A DNA stretch of 64,000 nt, taken from contig NZ_CP038231.1 in assembly GCF_006542395.2 (NCBI RefSeq), positions 1,240,001-1,304,000 on the forward strand, written 5' to 3'. This DNA comes from Formicincola oecophyllae. Lineage in GTDB: Bacteria; Pseudomonadota; Alphaproteobacteria; Acetobacterales; Acetobacteraceae. Below the pieces are notes generated by a model. It was given only the letters and a program-made list of their open reading frames with translations, did not search any database and was not told the origin of the DNA. Positions 1 through 64,000 of the stretch are shown here, piece by piece. How positions within the stretch are numbered: the stretch's first letter is position 1; the number at the start of each line of letters is the position of its first letter. The translations under genes and the position numbers were made by a program.

Positions 1-43
1 CGGTATGGCCCGCCGTACCCTATTTTCTCAAAGGGCGTTTCCC

Positions 44-1408
44 GTGTTCTCCAAAATCCTGATTGCCAACCGAGGCGAGATCGCCCTGCGCATTTTACGC
101 GCCTGCCGGGAGATGGGCATTAAAACTGTGGCGGTCCACTCCACAGCGGATGCGGATGCCATGCATGTGCGCCTGGCTGATGAAGCCGTGTGCATCGGCC
201 CTCCTGCTGCCCGCGACTCCTACCTCAACGTGCCTGCGCTGCTTTCAGCTGCCACCATCTCTGGTGCTGAGGCCATCCACCCTGGCTATGGTTTCCTTTC
301 TGAGAATGCTGACTTCGCCGAGACAGTCGAAGCCCACGGCCTGACCTTCATTGGGCCAACAGCGGAACACATCAGGCTAATGGGCGACAAAATCAGCGCC
401 AAGGCCGTCATGACTGATTTGGGCATTCCCCTGGTGCCTGGCTCTGATGGGGAGCTGACCAACCTTGAGGAGGCCCATGAGGTCGCAGCCCGCATCGGTT
501 ACCCGGTTCTGGTCAAGGCCTCCGCCGGGGGCGGTGGACGTGGCATGAAGGTTGCCCAAAATGCTGATGAGCTGGGCGAGGCCTGGCGCATTGCCAGGAC
601 AGAGGCCAAAGCGGCCTTCGGCAATGATGCGGTTTATCTGGAAAAATACCTCGACAACCCCCGCCATGTTGAATTTCAAATCATGGGGGATTCGTTTAAG
701 AATGTTGTCCATTTTGGCGAGCGCGACTGCTCCCTTCAACGCCGCCACCAGAAGCTGCTGGAGGAGGCAGGCTCACCAGTGATTTCCGCTGAGGAGCGCG
801 ACCGCATGGGTGCTGTCGTCACATCCGCGCTCAGCCGCCTGGGTTACCGCAATGCCGGCACGCTGGAATTCCTCTATCAGGATGGGCAGTTCTGCTTCAT
901 TGAAATGAACACGCGCCTGCAGGTGGAACACCCGGTGACGGAAATGGTTTGCGGCGTTGACCTGGTCAAGGAGCAAATCCGCGTTGCTGCAGGAGAAAGG
1001 CTCTCCATGCGCCAGGAGGATGTGCGCTTCACAGGTCATGCCATTGAATGCCGCATCAATGCTGAAAGCCCCGACACCTTCATTCCGTGCCCTGGGCAGA
1101 TCACTGTGTTTCATGCCCCAGGGGGCCCTGGGGTGCGCACGGACAGTGCCTTATATGCAGGCTACAAAGTGCCTCCTTACTACGACAGCATGATTGCCAA
1201 GCTCATCGTTCATGCGCCAACGCGCGCTGAAGCCATCGCACGCATGAAAAGGGCGCTTGAGGAATGCGTTGTGGACGGCGTTCAGACTGTTATTCCCCTT
1301 CACCAGAAAATCCTCTCAGCGCCTGAATTCGTCAAGGGCGACTACACCATTCATTGGCTGGAGGAATTTGTGGAGCGCCAGAAGGAAGCGGCCGCCAGCC
1401 GTAAGTAA
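44..1408 (+). CDS. accC: Biotin carboxylase subunit of acetyl-CoA carboxylase
   Basis: AccC carboxylates the biotin of BCCP with ATP and bicarbonate, the first half-reaction of malonyl-CoA synthesis in the cytoplasm. The protein shows the family N-terminus ([14 protein letters not shown]), the ATP-grasp glycine loop ([12 protein letters not shown]), the [14 protein letters not shown] active-site segment and a complete C-terminal domain. An upstream ATG at 5 is in frame, but the GTG at 44 places the start exactly where AccC proteins normally begin and follows an AAAGGG stretch at about 8 bases, giving 454 residues against about 450 for the family. accB would be expected just left of the window. 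The gene converges on ccmB with a 20-base gap. Identity is secure; the start is inferred. Confidence 0.95.
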
Positions 1409-1428
1409 GGCCTGGTTCCAGCGCTGCG

Positions 1429-2049
1429 TTAGCGCTGGGCAGCGGCGTGGCGCAACCCCCAGCAGGCTAGGGCCGCCATGGGGCCAGCCATCCCCCCAAC
1501 CAATCCAGCCAAACACCATAGTAAAGTTGTGTTGGTTGGCTGCACCATGGCTTGGGCACTGACTATAAGCACAGGGGCGACAAGGGGCCCAAGCAGAAGG
1601 GCCATGCGGTAGGGGCTGCCTCGGCTGCCCAAAAGCCAGCTTCCCAACCCATGGCTTGCTGACAGCAACCCACAGAACGTCAGGGCGCTGACCAGCATGG
1701 CATGGGTCCACTGGTTTGGCGGTACATCATAGAGGATGGCCAGCAAAGCCGTAGCTCCCACCATGGGGGCCCCCTCCCCTGCCCCAGCGGATAAGGCACG
1801 CTGAAGCACAAGGGCCCAGGGGCTGGCACTTTGGCTTAACCACAAATCCAGGCGCCCACTACGATAATCATCGCCCCAAGGGTCTGATTGGGCCAGGAAG
1901 CAGGCCAGCGCCTGGCATGTGGTTAGCACGCCGCCAGCCATGTGGGGCAGTTGGGCGGTGGTTGCAAAGCCTAAAGGGAACAGCCCCGCCACCAACAGGT
2001 AAAACACAGCAGCCATCAGGTTGAAGCGCGGCCTGAACCACACCATCAC
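1429..2049 (-). CDS. ccmB: Haem exporter permease CcmB
   Basis: CcmB is the membrane subunit of the CcmAB(C) ABC-type complex that drives release of holo-CcmE during System I cytochrome c maturation. The 206-residue protein is almost entirely hydrophobic, with about six membrane segments, and has the family-like motif around PMVGATALLAILYD and an SPYRMALLLGPLVAPV segment near the C-terminus. Its start overlaps the ccmA stop (ATGA), so the two are translationally coupled. It is slightly shorter than the usual 215-225 residues. The remaining ccm genes are about 36 kb away in this window, so this pair forms a separate locus. Confidence 0.88.
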   Translation of the reverse strand: MMVWFRPRFNLMAAVFYLLVAGLFPLGFATTAQLPHMAGGVLTTCQALACFLAQSDPWGDDYRSGRLDLWLSQSASPWALVLQRALSAGAGEGAPMVGATALLAILYDVPPNQWTHAMLVSALTFCGLLSASHGLGSWLLGSRGSPYRMALLLGPLVAPVLIVSAQAMVQPTNTTLLWCLAGLVGGMAGPMAALACWGLRHAAAQR

Positions 2050-2666
2050 AGCCTCCCTGGCTGATGGGCGGCCAATTCAAGGCGCAGTGCCCCAGGACCT
2101 GCTGGGGTACCATGCGTTGCCAGCACAGCAGCGCCCCCCTGGGCCCTGTGGCGGGCCAGCTGTTGCTTGAAAAGAGTTTCCCCAGCAGCGTCCAGCGCAG
2201 AGGAAGGCTCATCAAGCAACCAAAGCTTCTCTGGCGCCAGGGTGGTGCGCGCTAAAGCCAGGCGGCGCTTCTGCCCTGCTGAAAGGGTGGCGGCCGGGGC
2301 ATTGAGAACCCGCCCCAACCCCCAAAGGTCCAAGGCCTGAAGCATGGCTTGATGACAAGCCATTTTGCCTAGGAACAAGCTTTGGCACGATGGTGGCAGA
2401 ACAGCCCTCATGTTTTCCAGGACGCTCTGGGTTTCAACCAGGGCGTTGTCATGGCCGACCCACACGCAATCTTTGCGCCGCACCAAGCCAGCCATGGGCT
2501 GGGCCAGCCCTGCCAGCACACGCAGCAAGGTAGATTTACCTACGCCATTGGGACCAATGACTTCCACCAGCTCCCCTTGGCGCACAGCCAGGTTGATGTT
2601 GCGGACCAAAACGCGCCCCAAGCGCCCCAATGTCAGGTGGTTGGCCTCCAGCAGAAGTCCCCTCAT
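2046..2666 (-). CDS. ccmA: Haem exporter ATP-binding protein CcmA
   Basis: CcmA is the cytoplasmic ATPase that pairs with CcmB in System I cytochrome c biogenesis. Visible motifs are Walker A GPNGVGKST (residues 38-46), the degenerate ABC signature LSAGQKRRLALAR typical of CcmA, Walker B LWLLDEPSSALD, and a switch histidine in ATHG. At 206 residues it has the usual length. It is first of the two-gene ccmA-ccmB unit, which reads divergently from the amino acid ABC transporter that starts about 170 bases away. The shared upstream stretch 2667-2838 should hold both promoters, but I could not identify a convincing one. Confidence 0.92.
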   Translation of the reverse strand: MRGLLLEANHLTLGRLGRVLVRNINLAVRQGELVEVIGPNGVGKSTLLRVLAGLAQPMAGLVRRKDCVWVGHDNALVETQSVLENMRAVLPPSCQSLFLGKMACHQAMLQALDLWGLGRVLNAPAATLSAGQKRRLALARTTLAPEKLWLLDEPSSALDAAGETLFKQQLARHRAQGGAAVLATHGTPAGPGALRLELAAHQPGRL

Positions 2667-2838
2667 GGCAGCGAAACTGCTCGTTCCCCTTCAGGGGGCG
2701 CCTGGGCTTTTGAGAGCTGGATGACCAAATAACAACTTCTTGTTGATGAATGTTTTCCAGCCGTTTGCATGAAAGCCCTTGCGCAAGCAGAATGAGAGGA
2801 ACAAAGTGCGTCCTTTTCTTTGCTGACAATCAGCATGC

Positions 2839-3771
2839 GTGCCCTGTCCTTCGCCCTGTTGTGGTTCCCCCACCCTTGATGAGGAGTATACGGAACTGAC
2901 TGACCAAGCTGCCACACTTTCCACGCATGAGGCGCCTGCCACCCCTGAAGCCACCGCGACCCCCACAGGGGCGGCTGTGGCAACTAACGCTGCGCCCAAC
3001 AACCAGCCAACCAGCCAGCCAGACGTGGTGCTGCAAGCCCATAACATCGTCAAATCCATTGATGGCCATGACATCCTTCATGGCATCAACCTGGATGTTG
3101 AACGCGGCGAGCTCATTTCCATTATCGGCCCTTCTGGCTGTGGCAAGTCCACGTTCCTGCGCTGCCTGAACTTCCTGGAAAAGCCCAATGGTGGTTCAGT
3201 GCGTGTGGAGAATGTCTCCATCCAGTGCGATGGCTCCTGGAACAGTGCTCAGGAAGCGCGCGCGCACAAATTGCGCAGTCATGTCGGAATGGTGTTCCAG
3301 GCCTTCAACCTATTCCCCCACCGCACGGTGTTGGAAAACGTCATTATGGCCCCTGTGCACGTCAAAGGGGTGGACCGCGGCACGGCTGAGGAGCAGGCGC
3401 GCGACCTTTTGCGCAAAGTTGGGCTGGGGAAGGTGATGGACCGTTACCCTGAACGGCTTTCAGGGGGGCAGAAACAGCGTGCCGCCATTGCGCGTGCTTT
3501 GGCGATGAAGCCCTCCGTTATGCTTTATGACGAGCCAACCTCTGCCCTTGACCCAGAGCTTTCCGAGGAGGTCCTGGCCGTCATGCGCGCCTTGGACCGC
3601 GAGGGGATGACCCAGATCGTGGTGACCCACGACATGCGCTTTGCGCGCGCTGCCTCAGACCGGGTCCTTTATATTGAGGAAGGCGCCATTGTCGAAAGCG
3701 GCGACCCAGATGTGATGTTCGCCAATCCGCGCGATGCCCGCACGCGCCGCTTCCTGAGGACATTCCTGTGA
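2839..3771 (+). CDS. Polar amino acid ABC transporter ATP-binding protein (GlnQ/HisP type)
   Basis: This is the ATPase of a polar amino acid uptake system. Motifs are Walker A GPSGCGKST (residues 97-105), the Q-loop VFQAFNLFPH, the signature LSGGQKQR, Walker B VMLYDEPTSALDPE and the switch THD. Family members usually have about 245-260 residues; here roughly 60 extra N-terminal residues, rich in Thr, Ala and Pro, precede the domain. The only in-frame start near the 5' end is a GTG at 2839 with no clear ribosome binding site, so the N-terminus is uncertain and could lie further in at a non-standard codon. The stop overlaps the start of the next gene (TGATG), indicating coupled expression with its membrane partner. 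Substrate cannot be read from sequence. Confidence 0.85.
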   Translation: MPCPSPCCGSPTLDEEYTELTDQAATLSTHEAPATPEATATPTGAAVATNAAPNNQPTSQPDVVLQAHNIVKSIDGHDILHGINLDVERGELISIIGPSGCGKSTFLRCLNFLEKPNGGSVRVENVSIQCDGSWNSAQEARAHKLRSHVGMVFQAFNLFPHRTVLENVIMAPVHVKGVDRGTAEEQARDLLRKVGLGKVMDRYPERLSGGQKQRAAIARALAMKPSVMLYDEPTSALDPELSEEVLAVMRALDREGMTQIVVTHDMRFARAASDRVLYIEEGAIVESGDPDVMFANPRDARTRRFLRTFL

Positions 3772-5384
3772 TGGCTCCCAATCCTTTGCGCACCCTGGGT
3801 GTTGTGTATCCCTTCCTGGCTATGTTAGCGCTGCTGGGCGCCATGCTGGCTGCGCAGCCAGCCCGTGCTGAGCTGGCAGGCGTTGTGGTGCCTGACATGG
3901 CCACCGCTGGCCAGCAGCTGCCTGGCGGCCATGGGGCTGACGACCTGCCGTGGGCCTCAGATGGGCAGGCCAATGTGCCTTACGTTTTCCATGACCCTGT
4001 GCATGAAGCACGCATCATCGGTTTTGAATACGACATCATGAAGGCCATTGGGCCCATCATGCACCGTAAGTCGCGCTTCATTCAGAATGGCTGGGACGGC
4101 CTCATCCCAGGGTTGACGCGTGGCCTTTACGCTATGGTTGTCGATGGCATCGAAATGACGCCTGAGCACAAAGCGGCCGTGTTGTTCACGCGTCCTTATT
4201 ACGTGACGGCGGAGCGCATCGTCCTGCGCCAGGATGAGAAGGGCCTGGACAGCCTGGCCGCCCTTAAGGGCCACACGGTCGGCACCATTAAGGATACAGC
4301 CGCTGAACGGATGCTGCTGACCCAGAACCCCCATGGTGTGCGCACTTATGATGAGGAGACAGACCTTTTCAGCGACCTCTCCAATGGGCGTTTGGATGCG
4401 GTCCTCATCGACCAGCCCATCGCGCTCTACTATCTGACGCCATCACTCAAAATGGTGGGAGCGCCCATCGGCTCCGTGGCTTATGGCATCGCTTTTGCCA
4501 AAAACGAGGCCGATTTGCGCAACGATGTGGACAAGGCCCTTGGCGTCTTGATGGCAGACGGCACGCTTCACCGCATTTTGGCGCGCTGGAACCTCTGGAC
4601 GTCCCAGATGGCTGATTACACAGGCGACCACACCCAGCTTGATGTCAAGCCTGTGGATTACGATGCTTATGAACAGGCCATGGCACGTATCCGGGGCAGC
4701 CATGGCTGGGGCCTGGTGAAGCGTTACGCCTCCTTCCTGCCTGCTGTGGGTGAAGGCGCCATTATGACGTTGGCCGTCTCCATCCTGGCCATGGCGCTGG
4801 CTGTGGGCATGGGCTTGGTTTTGGCCTTGGGGCGGCGTTACGGCCCAGCACCTGTGCGGTGGGCCAGCACAGCCTATGTGGAGGTAGTGCGCGGCACGCC
4901 GTTGCTCATTCAAATCCTATTCATTTTCTACGGCCTGCCTTCATTCGGCATCAGGCTTTCACCCTTCACGGCGGGTGTTCTGGCTCTGGGCCTGAACTAC
5001 GCCGCTTACGAGGCGGAGAATTACCGTGCTGGCCTTATGGGCGTGCCGCGCGGGCAGATGGAGGCGGCGCTGGCGTTGAACATGACGCCGCGCCAAGCTT
5101 TGCGCCTGGTCGTGGTGCCGCAGGCCTTCCGCACCGTTGTGCCTGTGATGACCAACGACTTCATTGCCCTTCTCAAGGACAGCTCGTTGGTTTCCGTCAT
5201 CACGTTGACGGAGCTGACGGAAACCTACGTGCGCTTGTCAGCCACCTATTACGATTACGTTGGCACAGGGCTGCTCATCGGGCTGGCGTATTTGCTGATT
5301 GGCCTGCCATTCGTGCGCTTGGCCCATTGGGCTGAAAAGCGCATGGGCAAGGCCCTGGCCCCTTCGCTTGAAGGGCACCATTGA
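3771..5384 (+). CDS. Amino acid ABC transporter, fused substrate-binding and permease protein
   Basis: One polypeptide carries both the periplasmic binding domain and the membrane permease of a polar amino acid importer. After a signal-like hydrophobic N-terminus, residues of about 60-280 form a bacterial solute-binding (PBPb) domain with the expected IGFEYDIMKAI-like opening. From about residue 320 the permease part begins, with several membrane segments and the EAA loop (EAALALNMTPRQALRLV) that docks on the ATPase. The ATG at 3771 overlaps the stop of the ATPase gene; a GTG three bases earlier is an alternative. Fused binding-permease proteins are known in this transporter class, and the ATPase is supplied by the upstream gene. 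Substrate unknown; glutamine or glutamate-like amino acids are a guess. Confidence 0.88.
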   Translation: MAPNPLRTLGVVYPFLAMLALLGAMLAAQPARAELAGVVVPDMATAGQQLPGGHGADDLPWASDGQANVPYVFHDPVHEARIIGFEYDIMKAIGPIMHRKSRFIQNGWDGLIPGLTRGLYAMVVDGIEMTPEHKAAVLFTRPYYVTAERIVLRQDEKGLDSLAALKGHTVGTIKDTAAERMLLTQNPHGVRTYDEETDLFSDLSNGRLDAVLIDQPIALYYLTPSLKMVGAPIGSVAYGIAFAKNEADLRNDVDKALGVLMADGTLHRILARWNLWTSQMADYTGDHTQLDVKPVDYDAYEQAMARIRGSHGWGLVKRYASFLPAVGEGAIMTLAVSILAMALAVGMGLVLALGRRYGPAPVRWASTAYVEVVRGTPLLIQILFIFYGLPSFGIRLSPFTAGVLALGLNYAAYEAENYRAGLMGVPRGQMEAALALNMTPRQALRLVVVPQAFRTVVPVMTNDFIALLKDSSLVSVITLTELTETYVRLSATYYDYVGTGLLIGLAYLLIGLPFVRLAHWAEKRMGKALAPSLEGHH

Positions 5385-5520
5385 GGCGCGCCGCTAAGGG
5401 GGCGGCCCAGGCGTGGGGCAGCCTTGCGCCCCGCGTGCCAGCAAGTTCTTGATTTCTACAGGGGCAATGAGGTAAGGAAGGGACAAGAGTTTTCTTAATC
5501 ATCTTCCAGACCAGCAGGGG

Positions 5521-5546
5521 GGTGGGCCGCGAGGCCCACCTTTTTT
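5521..5546 (+). terminator. Strong intrinsic terminator, 40 bases upstream of rimP
   Basis: A perfect 8-bp GC-rich stem (GGTGGGCC, loop GCGA, GGCCCACC) is followed directly by six T residues. It lies 136 bases after the ABC transporter stop and only 40 bases before the rimP start codon. It could end the transporter transcript. Alternatively it could sit in the leader of the rimP-nusA operon as an attenuator. Confidence 0.88.
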
Positions 5547-5586
5547 GTTGCGGGGAACGAGGGCATTTCAGGAAAAGGAGGCGTTC

Positions 5587-6156
5587 ATGACCGCCCACAA
5601 TGACATCGTGCGGATGAATCCGTTGGAACGCCGCCTGGCTGACATCGTTGTGCCCGTCCTCAACGATTTGGGCTATGAGCTGGTGCGCTTGGCTGTGCTG
5701 GGGCGTGAGACCCCCACGGTTCAAATCATGGCTGACCACAGCGATGGGCGCCTGATCAGCGTTGAGGATTGCGAGAAGATCAGCAACGCCGTCAGCGCCG
5801 TGCTTGATGTGGAAGACCCCATCCCTGGCAAATGGTCGCTTGAGGTTTCCTCAGCGGGCATTGATCGGCCCCTGACCCGCCCCAAGGATTGGGAGCGTTT
5901 CACAGGACACCTGGCCAAGGTGGAGATGGAGGCCCCCCTTGAGGGGCGCCGCCGTTTTGCGGGCCCCATTACCGGCCTGCGTGGTCAGGAGGCCCTGCTG
6001 CGCTTGGAGGACGGTACAGAGGTGGCCTTGCCGCTTGGCGCCATGCGCAAAGCCCGCCTGGTGCTGACAGACGCCCTCCTCAAGGAAGGTGCGCCCTCGA
6101 AGGCTGGCGCGGAAGCCAATGGCGAAAACGCCGCCAACCAGGAAGACATTCACTAA
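5587..6156 (+). CDS. rimP: Ribosome maturation factor RimP
   Basis: RimP assists late assembly of the 30S subunit. The 189-residue protein has the family core: [20 protein letters not shown] at the N-terminus, the acidic [21 protein letters not shown] segment, the [18 protein letters not shown] segment ([23 protein letters not shown]), and a C-terminal SH3-like domain. The start was chosen at ATG 5587 because a full AAGGAGG ribosome binding site ends five bases upstream; a longer reading from a TTG inside the terminator T-tract is spurious. It is the first gene of the conserved rimP-nusA-ylxR-infB-rbfA-truB-rpsO-pnp cluster. Confidence 0.96.
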
Positions 6157-6201
6157 GCGCGCTGGGGCAATCCCCTTGCTGCGCAGAGGAGGTTCATGCT
6201 G

Positions 6202-7881
6202 ATGGAAACATCTGTGATGCGTCCGGAGCTGCTCATTGTGGCAGACACCGTTTCCCGTGAGAAAGGCATTGAGCGCGAACAAGTGCTTGAGGCCATGGAG
6301 CTGGCCATTCAGCGCGCTGGGCGCGCCAAATATGGCCATGAGAAAGACATCCGCGCTACCATCGACCGCAAAACGGGCGAAGTCCGCCTCTCCCGCTGGA
6401 CGGAAGTAGTTGAGGCGGTGGAAAACGAGGATTCTCAGATCGCGCTGGATGTGGCGCGGCGGTTCCGCCCTGAAATCAAGCTGGGCGAGCACATCATCGA
6501 CCCGTTGCCGCCGATTGATTTCGGGCGCATAGCTGCCCAGACTGCCAAGCAGGTCATCGTTCAGCGCGTGCGTGAATATGAGCGCAAACGTCAATATGAC
6601 GAGTTCAAGGACCGCGTGGGCGAAATCATCAACGGCACCGTCAAGCAGACTGAATACGGCAACCTAATGGTGGAGTTGGGCACAGCTGAGGGCCTGCTGC
6701 GCCGTGACGAGCTCATCCCGCGTGAGTCGTTCCGCAATTCTGACCACATCCGCGCCTACATTCATGAAGTCAAGGATGAGCAGCGCGGGCCGCAGATCTT
6801 CCTGTCGCGCACGCACCCTGGCTTTCTGGCCAAACTGTTCGCGCAGGAGGTGCCTGAGATCTATGACGGCATCATTGAGATCAAGGCCGTGGCGCGCGAC
6901 CCTGGCTCCCGCGCCAAGATGGCTGTCGTCTCCCACGACCCTTCCATCGACCCTGTCGGCGCCTGCGTTGGCATGAGGGGTTCGCGCGTTCAGGCTGTCG
7001 TGGCTGAACTCCAGGGTGAGAAGATCGACATCATCCCCTGGAGCCCCCACCCGGCCACCTTCGTTGTGAACGCTTTGGCCCCTGCGGAAGTCACCAAGGT
7101 GGTTATGGATGAAGAGGCAGGCCGTGTTGAGGCCGTTGTGCCTGACGACCAGCTCTCGCTGGCCATTGGGCGGCGCGGCCAGAATGTGCGCCTTGCTAGC
7201 CAGCTGACCCGCTGGGACATCGACATCTTGACGGAAGCCGAGGAATCTGAGCGCCGCCAGAAAGAGTTCCGCAAGCGTACCCAGCTCTTCATTGATGCCC
7301 TTGACGTGGATGATGTGATCGCTGGCTTGCTGGTCACGGAGGGTTACCACACGGTTGAGGACTTGGCCTTCGCAGACCAGGCGGAGCTGCACGACATTGA
7401 AGGATTTGATGAAGGCGTGGCTGAGGAACTGGTGGCGCGCGCCCAGGATTGGATGGCTGCGCGTGAGCGTGAGCTGGAGGAAAAGCGCGTTGCCCTGGGC
7501 GTTTCAGACGACCTTGTGGCGTTGGAGGTCTTCACCCCCCGCGTTCTGGTGGAGCTGGGCGAGAAGGGCGTGAAGACCCTTGACGACCTCGCTGACCTAT
7601 CTGGTTTGGAATTGGTGGAGATGCTGGGCAGCGAGCTGCTGAGCGTTGACCACGCCAATGAGATCGTCATGGCTGCCCGTGCCCACTGGTTTGAGGATGG
7701 CAAGGCCGGGGAAGGCGCAGGCGAAGCCAAGGAAGGGCATGAAGAGACTACCGCTCCGGCAGCTTCCAAGTCTGCGCCCCAGGAATCTCCTGAAGGCACC
7801 GTGATTGACGCTGAATCAACCGAAGCACCCGCGGGTGTGAAGGATGATGCGGCTGCTGAAGGGGAGAAGACCAACGACTGA
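6202..7881 (+). CDS. nusA: Transcription termination/antitermination factor NusA
   Basis: NusA binds RNA polymerase and nascent RNA and modulates pausing, intrinsic termination and antitermination. In order there is the N-terminal polymerase-binding domain (about residues 1-130), an S1 domain, two KH domains (including [13 protein letters not shown] and [13 protein letters not shown]), then two helical repeats (for example [19 protein letters not shown]) and an acidic, Ala/Glu-rich tail of about 60 residues. With the tail it is about 559 residues, longer than E. coli NusA. AGGAGG at 6187-6192 lies nine bases before ATG 6202 but only three before ATG 6196, so 6202 is preferred. Autoregulation of its own operon is known in E. 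coli and possible here. Confidence 0.97.
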
Positions 7882-7891
7882 CCCCACAGAC

Positions 7892-8593
7892 ATGACCCAT
7901 TCCACTCATACCCCGATGCGGCAAGAGTTAAGTGCTGCGGCGGTGGATGGTGCGCTTTCAGTCGATGAAGGCGTGCACCAGGCCAACACAGTGCGTTGGC
8001 GGCGTTGCATCCTCACACGGGAGGTGGGGCCATCTGAAAAGATGCTGCGTTTCGTGGCATCGCCAGATGGCACCCTTTACCCAGATTTGGCTGGCGTTCT
8101 TCCAGGCCGCGGCATGTGGGTGAAAGCTGAGGGGAAAGTGCTGGCCAGCCCCAAGCTTGCTGGCGCTTTCCGCAAGGCTGCGCGTGGGATGGTGAAACTT
8201 CCTGAAGAACCTGCTAGAATGGTAGCTGACGGTCTGGCCCGGCGGATTCAGGAAGGAATTGCCCTGGGGCGGAAGGCGGGCAAGGCGGTTTGCGGTTTCC
8301 AAAAATGCCGTGAACGCCTGGTGGGCCGTGCAGTCGGTCTGGTGCTTTGCGCCCAGGGGGCTAGCAAAGCGGAATGTGAACGGCTGCTTTCAGGATGCGG
8401 TGCTATCCCAGTGGCAATGGTAGACGAAAAGATTTTAGCCTGTGCTTTTGGGCGGCAAGGCGCTGTTTACGGCGTCATGGCTCCTGGCCCGCTTGCACAG
8501 CGCGTAATGACAGATTGTGAGAAATTAGCAGGATTGGCCGGCAACGGTCTCCTGGCCCCGGGCGGGGCTGGCAAGGAACAGGCGGAACGGTAA
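7892..8593 (+). CDS. YlxR family RNA-binding protein fused to an L7Ae-like domain
   Basis: The N-terminal third is a YlxR (DUF448) domain, recognised by [20 protein letters not shown] and the [13 protein letters not shown] signature. The C-terminal part ([17 protein letters not shown] onwards) resembles the L7Ae/L30e/YlxQ RNA-binding fold, so the two genes that are separate in Bacillus (ylxR, ylxQ) are joined, as is common in alphaproteobacteria. It sits between nusA and infB, its usual place, which supports a role in transcription or ribosome biogenesis. The start at 7892 is 11 bases after the nusA stop, and ATG 7916 is an alternative. Neither has a strong ribosome binding site. Confidence 0.88.
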
Positions 8594-8595
8594 GT

Positions 8596-11316
8596 ATGAG
8601 TGACGGCAAAGAGCGCAACGATGGCGGGCAGTCCACCCAGGATGCCCAGGGCGCAGGCACGGCAGGGCAGGGGCGCACAGGGCGCCTTTCCCTGCGTCCT
8701 GGCCGCAGGGAAGCGGGACGGACAGTGGAGGCCGGCTCTGTAAGGCAGAGCTTCAGCCATGGCCGCTCCAAGGAGGTGCGCGTTGAAGTGCGCAAGCCCA
8801 AGCGCAATGCAGGGGGAGGCCAAAGGGGTGGCCGTGGTCCTGTGGGCGCGCGTGGGCTGACCTCTTCAGAGCAGGAACGCCGTCAGCGCGTGCTGCTGGA
8901 AATGCAACAGCGCAAGGCGGCTGAGGAAGAGGCGGCGCGTGAGGCGGAGAAAATCCGCATCCGCTCCGCTGCTGAGGAGGAAGCCCGCCGCAAAGCTGAG
9001 GAAGAGGCGGCAGAGGCCAACGCCCGTGCTGAGGCCGCAGCCGCAGCCGCTGAAGCCAAAGCACAGGCTAAAGCTAAGGCGGAGACCGCGCAGGCCAAGG
9101 CCGCCCCGGTTGAAGAAGACACTTTGGCCCCACTGGACAACTCAAGCGCCACAGGCGGCGTGCAGTTGGCAGCTCCCATCAAGAAGCTGCGTCCTTTGGC
9201 TGAACGCGCCGTGATGGCGCCGCGCCCTGTGACGACCACGCGCTCCAATGCTGGTGATGGCCAGGGCAGGGGAGAGACCCTCCACCTGCGCAGCAGCCGT
9301 TCGGATGGTGCCGGTTCTGGGCCTGAGAGTGACGATCGCCGCCCAGCAGGCGGGGCGCGCCGTTCCTCACCGCCGCCACGCCGTGGTGGGGGGATGCGTC
9401 GCGGTATGGACAGCGGCCGCAGGCAAGGCCGTATTGACGTGCGCGCTGCCCTGGAAGGCGATGATGGTAAAACCCGTTCGCTGGCTTCCGTGCGCCGCCA
9501 GCGTGACCGTGAGCGCCGCCAGGCTGAACTCGACCGCCTGCGTTCAGACCAAGTTCAGGTTGTCCGCGAAGTGGTGGTGCCTGAAACCATCACGGTGGCA
9601 GACCTCGCCAACCGCATGGCAGCGCGTCAAGGTGATGTTATCAAGGCCCTGATGAAAATGGGCGTGATGGCCGCAGCCGCCCAGAGCATTGACGCCGATA
9701 CAGCTGAGCTGGTGGTTGAGGAATTTGGCCATAAGGTCAAGCGGGTCGCTGAAAGTGACGTTGAACTGGGCCTCTCTGGAGAGGATGACAAGGCTGAAGA
9801 CCTCAAGCCGCGTGCGCCTGTAGTAACGGTCATGGGTCATGTCGACCACGGCAAGACCTCCCTGCTGGATGCGCTGCGCGCCTCTGACGTGACGGGTGGG
9901 GAGGCTGGCGGCATCACCCAGCATATCGGCGCTTACCAAATCACCCCCAAGAAGGGGCGCCCCGTCACCTTTATTGACACCCCTGGTCACGCCGCCTTCA
10001 CTTCCATGCGTGCCCGTGGCGCTTCCGTCACGGATGTGGTGGTGCTGGTGGTGGCCGCTGATGATAGCGTGATGCCCCAAACGGTGGAGGCCATTAAGCA
10101 TGCCCAGGCTGCTGAGGCCCCCATCATCGTGGCCATCAACAAAATGGATAAGCCAGGCGCCAACCCTGACCGAGTGCGCAGCGAACTGCTTTCCCATGGT
10201 GTTGTGGTGGAAAGCATGGGTGGCGATGCCCAGGAGGTGGAAATTTCCGCCCTTAAGAAAACTGGCCTTGACAAGCTGGTTGAGGCCATCGGGCTTCAGG
10301 CGGAAATCCTGGACCTGCAAGCCAACCCCAACCGCCCCGCCCAGGGCACGGTGGTGGAAAGCCGCCTTGACCGTGGCCGTGGTCCTGTTGCCACCGTCCT
10401 TGTGCAAAAAGGCACCCTGCGCCGTGGTGACATCGTGGTGGCTGGCAGTGAATGGGGCCGTGTGCGCGCCCTCATTGATGAGCACGGCCGCCAGCTCAAG
10501 GAAGCGGGCCCTTCAGTGCCTGTGGAAGTGCTCGGCATGACCGGCGTTCCTGAAGCCGGCGCCCAGATGGCGGTGGTAGATAACGAGGCCCGCGCCCGTG
10601 AGGTGACGGAGTTCCGCCAGCGCAAGCAGCGTGAGAAGGACATGGCCGCCCAGATCACAGCACGCGGCACGCTAGACCAGATGCTGGAGCGCATCCAGGC
10701 TGGCGAGCGCAAAGAGGTGGCGCTGGTCGTCAAGGCGGACGTCCAGGGTTCCGCTGAGGCCATCGACACAGCCGTGAAGAAGCTGGAGCATGAGGAAGTG
10801 GCTGTCCGCATTCTCAATTCCAGTGTGGGTCAAATCACGGAAAGTGATGTTCAGCTGGCCAAAGCCTCAGAAGCCATCATTGTGGCTTTCAATGTGCGCG
10901 CCACCACCCAGGCGCGTGAACTGGCCAAGCGCGAGAGCGTGGACATCCGCTACTACTCCATCATTTACCAGGTGCTTGATGATGTGGAGCAGATGGTAAA
11001 AGGCAAGGTCGCGCCCAAGCACCGCGAGAAGTTCCTGGGCTATGCCGAAATCCGCCAGGTGTTCAACATCACCAAGGTGGGCAAGGTGGCTGGCGCCTAC
11101 GTCACGGAAGGTGTCGTCAAGCGTGGCTGTGGCGTGCGCCTGCTGCGCGACAATGTGGTCATCCACCAGGGTGAGCTGAGCCAGCTCAAGCGTTTCAAGG
11201 ATGATGTGCGCGAAGTGGCCCGGGGCTATGAATGCGGCCTTTCCTTCGCTGGCTACAACGACATCCGCGAAGGCGATGTGGTTGAATGCTACGAGATGGA
11301 AGAGGTGCCGGCATGA
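8596..11316 (+). CDS. infB: Translation initiation factor IF-2
   Basis: IF-2 is the GTPase that delivers formyl-methionyl-tRNA to the 30S subunit and promotes subunit joining. A low-complexity basic and Ala/Glu-rich N-terminal region of about 300 residues, including a long predicted coiled coil of [14 protein letters not shown] type, precedes the conserved IF2_N segment. The G domain starts near residue 410, with [16 protein letters not shown] and NKMD motifs, followed by domains II to IV ending in the [13 protein letters not shown] segment typical of the family. The 906 residues match full-length alphaproteobacterial IF-2. Its start is three bases after the ylxR stop and its stop overlaps rbfA. 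Confidence 0.98.
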
Positions 11317-11741
11317 GCCGCCGCCCCAGCAGCCCAGACCTTCACGGCATTGGCGGTGAAGGCGCCCCTTCCACCCGCCCCCTCCGAGTGGGGGAAGAGG
11401 TACGGCGCGTCCTTTCCAGCCTCTTCACCAAAACGGAATTCCGCGATCCGGACCTGCACGACGTCCACATCACCGTGACGGAAGTGAGCGTCAGCCCGGA
11501 CCTGCGCCAAGCCACCGTTTACGTGACCAGGTTGGGACGTAGCGATGTCTCCGCCCTTCTGCCGGCGCTCAAGCGCATTGCGCCTTACCTGCGCACGCAG
11601 CTGGCGCGCACGCTGCGCCTGCGCACGGTGCCTGCGCTGCATTTTGAGGCAGACACCGCCCTTGACCACGCTATGGAGGTGGAAAGCATCCTCCATTCCC
11701 CAGAAGTACAGCGCGACCTGGGCAACGACACAGAAGATTGA
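11313..11741 (+). CDS. rbfA: Ribosome-binding factor A
   Basis: RbfA is a cold-shock-associated 30S maturation factor that binds near helix 1 of 16S rRNA. The 142-residue protein has the KH-like core: [14 protein letters not shown], the [21 protein letters not shown] strand-turn-strand region, and [25 protein letters not shown]. The ATG at 11313 overlaps the infB stop (ATGA), which fixes the start better than the upstream in-frame codon. Position between infB and truB is canonical. A 10-bp hairpin follows the gene. Confidence 0.95.
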
Positions 11742-11791
11742 GGCGCCACCAGGCGCACAACTTCCATGGCTCTTTCAGGGACCAGGAACAC

Positions 11792-11817
11792 AAGGCAGCC
11801 TCCCACCAGGCTGCCTT
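11792..11817 (+). terminator. Ten-bp hairpin between rbfA and truB
   Basis: AAGGCAGCCT and AGGCTGCCTT form a perfect 10-bp stem with the loop CCCACC. No T-tract follows, so it is not a classical intrinsic terminator. It may be a processing or stability element, or a weak terminator that splits the operon. An AT-rich TATAAA at 11834 follows but lacks a properly spaced -35. Confidence 0.5.
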
Positions 11818-11898
11818 GCGTGTGTTAAGGGCATATAAAAGCCAGAAGTCAGGCCAAGAGCTTTGGCCCCTTTGGCTTATAACATGAGGGAAAAAGAA

Positions 11899-12858
11899 AT
11901 GGGGCGCCGCAAAGGCCGTGACCTTGATGGATGGTTGGTGTTGGACAAACCTTTGGGTCCTACCTCCACTCATTTCGTCAATCAGCTGCGCTGGTATTAT
12001 GACGCGCGCAAAGTGGGCCATGGTGGCACGTTGGACCCGCTAGCCAGCGGCGTGTTGCCCATTGCTTTTGGTCGTGCCACAGCCACCATCCCCTGGATCA
12101 TGGATAGCACGAAAATCTACCGCTTCACTCTGGCATTGGGGCAGTCCCGGTCGACTGATGACCTGGAAGGGGACGTGACGGCCACTTCTGAAGTTCGCCC
12201 TGATGATGCCACCCTGCGCCAAGTGGCCCAAGGCTTTGTGGGCAATCCTGTGCTGCAGGTGCCCCCTGTTTATTCAGCGCTGCGGGTGGGAGGGCAGCGA
12301 TCCTATGACTTGGCACGCGCTGGTAAAGCTCCTGACCTTCCCCCCAGGCCAGTACGCATTGACAGCGTCACCTTGGTGGCGCGCCCTGACGCAGACCATG
12401 CCGTGTTTGAGGTCCAATCAGGCAAAGGTGTTTATGTGCGCAGCTTAGCGCGTGACATTGCCCTTGCTTGCGGCACGGTGGGGCATGTCAGCGCGCTGCG
12501 CCGGTTGCGCTGCGGCCCTTTCACCTTGGGGGAGGCGCTTACGCCAGCGCAGTTAAAGCTGGACAAAGCCGAAGAAAACAGGGAAAACGCCAAAGTCCTT
12601 CCAGCCCCCCTCATGGCGGCGGCGACCGCGCTGGCCGACATCCCGGCACTGGCCGTCACGCGTGAGGAGGGCAGGGCCCTGGTTTGTGGGCAACGCCTTG
12701 CCAGCCTTGCTGGTGGCAACGATGTTTTCCACCAACCAGAAGGCCTTTTGTGGCGTGTGGTCCTGGAAGGGCATGTTTTGGGCGTGGCGCGTGTAGAACA
12801 AGGTGTTCTGCGTGCCGCGCGCATGATTGAAGATCAGCACTTTTTTGGAGACACGTGA
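11899..12858 (+). CDS. truB: tRNA pseudouridine(55) synthase TruB
   Basis: TruB converts uridine 55 of the T-loop in elongator tRNAs to pseudouridine. The motifs are [15 protein letters not shown], the catalytic [16 protein letters not shown] with Asp46, and the [11 protein letters not shown] segment. A C-terminal extension that resembles the PUA region is present. The start at 11899 follows GAGGG at eight bases; earlier in-frame ATGs lack this. The 319 residues are within the family range. The stop overlaps the rpsO start, so truB and rpsO are coupled. Confidence 0.95.
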
Positions 12859-13127
12859 TGTCGATTACGCCCCAGCGCCGTGGCGAGCTCATTTCTGAAT
12901 ACCGTCAGGGCCCCACGGACACCGGTTCGCCTGAAGTTCAGGTTTCCCTCCTCAGTGAGCGCATCAACAACCTGACTGAGCACCTCAAAACCCACAAGAA
13001 GGACTTCCACTCACGCCGTGGCCTTCTGATCCTGGTTGGCCGCCGCCGCAACCTGCTTGACTACCTCAAGAGCCGCGCCCCTGCCCGCTACCAGCAGCTT
13101 ATTGAGCGTCTGGGCCTGCGCCGCTGA
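12858..13127 (+). CDS. rpsO: 30S ribosomal protein S15
   Basis: S15 is a primary binder of the central domain of 16S rRNA and forms intersubunit bridge B4. The protein has exactly the family length of 89 residues and the hallmark segments [24 protein letters not shown] and the terminal [13 protein letters not shown]. The ATG at 12858 overlaps the truB TGA; a GTG one codon earlier is not needed. In other bacteria S15 represses its own translation through its leader; that was not tested here. A terminator-like hairpin follows at 13141. Confidence 0.98.
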
Positions 13128-13140
13128 GGCATTGCTGAAG

Positions 13141-13174
13141 GGCTAGGGGGTTAGCGCGCCTAGCCTGCGCTTTT
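13141..13174 (+). terminator. Probable rpsO terminator
   Basis: GGCTAGG and CCTAGCC form a 7-bp stem around an 11-base loop, followed by TGCGCTTTTG. It begins 14 bases after the rpsO stop. The T-run is short, so termination may be partial, allowing some read-through to pnp. In the rest of the 306-base gap (13128-13433) I see no gene or clear promoter. Confidence 0.55.
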
Positions 13175-13433
13175 GAAGGCTTCAGCCAGGGCGCCCCTGG
13201 TGCTAACCTGCCAGGAGCGCCTTGAAGCGCCGCTCGTTTGCGTGGTGGGGAAGAGATGCAACGGCCCAGCGTTTCCGGCCACATGACGCCCAGATGACAT
13301 CTGGCCTTGCCCAACAGGGAAAGCAGCGCCATGCAGCCCGAAACGCTGCTTCGTCTTCCCAACGCACCCAGGCATTGTGAACAACAGTTGGGGCCGGCCA
13401 ACCAGCCCCCATGATAAGTAAGACGAATAAAGC

Positions 13434-15632
13434 ATGACCAACACAGCCAAACCCACCACCCCTACAACTGGCGTCTCCCCTGACGGCATGTTCAAATATT
13501 ACCGCAAGGAAATCGAATGGGCCGGCAGGCCGCTGGTTTTTGAAACCGGCAAAGTGGCCCGCCAGGCTGATGGCGCCGTGATGGTGACTTATGGCGGCAC
13601 GACCGTGCTCTGTACCGCTGTTGGCGCCAAGAACGTCAAGCCTGGGCAGGATTTCTTCCCCCTGACGGTCAATTACCAGGAAAAGGCCTACGCGGCTGGC
13701 AAGATCCCTGGTGGCTTCTTCAAGCGTGAGGGGCGCCCCTCAGAGACGGAAACCCTCAAGTCACGCCTCATCGACCGCCCCCTGCGCCCCCTGTTCCCTG
13801 AAAACTTCCGCAATGAGGTTCAGCTGGTCGCTACCGTCATCAGCCACGACCTGGAGAACGACCCTGGCGTTGTCGCCATGATTGGCTGCTCTGCTGCGCT
13901 GACCTTGTCAGGCATTCCGTTCTTTGGGCCTGTGGCGGCTGCCCAGGTTGGCTGCGTGGACGGCAAGTTCGTCATCAACCCTACCATCGACCAGATGAAG
14001 AGTAGTGACCTGGACCTGGTGGTCGCTGGCACCAGTGAAGGCGTTCTGATGGTTGAATCAGAAGCCAAGGAATTCCCTGAAGAGAAAATGCTGGAAGCCG
14101 TGGTGGCTGGCCAGAAGGCCTATCAGCCGGTGATTGAAGCCATCATCGCCCTGGCGGAAGTTGCCGCCAAGGAGCCCTGGCCCCTGGTCCCTGAGGATGA
14201 GAGCGTGAAAGCCCTTGCTGCACGCGTGAAGGAAATCGGCCAAGGGATGCTGGCTGAAGCCTACAAGGAGCACGGCAAGCAGGCCCGCCATGCCAAGTTG
14301 GACGCGGCCCGCGCGCAGATCACCACCACCTTGGAGGGGGAGGGCCACGACAGCGCCCAGACAGCGCCCCTGATCCACAAGCTTGAAGCTGACGTGGTGC
14401 GCAATGCCGTTCTGGACACGGGTATTCGCATGGATGGCCGTAACCTCACCACCGTTCGCCCCATCGTGGCTGAGGTCGGCACACTGCCTCGCACCCATGG
14501 CTCTGCTCTTTTCACCCGTGGGGAGACCCAGGCGCTTGTCGTGGCCACCCTGGGCACAGGCCAAGATGAGCAAATCATTGATGCCCTTGAAGGTGAGCAT
14601 CGCTCACGTTTCATGCTGCACTACAACTTCCCCCCCTATTCTGTGGGGGAGACAGGCCGCATGGGTTCGCCAGGGCGCCGTGAGATCGGCCACGGCAAGC
14701 TGGCTTGGCGCGCGCTGAACCCAGTCCTGCCCTCTAAGGAACAGTTCCCCTACACCATGCGCGTGGTGTCTGAAATCACGGAGAGCAACGGCTCCAGCTC
14801 CATGGCAACGGTTTGCGGTTCCTCCCTGGCGCTGATGGATGCTGGCGTCCCCCTGCCGCGCCCTGTGGCGGGCATTGCCATGGGCCTCATCAAGGAAGAC
14901 CGCGGCGTTGCGGTGCTGACGGACATCCTGGGCGATGAAGACCATCTGGGTGACATGGATTTCAAGGTGGCGGGCACTGAAAAAGGTGTGACCGCGCTGC
15001 AGATGGACATCAAAATCACCTCCATCACGCCTGAGATCATGAAAACCGCCCTAGGCCAGGCCCGTGAAGGCCGCCTGCACATCCTGGGGGAGATGTCCAA
15101 AGCCCTGACCAAGGGGCGTGAAGGGGTCTCCAGCAATGCGCCGCGCATCACCACCATCAATATTCCCGTCAACAAAATCCGTGACGTCATCGGCCAGGGT
15201 GGCAAAACCATTCGTGACATTGTGGAGACGACAGGCGCTAAGGTCGACATCGGCGATGACGGCACCGTGACCATCGCTGCCCAGGGCGATGACCAGGCCC
15301 AGAACGCTATCAAGCGCATCCAGGCCCTCACTTCAGAGCCGGAAGTGGGCAAGATCTATGACGGCAAAGTGGTGAAGACAGCTGATTTCGGCGCCTTCGT
15401 GAACTTCATGGGGCCGAAGGACGGCCTGGTCCATATCTCTGAGCTGGCGCCAGAACGTGTTGGCAAAACCACGGATGTGGTCAAGGAAGGCGACCATGTG
15501 AAAGTGAAGGTGCTGGGCCTTGACGACCGTGGCAAAGTGAAGCTTTCCATGCGTGTCGTTGATCAGAATACCGGCGCTGACATCACCGACCAAGTGGGTG
15601 AGCGCCCAGGTCGCCCTGCCCAGCGCGGTTGA
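13434..15632 (+). CDS. pnp: Polyribonucleotide nucleotidyltransferase (PNPase)
   Basis: PNPase degrades RNA 3' to 5' by phosphorolysis and is a degradosome component. The order is RNase PH domain 1 (with [11 protein letters not shown] and [11 protein letters not shown]), an all-alpha linker, RNase PH domain 2 ([19 protein letters not shown]-like, here starting [14 protein letters not shown]), a KH domain (INKIRDVIG-like [18 protein letters not shown]) and an S1 domain ([18 protein letters not shown]). Most homologues begin at the [14 protein letters not shown] segment, which here is residue 19 (ATG 13488). The 18-residue N-terminal extension is therefore either real or a start-site artefact, since neither codon has a good ribosome binding site. 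PNPase commonly autoregulates through its leader with RNase III. Confidence 0.97.
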
Positions 15633-15639
15633 GGCGCCC

Positions 15640-15662
15640 AGGGGCTGTGCCATCCAGCCCCT
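15640..15662 (+). terminator. Hairpin after pnp
   Basis: AGGGGCTG and CAGCCCCT form a perfect 8-bp stem with a 7-base loop, seven bases after the pnp stop. No T-tract follows directly. It may be a 3'-end stability structure or a weak terminator closing the rimP-pnp operon. Confidence 0.5.
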
Positions 15663-15788
15663 GCCCCTGCACGCGATGATGGGTACCCTTGCCCTTTGGG
15701 GTGATCTTTTCCTTAAGCTAGCAGGCGTGTTGTTTTTGCTGTTCTTTCCGTGCCGCGCAGGCACATCACTCGGGAAGCACCAGACCTT

Positions 15789-17219
15789 ATGAAATTGCTT
15801 GATGCCGTCCGTATGTCTGGCAAGGAAGTCCTCCCTCTTGTGGAGGGGGGCAAGGGCGTTTCGATTTCAACGGGGCGTTCCTCAGGTGCCTGGGCCGCAG
15901 CTGGCGGCGTTGGCACCATTTCCGCTGTTAACGCTGATTGCTATGATGCCGAGGGCAACCCTATCCCCCAGATTTACCGCGCCAAAACGCGCCGTGAACG
16001 CCAAGGGGAACTCATTGACTATGCCATTAAGGGCGGCATTGCCCAAGCGCGCATCGCACGTGAGCTGGCTGGCCCCAAAGGGGTCATTCATGCCAACTTC
16101 ATGTGGGAGATGGGTGGCGCTGAAGAGGTCATCGCTGGCATCCTTGAAGGGGCCCCTGGCACCATTGATGGCCTGACCTGTGGCGCGGGTATGCCTTACC
16201 GCCTGGCAGATGTGGCAGCGCGCTTTGGGGTGCATTACTACCCCATCGTCTCCTCAGGGCGTGCCTTCAACGCTTTGTGGCGCCGTTCTTTCAAGAACAA
16301 GGCCAATCTGCTGGGCGGCGTGGTTTACGAGGACCCCTGGCGTGCTGGGGGGCATAACGGCCTTTCCAACACGGAAGACCCCCTCAAGCCTGAAGAACCT
16401 TACCCGCGCGTGCGCGAGCTACGCCGGGTGATGAATAGCTTTGGGCTGGATGCCGTGCCCATCATCATGGCTGGTGGTGTGTGGTGGCTTGACGACTGGA
16501 AAGACTGGATTGGCAATCCAGAGCTTGGGCCGGTTGCTTTCCAGTTTGGCACCCGCCCCATCCTGACACAGGAAAGCCCTGTGCCGGATGCCTGGAAGCG
16601 CCGCCTACTCACCTTGAAAAAAGGCGATGTCTACCTCAACAAATTTTCGCCAACGGGGTTTTACTCCTCTGCGGTTCAAAACGCCTTCCTGCGGGACCTG
16701 CGTGAGCGTTCCGAACGCCAGGTCCCTTACCGCACCGCTGAGGAAGGCGCCTTTACGGTGCCATGCCCTATTGGCGCGCGTGGGCGGCATGTTTACCTGA
16801 AAGCAGATGATTGCGCCAAGGTGGAGAAGTACCGTGAAGAAGGCTTTACGGAAGCTCTGCGCACCCCTGATGAAACCCTGGTGTTCGTAACCCCTGGGGA
16901 GGCGCGCACCATTTTGCAAGACCAGGCCAACTGCATGGGGTGCCTTTCACAGTGCCACTTCTCCAATTGGTCGCAGAAAGGCCCAGACTACGCCTTGCCC
17001 CAGCGGGCTGACCCGCGCTCTTTCTGCATTCAGAAAACCCTCCAGGCCATTGCCCACATCACGCCGCGAACCCCTTCTGCGGAAGCTGACCACTTGGTGG
17101 ACCACAATCTGATGTTCGCTGGCACAAGCGCTTGGCGCTTCGGGACTGACCCTTTTTACGCCAATGGCTTCATCCCCACCATGAAGCAGCTGATTGACCG
17201 CATCCTGACTGGGCGCTGA
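15789..17219 (+). CDS. Nitronate monooxygenase-like flavoprotein (2-nitropropane dioxygenase family)
   Basis: The protein belongs to a distinct alphaproteobacterial group of the 2-nitropropane dioxygenase (NPD) TIM-barrel family, which use FMN to oxidise alkyl nitronates or serve as other flavin oxidoreductases. Supporting segments are GISTGRSSGAWAAAGGVGT-like near the N-terminus, GMPYRLADVAARFGVHYYPIVSSGRA, PIIMAGGVWWL and FQFGTRP, the last two matching the phosphate-binding part of the flavin site. The C-terminal third carries a C-x2-C-x3-C cluster (NCMGCLSQC) and another Cys in SFCIQKTLQAIAH, unusual for simple nitronate oxidases. The ATG at 15789 gives 476 residues; an upstream in-frame ATG at 15750 is less likely. 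The true substrate is unknown. Confidence 0.8.
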   Translation: MKLLDAVRMSGKEVLPLVEGGKGVSISTGRSSGAWAAAGGVGTISAVNADCYDAEGNPIPQIYRAKTRRERQGELIDYAIKGGIAQARIARELAGPKGVIHANFMWEMGGAEEVIAGILEGAPGTIDGLTCGAGMPYRLADVAARFGVHYYPIVSSGRAFNALWRRSFKNKANLLGGVVYEDPWRAGGHNGLSNTEDPLKPEEPYPRVRELRRVMNSFGLDAVPIIMAGGVWWLDDWKDWIGNPELGPVAFQFGTRPILTQESPVPDAWKRRLLTLKKGDVYLNKFSPTGFYSSAVQNAFLRDLRERSERQVPYRTAEEGAFTVPCPIGARGRHVYLKADDCAKVEKYREEGFTEALRTPDETLVFVTPGEARTILQDQANCMGCLSQCHFSNWSQKGPDYALPQRADPRSFCIQKTLQAIAHITPRTPSAEADHLVDHNLMFAGTSAWRFGTDPFYANGFIPTMKQLIDRILTGR

Positions 17220-17276
17220 ATAGCCTGACAGACCTCTAGCTATGCCTGTGCTGAGTGAGGGCGCCTGGCGGCCCCT

Positions 17277-17690
17277 TCACACGATGCCCAGTTCAGCCAG
17301 GCGTTTTCTAATGGAAGGCGGCATGGCGTTCTGGTTTGCCATGGCCTTTGCCAACAGAGGGTCCAGGTCCGGAGGGGCGTCTTCAGGTTTCAAGTAGCGC
17401 CAACCCTGGAAAGGGCGCCTGAGGGTCGCCTCGACCTCAATGACCTCATCTGTGACGAGGATGAGGGTGCCTTTGGTGCCATCATCCCTGGTGACGGTGC
17501 GAAAACCCGTGATGGGCTGGCGGCAGGTTATGAACCCACCCATCACCCTGTAAAGAGACCCCCCCACCAAGGCCTCAGCCTGTTTGGGCATCATGCGCGT
17601 GCCCACCCATGTTCCATCGCCGTGGCGATTCTGTCTGCCCCAGGCCCGAAGTTGGTCTGGCGTGTCGCAACCAACGCACAGCTTGATCAT
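17277..17690 (-). CDS. DUF1489 family protein
   Basis: This is a conserved alphaproteobacterial protein of unknown function. It opens with MIKLCVGCDTPDQLRAW and contains RQPITGFRTVTRDDG, EVEATLRRPFQGWRYL and the ending PPSIRKRLAELGIV, all characteristic of DUF1489 (about 140 residues). The start at 17690 matches the family N-terminus; an in-frame ATG at 17729 would add 13 residues. It converges on the nitronate monooxygenase-like gene and lies downstream of hemW on the same strand with a 140-base gap. No function is assigned. Confidence 0.82.
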   Translation of the reverse strand: MIKLCVGCDTPDQLRAWGRQNRHGDGTWVGTRMMPKQAEALVGGSLYRVMGGFITCRQPITGFRTVTRDDGTKGTLILVTDEVIEVEATLRRPFQGWRYLKPEDAPPDLDPLLAKAMANQNAMPPSIRKRLAELGIV

Positions 17691-17830
17691 GTGCAGGGTT
17701 GGGGTGGGGTGTTTGGTCGTGTTTCTCATGATGCTGGTTTATGTGGTGTGCCCAGAGCTTTTCTGAAAGCGCCTTGAAGTCACCTTGTGGGCGTTTGTGA
17801 CGTGAAATCTCCCTTTGCGCGCAGGGAGCA

Positions 17831-19009
17831 TTACGCCACCAAGGACGGTAAAATGGCGTCAAGCCGCAACCGCCCTGCCGCTGTGGCCCGCAACCCTTCA
17901 GGACCTGCCACCAGCCAACCAGCAGCTACGGCCTCTTCCATGAAAGCCTGTTCCACGCTTTGCCACAGGTCCTGGCCTGTGTGGCGCTTGAAGCGCTCAG
18001 CCTGAATGCCTTCGCGCAGCCGCAGCCCCATCAGCAAGGCCTCGCGGGCGCAGTCCTGGGGGCTGAGCTGTTCCTGTTCAGCCATGCTTGCGCCCTGTTG
18101 CTGAACTTGGCGGCGCCATTGCTCAGGCACGCGTGGCCGCATGATGGCCGTTAGAGGGGAAGCCTGCTGGCTGCCGCGTTTTGGTTGGTAACGCACCCTG
18201 CTGTGTGCTCCAGCCCCAATGCCAAGATAAGGCCCATAGCGCCAGTAAGTGAGGTTGTGCAGGCTTTCCTGGCCTGGCCTGGCATAGTTGGAAACCTCAT
18301 AAGGGTGCAGGCCGTGGCGTGCGCAGGCCTCCGCAGTGGCTTTGTAGAGGGCTGTGGCTGTCTCATCTGTGGGCAGTTTGAAGGCCCCACGGCCAAAAGC
18401 GCGTTCAAAGGCGGTGCCAGGCTCAATCGTCAGCTGGTAAAGCGCCAGGTGGTCTGCGCAAAGGTCCAGGGCTTCGTCCAATTCACGCTGCCAGGCACCC
18501 AATGTTTGGCCAGGGCGTGCGTAGATGAGGTCAAAGGAGAGGCGCGGAAACTGCCTGCGCGCCCTCTCCAACACAGAACGGGCCTGCGCTGTGTTGTGTT
18601 GGCGCCCCAGGAACTTCAGTTGCGCGTCATCAAGGCTCTGCACGCCAAGGGAAAGCCTGTTGACGCCAGCCTGCCTGAAAGCAGCGAAGCGTTCGGCCTC
18701 GCTGCTGGTGGGGTTGGCTTCCAGTGTGATTTCAATGTCAGGCGCCCACGTGAAAAGCGCCTTGGTTTCCTCAATCAGCGCAGCCACGCTCTCAGGCGGC
18801 ATGAGTGATGGCGTGCCACCGCCAAAATAGACGGAGCGCAGGTGGGGCCTCTGCCCGTCAGGCTTGTAGAGGCGCCCTACCTCGTGGCGCAGTTCATCCA
18901 GCAGCGCTTGCGCATAGGATTGAACGTCCTGGTTGCGCCGCACATGGGAATTGAAGTCGCAATAAGGGCATTTGGAGAGGCAGAAAGGCCAGTGAACGTA
19001 AAGCGCCAT
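17831..19009 (-). CDS. hemW: Radical SAM haem chaperone HemW
   Basis: HemW binds haem and delivers it to respiratory enzymes; it resembles coproporphyrinogen dehydrogenase HemN but lacks that activity. The [4Fe-4S]/SAM motif C-x3-C-x2-C is at Cys10, Cys14 and Cys17 (YVHWPFCLSKCPYCDFNSHV). Further family segments are SVYFGGGTPSLM, RLSLGVQSLDD and NYARPGQESLHNLTYW. A GTG at 19078 extends the frame, but the ATG at 19009 has GGGAGA five bases upstream and gives 392 residues, close to the family length. kup ends just upstream on the same strand, so the two may be co-transcribed. Confidence 0.93.
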   Translation of the reverse strand: MALYVHWPFCLSKCPYCDFNSHVRRNQDVQSYAQALLDELRHEVGRLYKPDGQRPHLRSVYFGGGTPSLMPPESVAALIEETKALFTWAPDIEITLEANPTSSEAERFAAFRQAGVNRLSLGVQSLDDAQLKFLGRQHNTAQARSVLERARRQFPRLSFDLIYARPGQTLGAWQRELDEALDLCADHLALYQLTIEPGTAFERAFGRGAFKLPTDETATALYKATAEACARHGLHPYEVSNYARPGQESLHNLTYWRYGPYLGIGAGAHSRVRYQPKRGSQQASPLTAIMRPRVPEQWRRQVQQQGASMAEQEQLSPQDCAREALLMGLRLREGIQAERFKRHTGQDLWQSVEQAFMEEAVAAGWLVAGPEGLRATAAGRLRLDAILPSLVA

Positions 19010-19081
19010 GGCTTCTCCCAAAGGTTGGGAGGCTATGGCGCTGGCGTGGGCACGTTGTGGGGAAGGGCTGCTCAGCACGCT

Positions 19082-21049
19082 TTAAATGGCGATGCGGACG
19101 CTGAATTCCACAACGCGTTCAGGCGGCACACGGAAGAATTCCGTGACAGGGGTTGCGTTGTTCAGAAGGAACAGGAAGATCCACATCCGCCAAAGCGCAA
19201 TGCGCGACACCTGCGAACGGAACACAATGTCGTGGGAGATGAAGTAGGAGGCCTGAATGGGGTCGAAATACACCCCAAGGCGCGTAATCTGCGTTAGCGC
19301 CAGCGGCACATTAGGCATTTCCATGAAGCCATAGCGCAGGATGACCCTGTGCATGTGGGGCGCCAGCTCCTGCACGGTCAAGCGCTGGCCAGGATCGGCC
19401 TCTGGCTGTTCCAGCGTCACGACTGTGACAAACAAGGTGTGGTCATGGAGGATATGGTTGTGGCGCAAATTGAGCAGGAGGGCGTCAGGCACTAATTCAG
19501 GATCGGCCGTCAGGAACACGGAGATGCCAGGCACGTGGATGGTCTGCGACTGCGTCAGCCGCGCCAGGAAGGAGGCCATGGGCACTGAATCAGCGCGTTC
19601 ACGGATGCGCACCAGCTGCTGGCCGTACTGCCAGGTGGTCATGATGGTGACCAGCCCTGTGGCGATGGTCAATGGAACCCAGCCGCCATCGGGGATTTTG
19701 AGGATATTGGCGGCGAAGAACGTGCCATCCAGCAGGAAATAGAAGCCAAACACCACATCCACCATGATGGGGCGCCAATGGAAAATACGCCTGAACACCA
19801 ATGTGGAGAGGATGGTGGTGCACAGGAACGTGCCTGTGACCGCAATGCCATACGCCCCAGCCAGCGCCTCAGAGCTGCGGAAGGTGAACACCAGTAGGAT
19901 GGCGCCTGAGGCCAGCAGCCAGTTGAGGGTGGGCATGTAGATCTGCGCTTCTTCATAGGGATTGGTATGGACAATCCGCATGAGGGGCAAATAGCCCAGC
20001 TGTACCAGCTGGCGGCAGAGCGAGAAACTGCCAGAGATGCCAGCTTGGCTGGCGATCACGGTGGCCATAGTGGCCAGCAGCAGCAGGGGGACCTGGATCC
20101 AGTGGGGGGCCAGGAAGTAAAAGGGGTTGGCCATGGTGGCTGGGCTGTGGATCATCAGCGCTGCCTGGCCTAGGTAGTTCAGTGTCAGGCAGGGCAGTAC
20201 GAAGAACAGCCAGGCGCAGCGGATGGGCGAACGCCCGAAATGCCCCATGTCAGCGTAGAGGGCCTCAGCGCCTGTGACAGATAGCACCACGGTGCCAAGC
20301 GCGAAAAATGAAAGCAGCCCGTGCGTAGCCACGAAGTGGAACGCCGCCCAGGGGGAAAGCGCCCACAGGATGCTGGGGTGGAGCATGATGCCGCGGGCGC
20401 CGAAAATGCCCAGCGCCAGGAACCACAACAGCATGACGGGGCCGAAAGCGCGCCCGATTTTACCCGTTCCCAAGGCCTGGGCGGCGAAGAGGCACACAAG
20501 CACCGCAACAGCTGCAGGGATAATGAAAGGCTTAGCCGCCGGGACTGAAATCTCCACCCCCTCCACCGCGGAAAGCACGGAGATGGCCGGCGTGATGACG
20601 CTGTCACCAAAGAACAGGCATGTGCCGATGAGGCCGATCATGCCAACGATGTAGCGGGTGCGCTTGGTGTGGCAGACGCGCTGGGCCAGTGACGTCAGGG
20701 CGATGATGCCACCTTCGCCATTATGGTCGGCGCGCATCACCAACCAAACGTATTTAAGCGTTACGACCAGGAAAAGCGCCCAGAAGGTGAGGCTGGCCAG
20801 CCCCATGATTTCGCTGGGCATGACTTTGTGGGTGGCGCCTGAAACCGTACGCACAGAGGCTTGGAGGGCGTAGAGCGGGCTGGTGCCGATGTCGCCATAA
20901 ACCACGCCCAGAACGGCCAGCAGGGCGCCCCATCCCCTGGGCTTGGCGTGGTGGCCTTCGCTGGGGTGGACGGTGGGACGGCCCGTGGCGCTGGGATAGC
21001 TGGCGTCCGATGAGGTGGAGCGCAGCGCGATGTCGTCCTTGTCAGCCAT
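19082..21049 (-). CDS. kup: Low-affinity potassium uptake protein Kup
   Basis: Kup is a proton-coupled potassium importer of the inner membrane. The segments LLAVLGVVYGDIGTSPLYAL, GEGGIIALTSL, FFGDSVITPAISVLSAVEG and GTGAEALYADMGHFG-like (here SVTGAEALYADMGHFGRSPI) are diagnostic. About 12 membrane segments are followed by a cytoplasmic C-terminal domain of some 150 residues. The ATG at 21049 gives 655 residues, slightly longer than E. coli Kup because of about 40 polar N-terminal residues. A TTG four codons earlier is an alternative. The roughly 200-base leader between kup and the upstream yggS-like gene holds a small palindrome (TGCCTT/AAGGCA around 21142-21154) but no clear regulatory element. 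Confidence 0.95.
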   Translation of the reverse strand: MADKDDIALRSTSSDASYPSATGRPTVHPSEGHHAKPRGWGALLAVLGVVYGDIGTSPLYALQASVRTVSGATHKVMPSEIMGLASLTFWALFLVVTLKYVWLVMRADHNGEGGIIALTSLAQRVCHTKRTRYIVGMIGLIGTCLFFGDSVITPAISVLSAVEGVEISVPAAKPFIIPAAVAVLVCLFAAQALGTGKIGRAFGPVMLLWFLALGIFGARGIMLHPSILWALSPWAAFHFVATHGLLSFFALGTVVLSVTGAEALYADMGHFGRSPIRCAWLFFVLPCLTLNYLGQAALMIHSPATMANPFYFLAPHWIQVPLLLLATMATVIASQAGISGSFSLCRQLVQLGYLPLMRIVHTNPYEEAQIYMPTLNWLLASGAILLVFTFRSSEALAGAYGIAVTGTFLCTTILSTLVFRRIFHWRPIMVDVVFGFYFLLDGTFFAANILKIPDGGWVPLTIATGLVTIMTTWQYGQQLVRIRERADSVPMASFLARLTQSQTIHVPGISVFLTADPELVPDALLLNLRHNHILHDHTLFVTVVTLEQPEADPGQRLTVQELAPHMHRVILRYGFMEMPNVPLALTQITRLGVYFDPIQASYFISHDIVFRSQVSRIALWRMWIFLFLLNNATPVTEFFRVPPERVVEFSVRIAI

Positions 21050-21259
21050 GTTAAGGATCAACCCTGTTTGTTGTTCAGCATGAAACCAGGCGCGGTGCCG
21101 TCACTGGTTCTGTCCTTTTAGAGTAACCACCCGGTGCCGTCATGCCTTAAAGGCAGGGAAGTGGTCATAAATCCCGCAACGTCCCCAGGGTGCGGCAGGC
21201 CAGCCACATCACAGCCAGCGTGCCGTGGGCCTTTCTGGCCCCGCTCCCAGGCGCCAGCG

Positions 21260-21958
21260 CTACAGCTGAAGGGGGCGGGGGCCAAAAATAGCAGTGCCAA
21301 CACGGACTTCCGTGGAGCCAGCCCTGATAGCAGCGCCATAATCACCAGACATACCCATGGAACGCACAGGCAAGTCATGGTGGGTGGCCAGTTCCGTCAG
21401 AAGCCGGAAATGCATGGCGGGGTCCTGCCCTTGGGGGGGAATGGCCATGAGGCCCTGAACATGATTGCCAAAGCGCTTTTTGCAGTCATCGATGAAGCGG
21501 TCCGCTTCCTCAAGGGCGATGCCAGCTTTCTGGGGTTCTGCGCCCGTGTTGACCTGGACATACAGGATAGGGAGGCGCCCCAGGCTGTCTGAGGCCTTCT
21601 CAAGGGCGCTGGCTAGGGCGGGGCGGTCCAGGCTTTCCAGAACGTCAGCTAGGGCTGCAGCCTGCCGGGCCTTGTTGGTTTGAAGCGCGCCAATAATGTG
21701 CAGTCGCACCTCTGGCCAGCGTTCCTTAACAAGGGGAAACTTGGTGGCGGCTTCCTGGACCCGGTTTTCCCCAAACAGGCGTTGGCCAGCTTCGCAAGCG
21801 GCCAGAACGCTTTCAACAGGGTGAAACTTGCTCACGGCAAGCAGCTTCACGCTGCCCAGGGGGCGGTGGGCTTCAAGGGTGGCTTGATCCATGCTGGCTT
21901 GAACCTTGGCAAGCCGTTCAGCGATAGCTGCGGCCGCGGTGCCCTCCAGTGGAACCAT
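21260..21958 (-). CDS. YggS family pyridoxal phosphate homeostasis protein
   Basis: This family (YggS, PLPBP/PROSC) binds pyridoxal 5'-phosphate and affects vitamin B6 and amino acid pools without known enzymatic activity. The PLP lysine is Lys44 in KLLAVSKFHP; other segments are FGENRVQE, WHFIGxLQxNK-like (here LHIIGALQTNKAR) and the C-terminal SMGMSGDYGAAIRAGSTEVRVGTAIFG. ATG 21958 has a perfect AAGGAGG seven bases upstream, so the longer frame reaching 22126 is not the true start. The 232-residue length fits. It is divergent from the rRNA methyltransferase gene. Confidence 0.92.
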   Translation of the reverse strand: MVPLEGTAAAAIAERLAKVQASMDQATLEAHRPLGSVKLLAVSKFHPVESVLAACEAGQRLFGENRVQEAATKFPLVKERWPEVRLHIIGALQTNKARQAAALADVLESLDRPALASALEKASDSLGRLPILYVQVNTGAEPQKAGIALEEADRFIDDCKKRFGNHVQGLMAIPPQGQDPAMHFRLLTELATHHDLPVRSMGMSGDYGAAIRAGSTEVRVGTAIFGPRPLQL

Positions 21959-22109
21959 GGTGGGTGCCTCCTTAAAATTAGGCTTCAAGACAACAAGGGG
22001 TTGGGTGTGCGGTTTCGCGCGGCGCTTTGGCCAGAGGGACACGCATATGCGTGGCGCTTCAGGGGCAAACATTGCCAAAACCGCTTCAAAATGCCAATGG
22101 GTGCGCACC

Positions 22110-23447
22110 ATGGCTTCTACACGCACACCACGCCCGACCCACCGCCTCCCTGCCCATGGCAGCGGCGCCCCGCATCACCACGGCCAGCGCACGCCTGCTG
22201 ACCCTGTGCGCGACCTGGCTTTTGACATCGTGACGGGTGTGGTGGAACACCGCCGCATGCTGGAGACCACCCTCGACAAGTTGCGCCAAGGCGCCCCCAT
22301 GGAAGGCCGCGACCGTGCTGCCGCCCACCGCCTGGCTGCTGGCGCCTTGCGCCACCGTGGCAGCATTGAGGAGATCCTCAAGGCGTTCCTGCACAAGGAG
22401 CCTCCTGTACCTGTGCGCTGCGCGCTCATGTTGGGGGTAGCGCAACTGCTTTACCTGGATGTGCCCCCCCACGCCGCTGTGGGCACTGTGGTTGACCTGA
22501 TGCGCCGCCGTGGCCTTGCACCGTTCGCTGGGCTGGCCAATGCCGTGCTGCGCCGTGTGGCGCGTGAAGGGGCGCGCGTGCGCAATAGCCTTGATGAGGC
22601 GCGCCTTGATGTGCCGGCTTGGCTGTGGAGCGCTTGGGGTGAGCGCGCCAGGCCCATCACGGAGGGATTTTACAAAGAGGCCCCGCTTGATTTGACCTTG
22701 CGCCCAGGTGCGCCTGTGCCTGAAGGGGGCACGCAGCTGCCCACAGGTAGCGTCCGCATGACGCCTGGCACCCGCATGACGGAAATCCCAGGTTTTGAGG
22801 GCGGCCAGTTTTGGGCGCAGGATGCCGCTGCAGCTATGCCTGTGCGCCTTTTGGGTGATGTGAAGGGGCTGCATGTGGCTGATCTGTGCGCAGCCCCTGG
22901 CGGCAAAACCGCCCAGCTGGCCTTGGCTGGCGCCACTGTCACCGCCATTGAGCGTGAGGAGGGGCGCTTGGCGCGCCTGCGCGAAAACCTGGAGCGCCTA
23001 GGGCTAGAGAATGTTGCCGTTCACAATGCGGACGCTAACGCTTGGCGCCCAGAGACCCCCCTGGATGCGGTGCTACTGGATGCGCCCTGTTCCGCCACAG
23101 GCACGCTGCGCCGCCACCCTGATGTGGTGTGGACAAAGCGCCCAGCCGACATTGCGACCCTGACTGAGGGGCAGGACAACTTGATTGACGCTGCCCGCGC
23201 CATGCTGAAGCCAGGTGGCACGCTGCTTTACGCCGTTTGCTCACTGCAGGATGAGGAGGGGCCAGAACGGGTCAAGGCTGCTTTGGCCCGTGGGGGGTGG
23301 TCGCTAAAGCCGTTCACGGTGGAGGAACTTGCTGCCCTGCCAGAAGCGCGGACAGAGGAAGGGTTTTACCGCACCCATCCAGGCATGTGGGCTGACAAGG
23401 GGGGCATGGATGGCTTTTTTGCCGCCCGCCTGGTGCGGGAAGGTTGA
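22110..23447 (+). CDS. RsmB/NOP family rRNA cytosine-C5 methyltransferase
   Basis: The protein resembles RsmB, which methylates C967 of 16S rRNA using SAM. Residues of about 30-160 form a NusB-like RNA-binding domain (RDRAAAHRLAAGALRHRG, ALMLGVAQLLYLDVPPHAAV). The methyltransferase core follows with ADLCAAPGGKTAQLA (SAM site), LLDAPCSATGTLRRHPD and YAVCSLQDEEGPE; the two Cys are the release and catalytic cysteines. The long frame starts at 21906 inside the divergent yggS-like gene; ATG 22110 gives 445 residues, matching the family. No ribosome binding site decides the start. The N-terminus is His/Pro/Arg-rich. Alphaproteobacteria have several such paralogues, so the exact target cytosine is not certain. 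Confidence 0.88.
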   Translation: MASTRTPRPTHRLPAHGSGAPHHHGQRTPADPVRDLAFDIVTGVVEHRRMLETTLDKLRQGAPMEGRDRAAAHRLAAGALRHRGSIEEILKAFLHKEPPVPVRCALMLGVAQLLYLDVPPHAAVGTVVDLMRRRGLAPFAGLANAVLRRVAREGARVRNSLDEARLDVPAWLWSAWGERARPITEGFYKEAPLDLTLRPGAPVPEGGTQLPTGSVRMTPGTRMTEIPGFEGGQFWAQDAAAAMPVRLLGDVKGLHVADLCAAPGGKTAQLALAGATVTAIEREEGRLARLRENLERLGLENVAVHNADANAWRPETPLDAVLLDAPCSATGTLRRHPDVVWTKRPADIATLTEGQDNLIDAARAMLKPGGTLLYAVCSLQDEEGPERVKAALARGGWSLKPFTVEELAALPEARTEEGFYRTHPGMWADKGGMDGFFAARLVREG

Positions 23448-23581
23448 ATGTTCTTATGGCCGGCTGAGTTGTTCAGCCAGCCCTGGTTGGAGTGCGCACA
23501 TTGCCACTAAGGGGCAGGGCCGCCAGGTCGCGCCCCCGTGATAGTTTCAAAGGAGTTTAAGAACTGTGCGCAGCCCCTGGT

Positions 23582-24565
23582 TCAGTAACCAGCAGTGGGA
23601 TCTGAGGAGGCGTCATAATCCGGGCTAAGGATGGCCAGCCAAGGGTAGCGGCGATCATAGCTTGCGCCATTGGATGGTGAGGAGACCTGGCCCTGGGAGT
23701 CAACGGGAACGTGGGTCAGGGCCACGCTGTCGTCCACATTGCCACCAATGATGCTGATTTGGTGCCCAAAAGGGGCGCCTTGCTGGTTCACTGCCACCAC
23801 GATACCGCAATGGGCTGGGTAGGAGCGGTGGGCTGGCAGGCGGTCCCACGTCATAGCAGCGCCGCTGGAGCGCCCCGTGCACAGCAAATCACCAAGCTGC
23901 GGCGCATAAGCGCCAGGCTGGTGGGCGGTTAGGCCGCGCTGGCCTTGCTGGGCGTTTTCAGCAGCGATGTCGATGTAGGCAGCATGGTTGGGGGCATAGG
24001 GGAAGCGGCTGTCAGCGCCTGCAATGCGCATGACGTAGGAAATGAAGGCAGCAGACCAGGCGAAGTTGCCGTCACGCACAGCCTGGAACATTTGCCCAGC
24101 ATTATCGGTGCGGCCTGTCCAGGCATCGACTGGCTCCTGCCCAGCCATGCCTGTCCACCAATATTCGCCAACGCGTTGCCACAGCCCTGGAAGGCGTTCT
24201 GGCTTCAAGGTGGAGGTGCGCGGGTCCGGGCGGCTGTGCGGGTCAGCGTCCGCCACAGGTGCACCCCACAGGCGCCATTCGCGCAAAGCGATGGCCACAG
24301 TGTCAGCGCGATTATAAGTCACGGGGAAGCCACTTGTGTTAGGGCGCGCGAAGGGGGGCACGGCGTCACTGTCATGGCTGTAAGCGCCCGTTGCTGGTGT
24401 GCCGTCAGCATTGGTGGTTGCTGCCGTGTTGGCGCAGCCGCCCAATCCTAAAAGGCTGGCACAGCACAGCAGCCCCACCAGGGCGGAAGTCTGGCCCAAC
24501 GGCCGGGACCAGGCAAAAGCGGAGGAGGGGGCCGCCTGCTGCGGCTGGAGGGCATATGAACGCAT
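23582..24565 (-). CDS. DUF2272 domain lipoprotein
   Basis: The protein has a long N-terminal signal segment ending in a lipobox (LGLGGC, Cys44), which predicts lipidation and anchoring to the envelope. The rest matches the DUF2272 family: FAWSAAFISYVMRIAGA, FPYAPNHAAYI, and the PAHCGIVVAV segment. The arrangement of WSAAF and HCGIVV recalls CHAP/NlpC-type papain-like folds, but the nucleophile position appears to be Ser instead of Cys, so hydrolase activity cannot be claimed. ATG 24565 is preferred over a TTG two codons earlier. It reads in the same direction as the aldo/keto reductase gene that ends at 24674, with about 110 bases between them. Confidence 0.78.
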   Translation of the reverse strand: MRSYALQPQQAAPSSAFAWSRPLGQTSALVGLLCCASLLGLGGCANTAATTNADGTPATGAYSHDSDAVPPFARPNTSGFPVTYNRADTVAIALREWRLWGAPVADADPHSRPDPRTSTLKPERLPGLWQRVGEYWWTGMAGQEPVDAWTGRTDNAGQMFQAVRDGNFAWSAAFISYVMRIAGADSRFPYAPNHAAYIDIAAENAQQGQRGLTAHQPGAYAPQLGDLLCTGRSSGAAMTWDRLPAHRSYPAHCGIVVAVNQQGAPFGHQISIIGGNVDDSVALTHVPVDSQGQVSSPSNGASYDRRYPWLAILSPDYDASSDPTAGY

Positions 24566-24673
24566 GGGCAAGAACCTGTTAAGCCTGAAGCACTGTCTTC
24601 ACAATCTTTGAGAGTGGCGGCGTGGGGACAGTACGGTCAAGCCCAGGTTCTTTTCCGCTGTTGCCCGAAAGCC

Positions 24674-25678
24674 TCAGCGGTTGGGGGGCGCCATGAAGGA
24701 GGCATCAATCGGGGTGGGGATGTACTTGGTCACGATGGAGGAAACCTCACGCGCTATCTCAGGTGACAGGGTCCAGCCCAGGGCGTCCTTCACGCCTTCA
24801 ACCTGGGCGGGTTTGCGCGCACCCCAAAGGGCAATGGTCGGCCCCTGGTCCAGCACCCAGCGGATGGCCAAGCTTAGAACCGTTTTGCCTTGGGAAGCTG
24901 CCAGGGCCTCTAGCGCTTTGACGGCGTTGACGTAGTTGCGCAGGTTCTCTGGTTGGAATTTGGGGTCCATGCGGCGCAGGTCACCTTCAGGGAAGGTGGT
25001 GTCAGCGGTGATTTTGCCCGTCAGCAGGCCACGGCAAAGTGGACCATAGGCCAGAACGTCCATGTCGTTCTTTTCAGCGTAGGGAATGACGGTCTTCTCA
25101 ATGGCCGTTTCAAAGATGTTGAACGGATCCTGCGATGTGGAAAGCGGGGCCTCCTTGCGGAATTCGTCCATCTGCGCCGTGGAATAGTTGGAGACGCCAA
25201 GGGCGCGGATCTTGCCTTCCTTGCGCAGGTCGTTGAGGGCGCTGGCGGTTTCGGCGATGGGGGTCTTGGCGTCTGGCCAATGCACCTGCACCAGGTCAAG
25301 CACCTCCACGCGCAGGCGCTTCAGTGAATCCTCCACCTCCTGGCGGATGCGCTGGGGGCGTGAATCACGGAAAGGCTTGTGGTCCTCGTTCCAGTTCAGG
25401 CCAAGCTTGGTGGCGATATAGGGCTTCTGAGAAGCGGGGAGCTGGGCGACAGCCTCCCCCACCACTTTTTCAGAATGGCCAAAGCCGTAGACCGGGGCGG
25501 TATCGATGAGGTTGATCCCTTCCTCAACGGCTTTGTGGATGGTCTTGATGGCGTTGGCGTCATCAGGGCCGCCCCACATCCAGCCACCAATGGCCCAGGT
25601 GCCAAGGGCGATGCGGGTGACGGGCTTTTCCAAGCCATTGATGGTGATTTTGTCAGGGGTGATGGGTTTGGATGCCAT
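24674..25678 (-). CDS. Aldo/keto reductase
   Basis: This is an NAD(P)H-dependent oxidoreductase of the aldo/keto reductase superfamily acting on carbonyls or sugar alcohols. The catalytic tetrad is visible as Asp59, Tyr64 (DTAPVYGFGHSE), Lys91 (ATKLGLNW) and His133 (VQVHWPD). Other family features are LGTWAIGG near the N-terminus and RALGVSNYS. The 334-residue length is normal. A GGAGAG ribosome binding site lies eight bases before ATG 25678. Substrate is not predictable; in acetic acid bacteria such enzymes often act on sugars, polyols or ketones. Confidence 0.92.
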   Translation of the reverse strand: MASKPITPDKITINGLEKPVTRIALGTWAIGGWMWGGPDDANAIKTIHKAVEEGINLIDTAPVYGFGHSEKVVGEAVAQLPASQKPYIATKLGLNWNEDHKPFRDSRPQRIRQEVEDSLKRLRVEVLDLVQVHWPDAKTPIAETASALNDLRKEGKIRALGVSNYSTAQMDEFRKEAPLSTSQDPFNIFETAIEKTVIPYAEKNDMDVLAYGPLCRGLLTGKITADTTFPEGDLRRMDPKFQPENLRNYVNAVKALEALAASQGKTVLSLAIRWVLDQGPTIALWGARKPAQVEGVKDALGWTLSPEIAREVSSIVTKYIPTPIDASFMAPPNR

Positions 25679-25807
25679 GTGCGCACTCTCCAGCTAGGGG
25701 TGGGGCCGAGGCCATGAAGACCGGCGGGCTATCTTTTCAACATGTCTCTGCCTGAACAGACTTCAAGGGGGTTGATGCCCACAGCGCTGGGCAGGACTGC
25801 GCCAGGT

Positions 25808-26779
25808 TCATCCCTGGGGTGCCTTGGCGGTGGTGCGTGGGTTGATGGGAAGCTCCCCCGAGCGCACCCGTGCCGCAGCCCCCTTGGCCATGGCTGTGTC
25901 TGGCTCCACATGGATCCAGATGGAGGATGGCCCCACTGAATGCTGAATGGCGTTCTCAATGCGGTCGCAGATGCTGTGCGCCCTGGTGACGCTCATGGGA
26001 CCAGGCACCACCAGGTGCAGTTCAATGAAAAGTTGGCTGCCCCCATGGCGCATGCGTAAATTGTGGGCGCTGAGGGCCTCCGTGCCATGGGCCTGGATGG
26101 CTTGGCGGACAGCGTTCACGACTTCGGGGCGGGGGCTTTCGTCCATCAGGCTGTTACAGGATTCCTGGATCATTTTCCCGCCCGTCCAAAGTGTGTTGAG
26201 GGCCACGGCGGCTGAAAGCAGGGGATCCAACCACAGCCAATGGGTAACAGGGATGAGCGCCACGCCCAGAAGCAGGGCGCCTGACGCCCAAACGTCAGAT
26301 TTGAGGTGCGCAGCCTCCGCCAGCAGGGCGGCTGATTTTTGGCGCTTGCCAGCCCGGTTGAGGAAACACAGCCACAAGAGGGTGAGAACGACCGCCAAAG
26401 CGTTGATGAGGGCACCGCGCCAAGGGGCTGCTGGGGCTTCCAGGTGGAGCGCTTCATGGAGGGCACCCCAGGCTATGCCAAGCGCTGTGAGGGAAATGAG
26501 CGTCCCCTCCATAACGGCCCACAGATATTCCGCCTTGCCATGGCCATAGGGGTGCTGTTCGTCAGGGGGTTGGGAGGCGATGTGGACGGCCGCCAGCGCA
26601 CCAGCGGCTGCCAGCACGTTGAGGACGGTCTCAAGTGCATCTGACAGAAGCGCGCCAGAGCCTGAGACAAGCCAGGCCACCACCTTGATGGCCAGGCACA
26701 GCACAGCCACCAAAAGGCCGCCCAGCGCCATGGCGGTGCGCGGCGCAGGGGTGGAGGAGACAGAGACCGTGCTGGTCAC
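25808..26779 (-). CDS. Cation diffusion facilitator family transporter (first of a tandem pair)
   Basis: A divalent metal:proton antiporter of the inner membrane with about six membrane segments and a C-terminal ferredoxin-like dimerisation domain (from about residue 210). Family signatures are SGALLSDALETVLN in TM2, HPYGHGKAEYLWAV in the loop and HLKSDVWASGALL in TM5. The TM2 motif is D-x6-N (no DxxxD or HxxxD), while TM5 keeps HxxxD, so its metal preference probably differs from that of the neighbouring paralogue. The start overlaps the stop of the upstream CDF gene by four bases (ATGA), so both are made from one transcript. Metal specificity is not known. Confidence 0.9.
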   Translation of the reverse strand: MTSTVSVSSTPAPRTAMALGGLLVAVLCLAIKVVAWLVSGSGALLSDALETVLNVLAAAGALAAVHIASQPPDEQHPYGHGKAEYLWAVMEGTLISLTALGIAWGALHEALHLEAPAAPWRGALINALAVVLTLLWLCFLNRAGKRQKSAALLAEAAHLKSDVWASGALLLGVALIPVTHWLWLDPLLSAAVALNTLWTGGKMIQESCNSLMDESPRPEVVNAVRQAIQAHGTEALSAHNLRMRHGGSQLFIELHLVVPGPMSVTRAHSICDRIENAIQHSVGPSSIWIHVEPDTAMAKGAAARVRSGELPINPRTTAKAPQG

Positions 26780-27828
26780 GCGCAGTCCCCGTTGGCGCAG
26801 CTTTGACCTGGCTGGCAGCTGGCGCCGCCCGGTTGGGGAGGGGCAGCTAGCGCCCCCTCCGTTTGGAGGGTGGTGTGGTTGATCCCAAAGCGCTTTTGCA
26901 ACATGGCGCTGGCCTCATGGACAAGAGCGGGACTGGCCTGGGGCGTGGTGACAAGGTGCGCTGTCAGGGCTGTTTGGGTGGTGCTCATGGGCCAGACATG
27001 GAGGTGGTGCACACCCTCCACCCCAGCCATGGACTGCAGCGCCTTGGTGATGGCAGCTGGGTCGATGCCCAGGGGTACGCCATCAAGCGCCAGCCGCAGT
27101 GAGGCTGATAAAAGCCCCCATGTGCCCCAGATGACCAGAAACCCTATGATGATGCTGACGATGGGGTCGATCACCACCCACCCAGTCCAGGCGATGGCAA
27201 CGCCAGCCACCGCCACCCCTGCCGCCATGGCGGCGTCTGAAGCCATGTGCAGGAAGGCGCTTTTGATGTTGAGGTCGCCAGAGCTGTTCTTCATGAACAG
27301 CAACGCCGTTGCGCCGTTGATGGCGATGCCGGCCAGCGCCACCAGGCTCACGGTGGTGCCTGCAACGCCTTCAGGGTGGAACAGGCGCTCCATGGAGGCC
27401 AGCAGGACAGCCCCTGTAACCAGCAGAAGAACGGTGGCGTTGCCCAAGGCGCTGAGGATGGTGGCGCGCTTGAGGCCATAGGTGAAAGTGCGGCTGGGGG
27501 CGCGGCGGCTCAGGATGATGGCTGCCCAGGAAGCCACCAGGCCCAGGACATCTGAAAGATTATGGCCAGCGTCAGCCAGCAACGCCAAGGAATGAGTTTT
27601 AAGCCCCCAGAGGGCCTCAGCAGCGATATAGAGCCCATTCAGCGTAATGCCGACTGCGAACAGCCAGCCTGCGTCTGGCATGGCGTGGACATGGCCGGCT
27701 CCACCATGGTGGTGTTCCCCATGGCTGTGGCCTGCATGGTCATGGCCAGTGTCATGGCCAGCGTGGCCGTCTTCATAGTAGTTGGGGGGTGTGGCCTCAG
27801 GGCCATGTTGAGTGTGGACAGCTTCCAT
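26776..27828 (-). CDS. Cation diffusion facilitator, zinc-type, with His-rich N-terminus and Cys-rich tail
   Basis: A CzcD/ZitB-like metal exporter. The N-terminal 50 residues are packed with histidines (GHDHAGHSHGEHHHGG), a probable metal-sensing segment. TM2 has ADAGHNLSD and TM5 has HMASDA, the two HxxxD pairs expected of zinc-type exporters. The C-terminal domain includes GVEGVHHLHVWPM. A tail with three cysteines (SCQPGQSCANGDCA) follows and is not typical of the family. It is the first gene of a two-gene operon with a second, different CDF. A perfect inverted repeat lies 39 bases upstream of its start. Confidence 0.92.
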   Translation of the reverse strand: MEAVHTQHGPEATPPNYYEDGHAGHDTGHDHAGHSHGEHHHGGAGHVHAMPDAGWLFAVGITLNGLYIAAEALWGLKTHSLALLADAGHNLSDVLGLVASWAAIILSRRAPSRTFTYGLKRATILSALGNATVLLLVTGAVLLASMERLFHPEGVAGTTVSLVALAGIAINGATALLFMKNSSGDLNIKSAFLHMASDAAMAAGVAVAGVAIAWTGWVVIDPIVSIIIGFLVIWGTWGLLSASLRLALDGVPLGIDPAAITKALQSMAGVEGVHHLHVWPMSTTQTALTAHLVTTPQASPALVHEASAMLQKRFGINHTTLQTEGALAAPPQPGGASCQPGQSCANGDCA

Positions 27829-27866
27829 GGGCGTTCCCTGAGGAGAGGGTGGGGGAGTAAAGGCCC

Positions 27867-27887
27867 CATGATGGGCACCCCATCATG
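27867..27887. promoter_or_regulatory. Perfect inverted repeat upstream of the CDF operon
   Basis: CATGATGGG and CCCATCATG are separated by CAC: a perfect 9-bp inverted repeat with a 3-base spacer. It lies in the 215-base region between the divergent CDF operon and the FAD-dependent dehydrogenase gene. It could be an operator for a dimeric regulator (for example a metal sensor) or form a hairpin in the CDF leader. Confidence 0.45.
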
Positions 27888-28043
27888 GCAGAGGGCATCT
27901 GGGCCAGGCAATGAAAAAGGACGCTTTCAGTGCTCTATGGCCCGTTCAAACCGACTTGGGCACGCGACAGTGCCCTGCGAAACGATTATGATTAAGGCAG
28001 CCACGCTCCCCTTCACCACCAGCATCCCTTGCCCGGAGTGACC

Positions 28044-29735
28044 ATGATCCGCTTCACCAACATTATCCTGCCGCTTGACCATGGGCCTGACGATCTTGAG
28101 AAGGCCGTCGCAGCCCGTATGCCCAAAGGCCATGTAGGTGCCCTCAAGGGGTTTAGGGTGTTCAGGCGTGGCCATGACCCCCGCAAACGTGGTGACGTTA
28201 AGCTTGTTTACACGGTTGATTGTGATGTTCAGGGGGAGGAGGCCATCCTGGCGGCGCTGGCGGCTGAACGCCAGGGGGGCAACAAGCAGGCACTAGCCAC
28301 GCGCACCCCTGTTGTGGATTGGAACCCGCCACGCGCTGCCCTGGCAGGGCGCCGGCGCCCTGTCGTAGTGGGCGCTGGCCCCTGCGGCTTGATGGCGGCG
28401 CTGGTTCTGGCGCGCGCTGGCCTTAAACCCATTGTGTTGGAGCGGGGATGTGATGTGCGCAGCCGCACCAAGGACACGTTCGCCCTGTGGCGCCAATCAC
28501 GCTTCACCCCTGAAAGCAACGTACAGTTCGGTGAAGGGGGCGCTGGCACGTTTTCAGATGGCAAGCTGCATTCAGGTGTGGCGGACCCCCGCCACCTGGG
28601 CCGCATTGTTCTGGAGGAGCTCGTTAAAGCTGGCGCCCCAGAGGAGATCATGTGGCTTTCCAAGCCCCACATCGGCACGTTCCGCCTGGTCACGGTGGTG
28701 CAGAACCTGCGTGCTGAAATTGAAGCCCTTGGCGGGGAGTACCGTTTTAACACCCGCCTTGACGGCATCTTGACGGAGGGGGAAGGCGCTGAGCGCCACT
28801 TGGTGGGGTTGAAGCTGCACCAGGCCTACCCAGGGACGGACAGGCCAGCGGTGGAGGAGGTGCTGCCCTGTGACCATGCTGTGCTGGCTGTGGGCCATTC
28901 AGCCCGTGACACCTTCGCAATGCTGCACGAAGCTGGCGTGGCCATGCACACCAAGCCCTTCTCGGTGGGGGTACGCATTGAGCACCCTCAAAGCATGATA
29001 GATGAAGTTCGTTTTGGCCCTCAGGCCGGCCATGAAAAGTTGGGGGCGGCTGATTACAAGCTTGTCCACCATGCCAGCACAGGGCGCGGTGTCTATTCAT
29101 TCTGCATGTGCCCTGGTGGGCAGGTGGTGGCGGCCACGTCAGAGCCGGAGCAGGTCGTAACCAATGGCATGAGCCAGTATTCGCGCGCTGAGCGCAACGC
29201 CAACAGCGGCATGGTGGTGGAGGTCAAGCCAGGGGTGGATTTTCCAGACAACCCCATGGCAGCCATTGAGTTCCAGCGCCAGCTGGAGAAGGCGGCCTTC
29301 AAGGCTGGTGGCGGCGATTACAAGGCGCCAGCACAGCTGGTGGGTGATTTCCTCACCAAGCGCCCGTCCACCACGTTGGGCGCTGTCAAACCCTCTTACC
29401 AACCTGGGGTGACCCCAACTGATCTAGCCAGCTGCTTGCCACCTGTGGTGGTGGAAAGCCTGCGCGAGGCCCTGCCAGCCTTCGCACGGAAGATCCCTGG
29501 TTTTGCCCGTGAGGATGCAGTGATGACGGGTGTGGAGACACGCACCTCCTCTCCCCTGCGGCTGCCCCGTGATGAAGAGGGCGTGCGTGCTGGCCAAAGC
29601 CCTTCCGTACAGGGGCTGTACCCAGCTGGGGAGGGGGCAGGCTATGCCGGGGGCATTCTTTCAGCGGCCATAGACGGCCTGCAGGCTGGGGAACGTGTGG
29701 CAGCAGGCTACAGCGCTGAGCCCCGCCAGGCTTGA
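28044..29735 (+). CDS. FAD-dependent dehydrogenase (COG2509-like)
   Basis: A cytoplasmic flavoprotein of uncharacterised function. The dinucleotide-binding motif VVVGAGPCGLMAALVLARAG lies near residue 110, after a roughly 90-residue N-terminal domain starting MIRFTNIILPLDHG. Further conserved parts are NVQFGEGGAGTFSDGKLHSG, VLAVGHSARDTF and the terminal LYPAGEGAGYAGGILSAAIDG, which completes the FAD site. This architecture matches the COG2509 family of long FAD-binding proteins. ATG 28044 is preceded by GGAG at a good distance and is favoured over the codon at 28029. The stop lies eight bases from the stop of the convergent MFS gene. Confidence 0.85.
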   Translation: MIRFTNIILPLDHGPDDLEKAVAARMPKGHVGALKGFRVFRRGHDPRKRGDVKLVYTVDCDVQGEEAILAALAAERQGGNKQALATRTPVVDWNPPRAALAGRRRPVVVGAGPCGLMAALVLARAGLKPIVLERGCDVRSRTKDTFALWRQSRFTPESNVQFGEGGAGTFSDGKLHSGVADPRHLGRIVLEELVKAGAPEEIMWLSKPHIGTFRLVTVVQNLRAEIEALGGEYRFNTRLDGILTEGEGAERHLVGLKLHQAYPGTDRPAVEEVLPCDHAVLAVGHSARDTFAMLHEAGVAMHTKPFSVGVRIEHPQSMIDEVRFGPQAGHEKLGAADYKLVHHASTGRGVYSFCMCPGGQVVAATSEPEQVVTNGMSQYSRAERNANSGMVVEVKPGVDFPDNPMAAIEFQRQLEKAAFKAGGGDYKAPAQLVGDFLTKRPSTTLGAVKPSYQPGVTPTDLASCLPPVVVESLREALPAFARKIPGFAREDAVMTGVETRTSSPLRLPRDEEGVRAGQSPSVQGLYPAGEGAGYAGGILSAAIDGLQAGERVAAGYSAEPRQA

Positions 29736-29743
29736 CGCCAAAC

Positions 29744-31039
29744 TCAGCCTTGGCTTCGAGGCACTTTGGGGGTGGCTTTTTCTGAGGCGTCACCATCTTC
29801 GCCCAGCAGGCTAGGCTGCCAGGTGAGCGTCAGCACCGCCGCTGCGCTGCCGCCCAGCACCAGCCCGATAGCGGCCAGCGGCAAAGTGGCTGGTGTGCGC
29901 CCCAGCAAGGGGATGACCTTGCCAGCCACCCCTTGCCCAATGGAGCCAAGTGCGTAGCTGAGCCCCATGCCAAAGCTGCGTTCACGTGTGGGAAAGCGCT
30001 TGGCAAGCCAATGAGGCACAAGGGCGAAGACCCCAGATGCTGACGTGCCCATGATGAAGGCACTTGCTAGCAGCAGGGGGCCGTTGGGCGCGCAAAGAAA
30101 CGGCCAGGCCATGAGGGCTGAAATGATGATAGCCCCCATCATGATGCGCCCTTCCCCCCAACGCGTGGCCAGCCAGCCACAGCCCAGTTTGCCGCCTAGT
30201 GAACCAAGGCAGTAAAGCGCCACAGGCCAGAACAGCGCCTGGGGGGATAGGTGGTGCCATTGGCGCAGGATGGTGGGGTAGAAAGTGTAGATGGCCGCTT
30301 TCTGAAATTCCAGGAAGACCATGAACAGCACGGCCTGCACCGCCAGGGGCGTCCAACGCAGGGGCGGGGCGGACGTGGCTTTTGGGCCAGGCGCCTCCGC
30401 AGTACTGCGCCGTTCAGCTAGCCAAAGGGGGCTTTCCCCCACGCCAAGGCGCACGAAAAGCGCCAGCAGGGCTGGCGCCAGGCCAATGAAGAACAATACC
30501 CGCCAGCTGTAATGGGGCAGGATGAGGGCCTGCGCCCCAGCTGCCAGCAGGTAGCCGCTTTCATAGCCAGTCATCATGAGGGCTGAAGCCATGGCGCGCA
30601 GCCGCGCTGGCACGGTCTCCATCAGGAGCGTAGCTGATGCTGTCCACTCACCCCCAAAGCCCATGCCAAAGCAGAACTGCACCACCATCATGGTGACTAG
30701 GCTGTGGGTCAGGCCAGTGAGGGCGGAGAAGACCCCAAACCACACAACTCCCAGCATGAAGGCTGGCTTGCGGCCATGGCGGTCCGCAAGCCAACCCCAG
30801 CCTGTGTTGCCTGCGGCCCGTCCCAGGGACTGCACAAACAGAACACCCCCCATGGCCGCCAGCGTGCACCCAAGGGAGGAGGCGATGTCTGGCAGGGTGA
30901 ACAGCAGCACCGTTTGGTCAAAAGCGTCCAGGAACCATCCCAGGAACGCAGCAGCCGTGACAGGCCAGTAAGGCAGCAAGGCACGTAGTGTGGCGGGGGT
31001 GCCATGGTGAGTTGGCGCTATGGGCTGTGGGGCAGGCAA
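29744..31039 (-). CDS. Major facilitator superfamily transporter
   Basis: A 12-helix secondary transporter of the inner membrane. It carries the MFS motif A in the loop after TM2 (WGWLADRHGRKPAF) and the proton-symporter-like GMGFGGEWTASATLLMETVPARLRAMAS region in TM4 and TM5, which resembles the metabolite:H+ symporter (sialic acid/aromatic acid/sugar acid) subfamilies. The only plausible start is a TTG at 31039 preceded by AGGAAAA at seven bases. It is divergent from hemA across an AT-rich spacer. Substrate unknown. Confidence 0.88.
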   Translation of the reverse strand: MPAPQPIAPTHHGTPATLRALLPYWPVTAAAFLGWFLDAFDQTVLLFTLPDIASSLGCTLAAMGGVLFVQSLGRAAGNTGWGWLADRHGRKPAFMLGVVWFGVFSALTGLTHSLVTMMVVQFCFGMGFGGEWTASATLLMETVPARLRAMASALMMTGYESGYLLAAGAQALILPHYSWRVLFFIGLAPALLALFVRLGVGESPLWLAERRSTAEAPGPKATSAPPLRWTPLAVQAVLFMVFLEFQKAAIYTFYPTILRQWHHLSPQALFWPVALYCLGSLGGKLGCGWLATRWGEGRIMMGAIIISALMAWPFLCAPNGPLLLASAFIMGTSASGVFALVPHWLAKRFPTRERSFGMGLSYALGSIGQGVAGKVIPLLGRTPATLPLAAIGLVLGGSAAAVLTLTWQPSLLGEDGDASEKATPKVPRSQG

Positions 31040-31203
31040 AGCTGTTTTCCTGAAGTCCTGTTTTCCGGGAGGGGCAAAGTTTCCGCGTACTTTGAAATTC
31101 TGTGTTCTAAATTTTGTGTTCTGTGCAATCAGGGGTGATGTTGTCCTTTTTTCACTTGCACCACTTCAACCACTTTTTAAAGTGTGCGGCTGGAGGAAAC
31201 CTC

Positions 31204-32451
31204 ATGACCACAGAACCCGCCACCACCCAGGACCAGACCTATGACGGTTTGTTCCAGAAAGCCCTCGATGGGCTTCACGCTGATGGCAGCTACCGTTACT
31301 TCGCTGAGCTGGAACGCCGCTCAGGCCATTTTCCGAAAGCGTGGCACCATGGCGCCAACCGTGAAGTGACGGTGTGGTGTTCCAACGACTATCTAGGGAT
31401 GGGCCAGCATCCAGACGTCTTGGGCGCCATGCACAAAGCCCTGGACGAAACGGGCGCTGGCGCTGGCGGCACGCGCAACATCTCTGGCACTAACCATTAT
31501 CATGTGGAGCTTGAGCGTGAGCTGGCGGCCCTCCATGGCAAGGAAAGCGCACTCCTGTTCAATTCAGGCTACCTTTCCAACTGGGTGACGCTGGGCACCA
31601 TTGCAGCACGCTTGCCAGGCTGCGTCGTCCTGTCGGATGCGCTCAACCACGCCTCCATGATTGAGGGCATCCGCCATTCAAGGGCTGACAAGCGCATTTT
31701 CAAGCACAACGACCTTGAAGACCTGGAGCGTCACCTCAAAGCGCTGCCTGCAGGCACGCCCAAAATCATCGCTTTTGAATCGGTTTACTCCATGGAGGGC
31801 GATATCGCCCCCATTGAGGCCATCTGCGACCTGGCTGACCACTATGGCGCCATGACCTACCTCGATGAAGTCCACGCCGTGGGGATGTATGGCGCCCAAG
31901 GTGGTGGCGTGGCCCAGGAAAAGGGCCTTGAGCACCGCCTGACAGTGATTGAGGGCACATTGGGCAAAGGCTTTGGCGTTGTGGGGGGCTACATAGCTGC
32001 CAGCCGCGCCCTGTGCGATTTCGTGCGCTCTTTTGGTTCTGGCTTCATTTTCTCCACAGCATTGCCGCCTTTGGTGGCAGCTGGCGTCCTGGCCAGCGTC
32101 AAGCATTTGCGTGGCAGCTCAGCGGAGCGTGAAGGACAGCGGCGCGCCGTGGCGCAGCTGCGCAGCAAGCTTGATGAGGCGGGCATCCCCCACATTACCA
32201 ACCCAAGTCACATCGTGCCCGTTATGGTGGGGGACGCCAAGCTGTGCCGCCAGCTTTCAGATGAGCTCCTCAACCGTCATGGCCATTACCTGCAACCCAT
32301 CAACTACCCCACCGTGCCGCGCGGCACGGAGCGCTTGCGCCTGACCCCAGGGCCGCTGCACAGCGAAAAGGACATTGAAGGCCTTGTGGACGCTCTTTCC
32401 ACCCTTTGGGACGAACACGGCCTGCCGCGCCAGCCCGCGCACCCAACCTGA
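31204..32451 (+). CDS. hemA: 5-aminolevulinate synthase
   Basis: HemA condenses glycine and succinyl-CoA to 5-aminolevulinate, the entry step of haem synthesis in alphaproteobacteria (the C4 route). It is a PLP enzyme: Lys255 in GTLGKGFG forms the Schiff base, and [10 protein letters not shown] (Asp221-His224) contacts the cofactor. [10 protein letters not shown] and [12 protein letters not shown] are also diagnostic. ATG 31204 has GGAGGAAA upstream and gives 415 residues, the family length. The 164-base spacer to the divergent MFS gene is much more AT-rich than its surroundings and contains a small palindrome (CACTTT/AAAGTG at 31171-31184), consistent with a regulated promoter. Confidence 0.96.
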
Positions 32452-32468
32452 AGGCGCAGGAGCGGTTG

Positions 32469-32981
32469 ATGACATGCAGCCAGGGCGCAGGGAAGTGCGT
32501 TCTTGCAGTCTGGCCCAGGCGCTGCCATCGTGTGGCGATGCGTTTTCCCATGACATCAACCATCCTCCCCTCCCCCAGTGAGGCTAGCGTTCAGTTGGGC
32601 GCGCTCACCACCGCGTGCATCAGCCATTACCTGCGCCACCTTGACGCCCAGCCCCCCGCGCATTCACGCCACCGCACCCGTAACCTCTCTGCGCAGGAGC
32701 ATGGCCGGCAGGAGAGGCTGGCCATGCGCGTTGCCCAAACCACCGAACATTCTGACGATAAGGAAGAGAACACTCTCTTACCCACAGCCCGCAGCGCCGC
32801 TTTGGCACGTGACAGCGCACGCTTCATGCAGACATTGGCCAGCCTGTGGCGCCAGGCGGGCATCACCCCCCAGGACGTCGCAGCTGAGCTTGACGGGCGC
32901 ATCAACCTGTCTGACAAGTTGCTGGCGCGTGGCATCAGGGCGCGCAAGGGGGGGCGCTACCGCACCACCAAACTGCCTTGA
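32469..32981 (+). CDS. Uncharacterised protein between hemA and cvpA
   Basis: A 170-residue reading frame begins 17 bases after the hemA stop, with AGGAG six bases before ATG 32469. The first 45 residues are basic and cysteine-containing; later ATGs at 32538 and 32550 could be the true start. The C-terminal half is helical, and the stretch ALARDSARFMQTLASLWRQA followed by GITPQDVAAEL resembles the last helices of phosphoribosyl-ATP pyrophosphohydrolase (HisE). The Glu-rich metal site of that family is not present, so enzymatic function is not claimed. It is probably co-transcribed with hemA and cvpA. I do not recognise it as a named family. Confidence 0.55.
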   Translation: MTCSQGAGKCVLAVWPRRCHRVAMRFPMTSTILPSPSEASVQLGALTTACISHYLRHLDAQPPAHSRHRTRNLSAQEHGRQERLAMRVAQTTEHSDDKEENTLLPTARSAALARDSARFMQTLASLWRQAGITPQDVAAELDGRINLSDKLLARGIRARKGGRYRTTKLP

Positions 32982-33017
32982 AGCCCCTGGCCGCCCTGAC
33001 ATCTGGATGCCTGCCCC

Positions 33018-33527
33018 ATGAACCCACAACACATGCTTGAGCACCTCTCCACACTTGATGTCGCAGCCCTTGTCGTCATGGGGCTTCTCGCGTTGCGCGG
33101 CATGGGGAAGGGGGCCATCGCTGAACTGTCTGGCCTTATGGCATGGATTGGGGCAGCGCTGTGTAGCGTGCGCTTTGGGGCGCCGCTCCTCAATGCTGTA
33201 GGCCGTTCATTGTCGCCAGGGCTGGTGCGCGAACCTTTGTTTGAGCCCCTGGGTTTGTTGGCGGTGTTCGTCCTTTTCCTTATCCTGTGGCAAATGGTGG
33301 CAGCGCGTTGCGCCCAAGGGCTGCGCGCCGTGTTGCCTGGCAGCGCCAACACCCTTCTGGGCGCACTCATCGGCGCAGGCCAAGGTTTTGCGCTTCTGGT
33401 TGGCCTGGCATGGCTGGCTTCGCGCCTGGCCCCTGCGTGGCTGGAAAGCCACCTGCAAGCCACAGACGCGCTCATGGGTTGGATCATGGAAGGGGTGGGG
33501 TGGGTCAACCACCATTTGGCTGGCTGA
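33018..33527 (+). CDS. cvpA: CvpA family membrane protein
   Basis: CvpA-family proteins are small inner-membrane proteins, first noted for colicin V production in E. coli and often located just upstream of purF, as here. The 169-residue protein has four predicted membrane segments and the family opening LDVAALVVMGLLALRGMGKGAIAELSGLMAWIG (hydrophobic helix with RGMGKG). Its exact biochemical role is unknown. It follows the unknown gene by 36 bases. Unlike in E. coli, a 584-base gap separates it from purF, so purF probably has its own promoter. Confidence 0.85.
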   Translation: MNPQHMLEHLSTLDVAALVVMGLLALRGMGKGAIAELSGLMAWIGAALCSVRFGAPLLNAVGRSLSPGLVREPLFEPLGLLAVFVLFLILWQMVAARCAQGLRAVLPGSANTLLGALIGAGQGFALLVGLAWLASRLAPAWLESHLQATDALMGWIMEGVGWVNHHLAG

Positions 33528-33637
33528 GCCAGGCATGGCTTCGCATGTCCCCTCCAAGGCCTGTTTGGCTGGTTCACAGGCCCTGGCGCGCCGGTTGCCA
33601 CGGGGTGGCTTCAGGGTCATGGCTTGGGGTGTGGGCA

Positions 33638-33657
33638 CTGTGAAAGTAATTTCACAG
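33638..33657. promoter_or_regulatory. Inverted repeat CTGTGAAA-N4-TTTCACAG
   Basis: A perfect 8-bp inverted repeat with the 4-base spacer GTAA. The half-sites resemble TGTGA/TCACA of CRP-type operators, but the spacing (N8 between TGTGA and TCACA) is two bases longer than in the CRP consensus. The sequence TAATTTCACA within it recurs at 34044-34053. Confidence 0.4.
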
Positions 33658-34035
33658 CCACGGGTTGATGAAACCCTTGAAATATGCGTCATGCCAGCTC
33701 ATATCATCCCTTCCGTGAAGCCCGCCCCTTTTGGGCGCAGGTGTCACGGCCCTTTGATCAGGCACAGGCGCTTTGCGGTTCAACGTCATGTCCACCATGT
33801 TCCCTGACGGCACAAGGCTGTGCGCCTGACAACCCTAACCACCGCCTGCATGCATGGGCAGCGTGCAGGTCAGTTCCAAGGCGGCCAGAAATGCCGTGGG
33901 GCCAGCTTTCGGCCCCTCACAGGCAGCCCCTGTCCCTGGGTGTTTCCTGCTTTCGCAGTGCCAAGCTCCCGCCGCCGGCCCCTCATTTGCTCATTAGGCT
34001 CCCTGTCGGGTTGTGAACCCGCGCTGCGGGAGGCG

Positions 34036-34052
34036 TTTCACCTTAATTTCAC
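34036..34052 (+). promoter_or_regulatory. Direct TTTCAC repeats, 11-bp period, upstream of purF
   Basis: Two TTTCAC hexamers start 11 bases apart (34036 and 34047), about one helical turn, some 60 bases upstream of the purF start. Together with the inverted pair at 33638-33657 they suggest binding sites of one regulator. Function is inferred only from arrangement. Confidence 0.35.
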
Positions 34053-34078
34053 AAGCGCATCTGACTGCATTGTCTGAC

Positions 34079-34094
34079 TTAATCAGCTGATCAA
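34079..34094. promoter_or_regulatory. Near-perfect palindrome 17 bases upstream of purF start
   Basis: TTAATCAGCTGATCAA is palindromic at 7 of 8 paired positions. It ends 17 bases before the purF ATG, a position where a bound repressor would block transcription or translation. No regulator is known for it. Confidence 0.4.
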
Positions 34095-34111
34095 CCGGCG
34101 GGAATGCTGAC

Positions 34112-35593
34112 ATGACCAAATTCATACCTCACCACAAAACCAGCACCACCTCTGGCGTGTCGTCAGCGGAACTGCCAGGGCGCCCTTATGAGGAGTGCGG
34201 CGTCTTCGGCGTATGGGGCGCACCAGACGCATCCGCCCTCACGGCGCTTGGCCTTCACGCCCTTCAGCACCGCGGGCAGGAGGCTGCTGGCATCGTGAGC
34301 TTGGACGGGGGGAGTTTCCACCAGCACAAGGGGCTTGGCCTGGTGGGAGAGGTCTTTGGCGATGAAGCCGTGATGTCCACCCTCAAAGGCACAGCCGCCA
34401 TCGGGCACAACCGTTACGCCACCACAGGTGGCACCCATCTGCGCAATGTCCAGCCCATCTATGCTGATTACGCTTTTGGCGGCATGGCAGTTGCCCATAA
34501 CGGTAATCTGACGAACGCTGCCACATTGCGCCGGCAACTGGTGCAGCGCGGCTGCATTTTCCAATCTGGCATGGACACGGAGGTGTTTGTCCACCTCATC
34601 GCCCTTTCCACTGCGCCCACCATCACTGACCGCTTGATTGAGGCCGCACGTCAGGTCAAAGGGGCTTATTCCCTCCTGGCGCTGCTGCCAGACGGCACGC
34701 TTGCTGGTATGCGCGACCCCTTGGGTGTACGTCCGCTTGTCCTGGGACGCTTGCCAGATTGTGGCGAAGGGGGTTGGGTGTTGGCTTCCGAAACCAGCGC
34801 GCTTGACATCATCGGCGCGGAGTTCATCCGCGACATCGAAGCTGGCGAGCTTGTCATCATCAACAAGGAAGGCATCAAGTCCCTCCGGCCTTTCGGGGCG
34901 CAGGGCAACCGTTTCTGCGTGTTTGAGTACATTTATTTCGCCCGCCCCGACTCCATCCTGGAAGGTCATCCCGTTTACACAGCGCGCACGCGCATTGGGC
35001 GTGAACTGGCCCGTGAAAGCGGGGTGGCGGCGGACGTTGTGGTGCCCGTTCCTGATTCAGGCGTGCCCTCCGCCATTGGCTACGCGGCTGAAAGCGGCAT
35101 CCCCTTTGAGCTTGGCATCATCCGCAACCATTACATTGGGCGTACCTTCATTGAACCCACTGACCAGATCCGCAACCTGGGTGTGAAAATGAAGCATTCA
35201 GCCAACAAGGCCGTTCTGGCGGGCAAGCGCGTTGTCCTGATTGACGATTCCATCGTCCGGGGTACCACATCGCGCAAAATCGTGGACATGGTGCGTGCCG
35301 CTGGCGCTGCTGAGGTGCACATGCGCATTGCCTCCCCTCCCACCAAGCACCCTTGCTACTATGGCATTGACACCCCTTCTGAAAACCACCTTCTGGCTGC
35401 GCGCCACACGGTGGAGGAAATGGCCGAGCTCATCGGTGCGGACAGCCTCGCTTTCATCTCCTTCGATGGGCTTTACAAGGCTCTTGGCGACGAGGACCAG
35501 CGCGAAGCTGCAAACCGCTACTGTGACGCCTGCTTCACAGGTGACTACCCCATCACCCTGGTAGACAGGGACGGCCACCTGCTGCAGGCCTGA
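34112..35593 (+). CDS. purF: Amidophosphoribosyltransferase
   Basis: PurF catalyses the first committed step of purine synthesis, transferring glutamine amide nitrogen to PRPP. The N-terminal nucleophile is Cys29 (PYEECGVFGV), preceded by a 28-residue propeptide that must be removed, as in the Bacillus-type enzyme. The PRPP loop VVLIDDSIVRGTTSRKIV is intact. Four cysteines at the positions of the Bacillus [4Fe-4S] ligands are visible: FCVFEYIYFARPDS, HPCYYGIDTP and YCDACFTGDYP, so an oxygen-sensitive iron-sulphur cluster is likely. The 493 residues are normal. It converges on fumC. Confidence 0.97.
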   Translation: MTKFIPHHKTSTTSGVSSAELPGRPYEECGVFGVWGAPDASALTALGLHALQHRGQEAAGIVSLDGGSFHQHKGLGLVGEVFGDEAVMSTLKGTAAIGHNRYATTGGTHLRNVQPIYADYAFGGMAVAHNGNLTNAATLRRQLVQRGCIFQSGMDTEVFVHLIALSTAPTITDRLIEAARQVKGAYSLLALLPDGTLAGMRDPLGVRPLVLGRLPDCGEGGWVLASETSALDIIGAEFIRDIEAGELVIINKEGIKSLRPFGAQGNRFCVFEYIYFARPDSILEGHPVYTARTRIGRELARESGVAADVVVPVPDSGVPSAIGYAAESGIPFELGIIRNHYIGRTFIEPTDQIRNLGVKMKHSANKAVLAGKRVVLIDDSIVRGTTSRKIVDMVRAAGAAEVHMRIASPPTKHPCYYGIDTPSENHLLAARHTVEEMAELIGADSLAFISFDGLYKALGDEDQREAANRYCDACFTGDYPITLVDRDGHLLQA

Positions 35594-35681
35594 CCAGGCC
35601 CCGTGCATGTGGGCCGGCCAGGGGGGCCATCCTTAGGGGTGGTTTCCGGGCAGGCTGGGCCGCTTGGTTGGCACGGGTTTT

Positions 35682-37127
35682 TCACTCAGGAACAGTGCCA
35701 GGCACATTGGGGCGCAGCATCAGGCGGGGGTCAGCCACGCGCTCAAAGGCGGCCTCATCCATGAAGCCCAGCTCCAGCACGGCCTGGCGCGGGCTTTGGT
35801 TGTTTTCAAGGGCATGGTGGGCCACTTGGGCTGCCTTGTCATAGCCAATCACGGGTGCCAGAGCCGTGACCATGATCAGGGAATGTTCAAGCGCCTGCTT
35901 GATGCGCGCCCGGTTTGGCTCCACCCCTTCCACCAGGAAGCGGCGGAAACTGCCCATACCATCAGCCAACAGGCGCAGGGACTGCAAAAGGCCGTGGGCC
36001 ATCAAGGGTTTGTAGGCGTTCATGTCCAGCATGCCACCAGCGCCACCCATGGCGATGGCAGCGTCATTGCCCATTACCTGCAGGCAAAGCATGGTCATGG
36101 CCTCAGCTTGGGTGGGGTTGACCTTGCCTGGCATGATGGATGACCCAGGCTCATTGGCGGGCAGGGCCAGCTCCCCCAAGCCTGCGCGCGGCCCACAGGC
36201 CAGCAGCCTGACGTCACTGGCGATCTTGAACAGACTGGCAGCCAATCCGCGCAAAGCGGCTGAGCACGCCACCAGGGCGTCATGCGCGCCCATGAGGGCG
36301 AATTTATTGGGCGCTGCGTGAAAAGCCAGCCCCGTCAAGCGCGCCACCTCAGCGCAAATGCGGCGGTCGAAGCCTTCCTGCGTGCTGGCGCCTGTGCCCA
36401 AAGCCGTGCCGCCGAGGGGCAGCGCCATCAACCCCGCCAAGGCCTGCTCCAGGCGTTTTGCCTGGTCCTCAAGCATGCCGGTATAGCCATGCCATTCCTG
36501 CCCCAGCGTGATGGGCACAGCGTCCTGCAGGTGGGTGCGGCCCACCTTGACCACATCCCCCCAGGCGCTGGCCTTGGCAGCCATGGCGCTTTGGAGGGCG
36601 CGCAGGGCAGGCAGCAACCTTGCTGACAGGGCTGTGGCGACCGCCACATGAATGGCGGCTGGGAAAGTGTCGTTAGTGCTTTGGGCCATGTTGACGTCAT
36701 CATTGGGGTGCAGCGGCCTTTTGCTGCCCAAAGGCTGGCCGGTAAGCTGGCTTGCGCGGTTGGCGATGACCTCATTGACGTTCATGTTGTACTGCGTGCC
36801 AGAGCCCGTCATCCAGACAGGGAGCGGGAACATCGCTTCATGCTGGCCTGCCAGGAGTTCATCACACACTTGTTCCACAAGCTGGCGCTTTTCTGGCGCC
36901 AGGCGTCCAGACGCCCCATTGGCTGTTGCGGCGGCCCGCTTAACCACCGCATAGGCTTTGATCATCTCAAGCGGCATTTTCTCCCGCCCGATGTTGAAGT
37001 GATGCAGCGCGCGCTGGGTCTGCGCGCCCCAAAGCGCGCTTGCCGGAACAGCCACAGCGCCCATGCTGTCGCGTTCCTGGCGTGTTGGCGTGGGGGGGAT
37101 GGTGGCGGGTTCAGAAGCTGCAGTCAT
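35682..37127 (-). CDS. fumC: Class II fumarate hydratase
   Basis: FumC interconverts fumarate and malate without an iron-sulphur cluster. Fumarase-specific segments are [57 protein letters not shown] and the superfamily signature [19 protein letters not shown], in which PGKVNPTQ separates fumarase from aspartase. The frame extends upstream to 37370 without homology; ATG 37127 with a weak GGAA site gives 481 residues, close to the family. It starts 34 bases after the maeA stop and is the last gene of the minus-strand run beginning at ccmC. Confidence 0.95.
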
Positions 37128-37161
37128 GGGGCGTATTCCAGGGACAAAGGGCATGGTGGTG

Positions 37162-38817
37162 TTAGGCCGGCACATAGGGGCCATAGGCTGGCTTCCAGGA
37201 AAGCGCCTTGATGCGTGCCTCAAGCGCGTTCTCGGTGAGGGGAGGGCACAGCCCTTCCGCCATGGCAGCCTGGGCCACAGCCACAGCCACCTTGCGGGCG
37301 ATAGCCGCCATGTCTGTTGCAGGCGGCAGCATGTTGGCACCCCCATGGAGCAGTGGCGAACAGTCGGCAACGGTTCGGGCCGCCGCCATCAGCATGGCGG
37401 TGCTGACACTGCCTGCGCCACTTGCCAGCGCCCCCAGCCCCAGCCCTGGATAAACATAGGCATTGTTGGTCTGAGCAATGGTGGTGGGCTTGCCGTCCAC
37501 CATCACAGGGGGGAAGGGGCTTCCTGTGCTGACCATGGCGCGGCCATCTGTCCATTTCATGATGTCGGCTGGCGTTGCCTCGGCAAAGCGCGTGGGGTTG
37601 GAAAGCGGGAACACCATGGGGCGTTTAGTGTGGCTGGCCATGTTGCGCACCAGCCCTTCGCTGAACAGCCCTCCCTTACCCGTGACGCCCACCAGGATGG
37701 TGGGGTGGATGCGCGCGCAGGCGCTTTCAAGGTCGCGCCCCTGGTCATGTTGGCGCACATCGGTGCGGGCAAAGACTTTCTGCGCTGGGGTGAGGTCCGC
37801 CATATCCGAAGTTAGCAGGCCCTGGCGGTCGAACAGGTAGAAACGCTTAGCGGCCTCAGAACGGCTCAGCCCCTCATCCTCCATGGCTTTCAGGAGCAGG
37901 GCGGCGATGCCGCAGCCAGCCGAGCCACCGCCAGCCAAGGCGATGCGCTGGTCTGAAAGCTTTTCCCCCTTGGCTTTGACGCCAGCCAGCATAGCGGCGG
38001 CGGCGATGGCTGCTGTCCCTTCAATGTCATCGTTGAAACTGGGCAGCCGGTGCTTGTAGCGCGCTAGAAGGGGGGCCGCGTTGCGGTTAGCGAAATCCTC
38101 CCAATGCAGCAGGACATGAGGCCAGCGTTCTGTGATGGCGCTGACGAACGCTTCCACCACAGCATCATAATCAGCACCGCGCAGGCGCTCATGGCGCCAA
38201 CCGATATAATCGGGGCTTTCGCGCAGGGGCTGGTTGTCCGTGCCCACGTCAAGCGTCACGGGCAGCATCATGGTGGGGTTGATGCCAGCACAGGCCGTGT
38301 AGAGGGCCAGCTTGCCAATGGGTATGCCCATGCCATTGGCGCCCAAATCGCCCAGACCCAGAATGCGTTCACCGTCCGTCACGATGACAAGACGGATGCC
38401 ATCAGGCGCCTGCGCTAGGATGTCCTTGAAGCTGGCACGCTCAGGGGCTGCCAGGAACAGGCCGCGTGGCTTGCGCCAGGTTTCGGAGAAGTGCAGGCAC
38501 CCCTCCCCCACGGCTGGGGTGTAGACAAGGGGCATCATCTCAGCCAAGTGGCTTTCAAGCAGGGCGTAGAAAACCGTTTCATTTTCATCCTGCAACCCGC
38601 GCAGGGCCGTGTTGCGGGCCAGGTCGCCCTGCTGGTCCAGGACATGCTGGCGGGCCAGCGCCACTTGCTGCTCCAGTGTGCGCTGCCCTGCTGGCAATAG
38701 GTCATTCAGGCCAAAGGCTGCACGTTCACTTGGCGGGAACGCCAAACCCTTGTTGAGGAAAGGGTCATTGAGAAGCGCCATGGAGCGCTTGCCGACCGGG
38801 CGCGGGGTGGTGGTCAT
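37162..38817 (-). CDS. maeA: NAD-dependent malic enzyme
   Basis: The enzyme decarboxylates malate oxidatively to pyruvate and CO2. It belongs to the MaeA/SfcA type of about 560 residues. Diagnostic segments are [13 protein letters not shown] (catalytic Tyr region), [20 protein letters not shown] (catalytic Lys), [11 protein letters not shown] (metal ligands) and the Rossmann motif [11 protein letters not shown]. Together with the adjacent fumC it offers a route fumarate to malate to pyruvate. It lies 63 bases downstream of the short ccmI and appears to belong to the same transcript. A GGAA site precedes ATG 38817. Confidence 0.95.
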
Positions 38818-38880
38818 GGTGGTTTCCAGACATGGGACAGCAAAAGCAGGCGGGCTGGCGCAAACGCAGCCCGCCCCCTG

Positions 38881-39162
38881 TTATCGGCTTGCTGGGCTTG
38901 AAGATAAAGGCCCTGCCTGGCTTGGCGCGCTTGGAAAGGTGCCTGGCAGGCGGCAGGCCTGGGGCTGGGGGCTGTAAAGCGGCTGGCCAGAGAGGCTATA
39001 GAGCAGCAGCGCCAAAGCAGGGACGAACAGCATGGCAAGTGCTGTGGCAAGCCATGGCCTGGGCTGGCTTCCAGGGGCCCCGTGCCCCCTGCGCCTGACC
39101 ATGGCAAAAGCAAGGGGCAGCATCAGGCAACAAGTTGTGAGGAGGAAGGCCAGAACGCTCAC
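38881..39162 (-). CDS. Short CcmI-like membrane protein
   Basis: A 93-residue protein starts with GTG overlapping the ccmH stop (GTGA) and has an AGGGA ribosome binding site. It has two predicted membrane helices separated by a basic loop, and its second helix ends in LLYSLSGQPLYSPQP, which resembles the end of the membrane part of CcmI (apocytochrome c chaperone). The periplasmic TPR domain that makes up most of CcmI is missing. Its place after ccmH is where ccmI normally sits. It may be a natural minimal CcmI or a remnant; the reading frame itself is intact. Confidence 0.6.
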   Translation of the reverse strand: MSVLAFLLTTCCLMLPLAFAMVRRRGHGAPGSQPRPWLATALAMLFVPALALLLYSLSGQPLYSPQPQACRLPGTFPSAPSQAGPLSSSPASR

Positions 39163-39653
39163 AACAGCTTTCCCTCTTTATCCCGTTCCGTCTCATCCTC
39201 TTCAGCGCGGGGCGTGTTATTGCGCTTAACTGTTAGCCCCAGCCCAAGGGTGCAGAGTACAGCAAAGGCCCCCGCGCCGCCCCATAACAGGGCAGTCTGG
39301 CCATTCAAGCTTGGTGCTAGGCTGATGCTGGCGCCATAGCGTGCCTCAACCCATGCCATGATGGCTTGGTCAGGGTGCCCTTCCCTGACCAGGCGCCGCA
39401 AGGCCGCGCGCAGGTCGTGGGCCAGGGGGGAAGCGCTTTCAGCCACGCTTTGCCCTTGGCAGACGGGGCAGCGCAATTGGCTGGCCAGGTGCTCCACCCG
39501 TTCCTCCTGCTGGGGGGGCAAGCGTTCCTGGGCGGGGTCAAGGGCCTGTGCCTCAGCCAGGCCAGGCCCAGCCAACCCAGCTCCAGCCAACAAGGCGGCG
39601 CACGTTAGAAAAAACGTTAGAAAAAGGGCACCCTCCCCTTTAAGTGCCGTCAT
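39159..39653 (-). CDS. ccmH: Cytochrome c maturation protein CcmH
   Basis: CcmH is a periplasm-facing thiol-reductant that keeps apocytochrome CXXCH cysteines reduced before haem attachment. After a signal/anchor helix, the hallmark RCPVCQGQSVAES motif is present with Cys62 and Cys65, followed by DLRAALRRLVREG and a C-terminal membrane helix. ATG 39653 is chosen because AGGTGA precedes it; GTG 39659 is too close to the site. It overlaps the ccmG end by about 14 bases. The length of 164 residues is typical of the short (CcmL-type) form. Confidence 0.93.
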   Translation of the reverse strand: MTALKGEGALFLTFFLTCAALLAGAGLAGPGLAEAQALDPAQERLPPQQEERVEHLASQLRCPVCQGQSVAESASPLAHDLRAALRRLVREGHPDQAIMAWVEARYGASISLAPSLNGQTALLWGGAGAFAVLCTLGLGLTVKRNNTPRAEEDETERDKEGKLL

Positions 39654-40254
39654 GGTCACCTCCCTCCAACCCTAGATGCAGGATGTGTTGAATGCTTCCG
39701 CCATCAAGGGGGCCGCTGCCATGCCATGCCACGGCAAGGGGGGCCTGGGGGGTGGCGCGTTTGAGGAGGAAAAGCTCTGGAACACCGCTCACCCCCCATT
39801 CCAGGGCCATGGCACCTTCAGGGTCAGGGCGCAGATGGCAGAAGGGGGAAGCCATGTGGTCATGGCGCAGGGCAGCGCTGTAACGTTCTGGGCTGTCATG
39901 GTAAAGCACAGCCCAAAGGGGCATTTTGCTGGCAAGCGCGTGCAAAGCTGGCAGTTCCGTGCGGCACGGCACACACCAGGAAGCCGTGAACACAACTAGA
40001 AGCGGCCCTGGCTGCTTGGCAAGGCTTGCCGCCGTGAAGGCGGCCTCCCCCCCTACGCCCAGTTTGAGCAAAGGCGGCACGCTTGGCACGGGGCGCCAAG
40101 CCCCTGTGGCGGCTTGGGGTGGGTGGGGGCGCGCTGCTATCACCACCCCCCAAAGGGCGCCAGCCAGCACTAAGGGCGCTGCCCCCAGTACATAGACCCA
40201 AATTTTTCTCAATCTCCGGCTGTGAGGTGACCTCCGGTTGTGAGGTGACGTCAT
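39640..40254 (-). CDS. ccmG: Thiol:disulfide oxidoreductase CcmG/DsbE
   Basis: CcmG is a membrane-anchored, thioredoxin-like protein that reduces components of the cytochrome c maturation pathway. It has an N-terminal membrane helix, the active site WCVPC (Cys94, Cys97) in FTASWCVPCRTELP, and the cis-proline segment GVSGVPELFLL. The 204 residues are slightly longer than E. coli CcmG. The first codons contain a tandem 18-base duplication giving the repeated peptide SPHNRR/SPHSRR. ATG 40254 is four bases after the ccmF stop. Confidence 0.92.
   Translation of the reverse strand: MTSPHNRRSPHSRRLRKIWVYVLGAAPLVLAGALWGVVIAARPHPPQAATGAWRPVPSVPPLLKLGVGGEAAFTAASLAKQPGPLLVVFTASWCVPCRTELPALHALASKMPLWAVLYHDSPERYSAALRHDHMASPFCHLRPDPEGAMALEWGVSGVPELFLLKRATPQAPLAVAWHGSGPLDGGSIQHILHLGLEGGDHDGT
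40214..40249. repeat. Tandem 18-base duplication in the start of ccmG
   Basis: Two adjacent 18-base units (CTCCGGCTGTGAGGTGAC and the next, differing at one base) lie within codons 2-14 of ccmG. The duplication keeps frame and adds one copy of a basic peptide to the cytoplasmic N-terminus. Confidence 0.8.
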
Positions 40255-40258
40255 GGCT

Positions 40259-42463
40259 TCAAACCCCCTCGCCTGATGCTGTTGCAGGGGTGGTGCGGCA
40301 CGCAGGCAAGTGCCGCCTTGGCCGCACTAGTCCCATCAGCCCCCCTGCCATCATCAGCGCTGCTCCTGCCCAAAGCCAGCTTCCACAAGGCTCGCGCCTG
40401 AATTCCACCGTCCAGCGTGGCACTCCCCCTGGGTGCAAGGGCGGCAGGGGAGCGCCCAATGAAAGGCGCACCATGGCACGCCCTGTTAGCAAGCGCGCAG
40501 GATGGCTGATGGTGGGACCACGCGCTAAGGTGTCTTGGCTGGTGTTCTCACCTGGTGCGGCAAGGCGCGGCGTGCTGTAGTCACGGCGTTCTGGGGCCAA
40601 GGCTGCCCCGTTGCTGGCGCTGAAATGAGCCGTGGTTACGAGGGCGCGGCCAGCGCGGTATGTTTCCAATCCGTCAAAATGCCAGGCCTGCCCTTGGAAG
40701 CGCACTGTCGCGCCAGGACTGACATCCCAAACCCTATGCTGCCCCATGGCCATGCCGCACATACCCAGAACAGCGATGGCCACACCTGTGTGGGCCACCA
40801 AACTTGCCTGGGCGCTAAGCTTGCGCCCTTCTGGAGCGGCAGCACCCCCTTGGTGGTTTAGACGCGCCATGACGATGCTCTGCAACCCTGAAACCAAAAG
40901 CGTGCCCGCCAAAGCGACCGTCAGGGCCACAGCGCCCCCTGTTGCGCCCCACAGAAGGCATAAAGCCCCCAAAGCCATCCCCACCAGCGCTGGCACCACC
41001 AGCCACCGCCCTGGCTGGGGGGCCCCCAAGGCAGGCACTAATGCCATGGCCAGCAGCATGACCCAAAGGACTGGCCGCTCTGTACTGGTGAAGAAAGCAC
41101 CCCCCACCCCAAGCGCCATGCCCCCCAACGCTTGCCACAGCACGGGGTAAAGTGTGCCCAACAATGTCAGTCCCGCCAGCAGGCAACACAGAATGGCGCA
41201 TAGCGCCAGCGCAGCACCCTGTGAAAAGGGGGCGAAGCGCTGCCCGCCAGGCAGCCTTGGCGCGCGGAAGGCGTAAAGCAGCAAGCTGCCCAGCACAGGC
41301 GCGCCAACAGCCCCCAAGGCCATTTTGGTGCCGCTTCCGTTGAAACTGTGCACAGAGGCCAGAAGGCCAGAGCGGCTCAACATCATGCCCAGCAACGCTG
41401 TGCCAAAGCCCAGCAAAGCCAGAAGCACGGTCAGGGAGCGCAGCCCTGCCGGTTTGTTGGTGCCAGCCTGGGCTGCATGGAATAGTCCCAGCGCGCTAAG
41501 CCAGGGCAGCAGGGCCATATTCTCCACTGGGTCCCAGAACCAGTAGCCACCCCAACCCATCACCCCATAAGCCCACCAGGACCCAGTGGTGATGGCTGCC
41601 GTCAGCACAAGCCAAGCCCCCAAGGCCCAACGCTGCATGAGCTTGCCCCAATATGCCAGGGTGGCTGGCCCCAACAACCGCCGCGGCATGAGGAGAAGGG
41701 CGATGGCTAACCCCCAGGGCACCGCCAGCAAAGCCCACCCCTCTGCCAGCAAAGGTGGGTGGAAAGCGATGAAGGGATGTTCCAGCAAGGGGTTAAGCCC
41801 CACACCGCCAGCAGGGGGCGGCCACAGCCGCCTGAAAGGGTTGGCGGCCAGCAAAAGCGCCATGGCCAGCGCTGTGACCAGCAAGGACAGCACAGCGCAC
41901 ACGATGCGGTCTATGCGGTTAAGCGTGCTGGGGAAAGTGCCGCCTGGGTTGGGGTGCTGTTGGCCGGCAGGTTGATTGGCCAGTGAACGGGGCCTGTGAG
42001 TCTCAGGCGGGCTGCAGGTTGGGGGCGTTGGTTGCGTGCGGCCTACCCATCCCCAGTACCAGCTAGCAAGCCACAGCAGCGTTACAGACGCCATGGCAGC
42101 GCATTGCAGCAACAGGGCACCTTCAGGGCTGCTCCACAGCCCAGCTAGGCGGTACAAGAGGGCCGTGGCACCTGGGGCTGCCGTCATGAAAACGCCAAGG
42201 GTGGAGTAATCCTCCCCCCATGCCGCTACAGCCAGGCAGGCACAGGCCAGGAAGCAAGCACCGCTTTGCGAAACCATAGCAAGGCGGGCCAGCCTCCCCA
42301 AAGATTGCTGGCGCCCTGGCGGGACCCAGCATGAAGCCAGCAGCACGACCAAGGCCCCTATGCCTAACGCGCAGCACAGCGCCAGGCTGTAATGGCCCAG
42401 TTCAGGGCTGAACCACCCAACCCAGCCAGGGCAGGGCTGTGGAAGTTGCCACGCCTCAGCCAT
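40259..42463 (-). CDS. ccmF: Cytochrome c haem lyase subunit CcmF
   Basis: CcmF is the integral membrane core of the haem ligation complex CcmFHI, joining haem from CcmE to apocytochromes. It has about 15 membrane segments and the WWD-type motif (GGYWFWDPVENMALLPWLSA) that contacts haem. FIAFHPPLL-like and SRSGLLASVHSF segments are conserved. At 734 residues it is longer than the usual 640-680, partly because of a Pro/Thr-rich linker of about 40 residues after the third or fourth helix. ATG 42463 overlaps the ccmE stop by eight bases; a TTG at 42478 is an alternative. Confidence 0.95.
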   Translation of the reverse strand: MAEAWQLPQPCPGWVGWFSPELGHYSLALCCALGIGALVVLLASCWVPPGRQQSLGRLARLAMVSQSGACFLACACLAVAAWGEDYSTLGVFMTAAPGATALLYRLAGLWSSPEGALLLQCAAMASVTLLWLASWYWGWVGRTQPTPPTCSPPETHRPRSLANQPAGQQHPNPGGTFPSTLNRIDRIVCAVLSLLVTALAMALLLAANPFRRLWPPPAGGVGLNPLLEHPFIAFHPPLLAEGWALLAVPWGLAIALLLMPRRLLGPATLAYWGKLMQRWALGAWLVLTAAITTGSWWAYGVMGWGGYWFWDPVENMALLPWLSALGLFHAAQAGTNKPAGLRSLTVLLALLGFGTALLGMMLSRSGLLASVHSFNGSGTKMALGAVGAPVLGSLLLYAFRAPRLPGGQRFAPFSQGAALALCAILCCLLAGLTLLGTLYPVLWQALGGMALGVGGAFFTSTERPVLWVMLLAMALVPALGAPQPGRWLVVPALVGMALGALCLLWGATGGAVALTVALAGTLLVSGLQSIVMARLNHQGGAAAPEGRKLSAQASLVAHTGVAIAVLGMCGMAMGQHRVWDVSPGATVRFQGQAWHFDGLETYRAGRALVTTAHFSASNGAALAPERRDYSTPRLAAPGENTSQDTLARGPTISHPARLLTGRAMVRLSLGAPLPPLHPGGVPRWTVEFRREPCGSWLWAGAALMMAGGLMGLVRPRRHLPACRTTPATASGEGV

Positions 42464-43064
42464 GGTGGGGGGTTGCAAGGGGCAGTGGGGCGCTTGGGGC
42501 TGCGTTGCGCTTGCTGCCAGGCTGGCGGTCAGTCATGGCAGGTGGTTGGTAGCGTTCGTCATGCTTGGCCAGGAGTTCCCGCGCCATGAACTGGCATGGC
42601 CCCTTGGCGCCAGCACTCCCCCTTTGGGGCAGGCAATGCCACTGCCCTGTGACAATGGCGCCGCTGCCTTCATGGAACAAATCAGGGATGGGGCCTTGAT
42701 AGCGTACTGGAACGCTGGCGTGGCCATCGGTCAAGGTGAAGGCCACAACGCCATCAGCCCCATGCTGGATGGACCCTGCTACCACCAACCCTCCCAGATG
42801 GCATGGCGTGACCGCCCAAGCCTGGTGGGCAGCACCCCCTGCCAGCAGGGCTGTGGGGGTAAGGTAGTAAGACAAGCTTCCTGTGAGGGCACGTCCCACC
42901 AACACCCCCCCACCAGCCAAGCAGGCCAGCAAGACCAGGCCAGCGTAGCAGCGGCGGAACAAGCGCTGGCGATAGGGCTGGGTGATGCCGCTTGGGGTGA
43001 TTTCGGTCCAGCCTTCCCCCTGCGTTTCCATAGGCTGTGCACCGTCTTTCATCAAAGCAGCCAT
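42456..43064 (-). CDS. ccmE: Cytochrome c maturation haem chaperone CcmE
   Basis: CcmE carries haem covalently in the periplasm between the CcmABCD and CcmFHI complexes. The protein has one N-terminal membrane helix and an OB-fold domain ending in ELLAKHDERYQPP, where His168 is the covalent haem-binding residue and Tyr172 the axial ligand (HxxxY). The frame extends further upstream, overlapping ccmD; ATG 43064 overlaps the ccmD stop (TGATG) and gives 202 residues. The N-terminus before the helix is longer than usual, so a start at 43052 or 43031 is possible. The loop between helix and OB-fold is also longer than typical. Confidence 0.9.
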   Translation of the reverse strand: MAALMKDGAQPMETQGEGWTEITPSGITQPYRQRLFRRCYAGLVLLACLAGGGVLVGRALTGSLSYYLTPTALLAGGAAHQAWAVTPCHLGGLVVAGSIQHGADGVVAFTLTDGHASVPVRYQGPIPDLFHEGSGAIVTGQWHCLPQRGSAGAKGPCQFMARELLAKHDERYQPPAMTDRQPGSKRNAAPSAPLPLATPHHG

Positions 43065-43255
43065 CAGCGCAGAGCCTGTTGCAGGGCGCTGCGGGCACGT
43101 AACCGCCCCCGCCAGCACAGCAGCAACGCCAGTGCCCAGCACAGCAGTACCAACACAGCACCCAGCGCCACCAGTCCAGGCGCGCTGACGTGGCCAGCAG
43201 GGGCGCCCAGGGCAGCTGTGGCCCATTCAAGCAGTTTGTGGGGTTGTGCCATCAT
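43064..43255 (-). CDS. ccmD: Haem exporter subunit CcmD
   Basis: CcmD is a very small single-helix membrane protein that helps release holo-CcmE from the CcmABC complex. The 63-residue frame starts at ATG 43255 overlapping the ccmC stop (ATGA) and ends overlapping the ccmE start. It has one hydrophobic helix (LVALGAVLVLLCWALALLLC) followed by a basic, arginine-rich tail (WRGRLRARSALQQ), the usual CcmD pattern. It is often missed by gene finders. The position between ccmC and ccmE is strong support. Confidence 0.85.
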   Translation of the reverse strand: MMAQPHKLLEWATAALGAPAGHVSAPGLVALGAVLVLLCWALALLLCWRGRLRARSALQQALR

Positions 43256-44016
43256 GATGGTGCAGCCCACCTTATGTGGCGCCAATGTTCTAGCAGGGCT
43301 AGCTTGTCTTGAAGCATGTGGTAGCGCAGCAAAGCGCACAGGACCGCCAGCGCCATGAAGCCAGCCCCGCACAGCAGCAGCGGCACCAGGAAGGCCGCAT
43401 TCATGGCGCTGTGCCCACCACCGGCTGCGGCAGGCAGCAGGCGCAGGCTGCTGCCCTGGTGAAGGGTGCTCCACCACTGCACACTGAAATGGATGACAGG
43501 CAAGTCGCACAGCCCCACCAGCGCCAGAACGGCTGCTGCCGTCCAACCCCGTTCGGGCGCATCAAAGGCGTTTTGCACAGCAATGAGGCCACAATAGAGG
43601 AAGAATAGGATGAGCATGGACGTCAACCTGCCATCCCACACCCACCACGCGCCCCATGTGCTGTGCCCCCAGAGGCTGCCTGTCAACAAGCAGAGGAAGG
43701 CCGCCAACGCGCCCAAGGGCGCCATGGCCTGCCCAGCCAAGGCCCAGCGCGGTTGGCGCGTCTTGAGGAAAAGCGCGCTTGCCACGCCAATCAACCCATA
43801 GAAAAGCAAAGCGATCCACGCCATGGGCACATGAAAGTACATCAGCCGCACCACCTCGCCCTGATGGCGCTCAGGGGGGGAAGTGACCAGACCCAGCCAC
43901 ATGCCCCAGGGGAGGGACAACACAGCGCAGGCCCCCAGCGCCCAAAGTGGCCATGTGGTCTGGGATGATGGGCTTTGGGTAGGGGGCATGGGGTGGCTGG
44001 TACTGTGGTGGGGCAT
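43252..44016 (-). CDS. ccmC: Haem exporter protein CcmC
   Basis: CcmC loads haem onto CcmE at the outer face of the inner membrane. The 254-residue protein has six membrane helices, the tryptophan-rich haem motif WGTWWVWD-like (here WGAWWVWDGRLTS), and two conserved histidines in RLMYFHVPMAW and LPVIHFSVQWWSTLHQG. The frame extends to 44421 without homology. ATG 44016 was chosen for family length, though 44031 and 43989 are also possible and none has a clear ribosome binding site. It is first in the ccmCDEFGH-ccmI'-maeA-fumC run and is divergent from the EcsC-like gene; the shared 227-base spacer must hold its promoter. Confidence 0.92.
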   Translation of the reverse strand: MPHHSTSHPMPPTQSPSSQTTWPLWALGACAVLSLPWGMWLGLVTSPPERHQGEVVRLMYFHVPMAWIALLFYGLIGVASALFLKTRQPRWALAGQAMAPLGALAAFLCLLTGSLWGHSTWGAWWVWDGRLTSMLILFFLYCGLIAVQNAFDAPERGWTAAAVLALVGLCDLPVIHFSVQWWSTLHQGSSLRLLPAAAGGGHSAMNAAFLVPLLLCGAGFMALAVLCALLRYHMLQDKLALLEHWRHIRWAAPS

Positions 44017-44243
44017 GGCGCGGCAAACCATAGCTGCAGATGGCCCCTTGTGCCACTGTGCGGGGGCTGGGCTGTCCTGTTCCTGTTTTGGGAAAGGCTC
44101 TTGGCGGCCCAAGCAGCCTGCCCAGGCGTAGCAACAAGCCGTTTGGGGTTTGGCGCGGCAAAGGGGTACAAGGGGCCATGGCGCCACCATGCTGCCAATC
44201 CAGATTCCACCCACCAGCCTGCAACGTGTGAAAGAAAGCTGCC

Positions 44244-45197
44244 ATGACTGCATCCTCCAGCACGACTCTGCCTGACCAACCCCTTTGGCGCGACATGGAT
44301 CAAGAAGCCACCAGACAGCTTCATGCGGCCCTGGCTGGTGTTGAAAAGGAACGCGGCACACTCTCCCGCTTGGCTGGCCTAATGGGGGGTGCTGCTGGTC
44401 AGGCAGCCCAGCTGGGCGCACAGGGCATGGCGCTGATGCCCGGCCTGAGTGAGAGGATCCAGGGGGCTGCGCGCAAAGCCATTGAAGGCGCTTACAGCGT
44501 GGCCATTCTGGGCCTGGCTGAAAAAAGACCTGGTGTCACGGCGCCCACACAGCAAGCAGCCCCAGGGCGCATCCCCTCTGAAATGCGTGAGAACCTTTCC
44601 CAGATGGCTGTGGCCGTTTCAGGGGCTTTGGGCGGTTTTGGCGGGTTCCTTACCATGATGCCTGACGTGGGGTTCACCACTTTGACCATCATGCGCGAAA
44701 TCGCTGCCATCGCTCAGGAGGAGGGCGAGGACCTCTCTTCACCTGACACCCGCCGCGCCTGCCTGGAGGTATTCGCCCTGGAGCATTACGGCACACGCCC
44801 CCAACAGGGGGAGGGAGATCCTGACGGCATTAGCGCGGGCGAGAACAAGGAACTGGGCTTCTTCGCTGCCCGCGCTTTACTGCGTGGGCGCCCCCTGGTG
44901 CTGCTGATGGCAGAGGTGGCAGGCCATTACGGTCTGGGGCTTTCTCGCAAACTTGCTGCCCAGATGGTGCCTGTGGCAGGGGCTTTATGTGGGGCTGCGT
45001 TGAATTCTGCGTTTCTGGCTCATTACAGGGCTGTGGCGCGGGCCCACTTCACCATCCGCCGGCTGGAGCGCAACCATGGTGACGCCGTGCGTGCAGCGGC
45101 TGAGGCTTGGCGCGGCAGCCAGCCAGCCCCCGGCAAAGCCACCCCCAAAGGCCCAGCGCCTGAACCTGAAGGCCAGGATGTCAGCTACACAGGCTGA
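44244..45197 (+). CDS. EcsC family protein
   Basis: A 317-residue protein matching the EcsC family, named after the third gene of the Bacillus ecs locus; its biochemical role is unknown. Recognisable parts are the region around AVSGALGGFGGFLTMMPDVGFTTLTIMREIAAIAQEEGED, CLEVFALEHYG and the Gly/Ala-rich RKLAAQMVPVAGALCGAALNSAFLAHY. Several moderately hydrophobic stretches suggest membrane association. The C-terminal tail is Pro/Lys-rich. It is divergent from ccmC and convergent with a small membrane protein gene, separated by a 10-bp hairpin. Confidence 0.85.
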   Translation: MTASSSTTLPDQPLWRDMDQEATRQLHAALAGVEKERGTLSRLAGLMGGAAGQAAQLGAQGMALMPGLSERIQGAARKAIEGAYSVAILGLAEKRPGVTAPTQQAAPGRIPSEMRENLSQMAVAVSGALGGFGGFLTMMPDVGFTTLTIMREIAAIAQEEGEDLSSPDTRRACLEVFALEHYGTRPQQGEGDPDGISAGENKELGFFAARALLRGRPLVLLMAEVAGHYGLGLSRKLAAQMVPVAGALCGAALNSAFLAHYRAVARAHFTIRRLERNHGDAVRAAAEAWRGSQPAPGKATPKGPAPEPEGQDVSYTG

Positions 45198-45202
45198 ACG
45201 AA

Positions 45203-45229
45203 CCAGCCTGGCAGGCCAGGCCAGGCTGG
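45203..45229. terminator. Bidirectional hairpin between the convergent EcsC-like and small-protein genes
   Basis: CCAGCCTGGC and GCCAGGCTGG form a perfect 10-bp stem around a 7-base loop. It starts five bases after the EcsC-like stop and lies about 20 bases from the stop of the opposite small gene. There is no T-tract on either side, so it is terminator-like in position only. Confidence 0.5.
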
Positions 45230-45249
45230 GCAGCGGTTTAGGGGAAACG

Positions 45250-45420
45250 TCAGGTGGAATCGCCTTTGGACGGTGCCAGCAGGTAAAGTGCCCCGCTCAG
45301 CAACAGGCAAGCGAGGGCCTCTACCATAAGGATGTGGGCTGAGGTGGCGTAAGTTGGCCACAGCCAGCCCCCTAGCGCGAGCAGAAAAAAACAGATGAGG
45401 TAAATAAACGTGATGGGCAT
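45250..45420 (-). CDS. Small two-helix membrane protein (56 residues)
   Basis: A frame of 56 residues starts at ATG 45420 with a good GAGGGA ribosome binding site five bases upstream. It encodes two hydrophobic helices (FIYLICFFLLALGGWLW and ILMVEALACLLLSGALYLL) joined by a short loop, ending in APSKGDST. This is a typical small integral membrane protein. It is divergent from aat and convergent with the EcsC-like gene. I do not recognise a family. The strong translation signal and clean hydrophobic pattern support it as a real gene. Confidence 0.65.
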   Translation of the reverse strand: MPITFIYLICFFLLALGGWLWPTYATSAHILMVEALACLLLSGALYLLAPSKGDST

Positions 45421-45495
45421 GGCTTCCCTCATAGCCGGGCTTGCGTGCCATGGCCAGCTTTGCAGGCTAGGTACAAAGCGCACGGCACACGGCCC

Positions 45496-46197
45496 ATGGC
45501 AAAGGAGGGGCAGTTGGCTGAAGTGACCACCGCCACGCTTCTGGCGGCCTACCGCTTGGGAGCCTTCCCCATGGCGCCAGATGCTACCAGTGACCAGCTT
45601 CACTGGTACATGCCTGAGCAGCGCGGCATCATGCCCCTTGCTAGGACCCCCGTTCAACGTGCCAAACCCTTCCCGGCGCGGCTGATGCGCACAGTGCGTT
45701 CAGGGCGTTTTGAGGTCACCAGCAATACAAACTTTGCGCAGGTGGTACGGGCCTGCGGGCCAAGCCATACCCAGCGCGCTAGCGACACCTGGATAAGCCC
45801 GCGCATTGAAAAGCTCTACACAGCGCTCCACCACCAGGGTCACGCCCATTCGCTGGAGGTGTGGTCACCCCTTCAGGGGGGTGGGCAACGGTTAGTGGGG
45901 GGGCTTTATGGCGTGGCACTTGGTGGGGCGTTCTTTGGCGAAAGCATGTTCAGCACTGAACGTGACGCCTCCAAGGTGGCGCTTGTCCACCTTGTTGCCG
46001 CCCTCAACCAGGCGGGCTATCTTCTGCTGGACACGCAATATGTGACCCCTCACTTGGCCAGCTTGGGTGGGGTGGCAATCAGCCGCCCCCACTACGAAGC
46101 GCTACTGGCAAAGGCCTTGGCCCATGAGGGGCCAGCGTGGCCAGCGCAGGTTGGACTTGTCGCCCTGGGCGCTGCGCTGAAGGACCTGGGGGCTTGA
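45496..46197 (+). CDS. aat: Leucyl/phenylalanyl-tRNA-protein transferase
   Basis: Aat attaches Leu or Phe from aminoacyl-tRNA to N-terminal Arg or Lys of proteins, marking them for ClpAP degradation by the N-end rule. Family segments are LLAAYRLGAFPM, WYMPEQRGIMPL, TWISPRIEKLYTALHHQGHAHSLEVW (in two parts), GGAFFGESMFS-x6-SKVALVHL and LLDTQYVTPHLASLGG. The ATG at 45496 gives 233 residues as expected; a GTG at 45445 extends the frame without homology. All catalytic-region motifs appear intact. Confidence 0.94.
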   Translation: MAKEGQLAEVTTATLLAAYRLGAFPMAPDATSDQLHWYMPEQRGIMPLARTPVQRAKPFPARLMRTVRSGRFEVTSNTNFAQVVRACGPSHTQRASDTWISPRIEKLYTALHHQGHAHSLEVWSPLQGGGQRLVGGLYGVALGGAFFGESMFSTERDASKVALVHLVAALNQAGYLLLDTQYVTPHLASLGGVAISRPHYEALLAKALAHEGPAWPAQVGLVALGAALKDLGA

Positions 46198-46266
46198 AGC
46201 CCTGCGGCTGGCCAGGCGTTGTGCAACCGGCTTTGGCGCAGGTTTTGAATTTTAAAGGTCGATGAG

Positions 46267-47007
46267 ATGATAACAACCACCAGCCCCACAGCCATGGCCC
46301 CAAGGACCGTGAACAGCTGCCCCAACTTACAGCCCTGGGTTGGTTGGCGCGCCAGGGCCGCCTGGGCCCTCCTTGGGTTGGGTCTGGTGGCGGTTGCCCC
46401 CCAGGCGCAGGCGCAGGTTCAGCCAACACCAGTGGCTGGCAGCACAGTCCATCCCCCTCTCACCCCTCTTCATGACGTGACGGTGACCTACCTTTTCCGC
46501 GCCCAGCACCGCCCTGGGGAAAAGGACATGGGACCTGAAAAGCCCGTGACGGTCTCCTTCGGGCAGACGGGCGACCGTGTGCGCATTGAAAGCGCTGGCG
46601 CCAAGGGCGTGACCATCCTTGACCGCCCCGCCCAGAAGGTTACCCTCATCAGCAATGGCGAGCGGAGCTACATTCAGTTCCTGCCGCTCCATGGTTTGCG
46701 CAATCCGTTCATGCTTGACCTCAACATGCAGTATAAGCCAGGTGCAATGGCTAAAGTGGCTGGCGTGCCGTGCCAGCAATGGGCCATTACCTCCCCCCAA
46801 GGTCATGCTGACGCCTGCATCACCGCTGACGGTGTTATCCTCAGTGAACATGGGGTGGATGCAGACGGTATCGCTGGGCAGCTGGACGCCACTGCTGTCC
46901 ATTATGGGCCTTTGCCTGCCAGCTTGTTTGAACCACCCGCTGGCTACAAAAAAGTGACGCCACCCCAGGTTGGGTCTACCAAAGCGCCGTCAGCCACCAA
47001 CCATTAA
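46267..47007 (+). CDS. Secreted DUF4412-like protein
   Basis: The 246-residue protein has a long N-terminal signal region (hydrophobic AAWALLGLGLVAVAPQAQAQ, likely cleaved after AQA) and a soluble periplasmic part. The body has alternating beta-type segments (VTVTYLFRAQ, DRVRIESAG, GVTILDRPAQKVTLIS, SYIQFLPL) and ends in FEPPAGYKKV, a pattern of DUF4412-type proteins. One Cys pair (VPCQQW, ADACITADG) could form a disulfide. Function is unknown. It precedes the large AsmA-like gene by 93 bases on the same strand. Confidence 0.65.
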   Translation: MITTTSPTAMAPRTVNSCPNLQPWVGWRARAAWALLGLGLVAVAPQAQAQVQPTPVAGSTVHPPLTPLHDVTVTYLFRAQHRPGEKDMGPEKPVTVSFGQTGDRVRIESAGAKGVTILDRPAQKVTLISNGERSYIQFLPLHGLRNPFMLDLNMQYKPGAMAKVAGVPCQQWAITSPQGHADACITADGVILSEHGVDADGIAGQLDATAVHYGPLPASLFEPPAGYKKVTPPQVGSTKAPSATNH

Positions 47008-47100
47008 CCTGTGACCTGCTACCCTAGGGCCACCTTCCCTTCAAGTGCGCCTGCTGGCGGGGCGGGGCTTTTGGCCGGGCTGTGAGAAGCGAGATTTTAC

Positions 47101-50100
47101 GTGACGCCACCCCAACAGGCCCCCAGGCCTTCATCTAGCATGATAACCTGGCGTGGCGCTTTGGCAGCCACAATGCTGCTGGGTTGTGCCCTTCTGGTGG
47201 CGCTGCCTGTGGCGATGGGGGGGGCTGCTTTGGAGCAACGCCTAGGCGCTGGCCCAGTGGCGGTCACTTCCTTAGTGGCGCGCTTTCTGCCCCACCAATT
47301 CACCATAACGCTGGGGCAGGGCCGGGAAGCCTTGGTGCGCTGGCGGCAAATTGGCTTGAACTGGCATTGGGCTGACCCAGACTGGCTGGAGGTCAATTTG
47401 GCTGGCCTGGCGCTGGATCCGCTGCCAGGGCAGCACGGCCCACAAGCACAGCTGGCCAGGGGGCAAGTGCGGCTGCGCCTCACCCCCCTTTTGCGGCGCA
47501 GCGTGGTTGTGGGCCGTGTCACGCTTGATGGGCTGGAGGCAACGTTGCCAGCCAGCATGGCGCAACCAGCACAGCCAAAACAGCCTGCACCAGCTGCCTC
47601 AACAAGTGCCACGCCATCCAAATCCAACCCGCCCTCTGTGCGCAAACCCTCTAGCGCTCATGGCCAGAAGGGTTGGCATCTTGACCTGAGCGCGTTCTCC
47701 ACCCTCGCTTTGACCCATGTTAGGGTCCAGCTGCAGCTAGCTAAGGGGATGGGTCCCACCACGCCCCTTCTGGTTTCCACGCCCCAGCTGCTTGTGATCC
47801 ATGGCGGTGGCACTGGGCCAGCGTCTGGCGGTGATGTGTGGTCAGGTGGTGGTCACGTCATGTTGGCCATGGGCGGGCAGGCGCTCCAGGCTAAGCTGCA
47901 CCTAGAAACCGTTTTGGCGGCTGCCGGTGCGCAAAGCGCCTGGGTGGGGGCGCCTGAGCAGACGCTCTGGCAACTGCAAACCGACCCCATCGTGCCAGCA
48001 CGCCTGGCCCCTTGGCTGCCACAAGCTGCAAGGGAGGCATTATCCCCCTGGCAGGTGCCTGTCGCAGTGCAGGCCTCTGGCCTCTGGCCTTCCACCGCCC
48101 ATGGTGGGCAGCGTGCGCAAGCGACTGTGCAGGTGGACCTTGGGGCTGGGCACATGCTTCAGGACAAGGCGCCCCCCCTTCATTTCCATGATGCCCACGT
48201 GGTGGTCACAGGCAGCTGGGAAGGAGGGCTGGCGTTTAGGAAGGCGCACATCAACCTGCCCCGCATCCATTTTGGCATGGTAGATAGCGCAGGCCGCCTG
48301 GTTCCGGTAGATGGCACAGGTTCCATGGGTTGGGATGATCTGCAAGCTGGCAAGGCCATAGAGCTTGACGCCCGTGCCACCATGGGGGAAGCGCACTTCG
48401 CGAACCTGCTCTCACTTTGGCCTAAAGGCTTGGCTGAAGGGGGCAGGCGCTGGGTGGGGGGCAACATTACCGCTGGCACGGCCACGGGCTTCGTCCTGCA
48501 CTTGCACGGTAAAAGCGCCCCCACCCAGGCCCCTGGTGATCTGTTCGGCAATGTCAACCTCACCACCTTGGAAGGCCACGTTCACGGCCATGGGTTGACC
48601 GTGTGGTGGCTGCGCCCGGTGCAGCCCATCACAGGGCTGGAGGCGGAGGGTGTCTTCATCAACCCCAATGTCATTCACATCCCCCTGGGGGGTGGGCATA
48701 TGCGGGATGGCCTTGGGGGCTTCATCAACGTGCCCAAGGGCGATGTCTTGCTGACGGCCCTCATGGCTAACACCAACTACGGTACCATCAAGGTGGATTT
48801 GAACGGCCATTTGCCAGGCGTTTTGAAAGTACTGGCCAATCGCAGGCTGAACCTACTTTCACGTTACCACCTGCCTCTTTCCCATGTCGCTGGTGACGTC
48901 AAGGGCCAGTTGAAGGTCTTCCTTCCCTTGGATGAAAACGTCACCATGGGACAGGTGGGTTTCAACGCCAATGTGGATATGAGGCGCGTCCAGGCTCGTG
49001 CCCCTGTAGTGCAAAGCATCAAGGACGGTCAGGGCAAGCTGCACGTCACCAGCGATTGGATGGCGTTTAAGGGTTTTGCTTTCATGCATGGCCTGCCCAT
49101 CCATATGCGGCTTTGGCAGAATTTTGATGCCCCCGCCCCAGGTATGGTCATGGCGCGCGCCAATTTGCGCGCGCTGGTCACCCCAAGCGCCCTCAGGAAG
49201 TCTGGGCTGGACAGCGATGGCCATTTCACAGGCCAGGCGGCGGCGGAGACAACCGTGCTGCAAACGCACCTAGGCCCCAAGCGCAACAACCTGGACATTG
49301 GGCTGAGCCTTGACCTGACCAAGGCAGGACTCCTCACGCCGGTTTGGCGCAAGCAGGCAGGCGTACCTGCCTATTCAAGCGCCCATGCGGTTTGGGAGGG
49401 TGGGCATTTGGTGGCGCTTGATCATCTGGCCGCTGACGGGCCGCAGCTCCATGTGCGCGGCAAGGCCATCCTGCTTGACAATGAGGTGGCCGGCGCGCGC
49501 CTAGTGCCCTTTGACATTGGCCAGACCAGGGCTGCCTTGGAAGGCCTGTGGCCAACGGCCCACCACCCTGAACGAACATGGGAGGCCAACTTGCGTGCCA
49601 GCGTGTTTGACCTGGCAGGCGCCCTCCAACCCAGCCAAGGGCCGCAGAAGAACCCTGTTAAGCTGGAGGAGGAACATCCACGTGCCAAACCAACGCCTGT
49701 GCAGCTTCCAGCCGGCAAGTGGAACGTGCGCCTGCAAGCGGACAAATTGCTTTACCGCCCTGGCGTGGCCTTGGGCCATGTGCTGGCCACGATGGCATGG
49801 GACCACCGCACGCTTGAGCAGGCCCAGCTTGACCTGGAAAGCCCCTACCCCCTTCATGCGCGCCTAATGCCAGATCAGCGCGTGCCAGGTGACCGCACCA
49901 TTGCGCTCCATACAAGCAATCTTGGCGGGGTTTTGAATGTCATGGGCATCACGCCGCTTTTTCAGGGCGGGCAAACAGCGCTTGAAGGGCGCTTCCACCC
50001 AGACAGCATGGCTGTGGGCACGCCAGAGGACCATTTGGGCGTGGGACTTGGGCTGATGCCCTTCAAAGGCCACCTTCAGGTGCGCCATTTCGACTATGTG

Positions 50101-50532
50101 CCTGCCCCCAAGGGCAAAGTGACTGGTGGTAAGGCTGCTTCAGGTCCTTCAGCTTTAGCTCCTGCAAAGGCCACCAAGCCATCAGACTGGTTCAGTGGCC
50201 TCAATCTGGATGTCGATTCAGAAGCGCGCGACCGTGTGCTGACCATCAGCAATGGCTTGGTGGAGAACGACTTGCTGGGGGGCACTTTCAAAGGCAATGT
50301 CGACCTTGGAACGCGCGCCATGGCGCTGCATGGCACTATCACCCCCCTTTACCCGCTCAACAGCTGGCCTGGGCGCATTCCAGGAATTGGGTGGCTTTTC
50401 GCGCCTGAGAAGAACAGCGGGCTGTTCTCAGCGCTTTACAATGTCCATGGCGCGCTCAACCATCCTGTCGTTGACCTCAATGGGTGGGCGTTGCTGCTGC
50501 CTGGCGTCCTGCGCCTGATGTTGCCCCATTAG
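47101..50532 (+). CDS. AsmA/YhdP-like envelope protein (DUF3971)
   Basis: A very large (about 1143-residue) protein with one N-terminal membrane helix (ALAATMLLGCALLVALPVAMGG) and a long beta-rich periplasmic body. The end (DLGTRAMALHGTITPLYPLNS, then GIGWLFAPEKNSGLFSALYNVHGALNHPVVDLN) matches the AsmA-like C-terminal region of YhdP/DUF3971 proteins. Members of this superfamily form long hydrophobic grooves and are implicated in phospholipid transport between the inner and outer membranes. A GTG at 47101 or the ATG at 47140 may be the start; neither has a strong ribosome binding site. A second AsmA-like protein lies 2.6 kb downstream. Confidence 0.82.
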   Translation: MTPPQQAPRPSSSMITWRGALAATMLLGCALLVALPVAMGGAALEQRLGAGPVAVTSLVARFLPHQFTITLGQGREALVRWRQIGLNWHWADPDWLEVNLAGLALDPLPGQHGPQAQLARGQVRLRLTPLLRRSVVVGRVTLDGLEATLPASMAQPAQPKQPAPAASTSATPSKSNPPSVRKPSSAHGQKGWHLDLSAFSTLALTHVRVQLQLAKGMGPTTPLLVSTPQLLVIHGGGTGPASGGDVWSGGGHVMLAMGGQALQAKLHLETVLAAAGAQSAWVGAPEQTLWQLQTDPIVPARLAPWLPQAAREALSPWQVPVAVQASGLWPSTAHGGQRAQATVQVDLGAGHMLQDKAPPLHFHDAHVVVTGSWEGGLAFRKAHINLPRIHFGMVDSAGRLVPVDGTGSMGWDDLQAGKAIELDARATMGEAHFANLLSLWPKGLAEGGRRWVGGNITAGTATGFVLHLHGKSAPTQAPGDLFGNVNLTTLEGHVHGHGLTVWWLRPVQPITGLEAEGVFINPNVIHIPLGGGHMRDGLGGFINVPKGDVLLTALMANTNYGTIKVDLNGHLPGVLKVLANRRLNLLSRYHLPLSHVAGDVKGQLKVFLPLDENVTMGQVGFNANVDMRRVQARAPVVQSIKDGQGKLHVTSDWMAFKGFAFMHGLPIHMRLWQNFDAPAPGMVMARANLRALVTPSALRKSGLDSDGHFTGQAAAETTVLQTHLGPKRNNLDIGLSLDLTKAGLLTPVWRKQAGVPAYSSAHAVWEGGHLVALDHLAADGPQLHVRGKAILLDNEVAGARLVPFDIGQTRAALEGLWPTAHHPERTWEANLRASVFDLAGALQPSQGPQKNPVKLEEEHPRAKPTPVQLPAGKWNVRLQADKLLYRPGVALGHVLATMAWDHRTLEQAQLDLESPYPLHARLMPDQRVPGDRTIALHTSNLGGVLNVMGITPLFQGGQTALEGRFHPDSMAVGTPEDHLGVGLGLMPFKGHLQVRHFDYVPAPKGKVTGGKAASGPSALAPAKATKPSDWFSGLNLDVDSEARDRVLTISNGLVENDLLGGTFKGNVDLGTRAMALHGTITPLYPLNSWPGRIPGIGWLFAPEKNSGLFSALYNVHGALNHPVVDLNGWALLLPGVLRLMLPH

Positions 50533-50574
50533 GTCAATTGTGGCGGCGACCTGGGAGAAAAAGGGAGAGAAGGC

Positions 50575-51948
50575 ATGGGCGCAGATTTGTTCGCGCAATC
50601 TGGGGAAGGGCCATCTGGCCAGCCCCAGACTGAAGCCGCTAGCCACGCCGCACCTCTGGCGGAGCGCTTGCGCCCCCGCGCCTTGCAGGATGTGGTGGGC
50701 CAGCCCCAGCTCATCGGCCCAGAAGGGCGGCTGTCGCGCTTGCTGCAGTCTGGGCAGCTGCCCAGCCTGGTGCTGTGGGGGCCGCCTGGGTGCGGTAAAA
50801 CCACCCTAGCGCGCTTGCTGGCAGGGGAGGTGGGGCTGGTTTACCAGGCCGTGAGCGCCATCCAATCAGGTGTGGCAGAATTGAAGGCTGCCTTCACCCA
50901 GGCCCAGAACCGCTTGGAGCGTTCAGGGCAGCGCACACTGCTGTTCGTTGACGAGATACACCGCTTCAACCGTGCGCAGCAGGACAGCTTTCTGCCCGTT
51001 GTGGAGCGGGGAACGGTTGTCCTGGTGGGCGCCACCACAGAAAACCCCTCCTTTACGCTCAACGCTGCCCTGCTGTCGCGTTGCCAGGTTATGGTTATGG
51101 AACGGCTGGACGCTCCAGCCCTGGAATCTTTACTGCAGCGCGCTGAAGCGGCGCTTGGCCGTCCCCTGCCCCTGACGGTTGAAGCCAGGCGCCTGCTGTG
51201 CGCCATGGCTGATGGGGATGGGCGCCATCTCCTCAACCAGGTGGAGCAGCTGGCCGCCTTACGCCCCGCACCGCCAGCAGGGGCTGGCGAGGGCGCATCT
51301 GTTAGCGCTGATGAGCTGCCCACTTTGCTGTCGCGCCGTGCAGCTCTTTACGACAAGGCGCGCGATGAGCATTACAATCTGATTTCCGCCCTCCACAAAT
51401 CACTGCGCGGCAGCGACCCTGATGCTGCCCTTTACTGGTTTGCGCGCATGTTGGAAGGGGGAGAGGACCCGCGCTACATAGGCCGCCGCCTGGTGCGTTT
51501 TGCTTCTGAGGATGTGGGGGAGGCTGACCCCACATCCCTGCCTTTGGCGCAGGCAGGCCTTGCTGCCTATGAGCGTTTGGGCAGCCCTGAGGGTGAGCTG
51601 GCCCTGGCCCAGGTGGTGGTGCATTTGGCTGTGGCCTCCAAGTCAAACGCTGTGTACGCAGCCTACAAGAAGGCCCGTGCCCTAGCTGCGCGCACAGGCA
51701 GCTTGACGCCGCCAGCCCATATCCTCAACGCGCCGACCAAGCTCATGGCAGAACTAGGCTACGGGGTGGGCTATGCCTATGACCATGACCAGGAAGGGGC
51801 CTTTTCAGGCCAGAACTACTTCCCAGAGGCCATAGAGCGCCCCAGCCTCTACGTGCCGACTGGGCGCGGTTTTGAGGCGCGCATCAAAACCAGGCTGGAA
51901 GAGAACGCGCGCCTGCGTGCAGCACGCCAAGCCAAACAGGACCCTTAG
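50575..51948 (+). CDS. rarA: Replication-associated recombination protein RarA (MgsA)
   Basis: RarA is an AAA+ ATPase of the WRNIP1/Mgs1 family acting at stalled replication forks. Walker A GPPGCGKTT is at residues 69-77 and Walker B LLFVDEIHRFN with Asp126 and Glu127. The sensor region GATTENPSF and the C-terminal family block (DEHYNLISALHKSLRGSD, YWFARMLEGGEDPRYIGRR, SEDVGEADP) are complete. A GGGAGAG ribosome binding site precedes ATG 50575. The 457 residues match the family. It sits 42 bases after the large AsmA-like gene and is probably co-transcribed. Confidence 0.95.
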   Translation: MGADLFAQSGEGPSGQPQTEAASHAAPLAERLRPRALQDVVGQPQLIGPEGRLSRLLQSGQLPSLVLWGPPGCGKTTLARLLAGEVGLVYQAVSAIQSGVAELKAAFTQAQNRLERSGQRTLLFVDEIHRFNRAQQDSFLPVVERGTVVLVGATTENPSFTLNAALLSRCQVMVMERLDAPALESLLQRAEAALGRPLPLTVEARRLLCAMADGDGRHLLNQVEQLAALRPAPPAGAGEGASVSADELPTLLSRRAALYDKARDEHYNLISALHKSLRGSDPDAALYWFARMLEGGEDPRYIGRRLVRFASEDVGEADPTSLPLAQAGLAAYERLGSPEGELALAQVVVHLAVASKSNAVYAAYKKARALAARTGSLTPPAHILNAPTKLMAELGYGVGYAYDHDQEGAFSGQNYFPEAIERPSLYVPTGRGFEARIKTRLEENARLRAARQAKQDP

Positions 51949-52135
51949 CGTCCCCTCAAGCGCCCCAGGTCCAACCAAACCGTGCGGTAACCAGCTGAAC
52001 AACGGTTGGGGCGGTTGGTTCCCACGGGTACGGCGGCCATGTTACAAACACCCCACCAGCATGGGCACGCTTCAAGCAGCAAGCAAAGCGCATGGCTTGG
52101 GCAGGCAACGCCCCCACCAGCACAGAGAAACCAGA

Positions 52136-53110
52136 ATGGCCGTTGAACACGTCACCGTCACTGAAGATGAAGCCGACATCCGGCTTGACCGTTGGTTCAG
52201 GCGCCGTTACCCGAACCTGACGCAAGGGGCCATTCAGAAAGCCTGCCGTACAGGCCAAATCAGGGTGGACGGCAAACGCGCGCAGACCAGCACGCGCCTG
52301 CTGCCTGGGCAGGAAGTGCGCATTCCCCCCCTGCCTGACGTCAGCCGCCCCGCCCCGCCGCCACCGCCAGATCCGCTGACCAGGAAACGCCTTGAATCCA
52401 TGATCCTCTACCAGGATGATTCAGTGATCGTCCTCAACAAGCCCTCTGGCCTTGCCACGCAAGGGGGGCCTGGCATCCATGAGCACATCGACATGATGTT
52501 GGAGGCGCTGCGCCCTGAGGGGGGGGACAAGCCGCGCCTTGTTCACCGCATTGACCGTGACACATCAGGCATTCTGCTGATTGCGCGCACCCCTGGGGTG
52601 GCGGCCAAGCTGGCGGCTGCCTTCCGTGAGCGTGAGGTGGAGAAAACCTACTGGGCCATCGTCACAGGGCGCCCCAACCCAGCTGAAGGCATTGTGGACC
52701 AGCCCTTGGCCAAGGTGGGCGCTGGTGGTGGCGCTGTGGTGGTGCCCGCCGACCGCAAGGATGAGGAGGCGGTTTCAGCTAAAAGCGCTTATGAGGTGGT
52801 GGACGCTGCAGCGCGCAAGTTCTCCTGGCTAAAGCTTTCCCCTCTGACAGGGCGCACACACCAGCTGCGCGTCCATTGCGAAAGCCTGGGCACCCCCATT
52901 GTGGGCGACCCGCGCTATGGGGGGGAGAAGGCCCACCCGGAAGGCTTTGCGGACAGGCTGCACCTCCATGCGCGCGAGCTGGACATCCCCCACCCTCAAG
53001 GGGGGCGCTTGAAGGTAGCAGCCCCCTTGCCCCCCCACATGAAGGAAACCTTCAGCAAGCTGGGCTTTGTGGCAGGTAGCACGCCTGAACCCACCCGCAC
53101 CCCGAAGTAA
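52136..53110 (+). CDS. RluA-family 23S rRNA pseudouridine synthase (RluC/RluD-like)
   Basis: The protein isomerises uridines in rRNA. An N-terminal S4 domain (about residues 15-62, DIRLDRWFRRRYPNLTQGAIQ) precedes the catalytic domain, whose motif HRIDRDTSGILLIA contains catalytic Asp140. GRTHQLRVHCESLGTPIVGDPRYGG is the usual C-terminal signature. The long frame reaches upstream into rarA; ATG 52136 gives 324 residues, typical of RluC. The exact target uridines cannot be read. The linker between the two domains is proline-rich. Confidence 0.92.
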   Translation: MAVEHVTVTEDEADIRLDRWFRRRYPNLTQGAIQKACRTGQIRVDGKRAQTSTRLLPGQEVRIPPLPDVSRPAPPPPPDPLTRKRLESMILYQDDSVIVLNKPSGLATQGGPGIHEHIDMMLEALRPEGGDKPRLVHRIDRDTSGILLIARTPGVAAKLAAAFREREVEKTYWAIVTGRPNPAEGIVDQPLAKVGAGGGAVVVPADRKDEEAVSAKSAYEVVDAAARKFSWLKLSPLTGRTHQLRVHCESLGTPIVGDPRYGGEKAHPEGFADRLHLHARELDIPHPQGGRLKVAAPLPPHMKETFSKLGFVAGSTPEPTRTPK

Positions 53111-53158
53111 AGCCTCAACCAACGCGCAGCGTGCGCCACAGCAGGAAAGCAGGCGACA

Positions 53159-55891
53159 GTGACAGAGCAAGACAAGAAAAAAGGTTTGCTGGCACGCGTT
53201 GGGCGTGGTGGGCGCTTTGCCCTGGGTGCGGCCACAGTGGTATTGGTGGTGGCTGTGGGTGCCACAGTAACCATTAATGCCCAAATCAACCAAAAAGCGC
53301 TAACGGCCAGCCTCGCCCAGGCTGTGCGCCAAAGTACGGGGCTGGATTACACGGCTGCTGAAACCCATTTTCAGTTCCTGCCATGGCCTGTGGTCACGGC
53401 GCGCCAGGTCACGCTCAGCAGGCCAGGCTGCGCACCCCTGATGCAGGCCAAGGCCGTGCGCGCCAGCTTGGAACCGCTTGCATTGCTGCAGCGCGTCCTG
53501 CTCATACACAAAGCAAGCCTGGGCGGCCTGGTGGTGCAGACCAACCCTGAAGGCACTGGGGCAGGGCGCTGCGGCTGGCTAACCGACCCTGAACGCCAGC
53601 AGCCAACACCCAGCCAACCGGTCCCCCCTGGCACCACACGCGCTTTGCCGTGGCATGTGCGCCTTGAAGGGCTGGAGGCCAGCAAAGGCCGCATCCTGCA
53701 AGGAACCCAGACTTATCTGACCTTGCGCAGCCTGCAAGTGCGCAACCTGCAGGGCCAGCCGCACATCAGCATGGTAGGGCAGCATGATGCCTTCATGGTG
53801 GTTCTGGAAGGCAGCTTGAGCGACCTCCGCGATCTCCATGCTGGTTTGGGGCCAGTGCCACGCCCTGCACGCCCTGGTCACCAACCCCAACACCCCCTTG
53901 CTGAACGGCCATGGGCCTTCAGTGGGGAACTGCGCTGGGGTGTGGCTGAACACCAGCCAGCAGTACCTTTACTGCAGCGCAACCTGGCCAACATGGTGCA
54001 GCTGGATGGCGTTTTCAGGGCGCCTTCCCACCTTCAAGGTTTCTCAGGCCAGATCCAGGCCATTGTGGAGGATGGGGGCGCCTTGAAGGCCCTGTTGCCT
54101 GCCAGCACCAGCACGGCCTGGCCTGAAGGGAGCTTCACAGGGCTGGCGGGGCGCGCCAAATTGGCTAGTGATGGGCCCTCTGAACACGCTGGCACCATCC
54201 AGGATGGCAGCGCCCCTTCTGATGACAGCTGGCCTGGTTTTGTGGCGCGCCTTCGGACACTTTCAAGCCACCTCTACCCCCTTTCACTGGATGCTTCACT
54301 GGGGCAGGCTAGCCTGCCAGCACCTGGGGGAGCGGTCACGGTGCAAGCCCTCCATGCTGAAGCGCCCCAGCCCACAGCGCCACTCAAGCTTTCTGGCGCT
54401 TTCAGCTGGCCCTTGTGGGAACAAAGCTGGAAAGCCACAGCGGAAGCCGCCACCCTGGAAGGCGCTGTGAAGGCCTGGCGCCAGCCAGAGCACCCCCTTG
54501 TCCCCTTCACGGCAAATCTAGACCAGGCAAGCTTTTCCCCAAGCGTGCCACCTGACGCCAAGCTTGGCCATGTAGCTTTGAAAGGACAATTGGGGCGGCA
54601 GGCCATGGACTTCACCATGGCAGGTCATGTGCCCATCGTGCCTTTGGTGGCACCTGTGGTGACAGGTGCCCCTACCGGCAAGGCATTAGGCACCCTTTGG
54701 GGCCTGCATGAAGCCGTGTTTAGCAGCCATGTGTCTGGGCAGTTGGGGGAGGGACAACAAGGGAAACTCCTTGTCAATGACGTTGCCTTCCAAAGCCATG
54801 AATTGACGGCCTCTGGCACGGTCAGTGCCATACGCACGGCGCCAGGCAAGGTAGAGCAAGGCAGGGCGGAAGGAACATCACCTGCGACCACCCTTGATAG
54901 CCAACTTCACTTCAGCACGGTTGATGGCGATGCCCTTTTGGCAGGGTGGCGCCAATGGCGCGCGCACCTACCACCTGTGGCGCCCTCACCTTCTGTTCAG
55001 CGTGAAAGCTGGCACTGGTGGCAGGGTTTGTTGGAGCGCAATCAGGGTGATGAACGCTGGACGGCTGGCCAGGTCCGCTTGGGCGGGTTGAGCTACAGCC
55101 ACGCGCAGGCCCATTTGGTGGCTGCCCACGATGTAGTGACGCTTGAAGCCCTCAAGGCGCAGGTCAACGGCATAGCTTTTGATGCAACCGCCAGCATGAA
55201 CCTGCAATCCTTGCCGCCGCATTTCACTTTCCACCTGCAGCCTGCTGTGCTTCCAGCATCACTGGTGCAGGAAATGGTGGGTATGCCCCCTGTGGCCACA
55301 GGCACCATGGCCCTTGACGGCACTTTGTCCACCAGTGGCGATGACTTGGCCACCATGGCCGGGGCTGTTGTAGGGCGTTTGGGGGTGAGCATGGTCAACG
55401 GCACGTTGGCGCCCAGCGCCCTTGCCCCCTTGGCTGGCAAAGGCCAGGCCCAGTCCAGCGCTGCCAAGGGGCGCGCGTTGCCGTTGCGTTGCTTAGCAGG
55501 CCATTTCACGTTCCATGACGGCACAGGCGCTGCTGACGCCCTGGCTCTCCAGACAGGGCCGCTGACCTTAACGGGCACTGGCAGCCTCAGCCCAGCCACA
55601 GGGGCTTTGGGGCTGGTGCTTTATGACCATGTGCGCCAAGGCGACCATCTTTATTCATTGCCGTTCAGGCTGGAAGGCACGCTGCAGCAGCCCAAGCCCA
55701 TCCTGCATGACGACCCCATGCTGGACGTCACGCCAGGGGAGGCTGAAAACGACCTTTGCGCGCCAGCCATGATGAAGGCCCTTGATGGCCGCACCCCTTC
55801 AGCAGCGTTGCCGGCAGGGGCCACAGCCAGCTTGGCGGGGCCACGCCCCCAGAACATGGCCGCCGCCATCATGCGGGCCATCGGGCATTGA
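53159..55891 (+). CDS. AsmA family protein
   Basis: A 910-residue envelope protein with an N-terminal basic stretch and a single membrane helix (ALGAATVVLVVAVGATVTI), followed by a long periplasmic region. The opening of the mature part (GLDYTAAETHFQFLPWPVVTARQVTL) and the C-terminal domain (GVSMVNGTLAPSALAPLAG ... ATGALGLVLYDHVRQGDHLYSLPFRLEGTLQQPKP, in short pieces) follow the AsmA pattern. AsmA-superfamily proteins are linked to phospholipid and outer-membrane homeostasis. The start is a GTG with a GGAAAGCAGG region upstream. It lies 48 bases after the pseudouridine synthase gene and is likely in the same transcript. Confidence 0.85.
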   Translation: MTEQDKKKGLLARVGRGGRFALGAATVVLVVAVGATVTINAQINQKALTASLAQAVRQSTGLDYTAAETHFQFLPWPVVTARQVTLSRPGCAPLMQAKAVRASLEPLALLQRVLLIHKASLGGLVVQTNPEGTGAGRCGWLTDPERQQPTPSQPVPPGTTRALPWHVRLEGLEASKGRILQGTQTYLTLRSLQVRNLQGQPHISMVGQHDAFMVVLEGSLSDLRDLHAGLGPVPRPARPGHQPQHPLAERPWAFSGELRWGVAEHQPAVPLLQRNLANMVQLDGVFRAPSHLQGFSGQIQAIVEDGGALKALLPASTSTAWPEGSFTGLAGRAKLASDGPSEHAGTIQDGSAPSDDSWPGFVARLRTLSSHLYPLSLDASLGQASLPAPGGAVTVQALHAEAPQPTAPLKLSGAFSWPLWEQSWKATAEAATLEGAVKAWRQPEHPLVPFTANLDQASFSPSVPPDAKLGHVALKGQLGRQAMDFTMAGHVPIVPLVAPVVTGAPTGKALGTLWGLHEAVFSSHVSGQLGEGQQGKLLVNDVAFQSHELTASGTVSAIRTAPGKVEQGRAEGTSPATTLDSQLHFSTVDGDALLAGWRQWRAHLPPVAPSPSVQRESWHWWQGLLERNQGDERWTAGQVRLGGLSYSHAQAHLVAAHDVVTLEALKAQVNGIAFDATASMNLQSLPPHFTFHLQPAVLPASLVQEMVGMPPVATGTMALDGTLSTSGDDLATMAGAVVGRLGVSMVNGTLAPSALAPLAGKGQAQSSAAKGRALPLRCLAGHFTFHDGTGAADALALQTGPLTLTGTGSLSPATGALGLVLYDHVRQGDHLYSLPFRLEGTLQQPKPILHDDPMLDVTPGEAENDLCAPAMMKALDGRTPSAALPAGATASLAGPRPQNMAAAIMRAIGH

Positions 55892-56003
55892 AGGCCAACC
55901 TGCTAAGGTTGGGGCACAGTGGGTTCCAAAGAGGGCCTATCAAATGAGGCACAAAGGGTTGCGGCGCTCGTCCCAGCCCTGCATGTGAAAGGGAGTGGCC
56001 ATC

Positions 56004-56723
56004 ATGACCAGCGCAGCCGCCAACAACGCCATGAGGCGTAAATGGAAAACCGTTACCGTGGCGCCTTCAAGCGCTGATCCAAGCCGCAGCGGCCCAGCTT
56101 TGGACGGCAAATTGGTGAAGCTGCCCAGTGGCAGCGAACTTGCCGTTTCCTCCCCAGCTTTGGCCCAAGCGCTGGCTGACGAATGGGCGGCCATCGCGCC
56201 TGACGCTCCCCTGACCCCAGCTGACCTGCCGCTGACGCGCATCACCGGCAACCGCCTTGACCGCATCGCCCCGCACATGGACGGCACGCGCGCAGCCCTG
56301 TTCAAATACGGTATTGATGACGCGCTGAGCTACCATTCAGACAAGCAGCCGCCAGAAGCTTTGGGCAAAGCGCTGAAATGGGCTGATGGGCAGGGCCTGC
56401 GCCCCACCCCCACTGAAGGGTTGATGCCGGTGGAACAGCCTGATGACTACAAGCGCAGGCTCACCCGGATTTTGGAGAGTAAAAACCCTGATGAGCTAGC
56501 AACGCTTGGTGTCCTGGCGCCAGCCTTGGGCAGCCTCCTCATTCCCTTGGCGTTGCTGGATGGTGCCATCACCCCTGCTGAGGCCATCAGTCTGGGCACA
56601 GCTGATGAACGCGCCCAACTTGCTGAATGGGGCCATGATGATGAACTGGCCAAGCGCATCAAGGACAATGAGCAGGACGTCCATGACGCCTTGAAATACC
56701 ACCAGCTGACCACAAGGAACTGA
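56004..56723 (+). CDS. ATP12-family F1-ATPase assembly chaperone
   Basis: ATP12 proteins help assemble the alpha subunit into F1-ATPase; bacterial members are largely restricted to alphaproteobacteria, matching mitochondrial ATP12. The 239-residue protein shows LDGKLVKLPSGSELAVSSPALAQALADEW, PLTRITGNRLDRI and the helix around ALFKYGIDDALSYHS. GGGAG lies eight bases before ATG 56004, favouring it over GTG 55995. It is last in the plus-strand run and is followed by a bulged hairpin at 56726. Confidence 0.88.
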   Translation: MTSAAANNAMRRKWKTVTVAPSSADPSRSGPALDGKLVKLPSGSELAVSSPALAQALADEWAAIAPDAPLTPADLPLTRITGNRLDRIAPHMDGTRAALFKYGIDDALSYHSDKQPPEALGKALKWADGQGLRPTPTEGLMPVEQPDDYKRRLTRILESKNPDELATLGVLAPALGSLLIPLALLDGAITPAEAISLGTADERAQLAEWGHDDELAKRIKDNEQDVHDALKYHQLTTRN

Positions 56724-56725
56724 GC

Positions 56726-56754
56726 AGCGCCCTGCACTGCCAGGGTGCAGCGCT
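56726..56754 (+). terminator. Bulged hairpin after the ATP12 gene
   Basis: AGCGC-CC-TGCAC pairs with GTGCA-GCGCT, leaving a two-base bulge and a 7-base loop, followed by GTTT. It begins two bases after the stop codon region. It likely acts as the 3' end of the plus-strand transcript, facing the convergent nuclease gene. Confidence 0.55.
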
Positions 56755-56797
56755 GTTTAGCGGGTGCTCCCCCAACTGTGAGGAGGGGGCTTCAGCT

Positions 56798-57643
56798 TTA
56801 CTTGTGGAGGTAGGCCATCAGCTTGGGGAGTTCTTCTGCAAGGGATTTTTCGCGTGGTTTCTGCAGGTACTCAATGGCGCCCAGGCTGTCCCATTGGGCA
56901 CCTTGCCGGTTGAGGGATGGTTCCAAGGTTTCCATCAGGATGGATTCAAGCGTGGTGATAAGGCCGTTGGCCTGCAGGGGCGCGCTTGTTTTCTCCAAAT
57001 GGGGTGGGGACTGCTCATCCCGCTGGACCACACCATAAAGGCCAAACCAGGAAAACCTGTCCCAACGCCCACTCAGCCTGTCCCTGGTGTGGTCCAGAAG
57101 ACGCCTGCCAAGCGTGGCGTTGCTTTTGTTGGTGCCTTTGCTTTTGTCTGAGTTGCCAGCTTGGCCTGCATAAACGGCCTTGGCGCCATCATAAAGGATG
57201 TAGACGCCGACCTCCTCGCTGAAGTCAACGCTTTGGCTGGCCCCCTGGGCTGTTCCCACCAGACGTGGTTTGGCGCCCCTCCAGTCCACCCAAGCGCGCC
57301 GCCAGAACATGCCAAAAGCCTTCACCCCGCCGGCATCCTCAGTTGCCTGGGGTTGGGTGGGTTCAAGCTTTGCCAGGGCAGCTGGACGTTTACTTGGCGT
57401 AGTTGTGCTGGGGGTTGCAAGGCGCCAACGGGTGGGGCGGTTGCCTTCACTGGCCACGGCGCCAGATGGCTGCAGTTGGGCGTAGAGCTGCGCATTGATG
57501 GTGGCTTCAGGGGTGGCGCCCGTCAGTGTGCGCAACCCTTTCTGCTTGATGGTGGCTGCAATCTCCCCCACCGTTGCAGGCTGGCACAGCGCAAGCGCCT
57601 TCAAGATGGCTTCAGACCAGTTCTGCGAAGGGGTCTTGCCCAT
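56798..57643 (-). CDS. HARE-HTH domain plus GIY-YIG nuclease protein
   Basis: The 281-residue protein joins two recognisable domains. Residues of about 8-75 form a HARE-HTH winged helix (NWSEAILKALALCQ, GEIAATI, TGATPEATINAQLY), a module found in chromatin proteins and restriction enzymes and proposed to sense modified DNA. Residues 145-248 form a GIY-YIG nuclease: GVYILY (146-151), VYAG (157-160), Arg181 and His185 in LGRRLLDHTRDRL, and the metal-binding Glu233 in LESILMETLEPSLN. All key nuclease residues are present, so it is probably active. A Thr/Pro-rich linker joins them. It starts 14 bases after ispF with its ribosome binding site over the ispF stop, so it is coupled to the isoprenoid genes. 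No methyltransferase is adjacent. Confidence 0.8.
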   Translation of the reverse strand: MGKTPSQNWSEAILKALALCQPATVGEIAATIKQKGLRTLTGATPEATINAQLYAQLQPSGAVASEGNRPTRWRLATPSTTTPSKRPAALAKLEPTQPQATEDAGGVKAFGMFWRRAWVDWRGAKPRLVGTAQGASQSVDFSEEVGVYILYDGAKAVYAGQAGNSDKSKGTNKSNATLGRRLLDHTRDRLSGRWDRFSWFGLYGVVQRDEQSPPHLEKTSAPLQANGLITTLESILMETLEPSLNRQGAQWDSLGAIEYLQKPREKSLAEELPKLMAYLHK

Positions 57644-57657
57644 GGTGCTGGCCCTTT

Positions 57658-58170
57658 TCAGTCCTCGTCTGGCAGCAGGACGCTGACAGTCGCCAGGCAG
57701 GCCATGCCTTCACCACGCCCGGTAAAGCCCAGCTTCTCCGTTGTGGTGGCCTTGACGGAAATGCGCTTTGCGCCAACCCCCAGCAAATCAGCCAGGCGGG
57801 CGCGCATGGCTTCTACATGGGGGCCAATTTTGGGGCGCTCGCAAATCAAGGTCAGGTCGGCATTGGCCAGCCGGCCACCATGGCTTTTGATGAGCGCGCC
57901 TGCATGGCGGAGGAAACGCGCTGAATCCATGTTCAGCCACGTGTTGTCGCTGGGGGGGAAATGCTTGCCGATGTCACCTTCGCCCAGCGCGCCATAAATG
58001 GCATCGCAAAGGGCATGGATGCCCACATCAGCGTCAGAGTGGCCAGCAAGGGCATGGCTGTGGGGCACTTCCACGCCGCACAGCATCAGCTTGCGTCCTG
58101 CATCCTTGGTGAAGGCGTGGACATCATAGCCCAGGCCACTGTGGGCAATCAGGGGGGTGGGTGCAGTCAT
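57658..58170 (-). CDS. ispF: 2-C-methyl-D-erythritol 2,4-cyclodiphosphate synthase
   Basis: IspF is the fifth enzyme of the MEP isoprenoid pathway, forming the cyclic diphosphate with release of CMP. The zinc ligands are in GLGYDVHAF (Asp16, His18), the [19 protein letters not shown] signature is complete, and the C-terminal [17 protein letters not shown] carries the substrate-binding Thr and Glu. The start overlaps the ispD stop (ATGA). The protein is 170 residues. Many alphaproteobacteria fuse ispD and ispF; here they are separate but translationally coupled. Confidence 0.96.
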
Positions 58171-58931
58171 GAGGGCATTCCTTCATCGGGGGAGGGGGGC
58201 TGGGCGCCGTCAGCCAGCAAGCGCTCAAGCCGCCTGAGGTCACTGGCCAGTGTGAGCTTGATGTTGTTTTCATCGCCAGCAACCACATGGACGGGGTGGT
58301 TCTGGCGTTCCAGCAAAAGCGCATCATCAGTGCAAGGCGCGTCAAGGTCGCGGTGAAGCGCCAGCAGAAGGGGGAAAGCAAATCCCTGCGGCGTTTGCGC
58401 GCGCCACAACCCAGCGCGCGGGACGGTGCCCGTGATAACGCCATTCTCCACCTTTTTAAGGGTGTCGCTGACGGGAACCGCTGGGATGACGCCAGAAGCC
58501 CCGCCAGCCAATGCGTTGATGACGGCTTTCGTAACAGCGTTTGGCACGTAAGGCCGCGCACCATCATGCACCAGGACAAGATCAGGGGGCTGGGCCAAGG
58601 CCGCCAAGGCCTCCAGGCCAGCGCGCACGCTGTCTTGGCGTTCAGCGCCGCCTGCCACGGCAGGGCGCACCTTGTCGGGGGGCAGTCCAGCCAAGGCCTG
58701 CTCCAGGAGGGGGCCAGTCCCCACAGGCTGCAGCACATCCACATGGGGCAGCAGTGCCTGGGCCGCATGGCGCAGCACGGGTTGGCCAGCCAACATCACG
58801 TACTGCTTGTCAGGCGTGCCTGGCCCTGCGCCAGCCGCAAAGCGGCGCCCCCGCCCCGCAGCCAGCAGAAGCGCCGCCACGCGGAGCCGCGGGGCTTGTG
58901 GGGGGGGCGTGGTGGTGGGTTTGGGCTGCAT
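58167..58931 (-). CDS. ispD: 2-C-methyl-D-erythritol 4-phosphate cytidylyltransferase
   Basis: IspD transfers CMP to methylerythritol phosphate, the third MEP-pathway step. The nucleotide-binding loop [12 protein letters not shown], the [14 protein letters not shown] segment, [11 protein letters not shown] and the TPQGFAF segment are conserved. The N-terminus has about 15 additional Pro/Thr-rich residues. It heads the ispD-ispF-nuclease unit on the minus strand, with GGAAAA upstream of ATG 58931 as a possible ribosome binding site. apaG lies 84 bases upstream on the same strand. Confidence 0.94.
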
Positions 58932-59015
58932 GGCGTTTTCCGGCGGTGTTAGGGCAGGCGAAGCGTGCGCGCACAGCGCCCAACAGGGGTGGGAAGGGTT
59001 GTTGGGACGAGTTTT

Positions 59016-59516
59016 TCAGTGTTTGTCGTGCAGAAGTAAGGAGGGCATGTCCAGGCTGAAACTGGGAACAATGATATCGTCAGCATGCCAAAGACCAGCT
59101 GGGGTGGCGTGGACTGCATGGTAAACCCCCATAATAAAGGCGCCTGGCATGTCCATTTCAGCTGTGGCTGTGTATTCAAAGGCGCTTTGGGGGGCAATTA
59201 CAGGTTGTTCACCACCAACGTCCCCATCCTCCAGCTGGTGTGTTTGGCCATTGCAGCCAATGCATGTCCAACTGCGTCCCAGAAGTTGCAGGCTGGCCCT
59301 GCCCCTGTTTTCCACAATGACATGGTAAAGCCAGCAATAGTGCCGCTCCTCAGGGCTGGACTGGTCATCCAGCCACATGGTGCGCACACTTACAACGACA
59401 TCGCCGGTGCGGGCCTTGAAACCGCCCAAGTGCGACAGCCGGCCAGCAAAGGGCCCTTCATCGCTGCCTTCATCATCCTGGTCGAAAAAGGGGGGCTGGT
59501 AAGGTTTGTCGATCAT
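59016..59516 (-). CDS. apaG: ApaG domain protein
   Basis: ApaG is a small fibronectin-III-like fold protein, genetically linked to Co2+/Mg2+ and diadenosine tetraphosphate metabolism in enterobacteria, without an established activity. The family core is visible: VVVSVRTMWLDDQSSPEERHYCWLYHVIVENRG, LLGRSWTCIGCNGQ, GGEQPVIAPQSAFEYTATAEMD and GVYHAV (cited in parts). The protein (166 residues) has an acidic 30-residue N-terminal extension compared with the 125-130 residues usual elsewhere, as in many alphaproteobacteria. The TDxxG motif of typical ApaG is replaced by CIGCNG. Confidence 0.88.
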   Translation of the reverse strand: MIDKPYQPPFFDQDDEGSDEGPFAGRLSHLGGFKARTGDVVVSVRTMWLDDQSSPEERHYCWLYHVIVENRGRASLQLLGRSWTCIGCNGQTHQLEDGDVGGEQPVIAPQSAFEYTATAEMDMPGAFIMGVYHAVHATPAGLWHADDIIVPSFSLDMPSLLLHDKH

Positions 59517-59622
59517 CGAACCTTTCTACTGGCCTGGTGGAATTTTGTCAGCCCGTCCTTGAGGGCGCTCTTTAGTTTGGAGCCGGGATGACAAAACCAC
59601 TGCCAGGGTCTTCATAGGGGGA

Positions 59623-59651
59623 TTGCAGGCGCAGCTAAGCTGCTTTATGAA
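59623..59651 (+). promoter_or_regulatory. Possible promoter of the tRNA-Gly gene
   Basis: TTGCAG at 59623 and TATGAA at 59646 are 17 bases apart, a sigma70-like layout, and place transcription start about 25 bases before the tRNA. Each hexamer matches the consensus only partly, so this is tentative. Confidence 0.35.
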
Positions 59652-59684
59652 CAAGAACAACCCAAGCTGTTGCGCTTGAGCCAT

Positions 59685-59758
59685 GCGGATGTAGTTCAAT
59701 GGTAGAACGGCAGCTTCCCAAGCTGCATACGGGGGTTCGATTCCCCTCATCCGCTCCA
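59685..59758 (+). tRNA. tRNA-Gly (anticodon CCC)
   Basis: The sequence folds into a complete cloverleaf. The 7-bp acceptor stem (GCGGATG/CATCCGC) is perfect, the D stem is GTTC/GAAC, the anticodon stem is GCAGC/GCTGC with loop TTCCCAA, and the T arm carries TTCGATT. The anticodon CCC reads GGG glycine codons. The discriminator base is U, usual for glycine, and CCA is encoded. An intrinsic terminator follows 16 bases later. Confidence 0.96.
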
Positions 59759-59774
59759 CGTATTTCATGATGTT

Positions 59775-59815
59775 GGCCCTGTGGCGCTTGTGCGCCATGG
59801 GGCCTTTGTCGTTTT
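59775..59815 (+). terminator. tRNA-Gly terminator
   Basis: A 13-bp stem (GGCCCTGTGGCGC with GCGCCATGGGGCC, two G-U pairs) with the loop TTGT is followed by TTTGTCGTTTT. It sits 16 bases after the tRNA end and fits an intrinsic terminator for it. Confidence 0.85.
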
Positions 59816-59856
59816 AAGCCCTAAGAGCTAAGGGCTGGATGTGACGCGCAGCCATG

Positions 59857-59893
59857 AAAAAGCCCCGCCCCCTTGGGAAGGAAGCAGGGCTTC
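59857..59893 (-). terminator. Terminator of the minus-strand unknown gene
   Basis: Read on the minus strand, AAGCCCTGC and GCGGGGCTT form a stem around a loop of about 15 bases, followed by five T residues. It lies about 65 bases after the stop of the gene ending at 59958. Confidence 0.6.
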
Positions 59894-59957
59894 TTAACCA
59901 TCACGCCATGCCAGCTAGGCTGCGGGGCTATGACGTGGAAGGCGGCTTGGTCAGACC

Positions 59958-60380
59958 TCAAACCACGCGCATATCGGCTTCCTTGGCATGGGCCAAGCGG
60001 TCGATCTGGGGCATGATTTCATCAAGGAACGTGCTGGCTGCCTCATTGGGGGAGGTGCCGGCTTCATCAATCAGGTCATTGATGCGGCTCATGAGGTTGT
60101 CATAGCGCTGCAGCAGGTCATGGGTCAGGCGGCCTTTGCCACCGTCTTCAGGGTTGGCGACCGCGCCAGAACGCTGGAAGGCGGTGGCGATGTCCTCGCG
60201 TGCATTGGCCAGAATGGTGCCGACATCCTCCCCCGTGCGCCCAGCGTTGCGCAGTTCCTCACCCAGGAATGACAGGTCAAGGGTGTAAGTGGCCTTGTTG
60301 CCATGGCCCTGGTCCTTGAACTGGTAACGGCGCTTCTCACGCTCGATGTGGGGCTGCTCAAAAGCTTTATGGTGTGACAT
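59958..60380 (-). CDS. Uncharacterised protein (140 residues)
   Basis: I do not recognise this protein. It starts at ATG 60380, with AGGA about eight bases upstream; the frame continues to 60443 without support. The sequence is soluble and highly charged: a polar N-terminus (MSHHKAFEQPHIEREKRRYQ) is followed by mostly helical segments (LDLSFLGEELRNAGRTGEDV, ILANAREDIATAFQ, LLQRYDNLMSRINDLIDEAG, ASTFLDEIMPQIDRLAHAKE). It has no signal peptide or membrane segment. It lies downstream of another unknown gene on the same strand with a 99-base gap, between tRNA-Gly and a secreted protein gene, and is followed by a terminator. Confidence 0.7.
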   Translation of the reverse strand: MSHHKAFEQPHIEREKRRYQFKDQGHGNKATYTLDLSFLGEELRNAGRTGEDVGTILANAREDIATAFQRSGAVANPEDGGKGRLTHDLLQRYDNLMSRINDLIDEAGTSPNEAASTFLDEIMPQIDRLAHAKEADMRVV

Positions 60381-60479
60381 GAAGGTTATCCTGCAATGGA
60401 AGGTTTGAGGTGGCCTTGATAGGGCCCTGGCTTTGCGCGCCAAGGCCAGCTCAGGCCGTTGGGTGGCCTTCAGGCGGCT

Positions 60480-60989
60480 TTAGTGGCCTTCTGAATGGCG
60501 CTGGCGCCAGCGGCGGCCAAGGGCGTAAATGCCGTGGTCGGTTTTGTGGGCTTCATCTTCGCCAAGCGATGTGTAGTCAATATTGACGTCATCACCTGAA
60601 AGCACCTGAAGGCGGCATTTCTTGGCAGGCTCATTGCCGTAGGCCTCGGCAAACAGGGCGTCAATCTCATGGCGGCGCTCCTCAGCGGAGGGGCCGTCAG
60701 CCACGATGAAGCCTGAAGGCTCGTTGGCGGGCGCGTCCTCGCCACCAAAAATCAGGCCAAAAGACATGGCGTGGAAATCAATGGGGTGACGGTTGAGGAT
60801 AATGCCTTCAACCGTTTTGGTGGTGGCTTCAGCGTTGCCTTCATGCTTGTGGCCAGCTTTTTTCAGCAGGGCGCCAAGGGTGTGCTGGGCATCGCTCTGG
60901 CGGCCGGCGACACCTGCAAAAACCTTGTTGCTGGCGTGGTCGATGTGAAGGGCGGCGTAGGCATGGGCTGGATGGGAAGTCTGGGACAT
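60480..60989 (-). CDS. Uncharacterised protein (169 residues)
   Basis: Not recognised. The frame is open as far as 61430, but the coding character and a likely ribosome binding site (AGGAC) point to ATG 60989; ATG 61145 is the other option. The product is soluble, rich in His, Ala and Glu, with segments such as AYAALHIDHASNKVFAG, LGALLKKAGHKHEGNAEA, GIILNRHPIDFHAMSFG, AEERRHEIDALFAEAYGNE and DDVNIDYTSLGEDEAHKTD. It ends in a basic tail (YALGRRWRQRHSEGH). No catalytic motif is evident. It is paired with the 140-residue unknown gene downstream and divergent from the EF-hand protein gene. The 272 bases upstream hold no further gene I can support. Confidence 0.65.
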   Translation of the reverse strand: MSQTSHPAHAYAALHIDHASNKVFAGVAGRQSDAQHTLGALLKKAGHKHEGNAEATTKTVEGIILNRHPIDFHAMSFGLIFGGEDAPANEPSGFIVADGPSAEERRHEIDALFAEAYGNEPAKKCRLQVLSGDDVNIDYTSLGEDEAHKTDHGIYALGRRWRQRHSEGH

Positions 60990-61261
60990 GTCCTGCTCGT
61001 GGCGTGAAATCTCGAAAAACGGGGCGCCAAGTTCAGGGCAGCCCCAATCCGGCCTGGGCCTGGGCCCTGCACGGTCGGAAGCGGGAAGCGGCTCGATGAA
61101 CGCCTCCCCATCCTTGTAGCTTCTAGCAGGCTTCAAGGAAAGCATTCCCTGGCTCTTGCCGTGCGCACGCCTTGGCGGCACTGATGAGGCGTGGACAAAG
61201 CGCCAAGCCAGCGTGGTGGCCTGGGCGTGATGAAACGAGGGCCGGGAATTAAGGGGGCAGC

Positions 61262-62026
61262 ATGCCACAAAGAGGTTTTGAAGGCATGGTGGGGCAGGGG
61301 CGGCCCTGGGGGTGGGGGCGTTGTCTACACCACGTTGCGCAGGCAGGCATGGCTTTGCTGGGTGTTTGGGGGTGTGCACATGCCGCCCCTGTAACCCCTG
61401 TGCTTGGGGCGCGCCATCCTGCAGCCCCATCAGGGCAGGCCCCCCTGCAGGACGGCGTTTATGAAGGCGCCATCGCTCCCCTCAACGAGCGCAAAACACG
61501 CCTTGCCCCCCAAGGCCATGTGCGCGTGACAGTGCATGGTGACACTGTGCGGGTGCTTGTTGTGGCAAGCGGGTTAGGACCCCGCCAGGTCTATGGCCAG
61601 CAGATCCAGGGTTTTTTAACGCCGTCTGGCCGTGATGGGGCTGGCAACAGCGCCCATTGCGCCACCTTGGCGCAGGACAGCAACCATGATGGTTACGTGG
61701 ATGTGCCTGAGACCGTTGCTAGTTCAGGCATGATGTTGGTGCCGCTCAACGCCCAGCCAGCCGCCATGGACATGACGGCACCCACCTATCCCCGCAGCCT
61801 GGCAGACGGCACATACCATTATGACGTCACCCTAAAGCGCACGCGCCTTGAAAATAGATTGGCGCGCGCCTTCAACACCAGCCTTCTGCCAGCAACCAGG
61901 GTGATTTACCTTCATGGTGTCGCCCCTGGCAAAGCGTTGCCACGCAGTGTGTCCACCATTGGTTTCCAGCCTGCTTGGCAGACATTGCCCGTGGCCTGCG
62001 CGCTTTTGGTGAAGGTGGGGGGCTGA
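61262..62026 (+). CDS. Secreted CHRD-like protein with an EF-hand loop
   Basis: The 254-residue protein has an N-terminal export signal (hydrophobic AGMALLGVWGCAHAA after a basic region). The body has the strand pattern GHVRVTVHGDTVRVLVVASGL and the HIxG-like QIQGF segment reminiscent of CHRD-type domains, followed by a canonical EF-hand loop, DSNHDGYVDVPE (residues 139-150), with all calcium ligands. A GGGGG stretch precedes ATG 61262, supporting this start; ATG 61349 would shorten the signal too much. Calcium-dependent folding in the periplasm is inferred. Function unknown. It converges on the DapA-like gene. Confidence 0.65.
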   Translation: MPQRGFEGMVGQGRPWGWGRCLHHVAQAGMALLGVWGCAHAAPVTPVLGARHPAAPSGQAPLQDGVYEGAIAPLNERKTRLAPQGHVRVTVHGDTVRVLVVASGLGPRQVYGQQIQGFLTPSGRDGAGNSAHCATLAQDSNHDGYVDVPETVASSGMMLVPLNAQPAAMDMTAPTYPRSLADGTYHYDVTLKRTRLENRLARAFNTSLLPATRVIYLHGVAPGKALPRSVSTIGFQPAWQTLPVACALLVKVGG

Positions 62027-62068
62027 GCGTAGGCTGGCGGGCATGCTGTGCTAGCCCAAGCGCTTTTT
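62026..62068 (+). terminator. Probable terminator of the EF-hand protein gene
   Basis: AGCG-TA-GGCT pairs with AGCC-CAA... CGCT across a loop of about 17 bases and is followed by TTTTT. The stem is interrupted by an internal mismatch. It ends just before the stop of the convergent DapA-like gene. Confidence 0.5.
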
Positions 62069-62070
62069 GT

Positions 62071-62976
62071 TCAATCTAAGGTGCCGTCAATGGCAACGCG
62101 CAGGGCACGCGCAACGCCTTGGCGTTCCTCCTTCGTTAAGGGCAGGATGGGCAGGGGGGGCTGTGCTTCGGTCAGCCCCAACTCATTGGCGGCCGCATAG
62201 GCCACGCGCAGTGAATTGAAGGCACGGTCAAGCATCCAAAGGGGCTGCAGGCGCTCATTAAGGCGCGCCACCTCCCCCCCTTTGCGGGCCAATGCCGCTT
62301 TGGTGAGTGCCACACACAGTTCAGGCAACAGGCCAGCTGTCACGCTGTACCAAGTGTCTGCCCCTTCCATTAGGGCGGCGGCAGCGCCCCAATCATCGCT
62401 GTAACCGATGGAAAGATGGCTTGTGGCCCCTTCGCGCAGGCTGTTCAGTTCCTCGCGCACGGTACTGGCCAGGGGCAGGGGCGTTTTGAAGGCAGCCACA
62501 TTGGGCAGTGCGGTTAGGCGCGCCATCAAGTGCCGGCTGATGCGGAAATGCGTTGTGGTAGGGGTGTTGTACACCACGATAGGCAGATAGGTGGCTTCGC
62601 AGACGGCCTTGTAAAGCTCGAAAACCTCATCCTCCGTCAGGGGGGTGTAGGAAAGCGGCGTCAGCAGGAGGGCGTCAGCGCCAGCACGCGCCGCATCCTG
62701 GGCCAGGCGAATGGTCTCATCTGTGCGCAGTGACCCCACGCCAGCAATCAGGGGAACCTGACCGCGCACCACCTCTGCCGCTGCGGCGATGGTGCGGGTG
62801 CGCTCCTCATGGGCTAGGTAAGGGTAAATGCCTGTGCTCCCGACAATGCCGATGGAATCCACCCCAGCATCAAGCAGGCGTTGGGTCAGGCGCCCAACAC
62901 CATCTGTGTCGACAATGCCTTCAGCGTTGGCAGGCGTGATGGGGAAGGCTGACAGGCCACGGAAAAGAGATTTCAT
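62071..62976 (-). CDS. DapA-superfamily (DHDPS/NAL family) lyase
   Basis: A TIM-barrel class I aldolase/lyase of the dihydrodipicolinate synthase superfamily. The Schiff-base Lys164 (AAFKTPLP) and the catalytic Tyr136 (VVYNTPTTT) are present. The GTTGE motif of true DHDPS is GSTGI (46-50), and the arginine that binds the aspartate semialdehyde carboxylate in E. coli DapA is replaced by Thr. So this is more likely an aldolase or lyase for another 2-oxo acid than the lysine-pathway enzyme. GGAG precedes ATG 62976, giving 301 residues; the upstream extension to 63255 is unsupported. It is divergent from the 74-residue gene. Confidence 0.85.
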   Translation of the reverse strand: MKSLFRGLSAFPITPANAEGIVDTDGVGRLTQRLLDAGVDSIGIVGSTGIYPYLAHEERTRTIAAAAEVVRGQVPLIAGVGSLRTDETIRLAQDAARAGADALLLTPLSYTPLTEDEVFELYKAVCEATYLPIVVYNTPTTTHFRISRHLMARLTALPNVAAFKTPLPLASTVREELNSLREGATSHLSIGYSDDWGAAAALMEGADTWYSVTAGLLPELCVALTKAALARKGGEVARLNERLQPLWMLDRAFNSLRVAYAAANELGLTEAQPPLPILPLTKEERQGVARALRVAIDGTLD

Positions 62977-63460
62977 GGGTGGCTCCATTGGAAGGTCTTG
63001 GGGCTGAACAAGCACAGCCACCCCCCCTTTGTGGGCAGCAGCCGTGAAAACGTTGCGCAAGTTAACCAGATAAACAGAAAGATGCGCCACAGGGCGTGGC
63101 GCACAGTAGGTGTGCGTCACCATAGCCAGCAGGGCTTGGGGGGTGAACGGCCACTCAGTGCATAGGGGACATGCGTAGTACGGATTTGGCCCTTGAACCT
63201 TCAAACGCTCAGGCAAAAGCTGCCCAAGGGAAGCCTTGCTGAGGGGCAGGGGCACGGTTGGGGCCTTGCAGCCTTGCTAGCCTTGACCCATGTTCAAGAC
63301 AGTGGCTGGGCTTGGGCAGCTGCCAGCAGGTCACGTGCTGCGCATGGCGTGCTGTTTAACGTGCGGGCCCCTGGTCCCTTCGCCTTGGCATAGTGAACAG
63401 TGCCTTTACTTTGGGGCTGTTTATCACCATGCCTCTCCCTCAGCAAAAAGGAGTGAACCT
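62977..63460. other. Intergenic region between DapA-like gene and small unknown gene
   Basis: This 484-base divergent spacer holds no gene I can support; the frames crossing it are upstream extensions of the flanking genes. It contains a perfect 8-bp inverted repeat with a 5-base spacer (TGCGCCAC/GTGGCGCA, 63083-63103) about 107 bases upstream of the DapA-like start, which could be an operator or leader hairpin. Confidence 0.45.
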
Positions 63461-63685
63461 ATGAGCACTCATGATGCCTCCAATGACACCATCGACACCT
63501 TGCCCCCTGAGAAACTGCCCCAAGCGGTGAAGTTTGTGGTGTGGGATGGCCCCCAGCTTGAGCGCGAAACAGTGCGTAAACTGCGCGCGCGCCTTTTGGC
63601 CCGCCAGGATGCAGACCACGCTGAGCTGCAGCGTGCTGTGCGCATGTGTGAAAGCTTTCTGGAAGGGCAAAGCCGCCCTGAATAA
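63461..63685 (+). CDS. Small uncharacterised protein (74 residues)
   Basis: ATG 63461 is preceded by a good AAAGGAG ribosome binding site nine bases upstream. The frame continues upstream to 63290, but that part is not supported. The product is a soluble 74-residue protein: a polar, acidic N-terminus is followed by KFVVWDGPQLERETVRKLRA and an amphipathic helix (ADHAELQRAVRMCESFLEG). No family is recognised. It stands alone between a divergent DapA-like gene and a convergent partial gene. Confidence 0.7.
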   Translation: MSTHDASNDTIDTLPPEKLPQAVKFVVWDGPQLERETVRKLRARLLARQDADHAELQRAVRMCESFLEGQSRPE

Positions 63686-63809
63686 GGGCATTCAGGTGAC
63701 CTGGCCCTTGAGCATATCTGGCCTTGAGCCTTTAGGAACGCCAAAAGGGCACAGAAACGCCGATCGATAGGCGCCACCGTGCCCTTCAGCGGGCTTGAAA
63801 CCGCCGTCC

Positions 63810-64000
63810 TTAAAACGAGTTTGGCCTTTTAGTGGGTATGGCGGCGCTTGGAACGTTTGACGACATGGTGGCGCTTAGTCTTGGCCGTTGACGGTTGGGT
63901 GCCACAGCGCCTTGGCTTTTATAGGCTTTGCCATTCCAGGCCAGGCGCTGGTCGTCATTAACCAGCAAATCTTGCATGCCGTTATGGTAAGTTGGCAGAA
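63810..64000 (-). CDS. 3' end of a gene running off the right edge, possible frameshift
   Basis: The minus strand is open from the right edge to a TAA at 63810-63812. The first part (YHNGMQDLLVNDDQRLAWNG, then KAYKSQGAVAP) has clear coding character, and the gene starts beyond the window. After about 63900 the quality drops (NRQRPRLSATMSSNVPS). A different frame there reads a very natural basic tail, STAKTKRHHVVKRSKRRHTH, ending at a TAA at 63829-63831. One extra C in the CCC run near 63898-63900 would join the two. So a one-base deletion or sequencing error is plausible. The product cannot be identified from this fragment. Confidence 0.45.
   Translation of the reverse strand, partial: LPTYHNGMQDLLVNDDQRLAWNGKAYKSQGAVAPNRQRPRLSATMSSNVPSAAIPTKRPNSF

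Follow-up and report, generated by a model that had tools for sequence, protein, structure and literature searches.

A predicted HARE-HTH/GIY-YIG fusion nuclease encoded beside ispF, interpreted as a candidate stand-alone, modification-dependent restriction enzyme

The window, a stretch of 64,000 nucleotides of Formicincola oecophyllae DNA that was analysed as a whole, carries on its minus strand an intact open reading frame for a protein of 281 residues, P0001, with its ATG at 57643 and its stop codon ending at 56798 (Table 1). The frame begins 14 bases after ispF (57644–57657; ispF ends at 57658), as the initial annotation had stated, and no methyltransferase gene adjoins it, the flanking genes being ispF and a convergent ATP12-like gene. 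GC content (0.600, against a mean of 0.620 with an SD of 0.020) and codon usage (23rd among 47 ORFs) give no compositional sign of recent transfer, no flanking repeats stand out around the gene, and no promoter-like match was found at it, with terminator-like matches at chance level. The AlphaFold2 model of the whole protein (mean pLDDT 82) places a low-confidence linker between an N-terminal and a C-terminal domain.

Table 1. Position of the fusion gene, its parts and its neighbours in the window.
Feature	Position	Strand	Basis
HARE-HTH/GIY-YIG fusion protein P0001, 281 aa	56798..57643	-	ORF, Pfam HARE-HTH, relatives, model
N-terminal HARE-HTH winged helix (predicted), about residues 6-77	57413..57628	-	Pfam, model, VIA-align
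Linker, low-confidence, about residues 78-106	57326..57412	-	pLDDT <50 at 81-83, 85-87, 98-101
GIY-YIG domain (predicted), residues 107-262; G146/Y148, Y158/G160, R181, H185, E233, N245	56858..57325	-	relatives' profiles, conservation, fold
ispF, upstream neighbour, outside the system	57658..58170	-	PF02542 4.7e-62, TIGR00151 7.3e-59
ispD, 4-base overlap with ispF, outside the system	58167..58931	-	PF01128 7.8e-54
ATP12-chaperone-like gene, convergent neighbour	55995..56723	+	PF07542 5.9e-15; synteny

The N-terminal domain is matched by PF05066 (HARE-HTH) over residues 11–58 (E 5.9e-8; 33.4 bits against a curated cut-off of 25.9), the sole Pfam match of P0001 above cut-off. Residues 6–77 are predicted by the AlphaFold2 model to form a winged helix, with helices at 9–19, 25–34 and 45–57 and a strand at 73–75, and a mean pLDDT of 87–92 over residues 11–50 and 56–78 over residues 51–80. 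Profile match and model together uphold the N-terminal HARE-HTH winged helix of the initial annotation. Aligned by VIA-align with linker-histone winged helices, the reader (residues 6 to 76 or 77) reaches at best Z 6.6, a middling score, with H1.0 (rmsd 2.5 over 62 residues). The name HARE-HTH in Pfam derives from HB1, ASXL and restriction endonucleases; human ASXL1 has been linked to leukaemia, and the reading of modified DNA by this domain is a proposal in the literature consulted.

HARE-HTH is matched at E up to 0.01 by 80 of the 84 members that we aligned. In two Kocuria proteins (L080 and L085), RAMA, itself another proposed reader of modified DNA in the sources available, stands where HARE-HTH would be (E 3.8e-18 and 5.9e-10), and at two further loci (L028 and L074) reader-like residues are encoded 5' of the nuclease with stop codons in frame. 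The PADLOC model PDC-S14 (PDLC04921) is matched by 5 of the 84 members; when ten members were compared with it singly, only the two RAMA proteins matched, through their RAMA part. P0001 itself is, judging from its residues, a divergent member: of the positions strongly conserved in the family it retains 13 of 18 in the N-terminal portion and, in the nuclease, 44 of 56. Since the five N-terminal departures include an HY pair conserved in the family's reader, which is T24-V25 in P0001, its reader may be altered; if the pair contacts DNA, the mark recognised by P0001 may be another one, or its binding may be weaker.

The C-terminal half of P0001 matches no model in Pfam, NCBIfam, PHROGs or PADLOC, and no Pfam GIY-YIG model matches P0001 at E up to 1. 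Its assignment depends on relatives, which were aligned in 84 rows made up of P0001, L002, L004, L015 and the best 80 of 120 loci from a genome scan. At E up to 0.01, GIY_YIG_2 is matched by 19 members of this alignment and GIY-YIG by five, the best being the plasmid protein L015 (GIY-YIG, 28.0 bits against a curated cut-off of 22.6; E 2.6e-6). The residues expected of the active site are nearly invariant: G146, Y158, G160, R181 and H185 are kept in all 84 rows and Y148 in 83, E233 in all 83 filled rows and N245 in 82 of 83. Conservation of this kind across phyla is not chance; the catalytic set that had been called intact is so at all eight named positions.

Fold comparisons gave weak scores. 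Because a search with the model of the complete protein brought up chiefly winged-helix entries, the nuclease half was modelled separately (AlphaFold2, pLDDT 88.3). Foldseek gave nothing under E 0.3 for this half, the best row (E 0.31) being unrelated, and a profile search of solved structures put GVY, YVG and the arginine in register with UvrC, weakly (E 0.16). In VIA-align the half aligned with UvrC-N (Z 3.6, rmsd 3.7, 71 residues), T4 EndoII (Z 3.3, rmsd 8.3, 92 residues), Hpy188I (Z 2.9, rmsd 7.8, 83 residues) and Eco29kI (Z 2.7, rmsd 4.5, 97 residues), in a list interspersed with unrelated folds, two of them above UvrC-N. The GIY-YIG assignment is best regarded as carried by motifs and conservation, via relatives, with the fold evidence supportive only. 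On these grounds we take the C-terminal half to be a divergent GIY-YIG nuclease, and the fusion of HARE-HTH with GIY-YIG proposed in the initial annotation holds, through Pfam for the reader and through relatives and motifs for the nuclease.

Does the position of the gene next to an essential isoprenoid operon have a meaning? The initial annotation had coupled the nuclease to ispD-ispF, and the comparison with relatives speaks against this. An ispF match is present in 56 of 60 genomes of the family, the host counted; the nuclease gene occurs in none of 29 relatives' ispF loci, taken by score from the 55 with a match and inspected with flanks of up to 1.5 kb, so that the order ispF–nuclease is absent from every one of them. 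An ATP12 match lies in the same stretch in seven of the 29 (L102, L103, L106, L107, L109, L112 and L115), and in the best-matching relative, L102, ATP12, ispF, ispD and the next gene follow one another as in the window, without the nuclease and with the ATP12 and ispF matches about 0.1 kb apart. Given the 29 empty loci and the adjacency of ATP12 and ispF in L102, the nuclease gene seems to have been inserted, as one gene, between these two in the host lineage, and its placement looks accidental; we reject a meaningful operon coupling. The ordinary composition of the gene implies that the insertion was not very recent or that the donor genome was similar, and the 14-base gap is such that the nuclease may be co-transcribed with ispDF.

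Two further observations concern ispF itself. An ispF-bearing ORF stands beside the nuclease gene, in a different orientation, in one of the best 80 of 120 family loci, that of the Rhodocyclaceae bin L045 (5212–7417). This ORF of 470 residues is convergent, has its IspF domain at the C terminus and is separated from the nuclease gene by 4 bases; since its first 310 residues have no IspD match, we refrain from reading it as a fused IspDF. In the host, ispD and ispF are separate genes in different frames with a four-base overlap, while in 51 of 55 relatives the ispF match lies inside one open frame of at least 381 residues, as for a fused IspDF. The host pair is possibly a split of a fused IspDF that remained functional.

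The family is broadly yet thinly distributed. A scan of a genome collection of 84,980 species confirmed at least 120 relatives out of 166 pattern matches; as the scan used two short patterns, the number is a minimum. The titles of the best 80 of the 120, which were retained, give 14 bacterial phyla and one archaeal bin, with eight of the 14 phyla resting on one or two records and three records giving no phylum; 76 of the 80 match HARE-HTH, the others being the two RAMA proteins and the two with an interrupted reader. Closer to the host, the nuclease family is present in 3 of 100 relatives. In the host's family 12 of 397 genomes have a match, which extends over the reader part only in the host's own genome and in G397 and starts at query residue 101 or later in the other ten. 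A sample of the phylum gave 10 of 398 genomes, and the phylum of G477, the genome of Kocuria locus L085, gave 2 of 296 with G477 itself included. The family is thus rare and patchy in the groups sampled.

The pattern across phyla suggests horizontal transfer, to judge from sequence identities of up to 86.7% over 263 residues between copies assigned to different phyla and from one fusion copy carried by an 8.9-kb Solidesulfovibrio plasmid; since many copies come from metagenome bins, misbinning is possible in single cases. A quick tree built from 57 nuclease domains, in which 27 of the 54 inner branches are unsupported, places all the Actinomycetota on one side of a branch, and label changes number four for the four rows of Planctomycetota, four for five of Verrucomicrobiota and three for three of Campylobacterota. 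Phylum labels change 18 times in all, against 28.7 when shuffled, which means that they are more clustered and that a vertical signal is present as well. Nuclease domains standing alone were found in two Synechococcus phages, four viral contigs and a Methylorubrum megaplasmid. The four viral contigs, from the scan with the mixed alignment A1, match from query residue 92 or 107, outside the reader, and the scan of viral contigs with the fusion alignment A2 gave no relative, and with it no HARE-HTH/GIY-YIG fusion. In Synechococcus phage Ssp-JY39, the depositor's note on the stand-alone nuclease (L148 1543–2037) reads 'integron gene cassette protein', and the gene runs in the other direction from the surrounding portal and head genes.

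This distribution bears on the question whether P0001 could be a nuclease of DNA repair or recombination, with a winged helix for general duplex binding and a GIY-YIG domain cleaving branched or damaged DNA in the manner of UvrC or Slx1. UvrC-N is among the solved folds listed for the nuclease half, a winged helix like that of linker histones suits general DNA binding, and the composition and codon use of the gene are those of a settled gene. Repair genes, however, are usually widely kept, whereas this family is very patchy in the host's own family; its reader is replaced by RAMA in Kocuria, and no neighbour of any kind recurs beside it. We consider a repair function unlikely.

Nor do the related loci point to a partner. 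When neighbours were clustered into families from simple ORF calls, the most recurrent family occurred in 4 of 80 loci (best 80 of 120), and we reject a conserved partner gene on this count. A scan of 141 immediate neighbours found no Pfam family on more than two of them, and N6_N4_Mtase on one; three others had been set aside because of their length, stops or Ns, and neighbours truncated at a locus end were passed over. Of 133 PADLOC families matched, the 25 listed have one member each in raw counts, and many of their models are type I restriction parts or methylases. Within two genes of the nuclease, only L023 and L024 have several neighbours in common, and with nucleases 99.7% identical they are nearly one and the same locus; four further pairs of loci have one gene each in common, including L028 and L074, where it is one gene in two pieces. 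The copies of the family look solitary. A methyltransferase partner, whose absence had been proposed, is missing beside the window gene, and no methyltransferase family recurs next to the nuclease in the best 80 of 120 loci.

A sequence-specific nuclease, of a type II-like or mobility-related kind in which HARE-HTH supplies sequence binding only, would fit the free-standing domains of phages, viral contigs and megaplasmid. Sequence specificity is known among GIY-YIG enzymes, Eco29kI being an example. An unprotected enzyme of this kind would cut its own host, so the want of a cognate methyltransferase recurring beside the gene counts against it, and we hold it to be quite improbable. The solitary gene and its patchy occurrence would also suit a nuclease toxin of the abortive-infection type, triggered by something besides a DNA mark, as would the loss of specificity with Mn2+ reported for the GIY-YIG enzyme Ahi29725I in the part of PMC11037411 available. 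The lack of a recurring partner gene in the best 80 of 120 loci and the fusion, in 80 of 84 members, to a module predicted to bind DNA render such a toxin very improbable.

Which mark might the reader recognise? C5 methylases (PF00145 over cut-off) are encoded in 24 of 50 carrier genomes, a selection from the best 80 of 120, and in 24 of 60 genomes made up of the host and its relatives, two samples whose phyla were not matched; these enzymes are no less frequent in carriers than among the host's relatives, and the host genome has no PF00145 match. PF02086 is over cut-off in 19 of the 50 carriers. As a trigger, 5mC in any context, which the initial annotation had suggested with 5hmC as an assay substrate, is unlikely on these gene counts, because it would harm about half of the carriers. 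The host genome has three places with N6/N4 methylases, one of them CcrM-like (NCBIfam CcrM model, 2.6e-168 and 559 bits, under the cut-off of 830) and encoded beside an RNase HII gene. CcrM methylates GANTC, and the presence of this adenine methylase makes context-free 6mA an unlikely trigger in the host. The methylase counts argue against context-free triggers only. Context-free 5mC is probably not the mark, nor is 6mA at sites that the host itself methylates; a sequence-specific methylation or a modification of phage type such as hydroxymethyl- or glucosylated cytosine may be.

The CcrM-like methylase of the host (L145 1141–2262) has a C-terminal RAMA domain (47.5 bits against a cut-off of 35.2), the Pfam family that replaces HARE-HTH in the Kocuria nucleases. 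Elsewhere in the host genome (L146 1477–3509; G000:C1 near 1886707), an ORF of 229 residues with a ResIII match (2.2e-23) comes directly after an N6/N4 methylase ORF, and the pair resembles a type III restriction system with a shortened restriction subunit.

What the analysis shows is a pair of domains with a complete catalytic set, conserved in many phyla, in a gene that occurs singly and patchily and has RAMA in place of its reader in Kocuria. We propose, as the somewhat favoured explanation, that P0001 is a predicted stand-alone, single-protein restriction nuclease of a modification-dependent, type IV-like kind. The HARE-HTH winged helix would bind DNA bearing a foreign mark, and the GIY-YIG domain, on its flexible linker, would cut near the bound mark; no methyltransferase partner would be required, since the mark would be absent from host DNA. 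In this model we infer DNA cleavage, dependence on modification and a role in defence alike. That the nuclease stands alone, as first annotated, is supported by the patchy and solitary loci, the copy on a small plasmid and the RAMA exchange. Counted against the type IV-like reading are the weak fold scores (Z 3.6 or less), the altered reader positions, the lack of a fusion in the viral collection, the fact that carriers are not depleted in C5 methylases and the standing of HARE-HTH as a reader of modified DNA, which is a prediction in its turn.

A more specific version, which we put forward tentatively and regard as rather doubtful, is that the proteins form an unnamed, widespread one-gene anti-phage family in which HARE-HTH targets GIY-YIG to a phage-specific mark that is neither ordinary 5mC nor the host's 6mA, for example a cytosine that is hydroxymethylated or hypermodified in another way. 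If this were true, it would offer a direct demonstration of what HARE-HTH reads, since in a nuclease steered by this domain the DNA that is cut would show what the domain recognises. If P0001 is a restriction enzyme, it would add a family of single-gene restriction systems spread over many phyla, one for which neither NCBIfam nor PADLOC v2 gives P0001 a name.

How far does the system go beyond those already described? No model in Pfam, NCBIfam, PHROGs or PADLOC names the whole protein, with no match in NCBIfam and PADLOC v2, and the literature searched on HARE-HTH, GIY-YIG, RAMA and type IV restriction yielded no account of the HARE-HTH/GIY-YIG pairing and no assay of any family member. Such fusions may figure in Aravind and Iyer 2012 among 'diverse restriction endonucleases'. 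The accessible portion of PMC3482391 holds no passage on the pair. The 'undescribed system' of the initial annotation stands as regards this pairing and falls as regards its kind, because modification-dependent nucleases made of a reader and a GIY-YIG domain are known (PMC11037411 and PMC7641849, from the passages available); the HARE-HTH/GIY-YIG pairing fits their scheme and was not found described in the sources consulted.

Among relatives by homology, a protein of 164 residues from Synechococcus phage Yong-M2-251, named 'Endonuclease II' by its depositor, has a homologous nuclease (31.6% identity, query residues 91–261) and is without the N-terminal reader. HARE-HTH joined to REase-fold nucleases has been proposed to discriminate modified DNA, in the excerpts seen of PMC10853773 and PMC12839542, both of which cite Aravind and Iyer 2012; the reader is the same, whereas the nuclease here is GIY-YIG. 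GIY-YIG–RAMA fusions, mentioned in PMC11037411, and EVE–GIY-YIG fusions, reported in PMC7641849, resemble P0001, as far as those passages go, in combining a reader of modified bases with a GIY-YIG nuclease, and the two Kocuria proteins join RAMA to the nuclease domain of the P0001 family; in 80 of 84 members, unlike in those fusions, the reader is HARE-HTH. According to the part of PMC12707154 available, engineered proteins that join the DpnI winged helix to HNH and GIY-YIG domains restrict DNA carrying 6mA.

By analogy of design, the nearest published counterparts of P0001 appear to be the wH-GIY-YIG enzymes of PMC11037411. As described in the available part of that paper, Ahi29725I and Apa233I from Acholeplasma are N6-methyladenine-dependent type IV enzymes that cut near G6mATC in vitro, and among more than 1,000 wH fusions 87% have no methyltransferase within three genes. 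The same source describes HARE-HTH as having an extra helix in its HTH and as more likely a sensor of cytosine modification. Compared by these descriptions, P0001 differs from the Acholeplasma enzymes in that its reader is HARE-HTH instead of wH, and it is like them in placing a winged helix at the N terminus and a GIY-YIG domain at the C terminus, in standing alone and in rarely having a methyltransferase as a neighbour.
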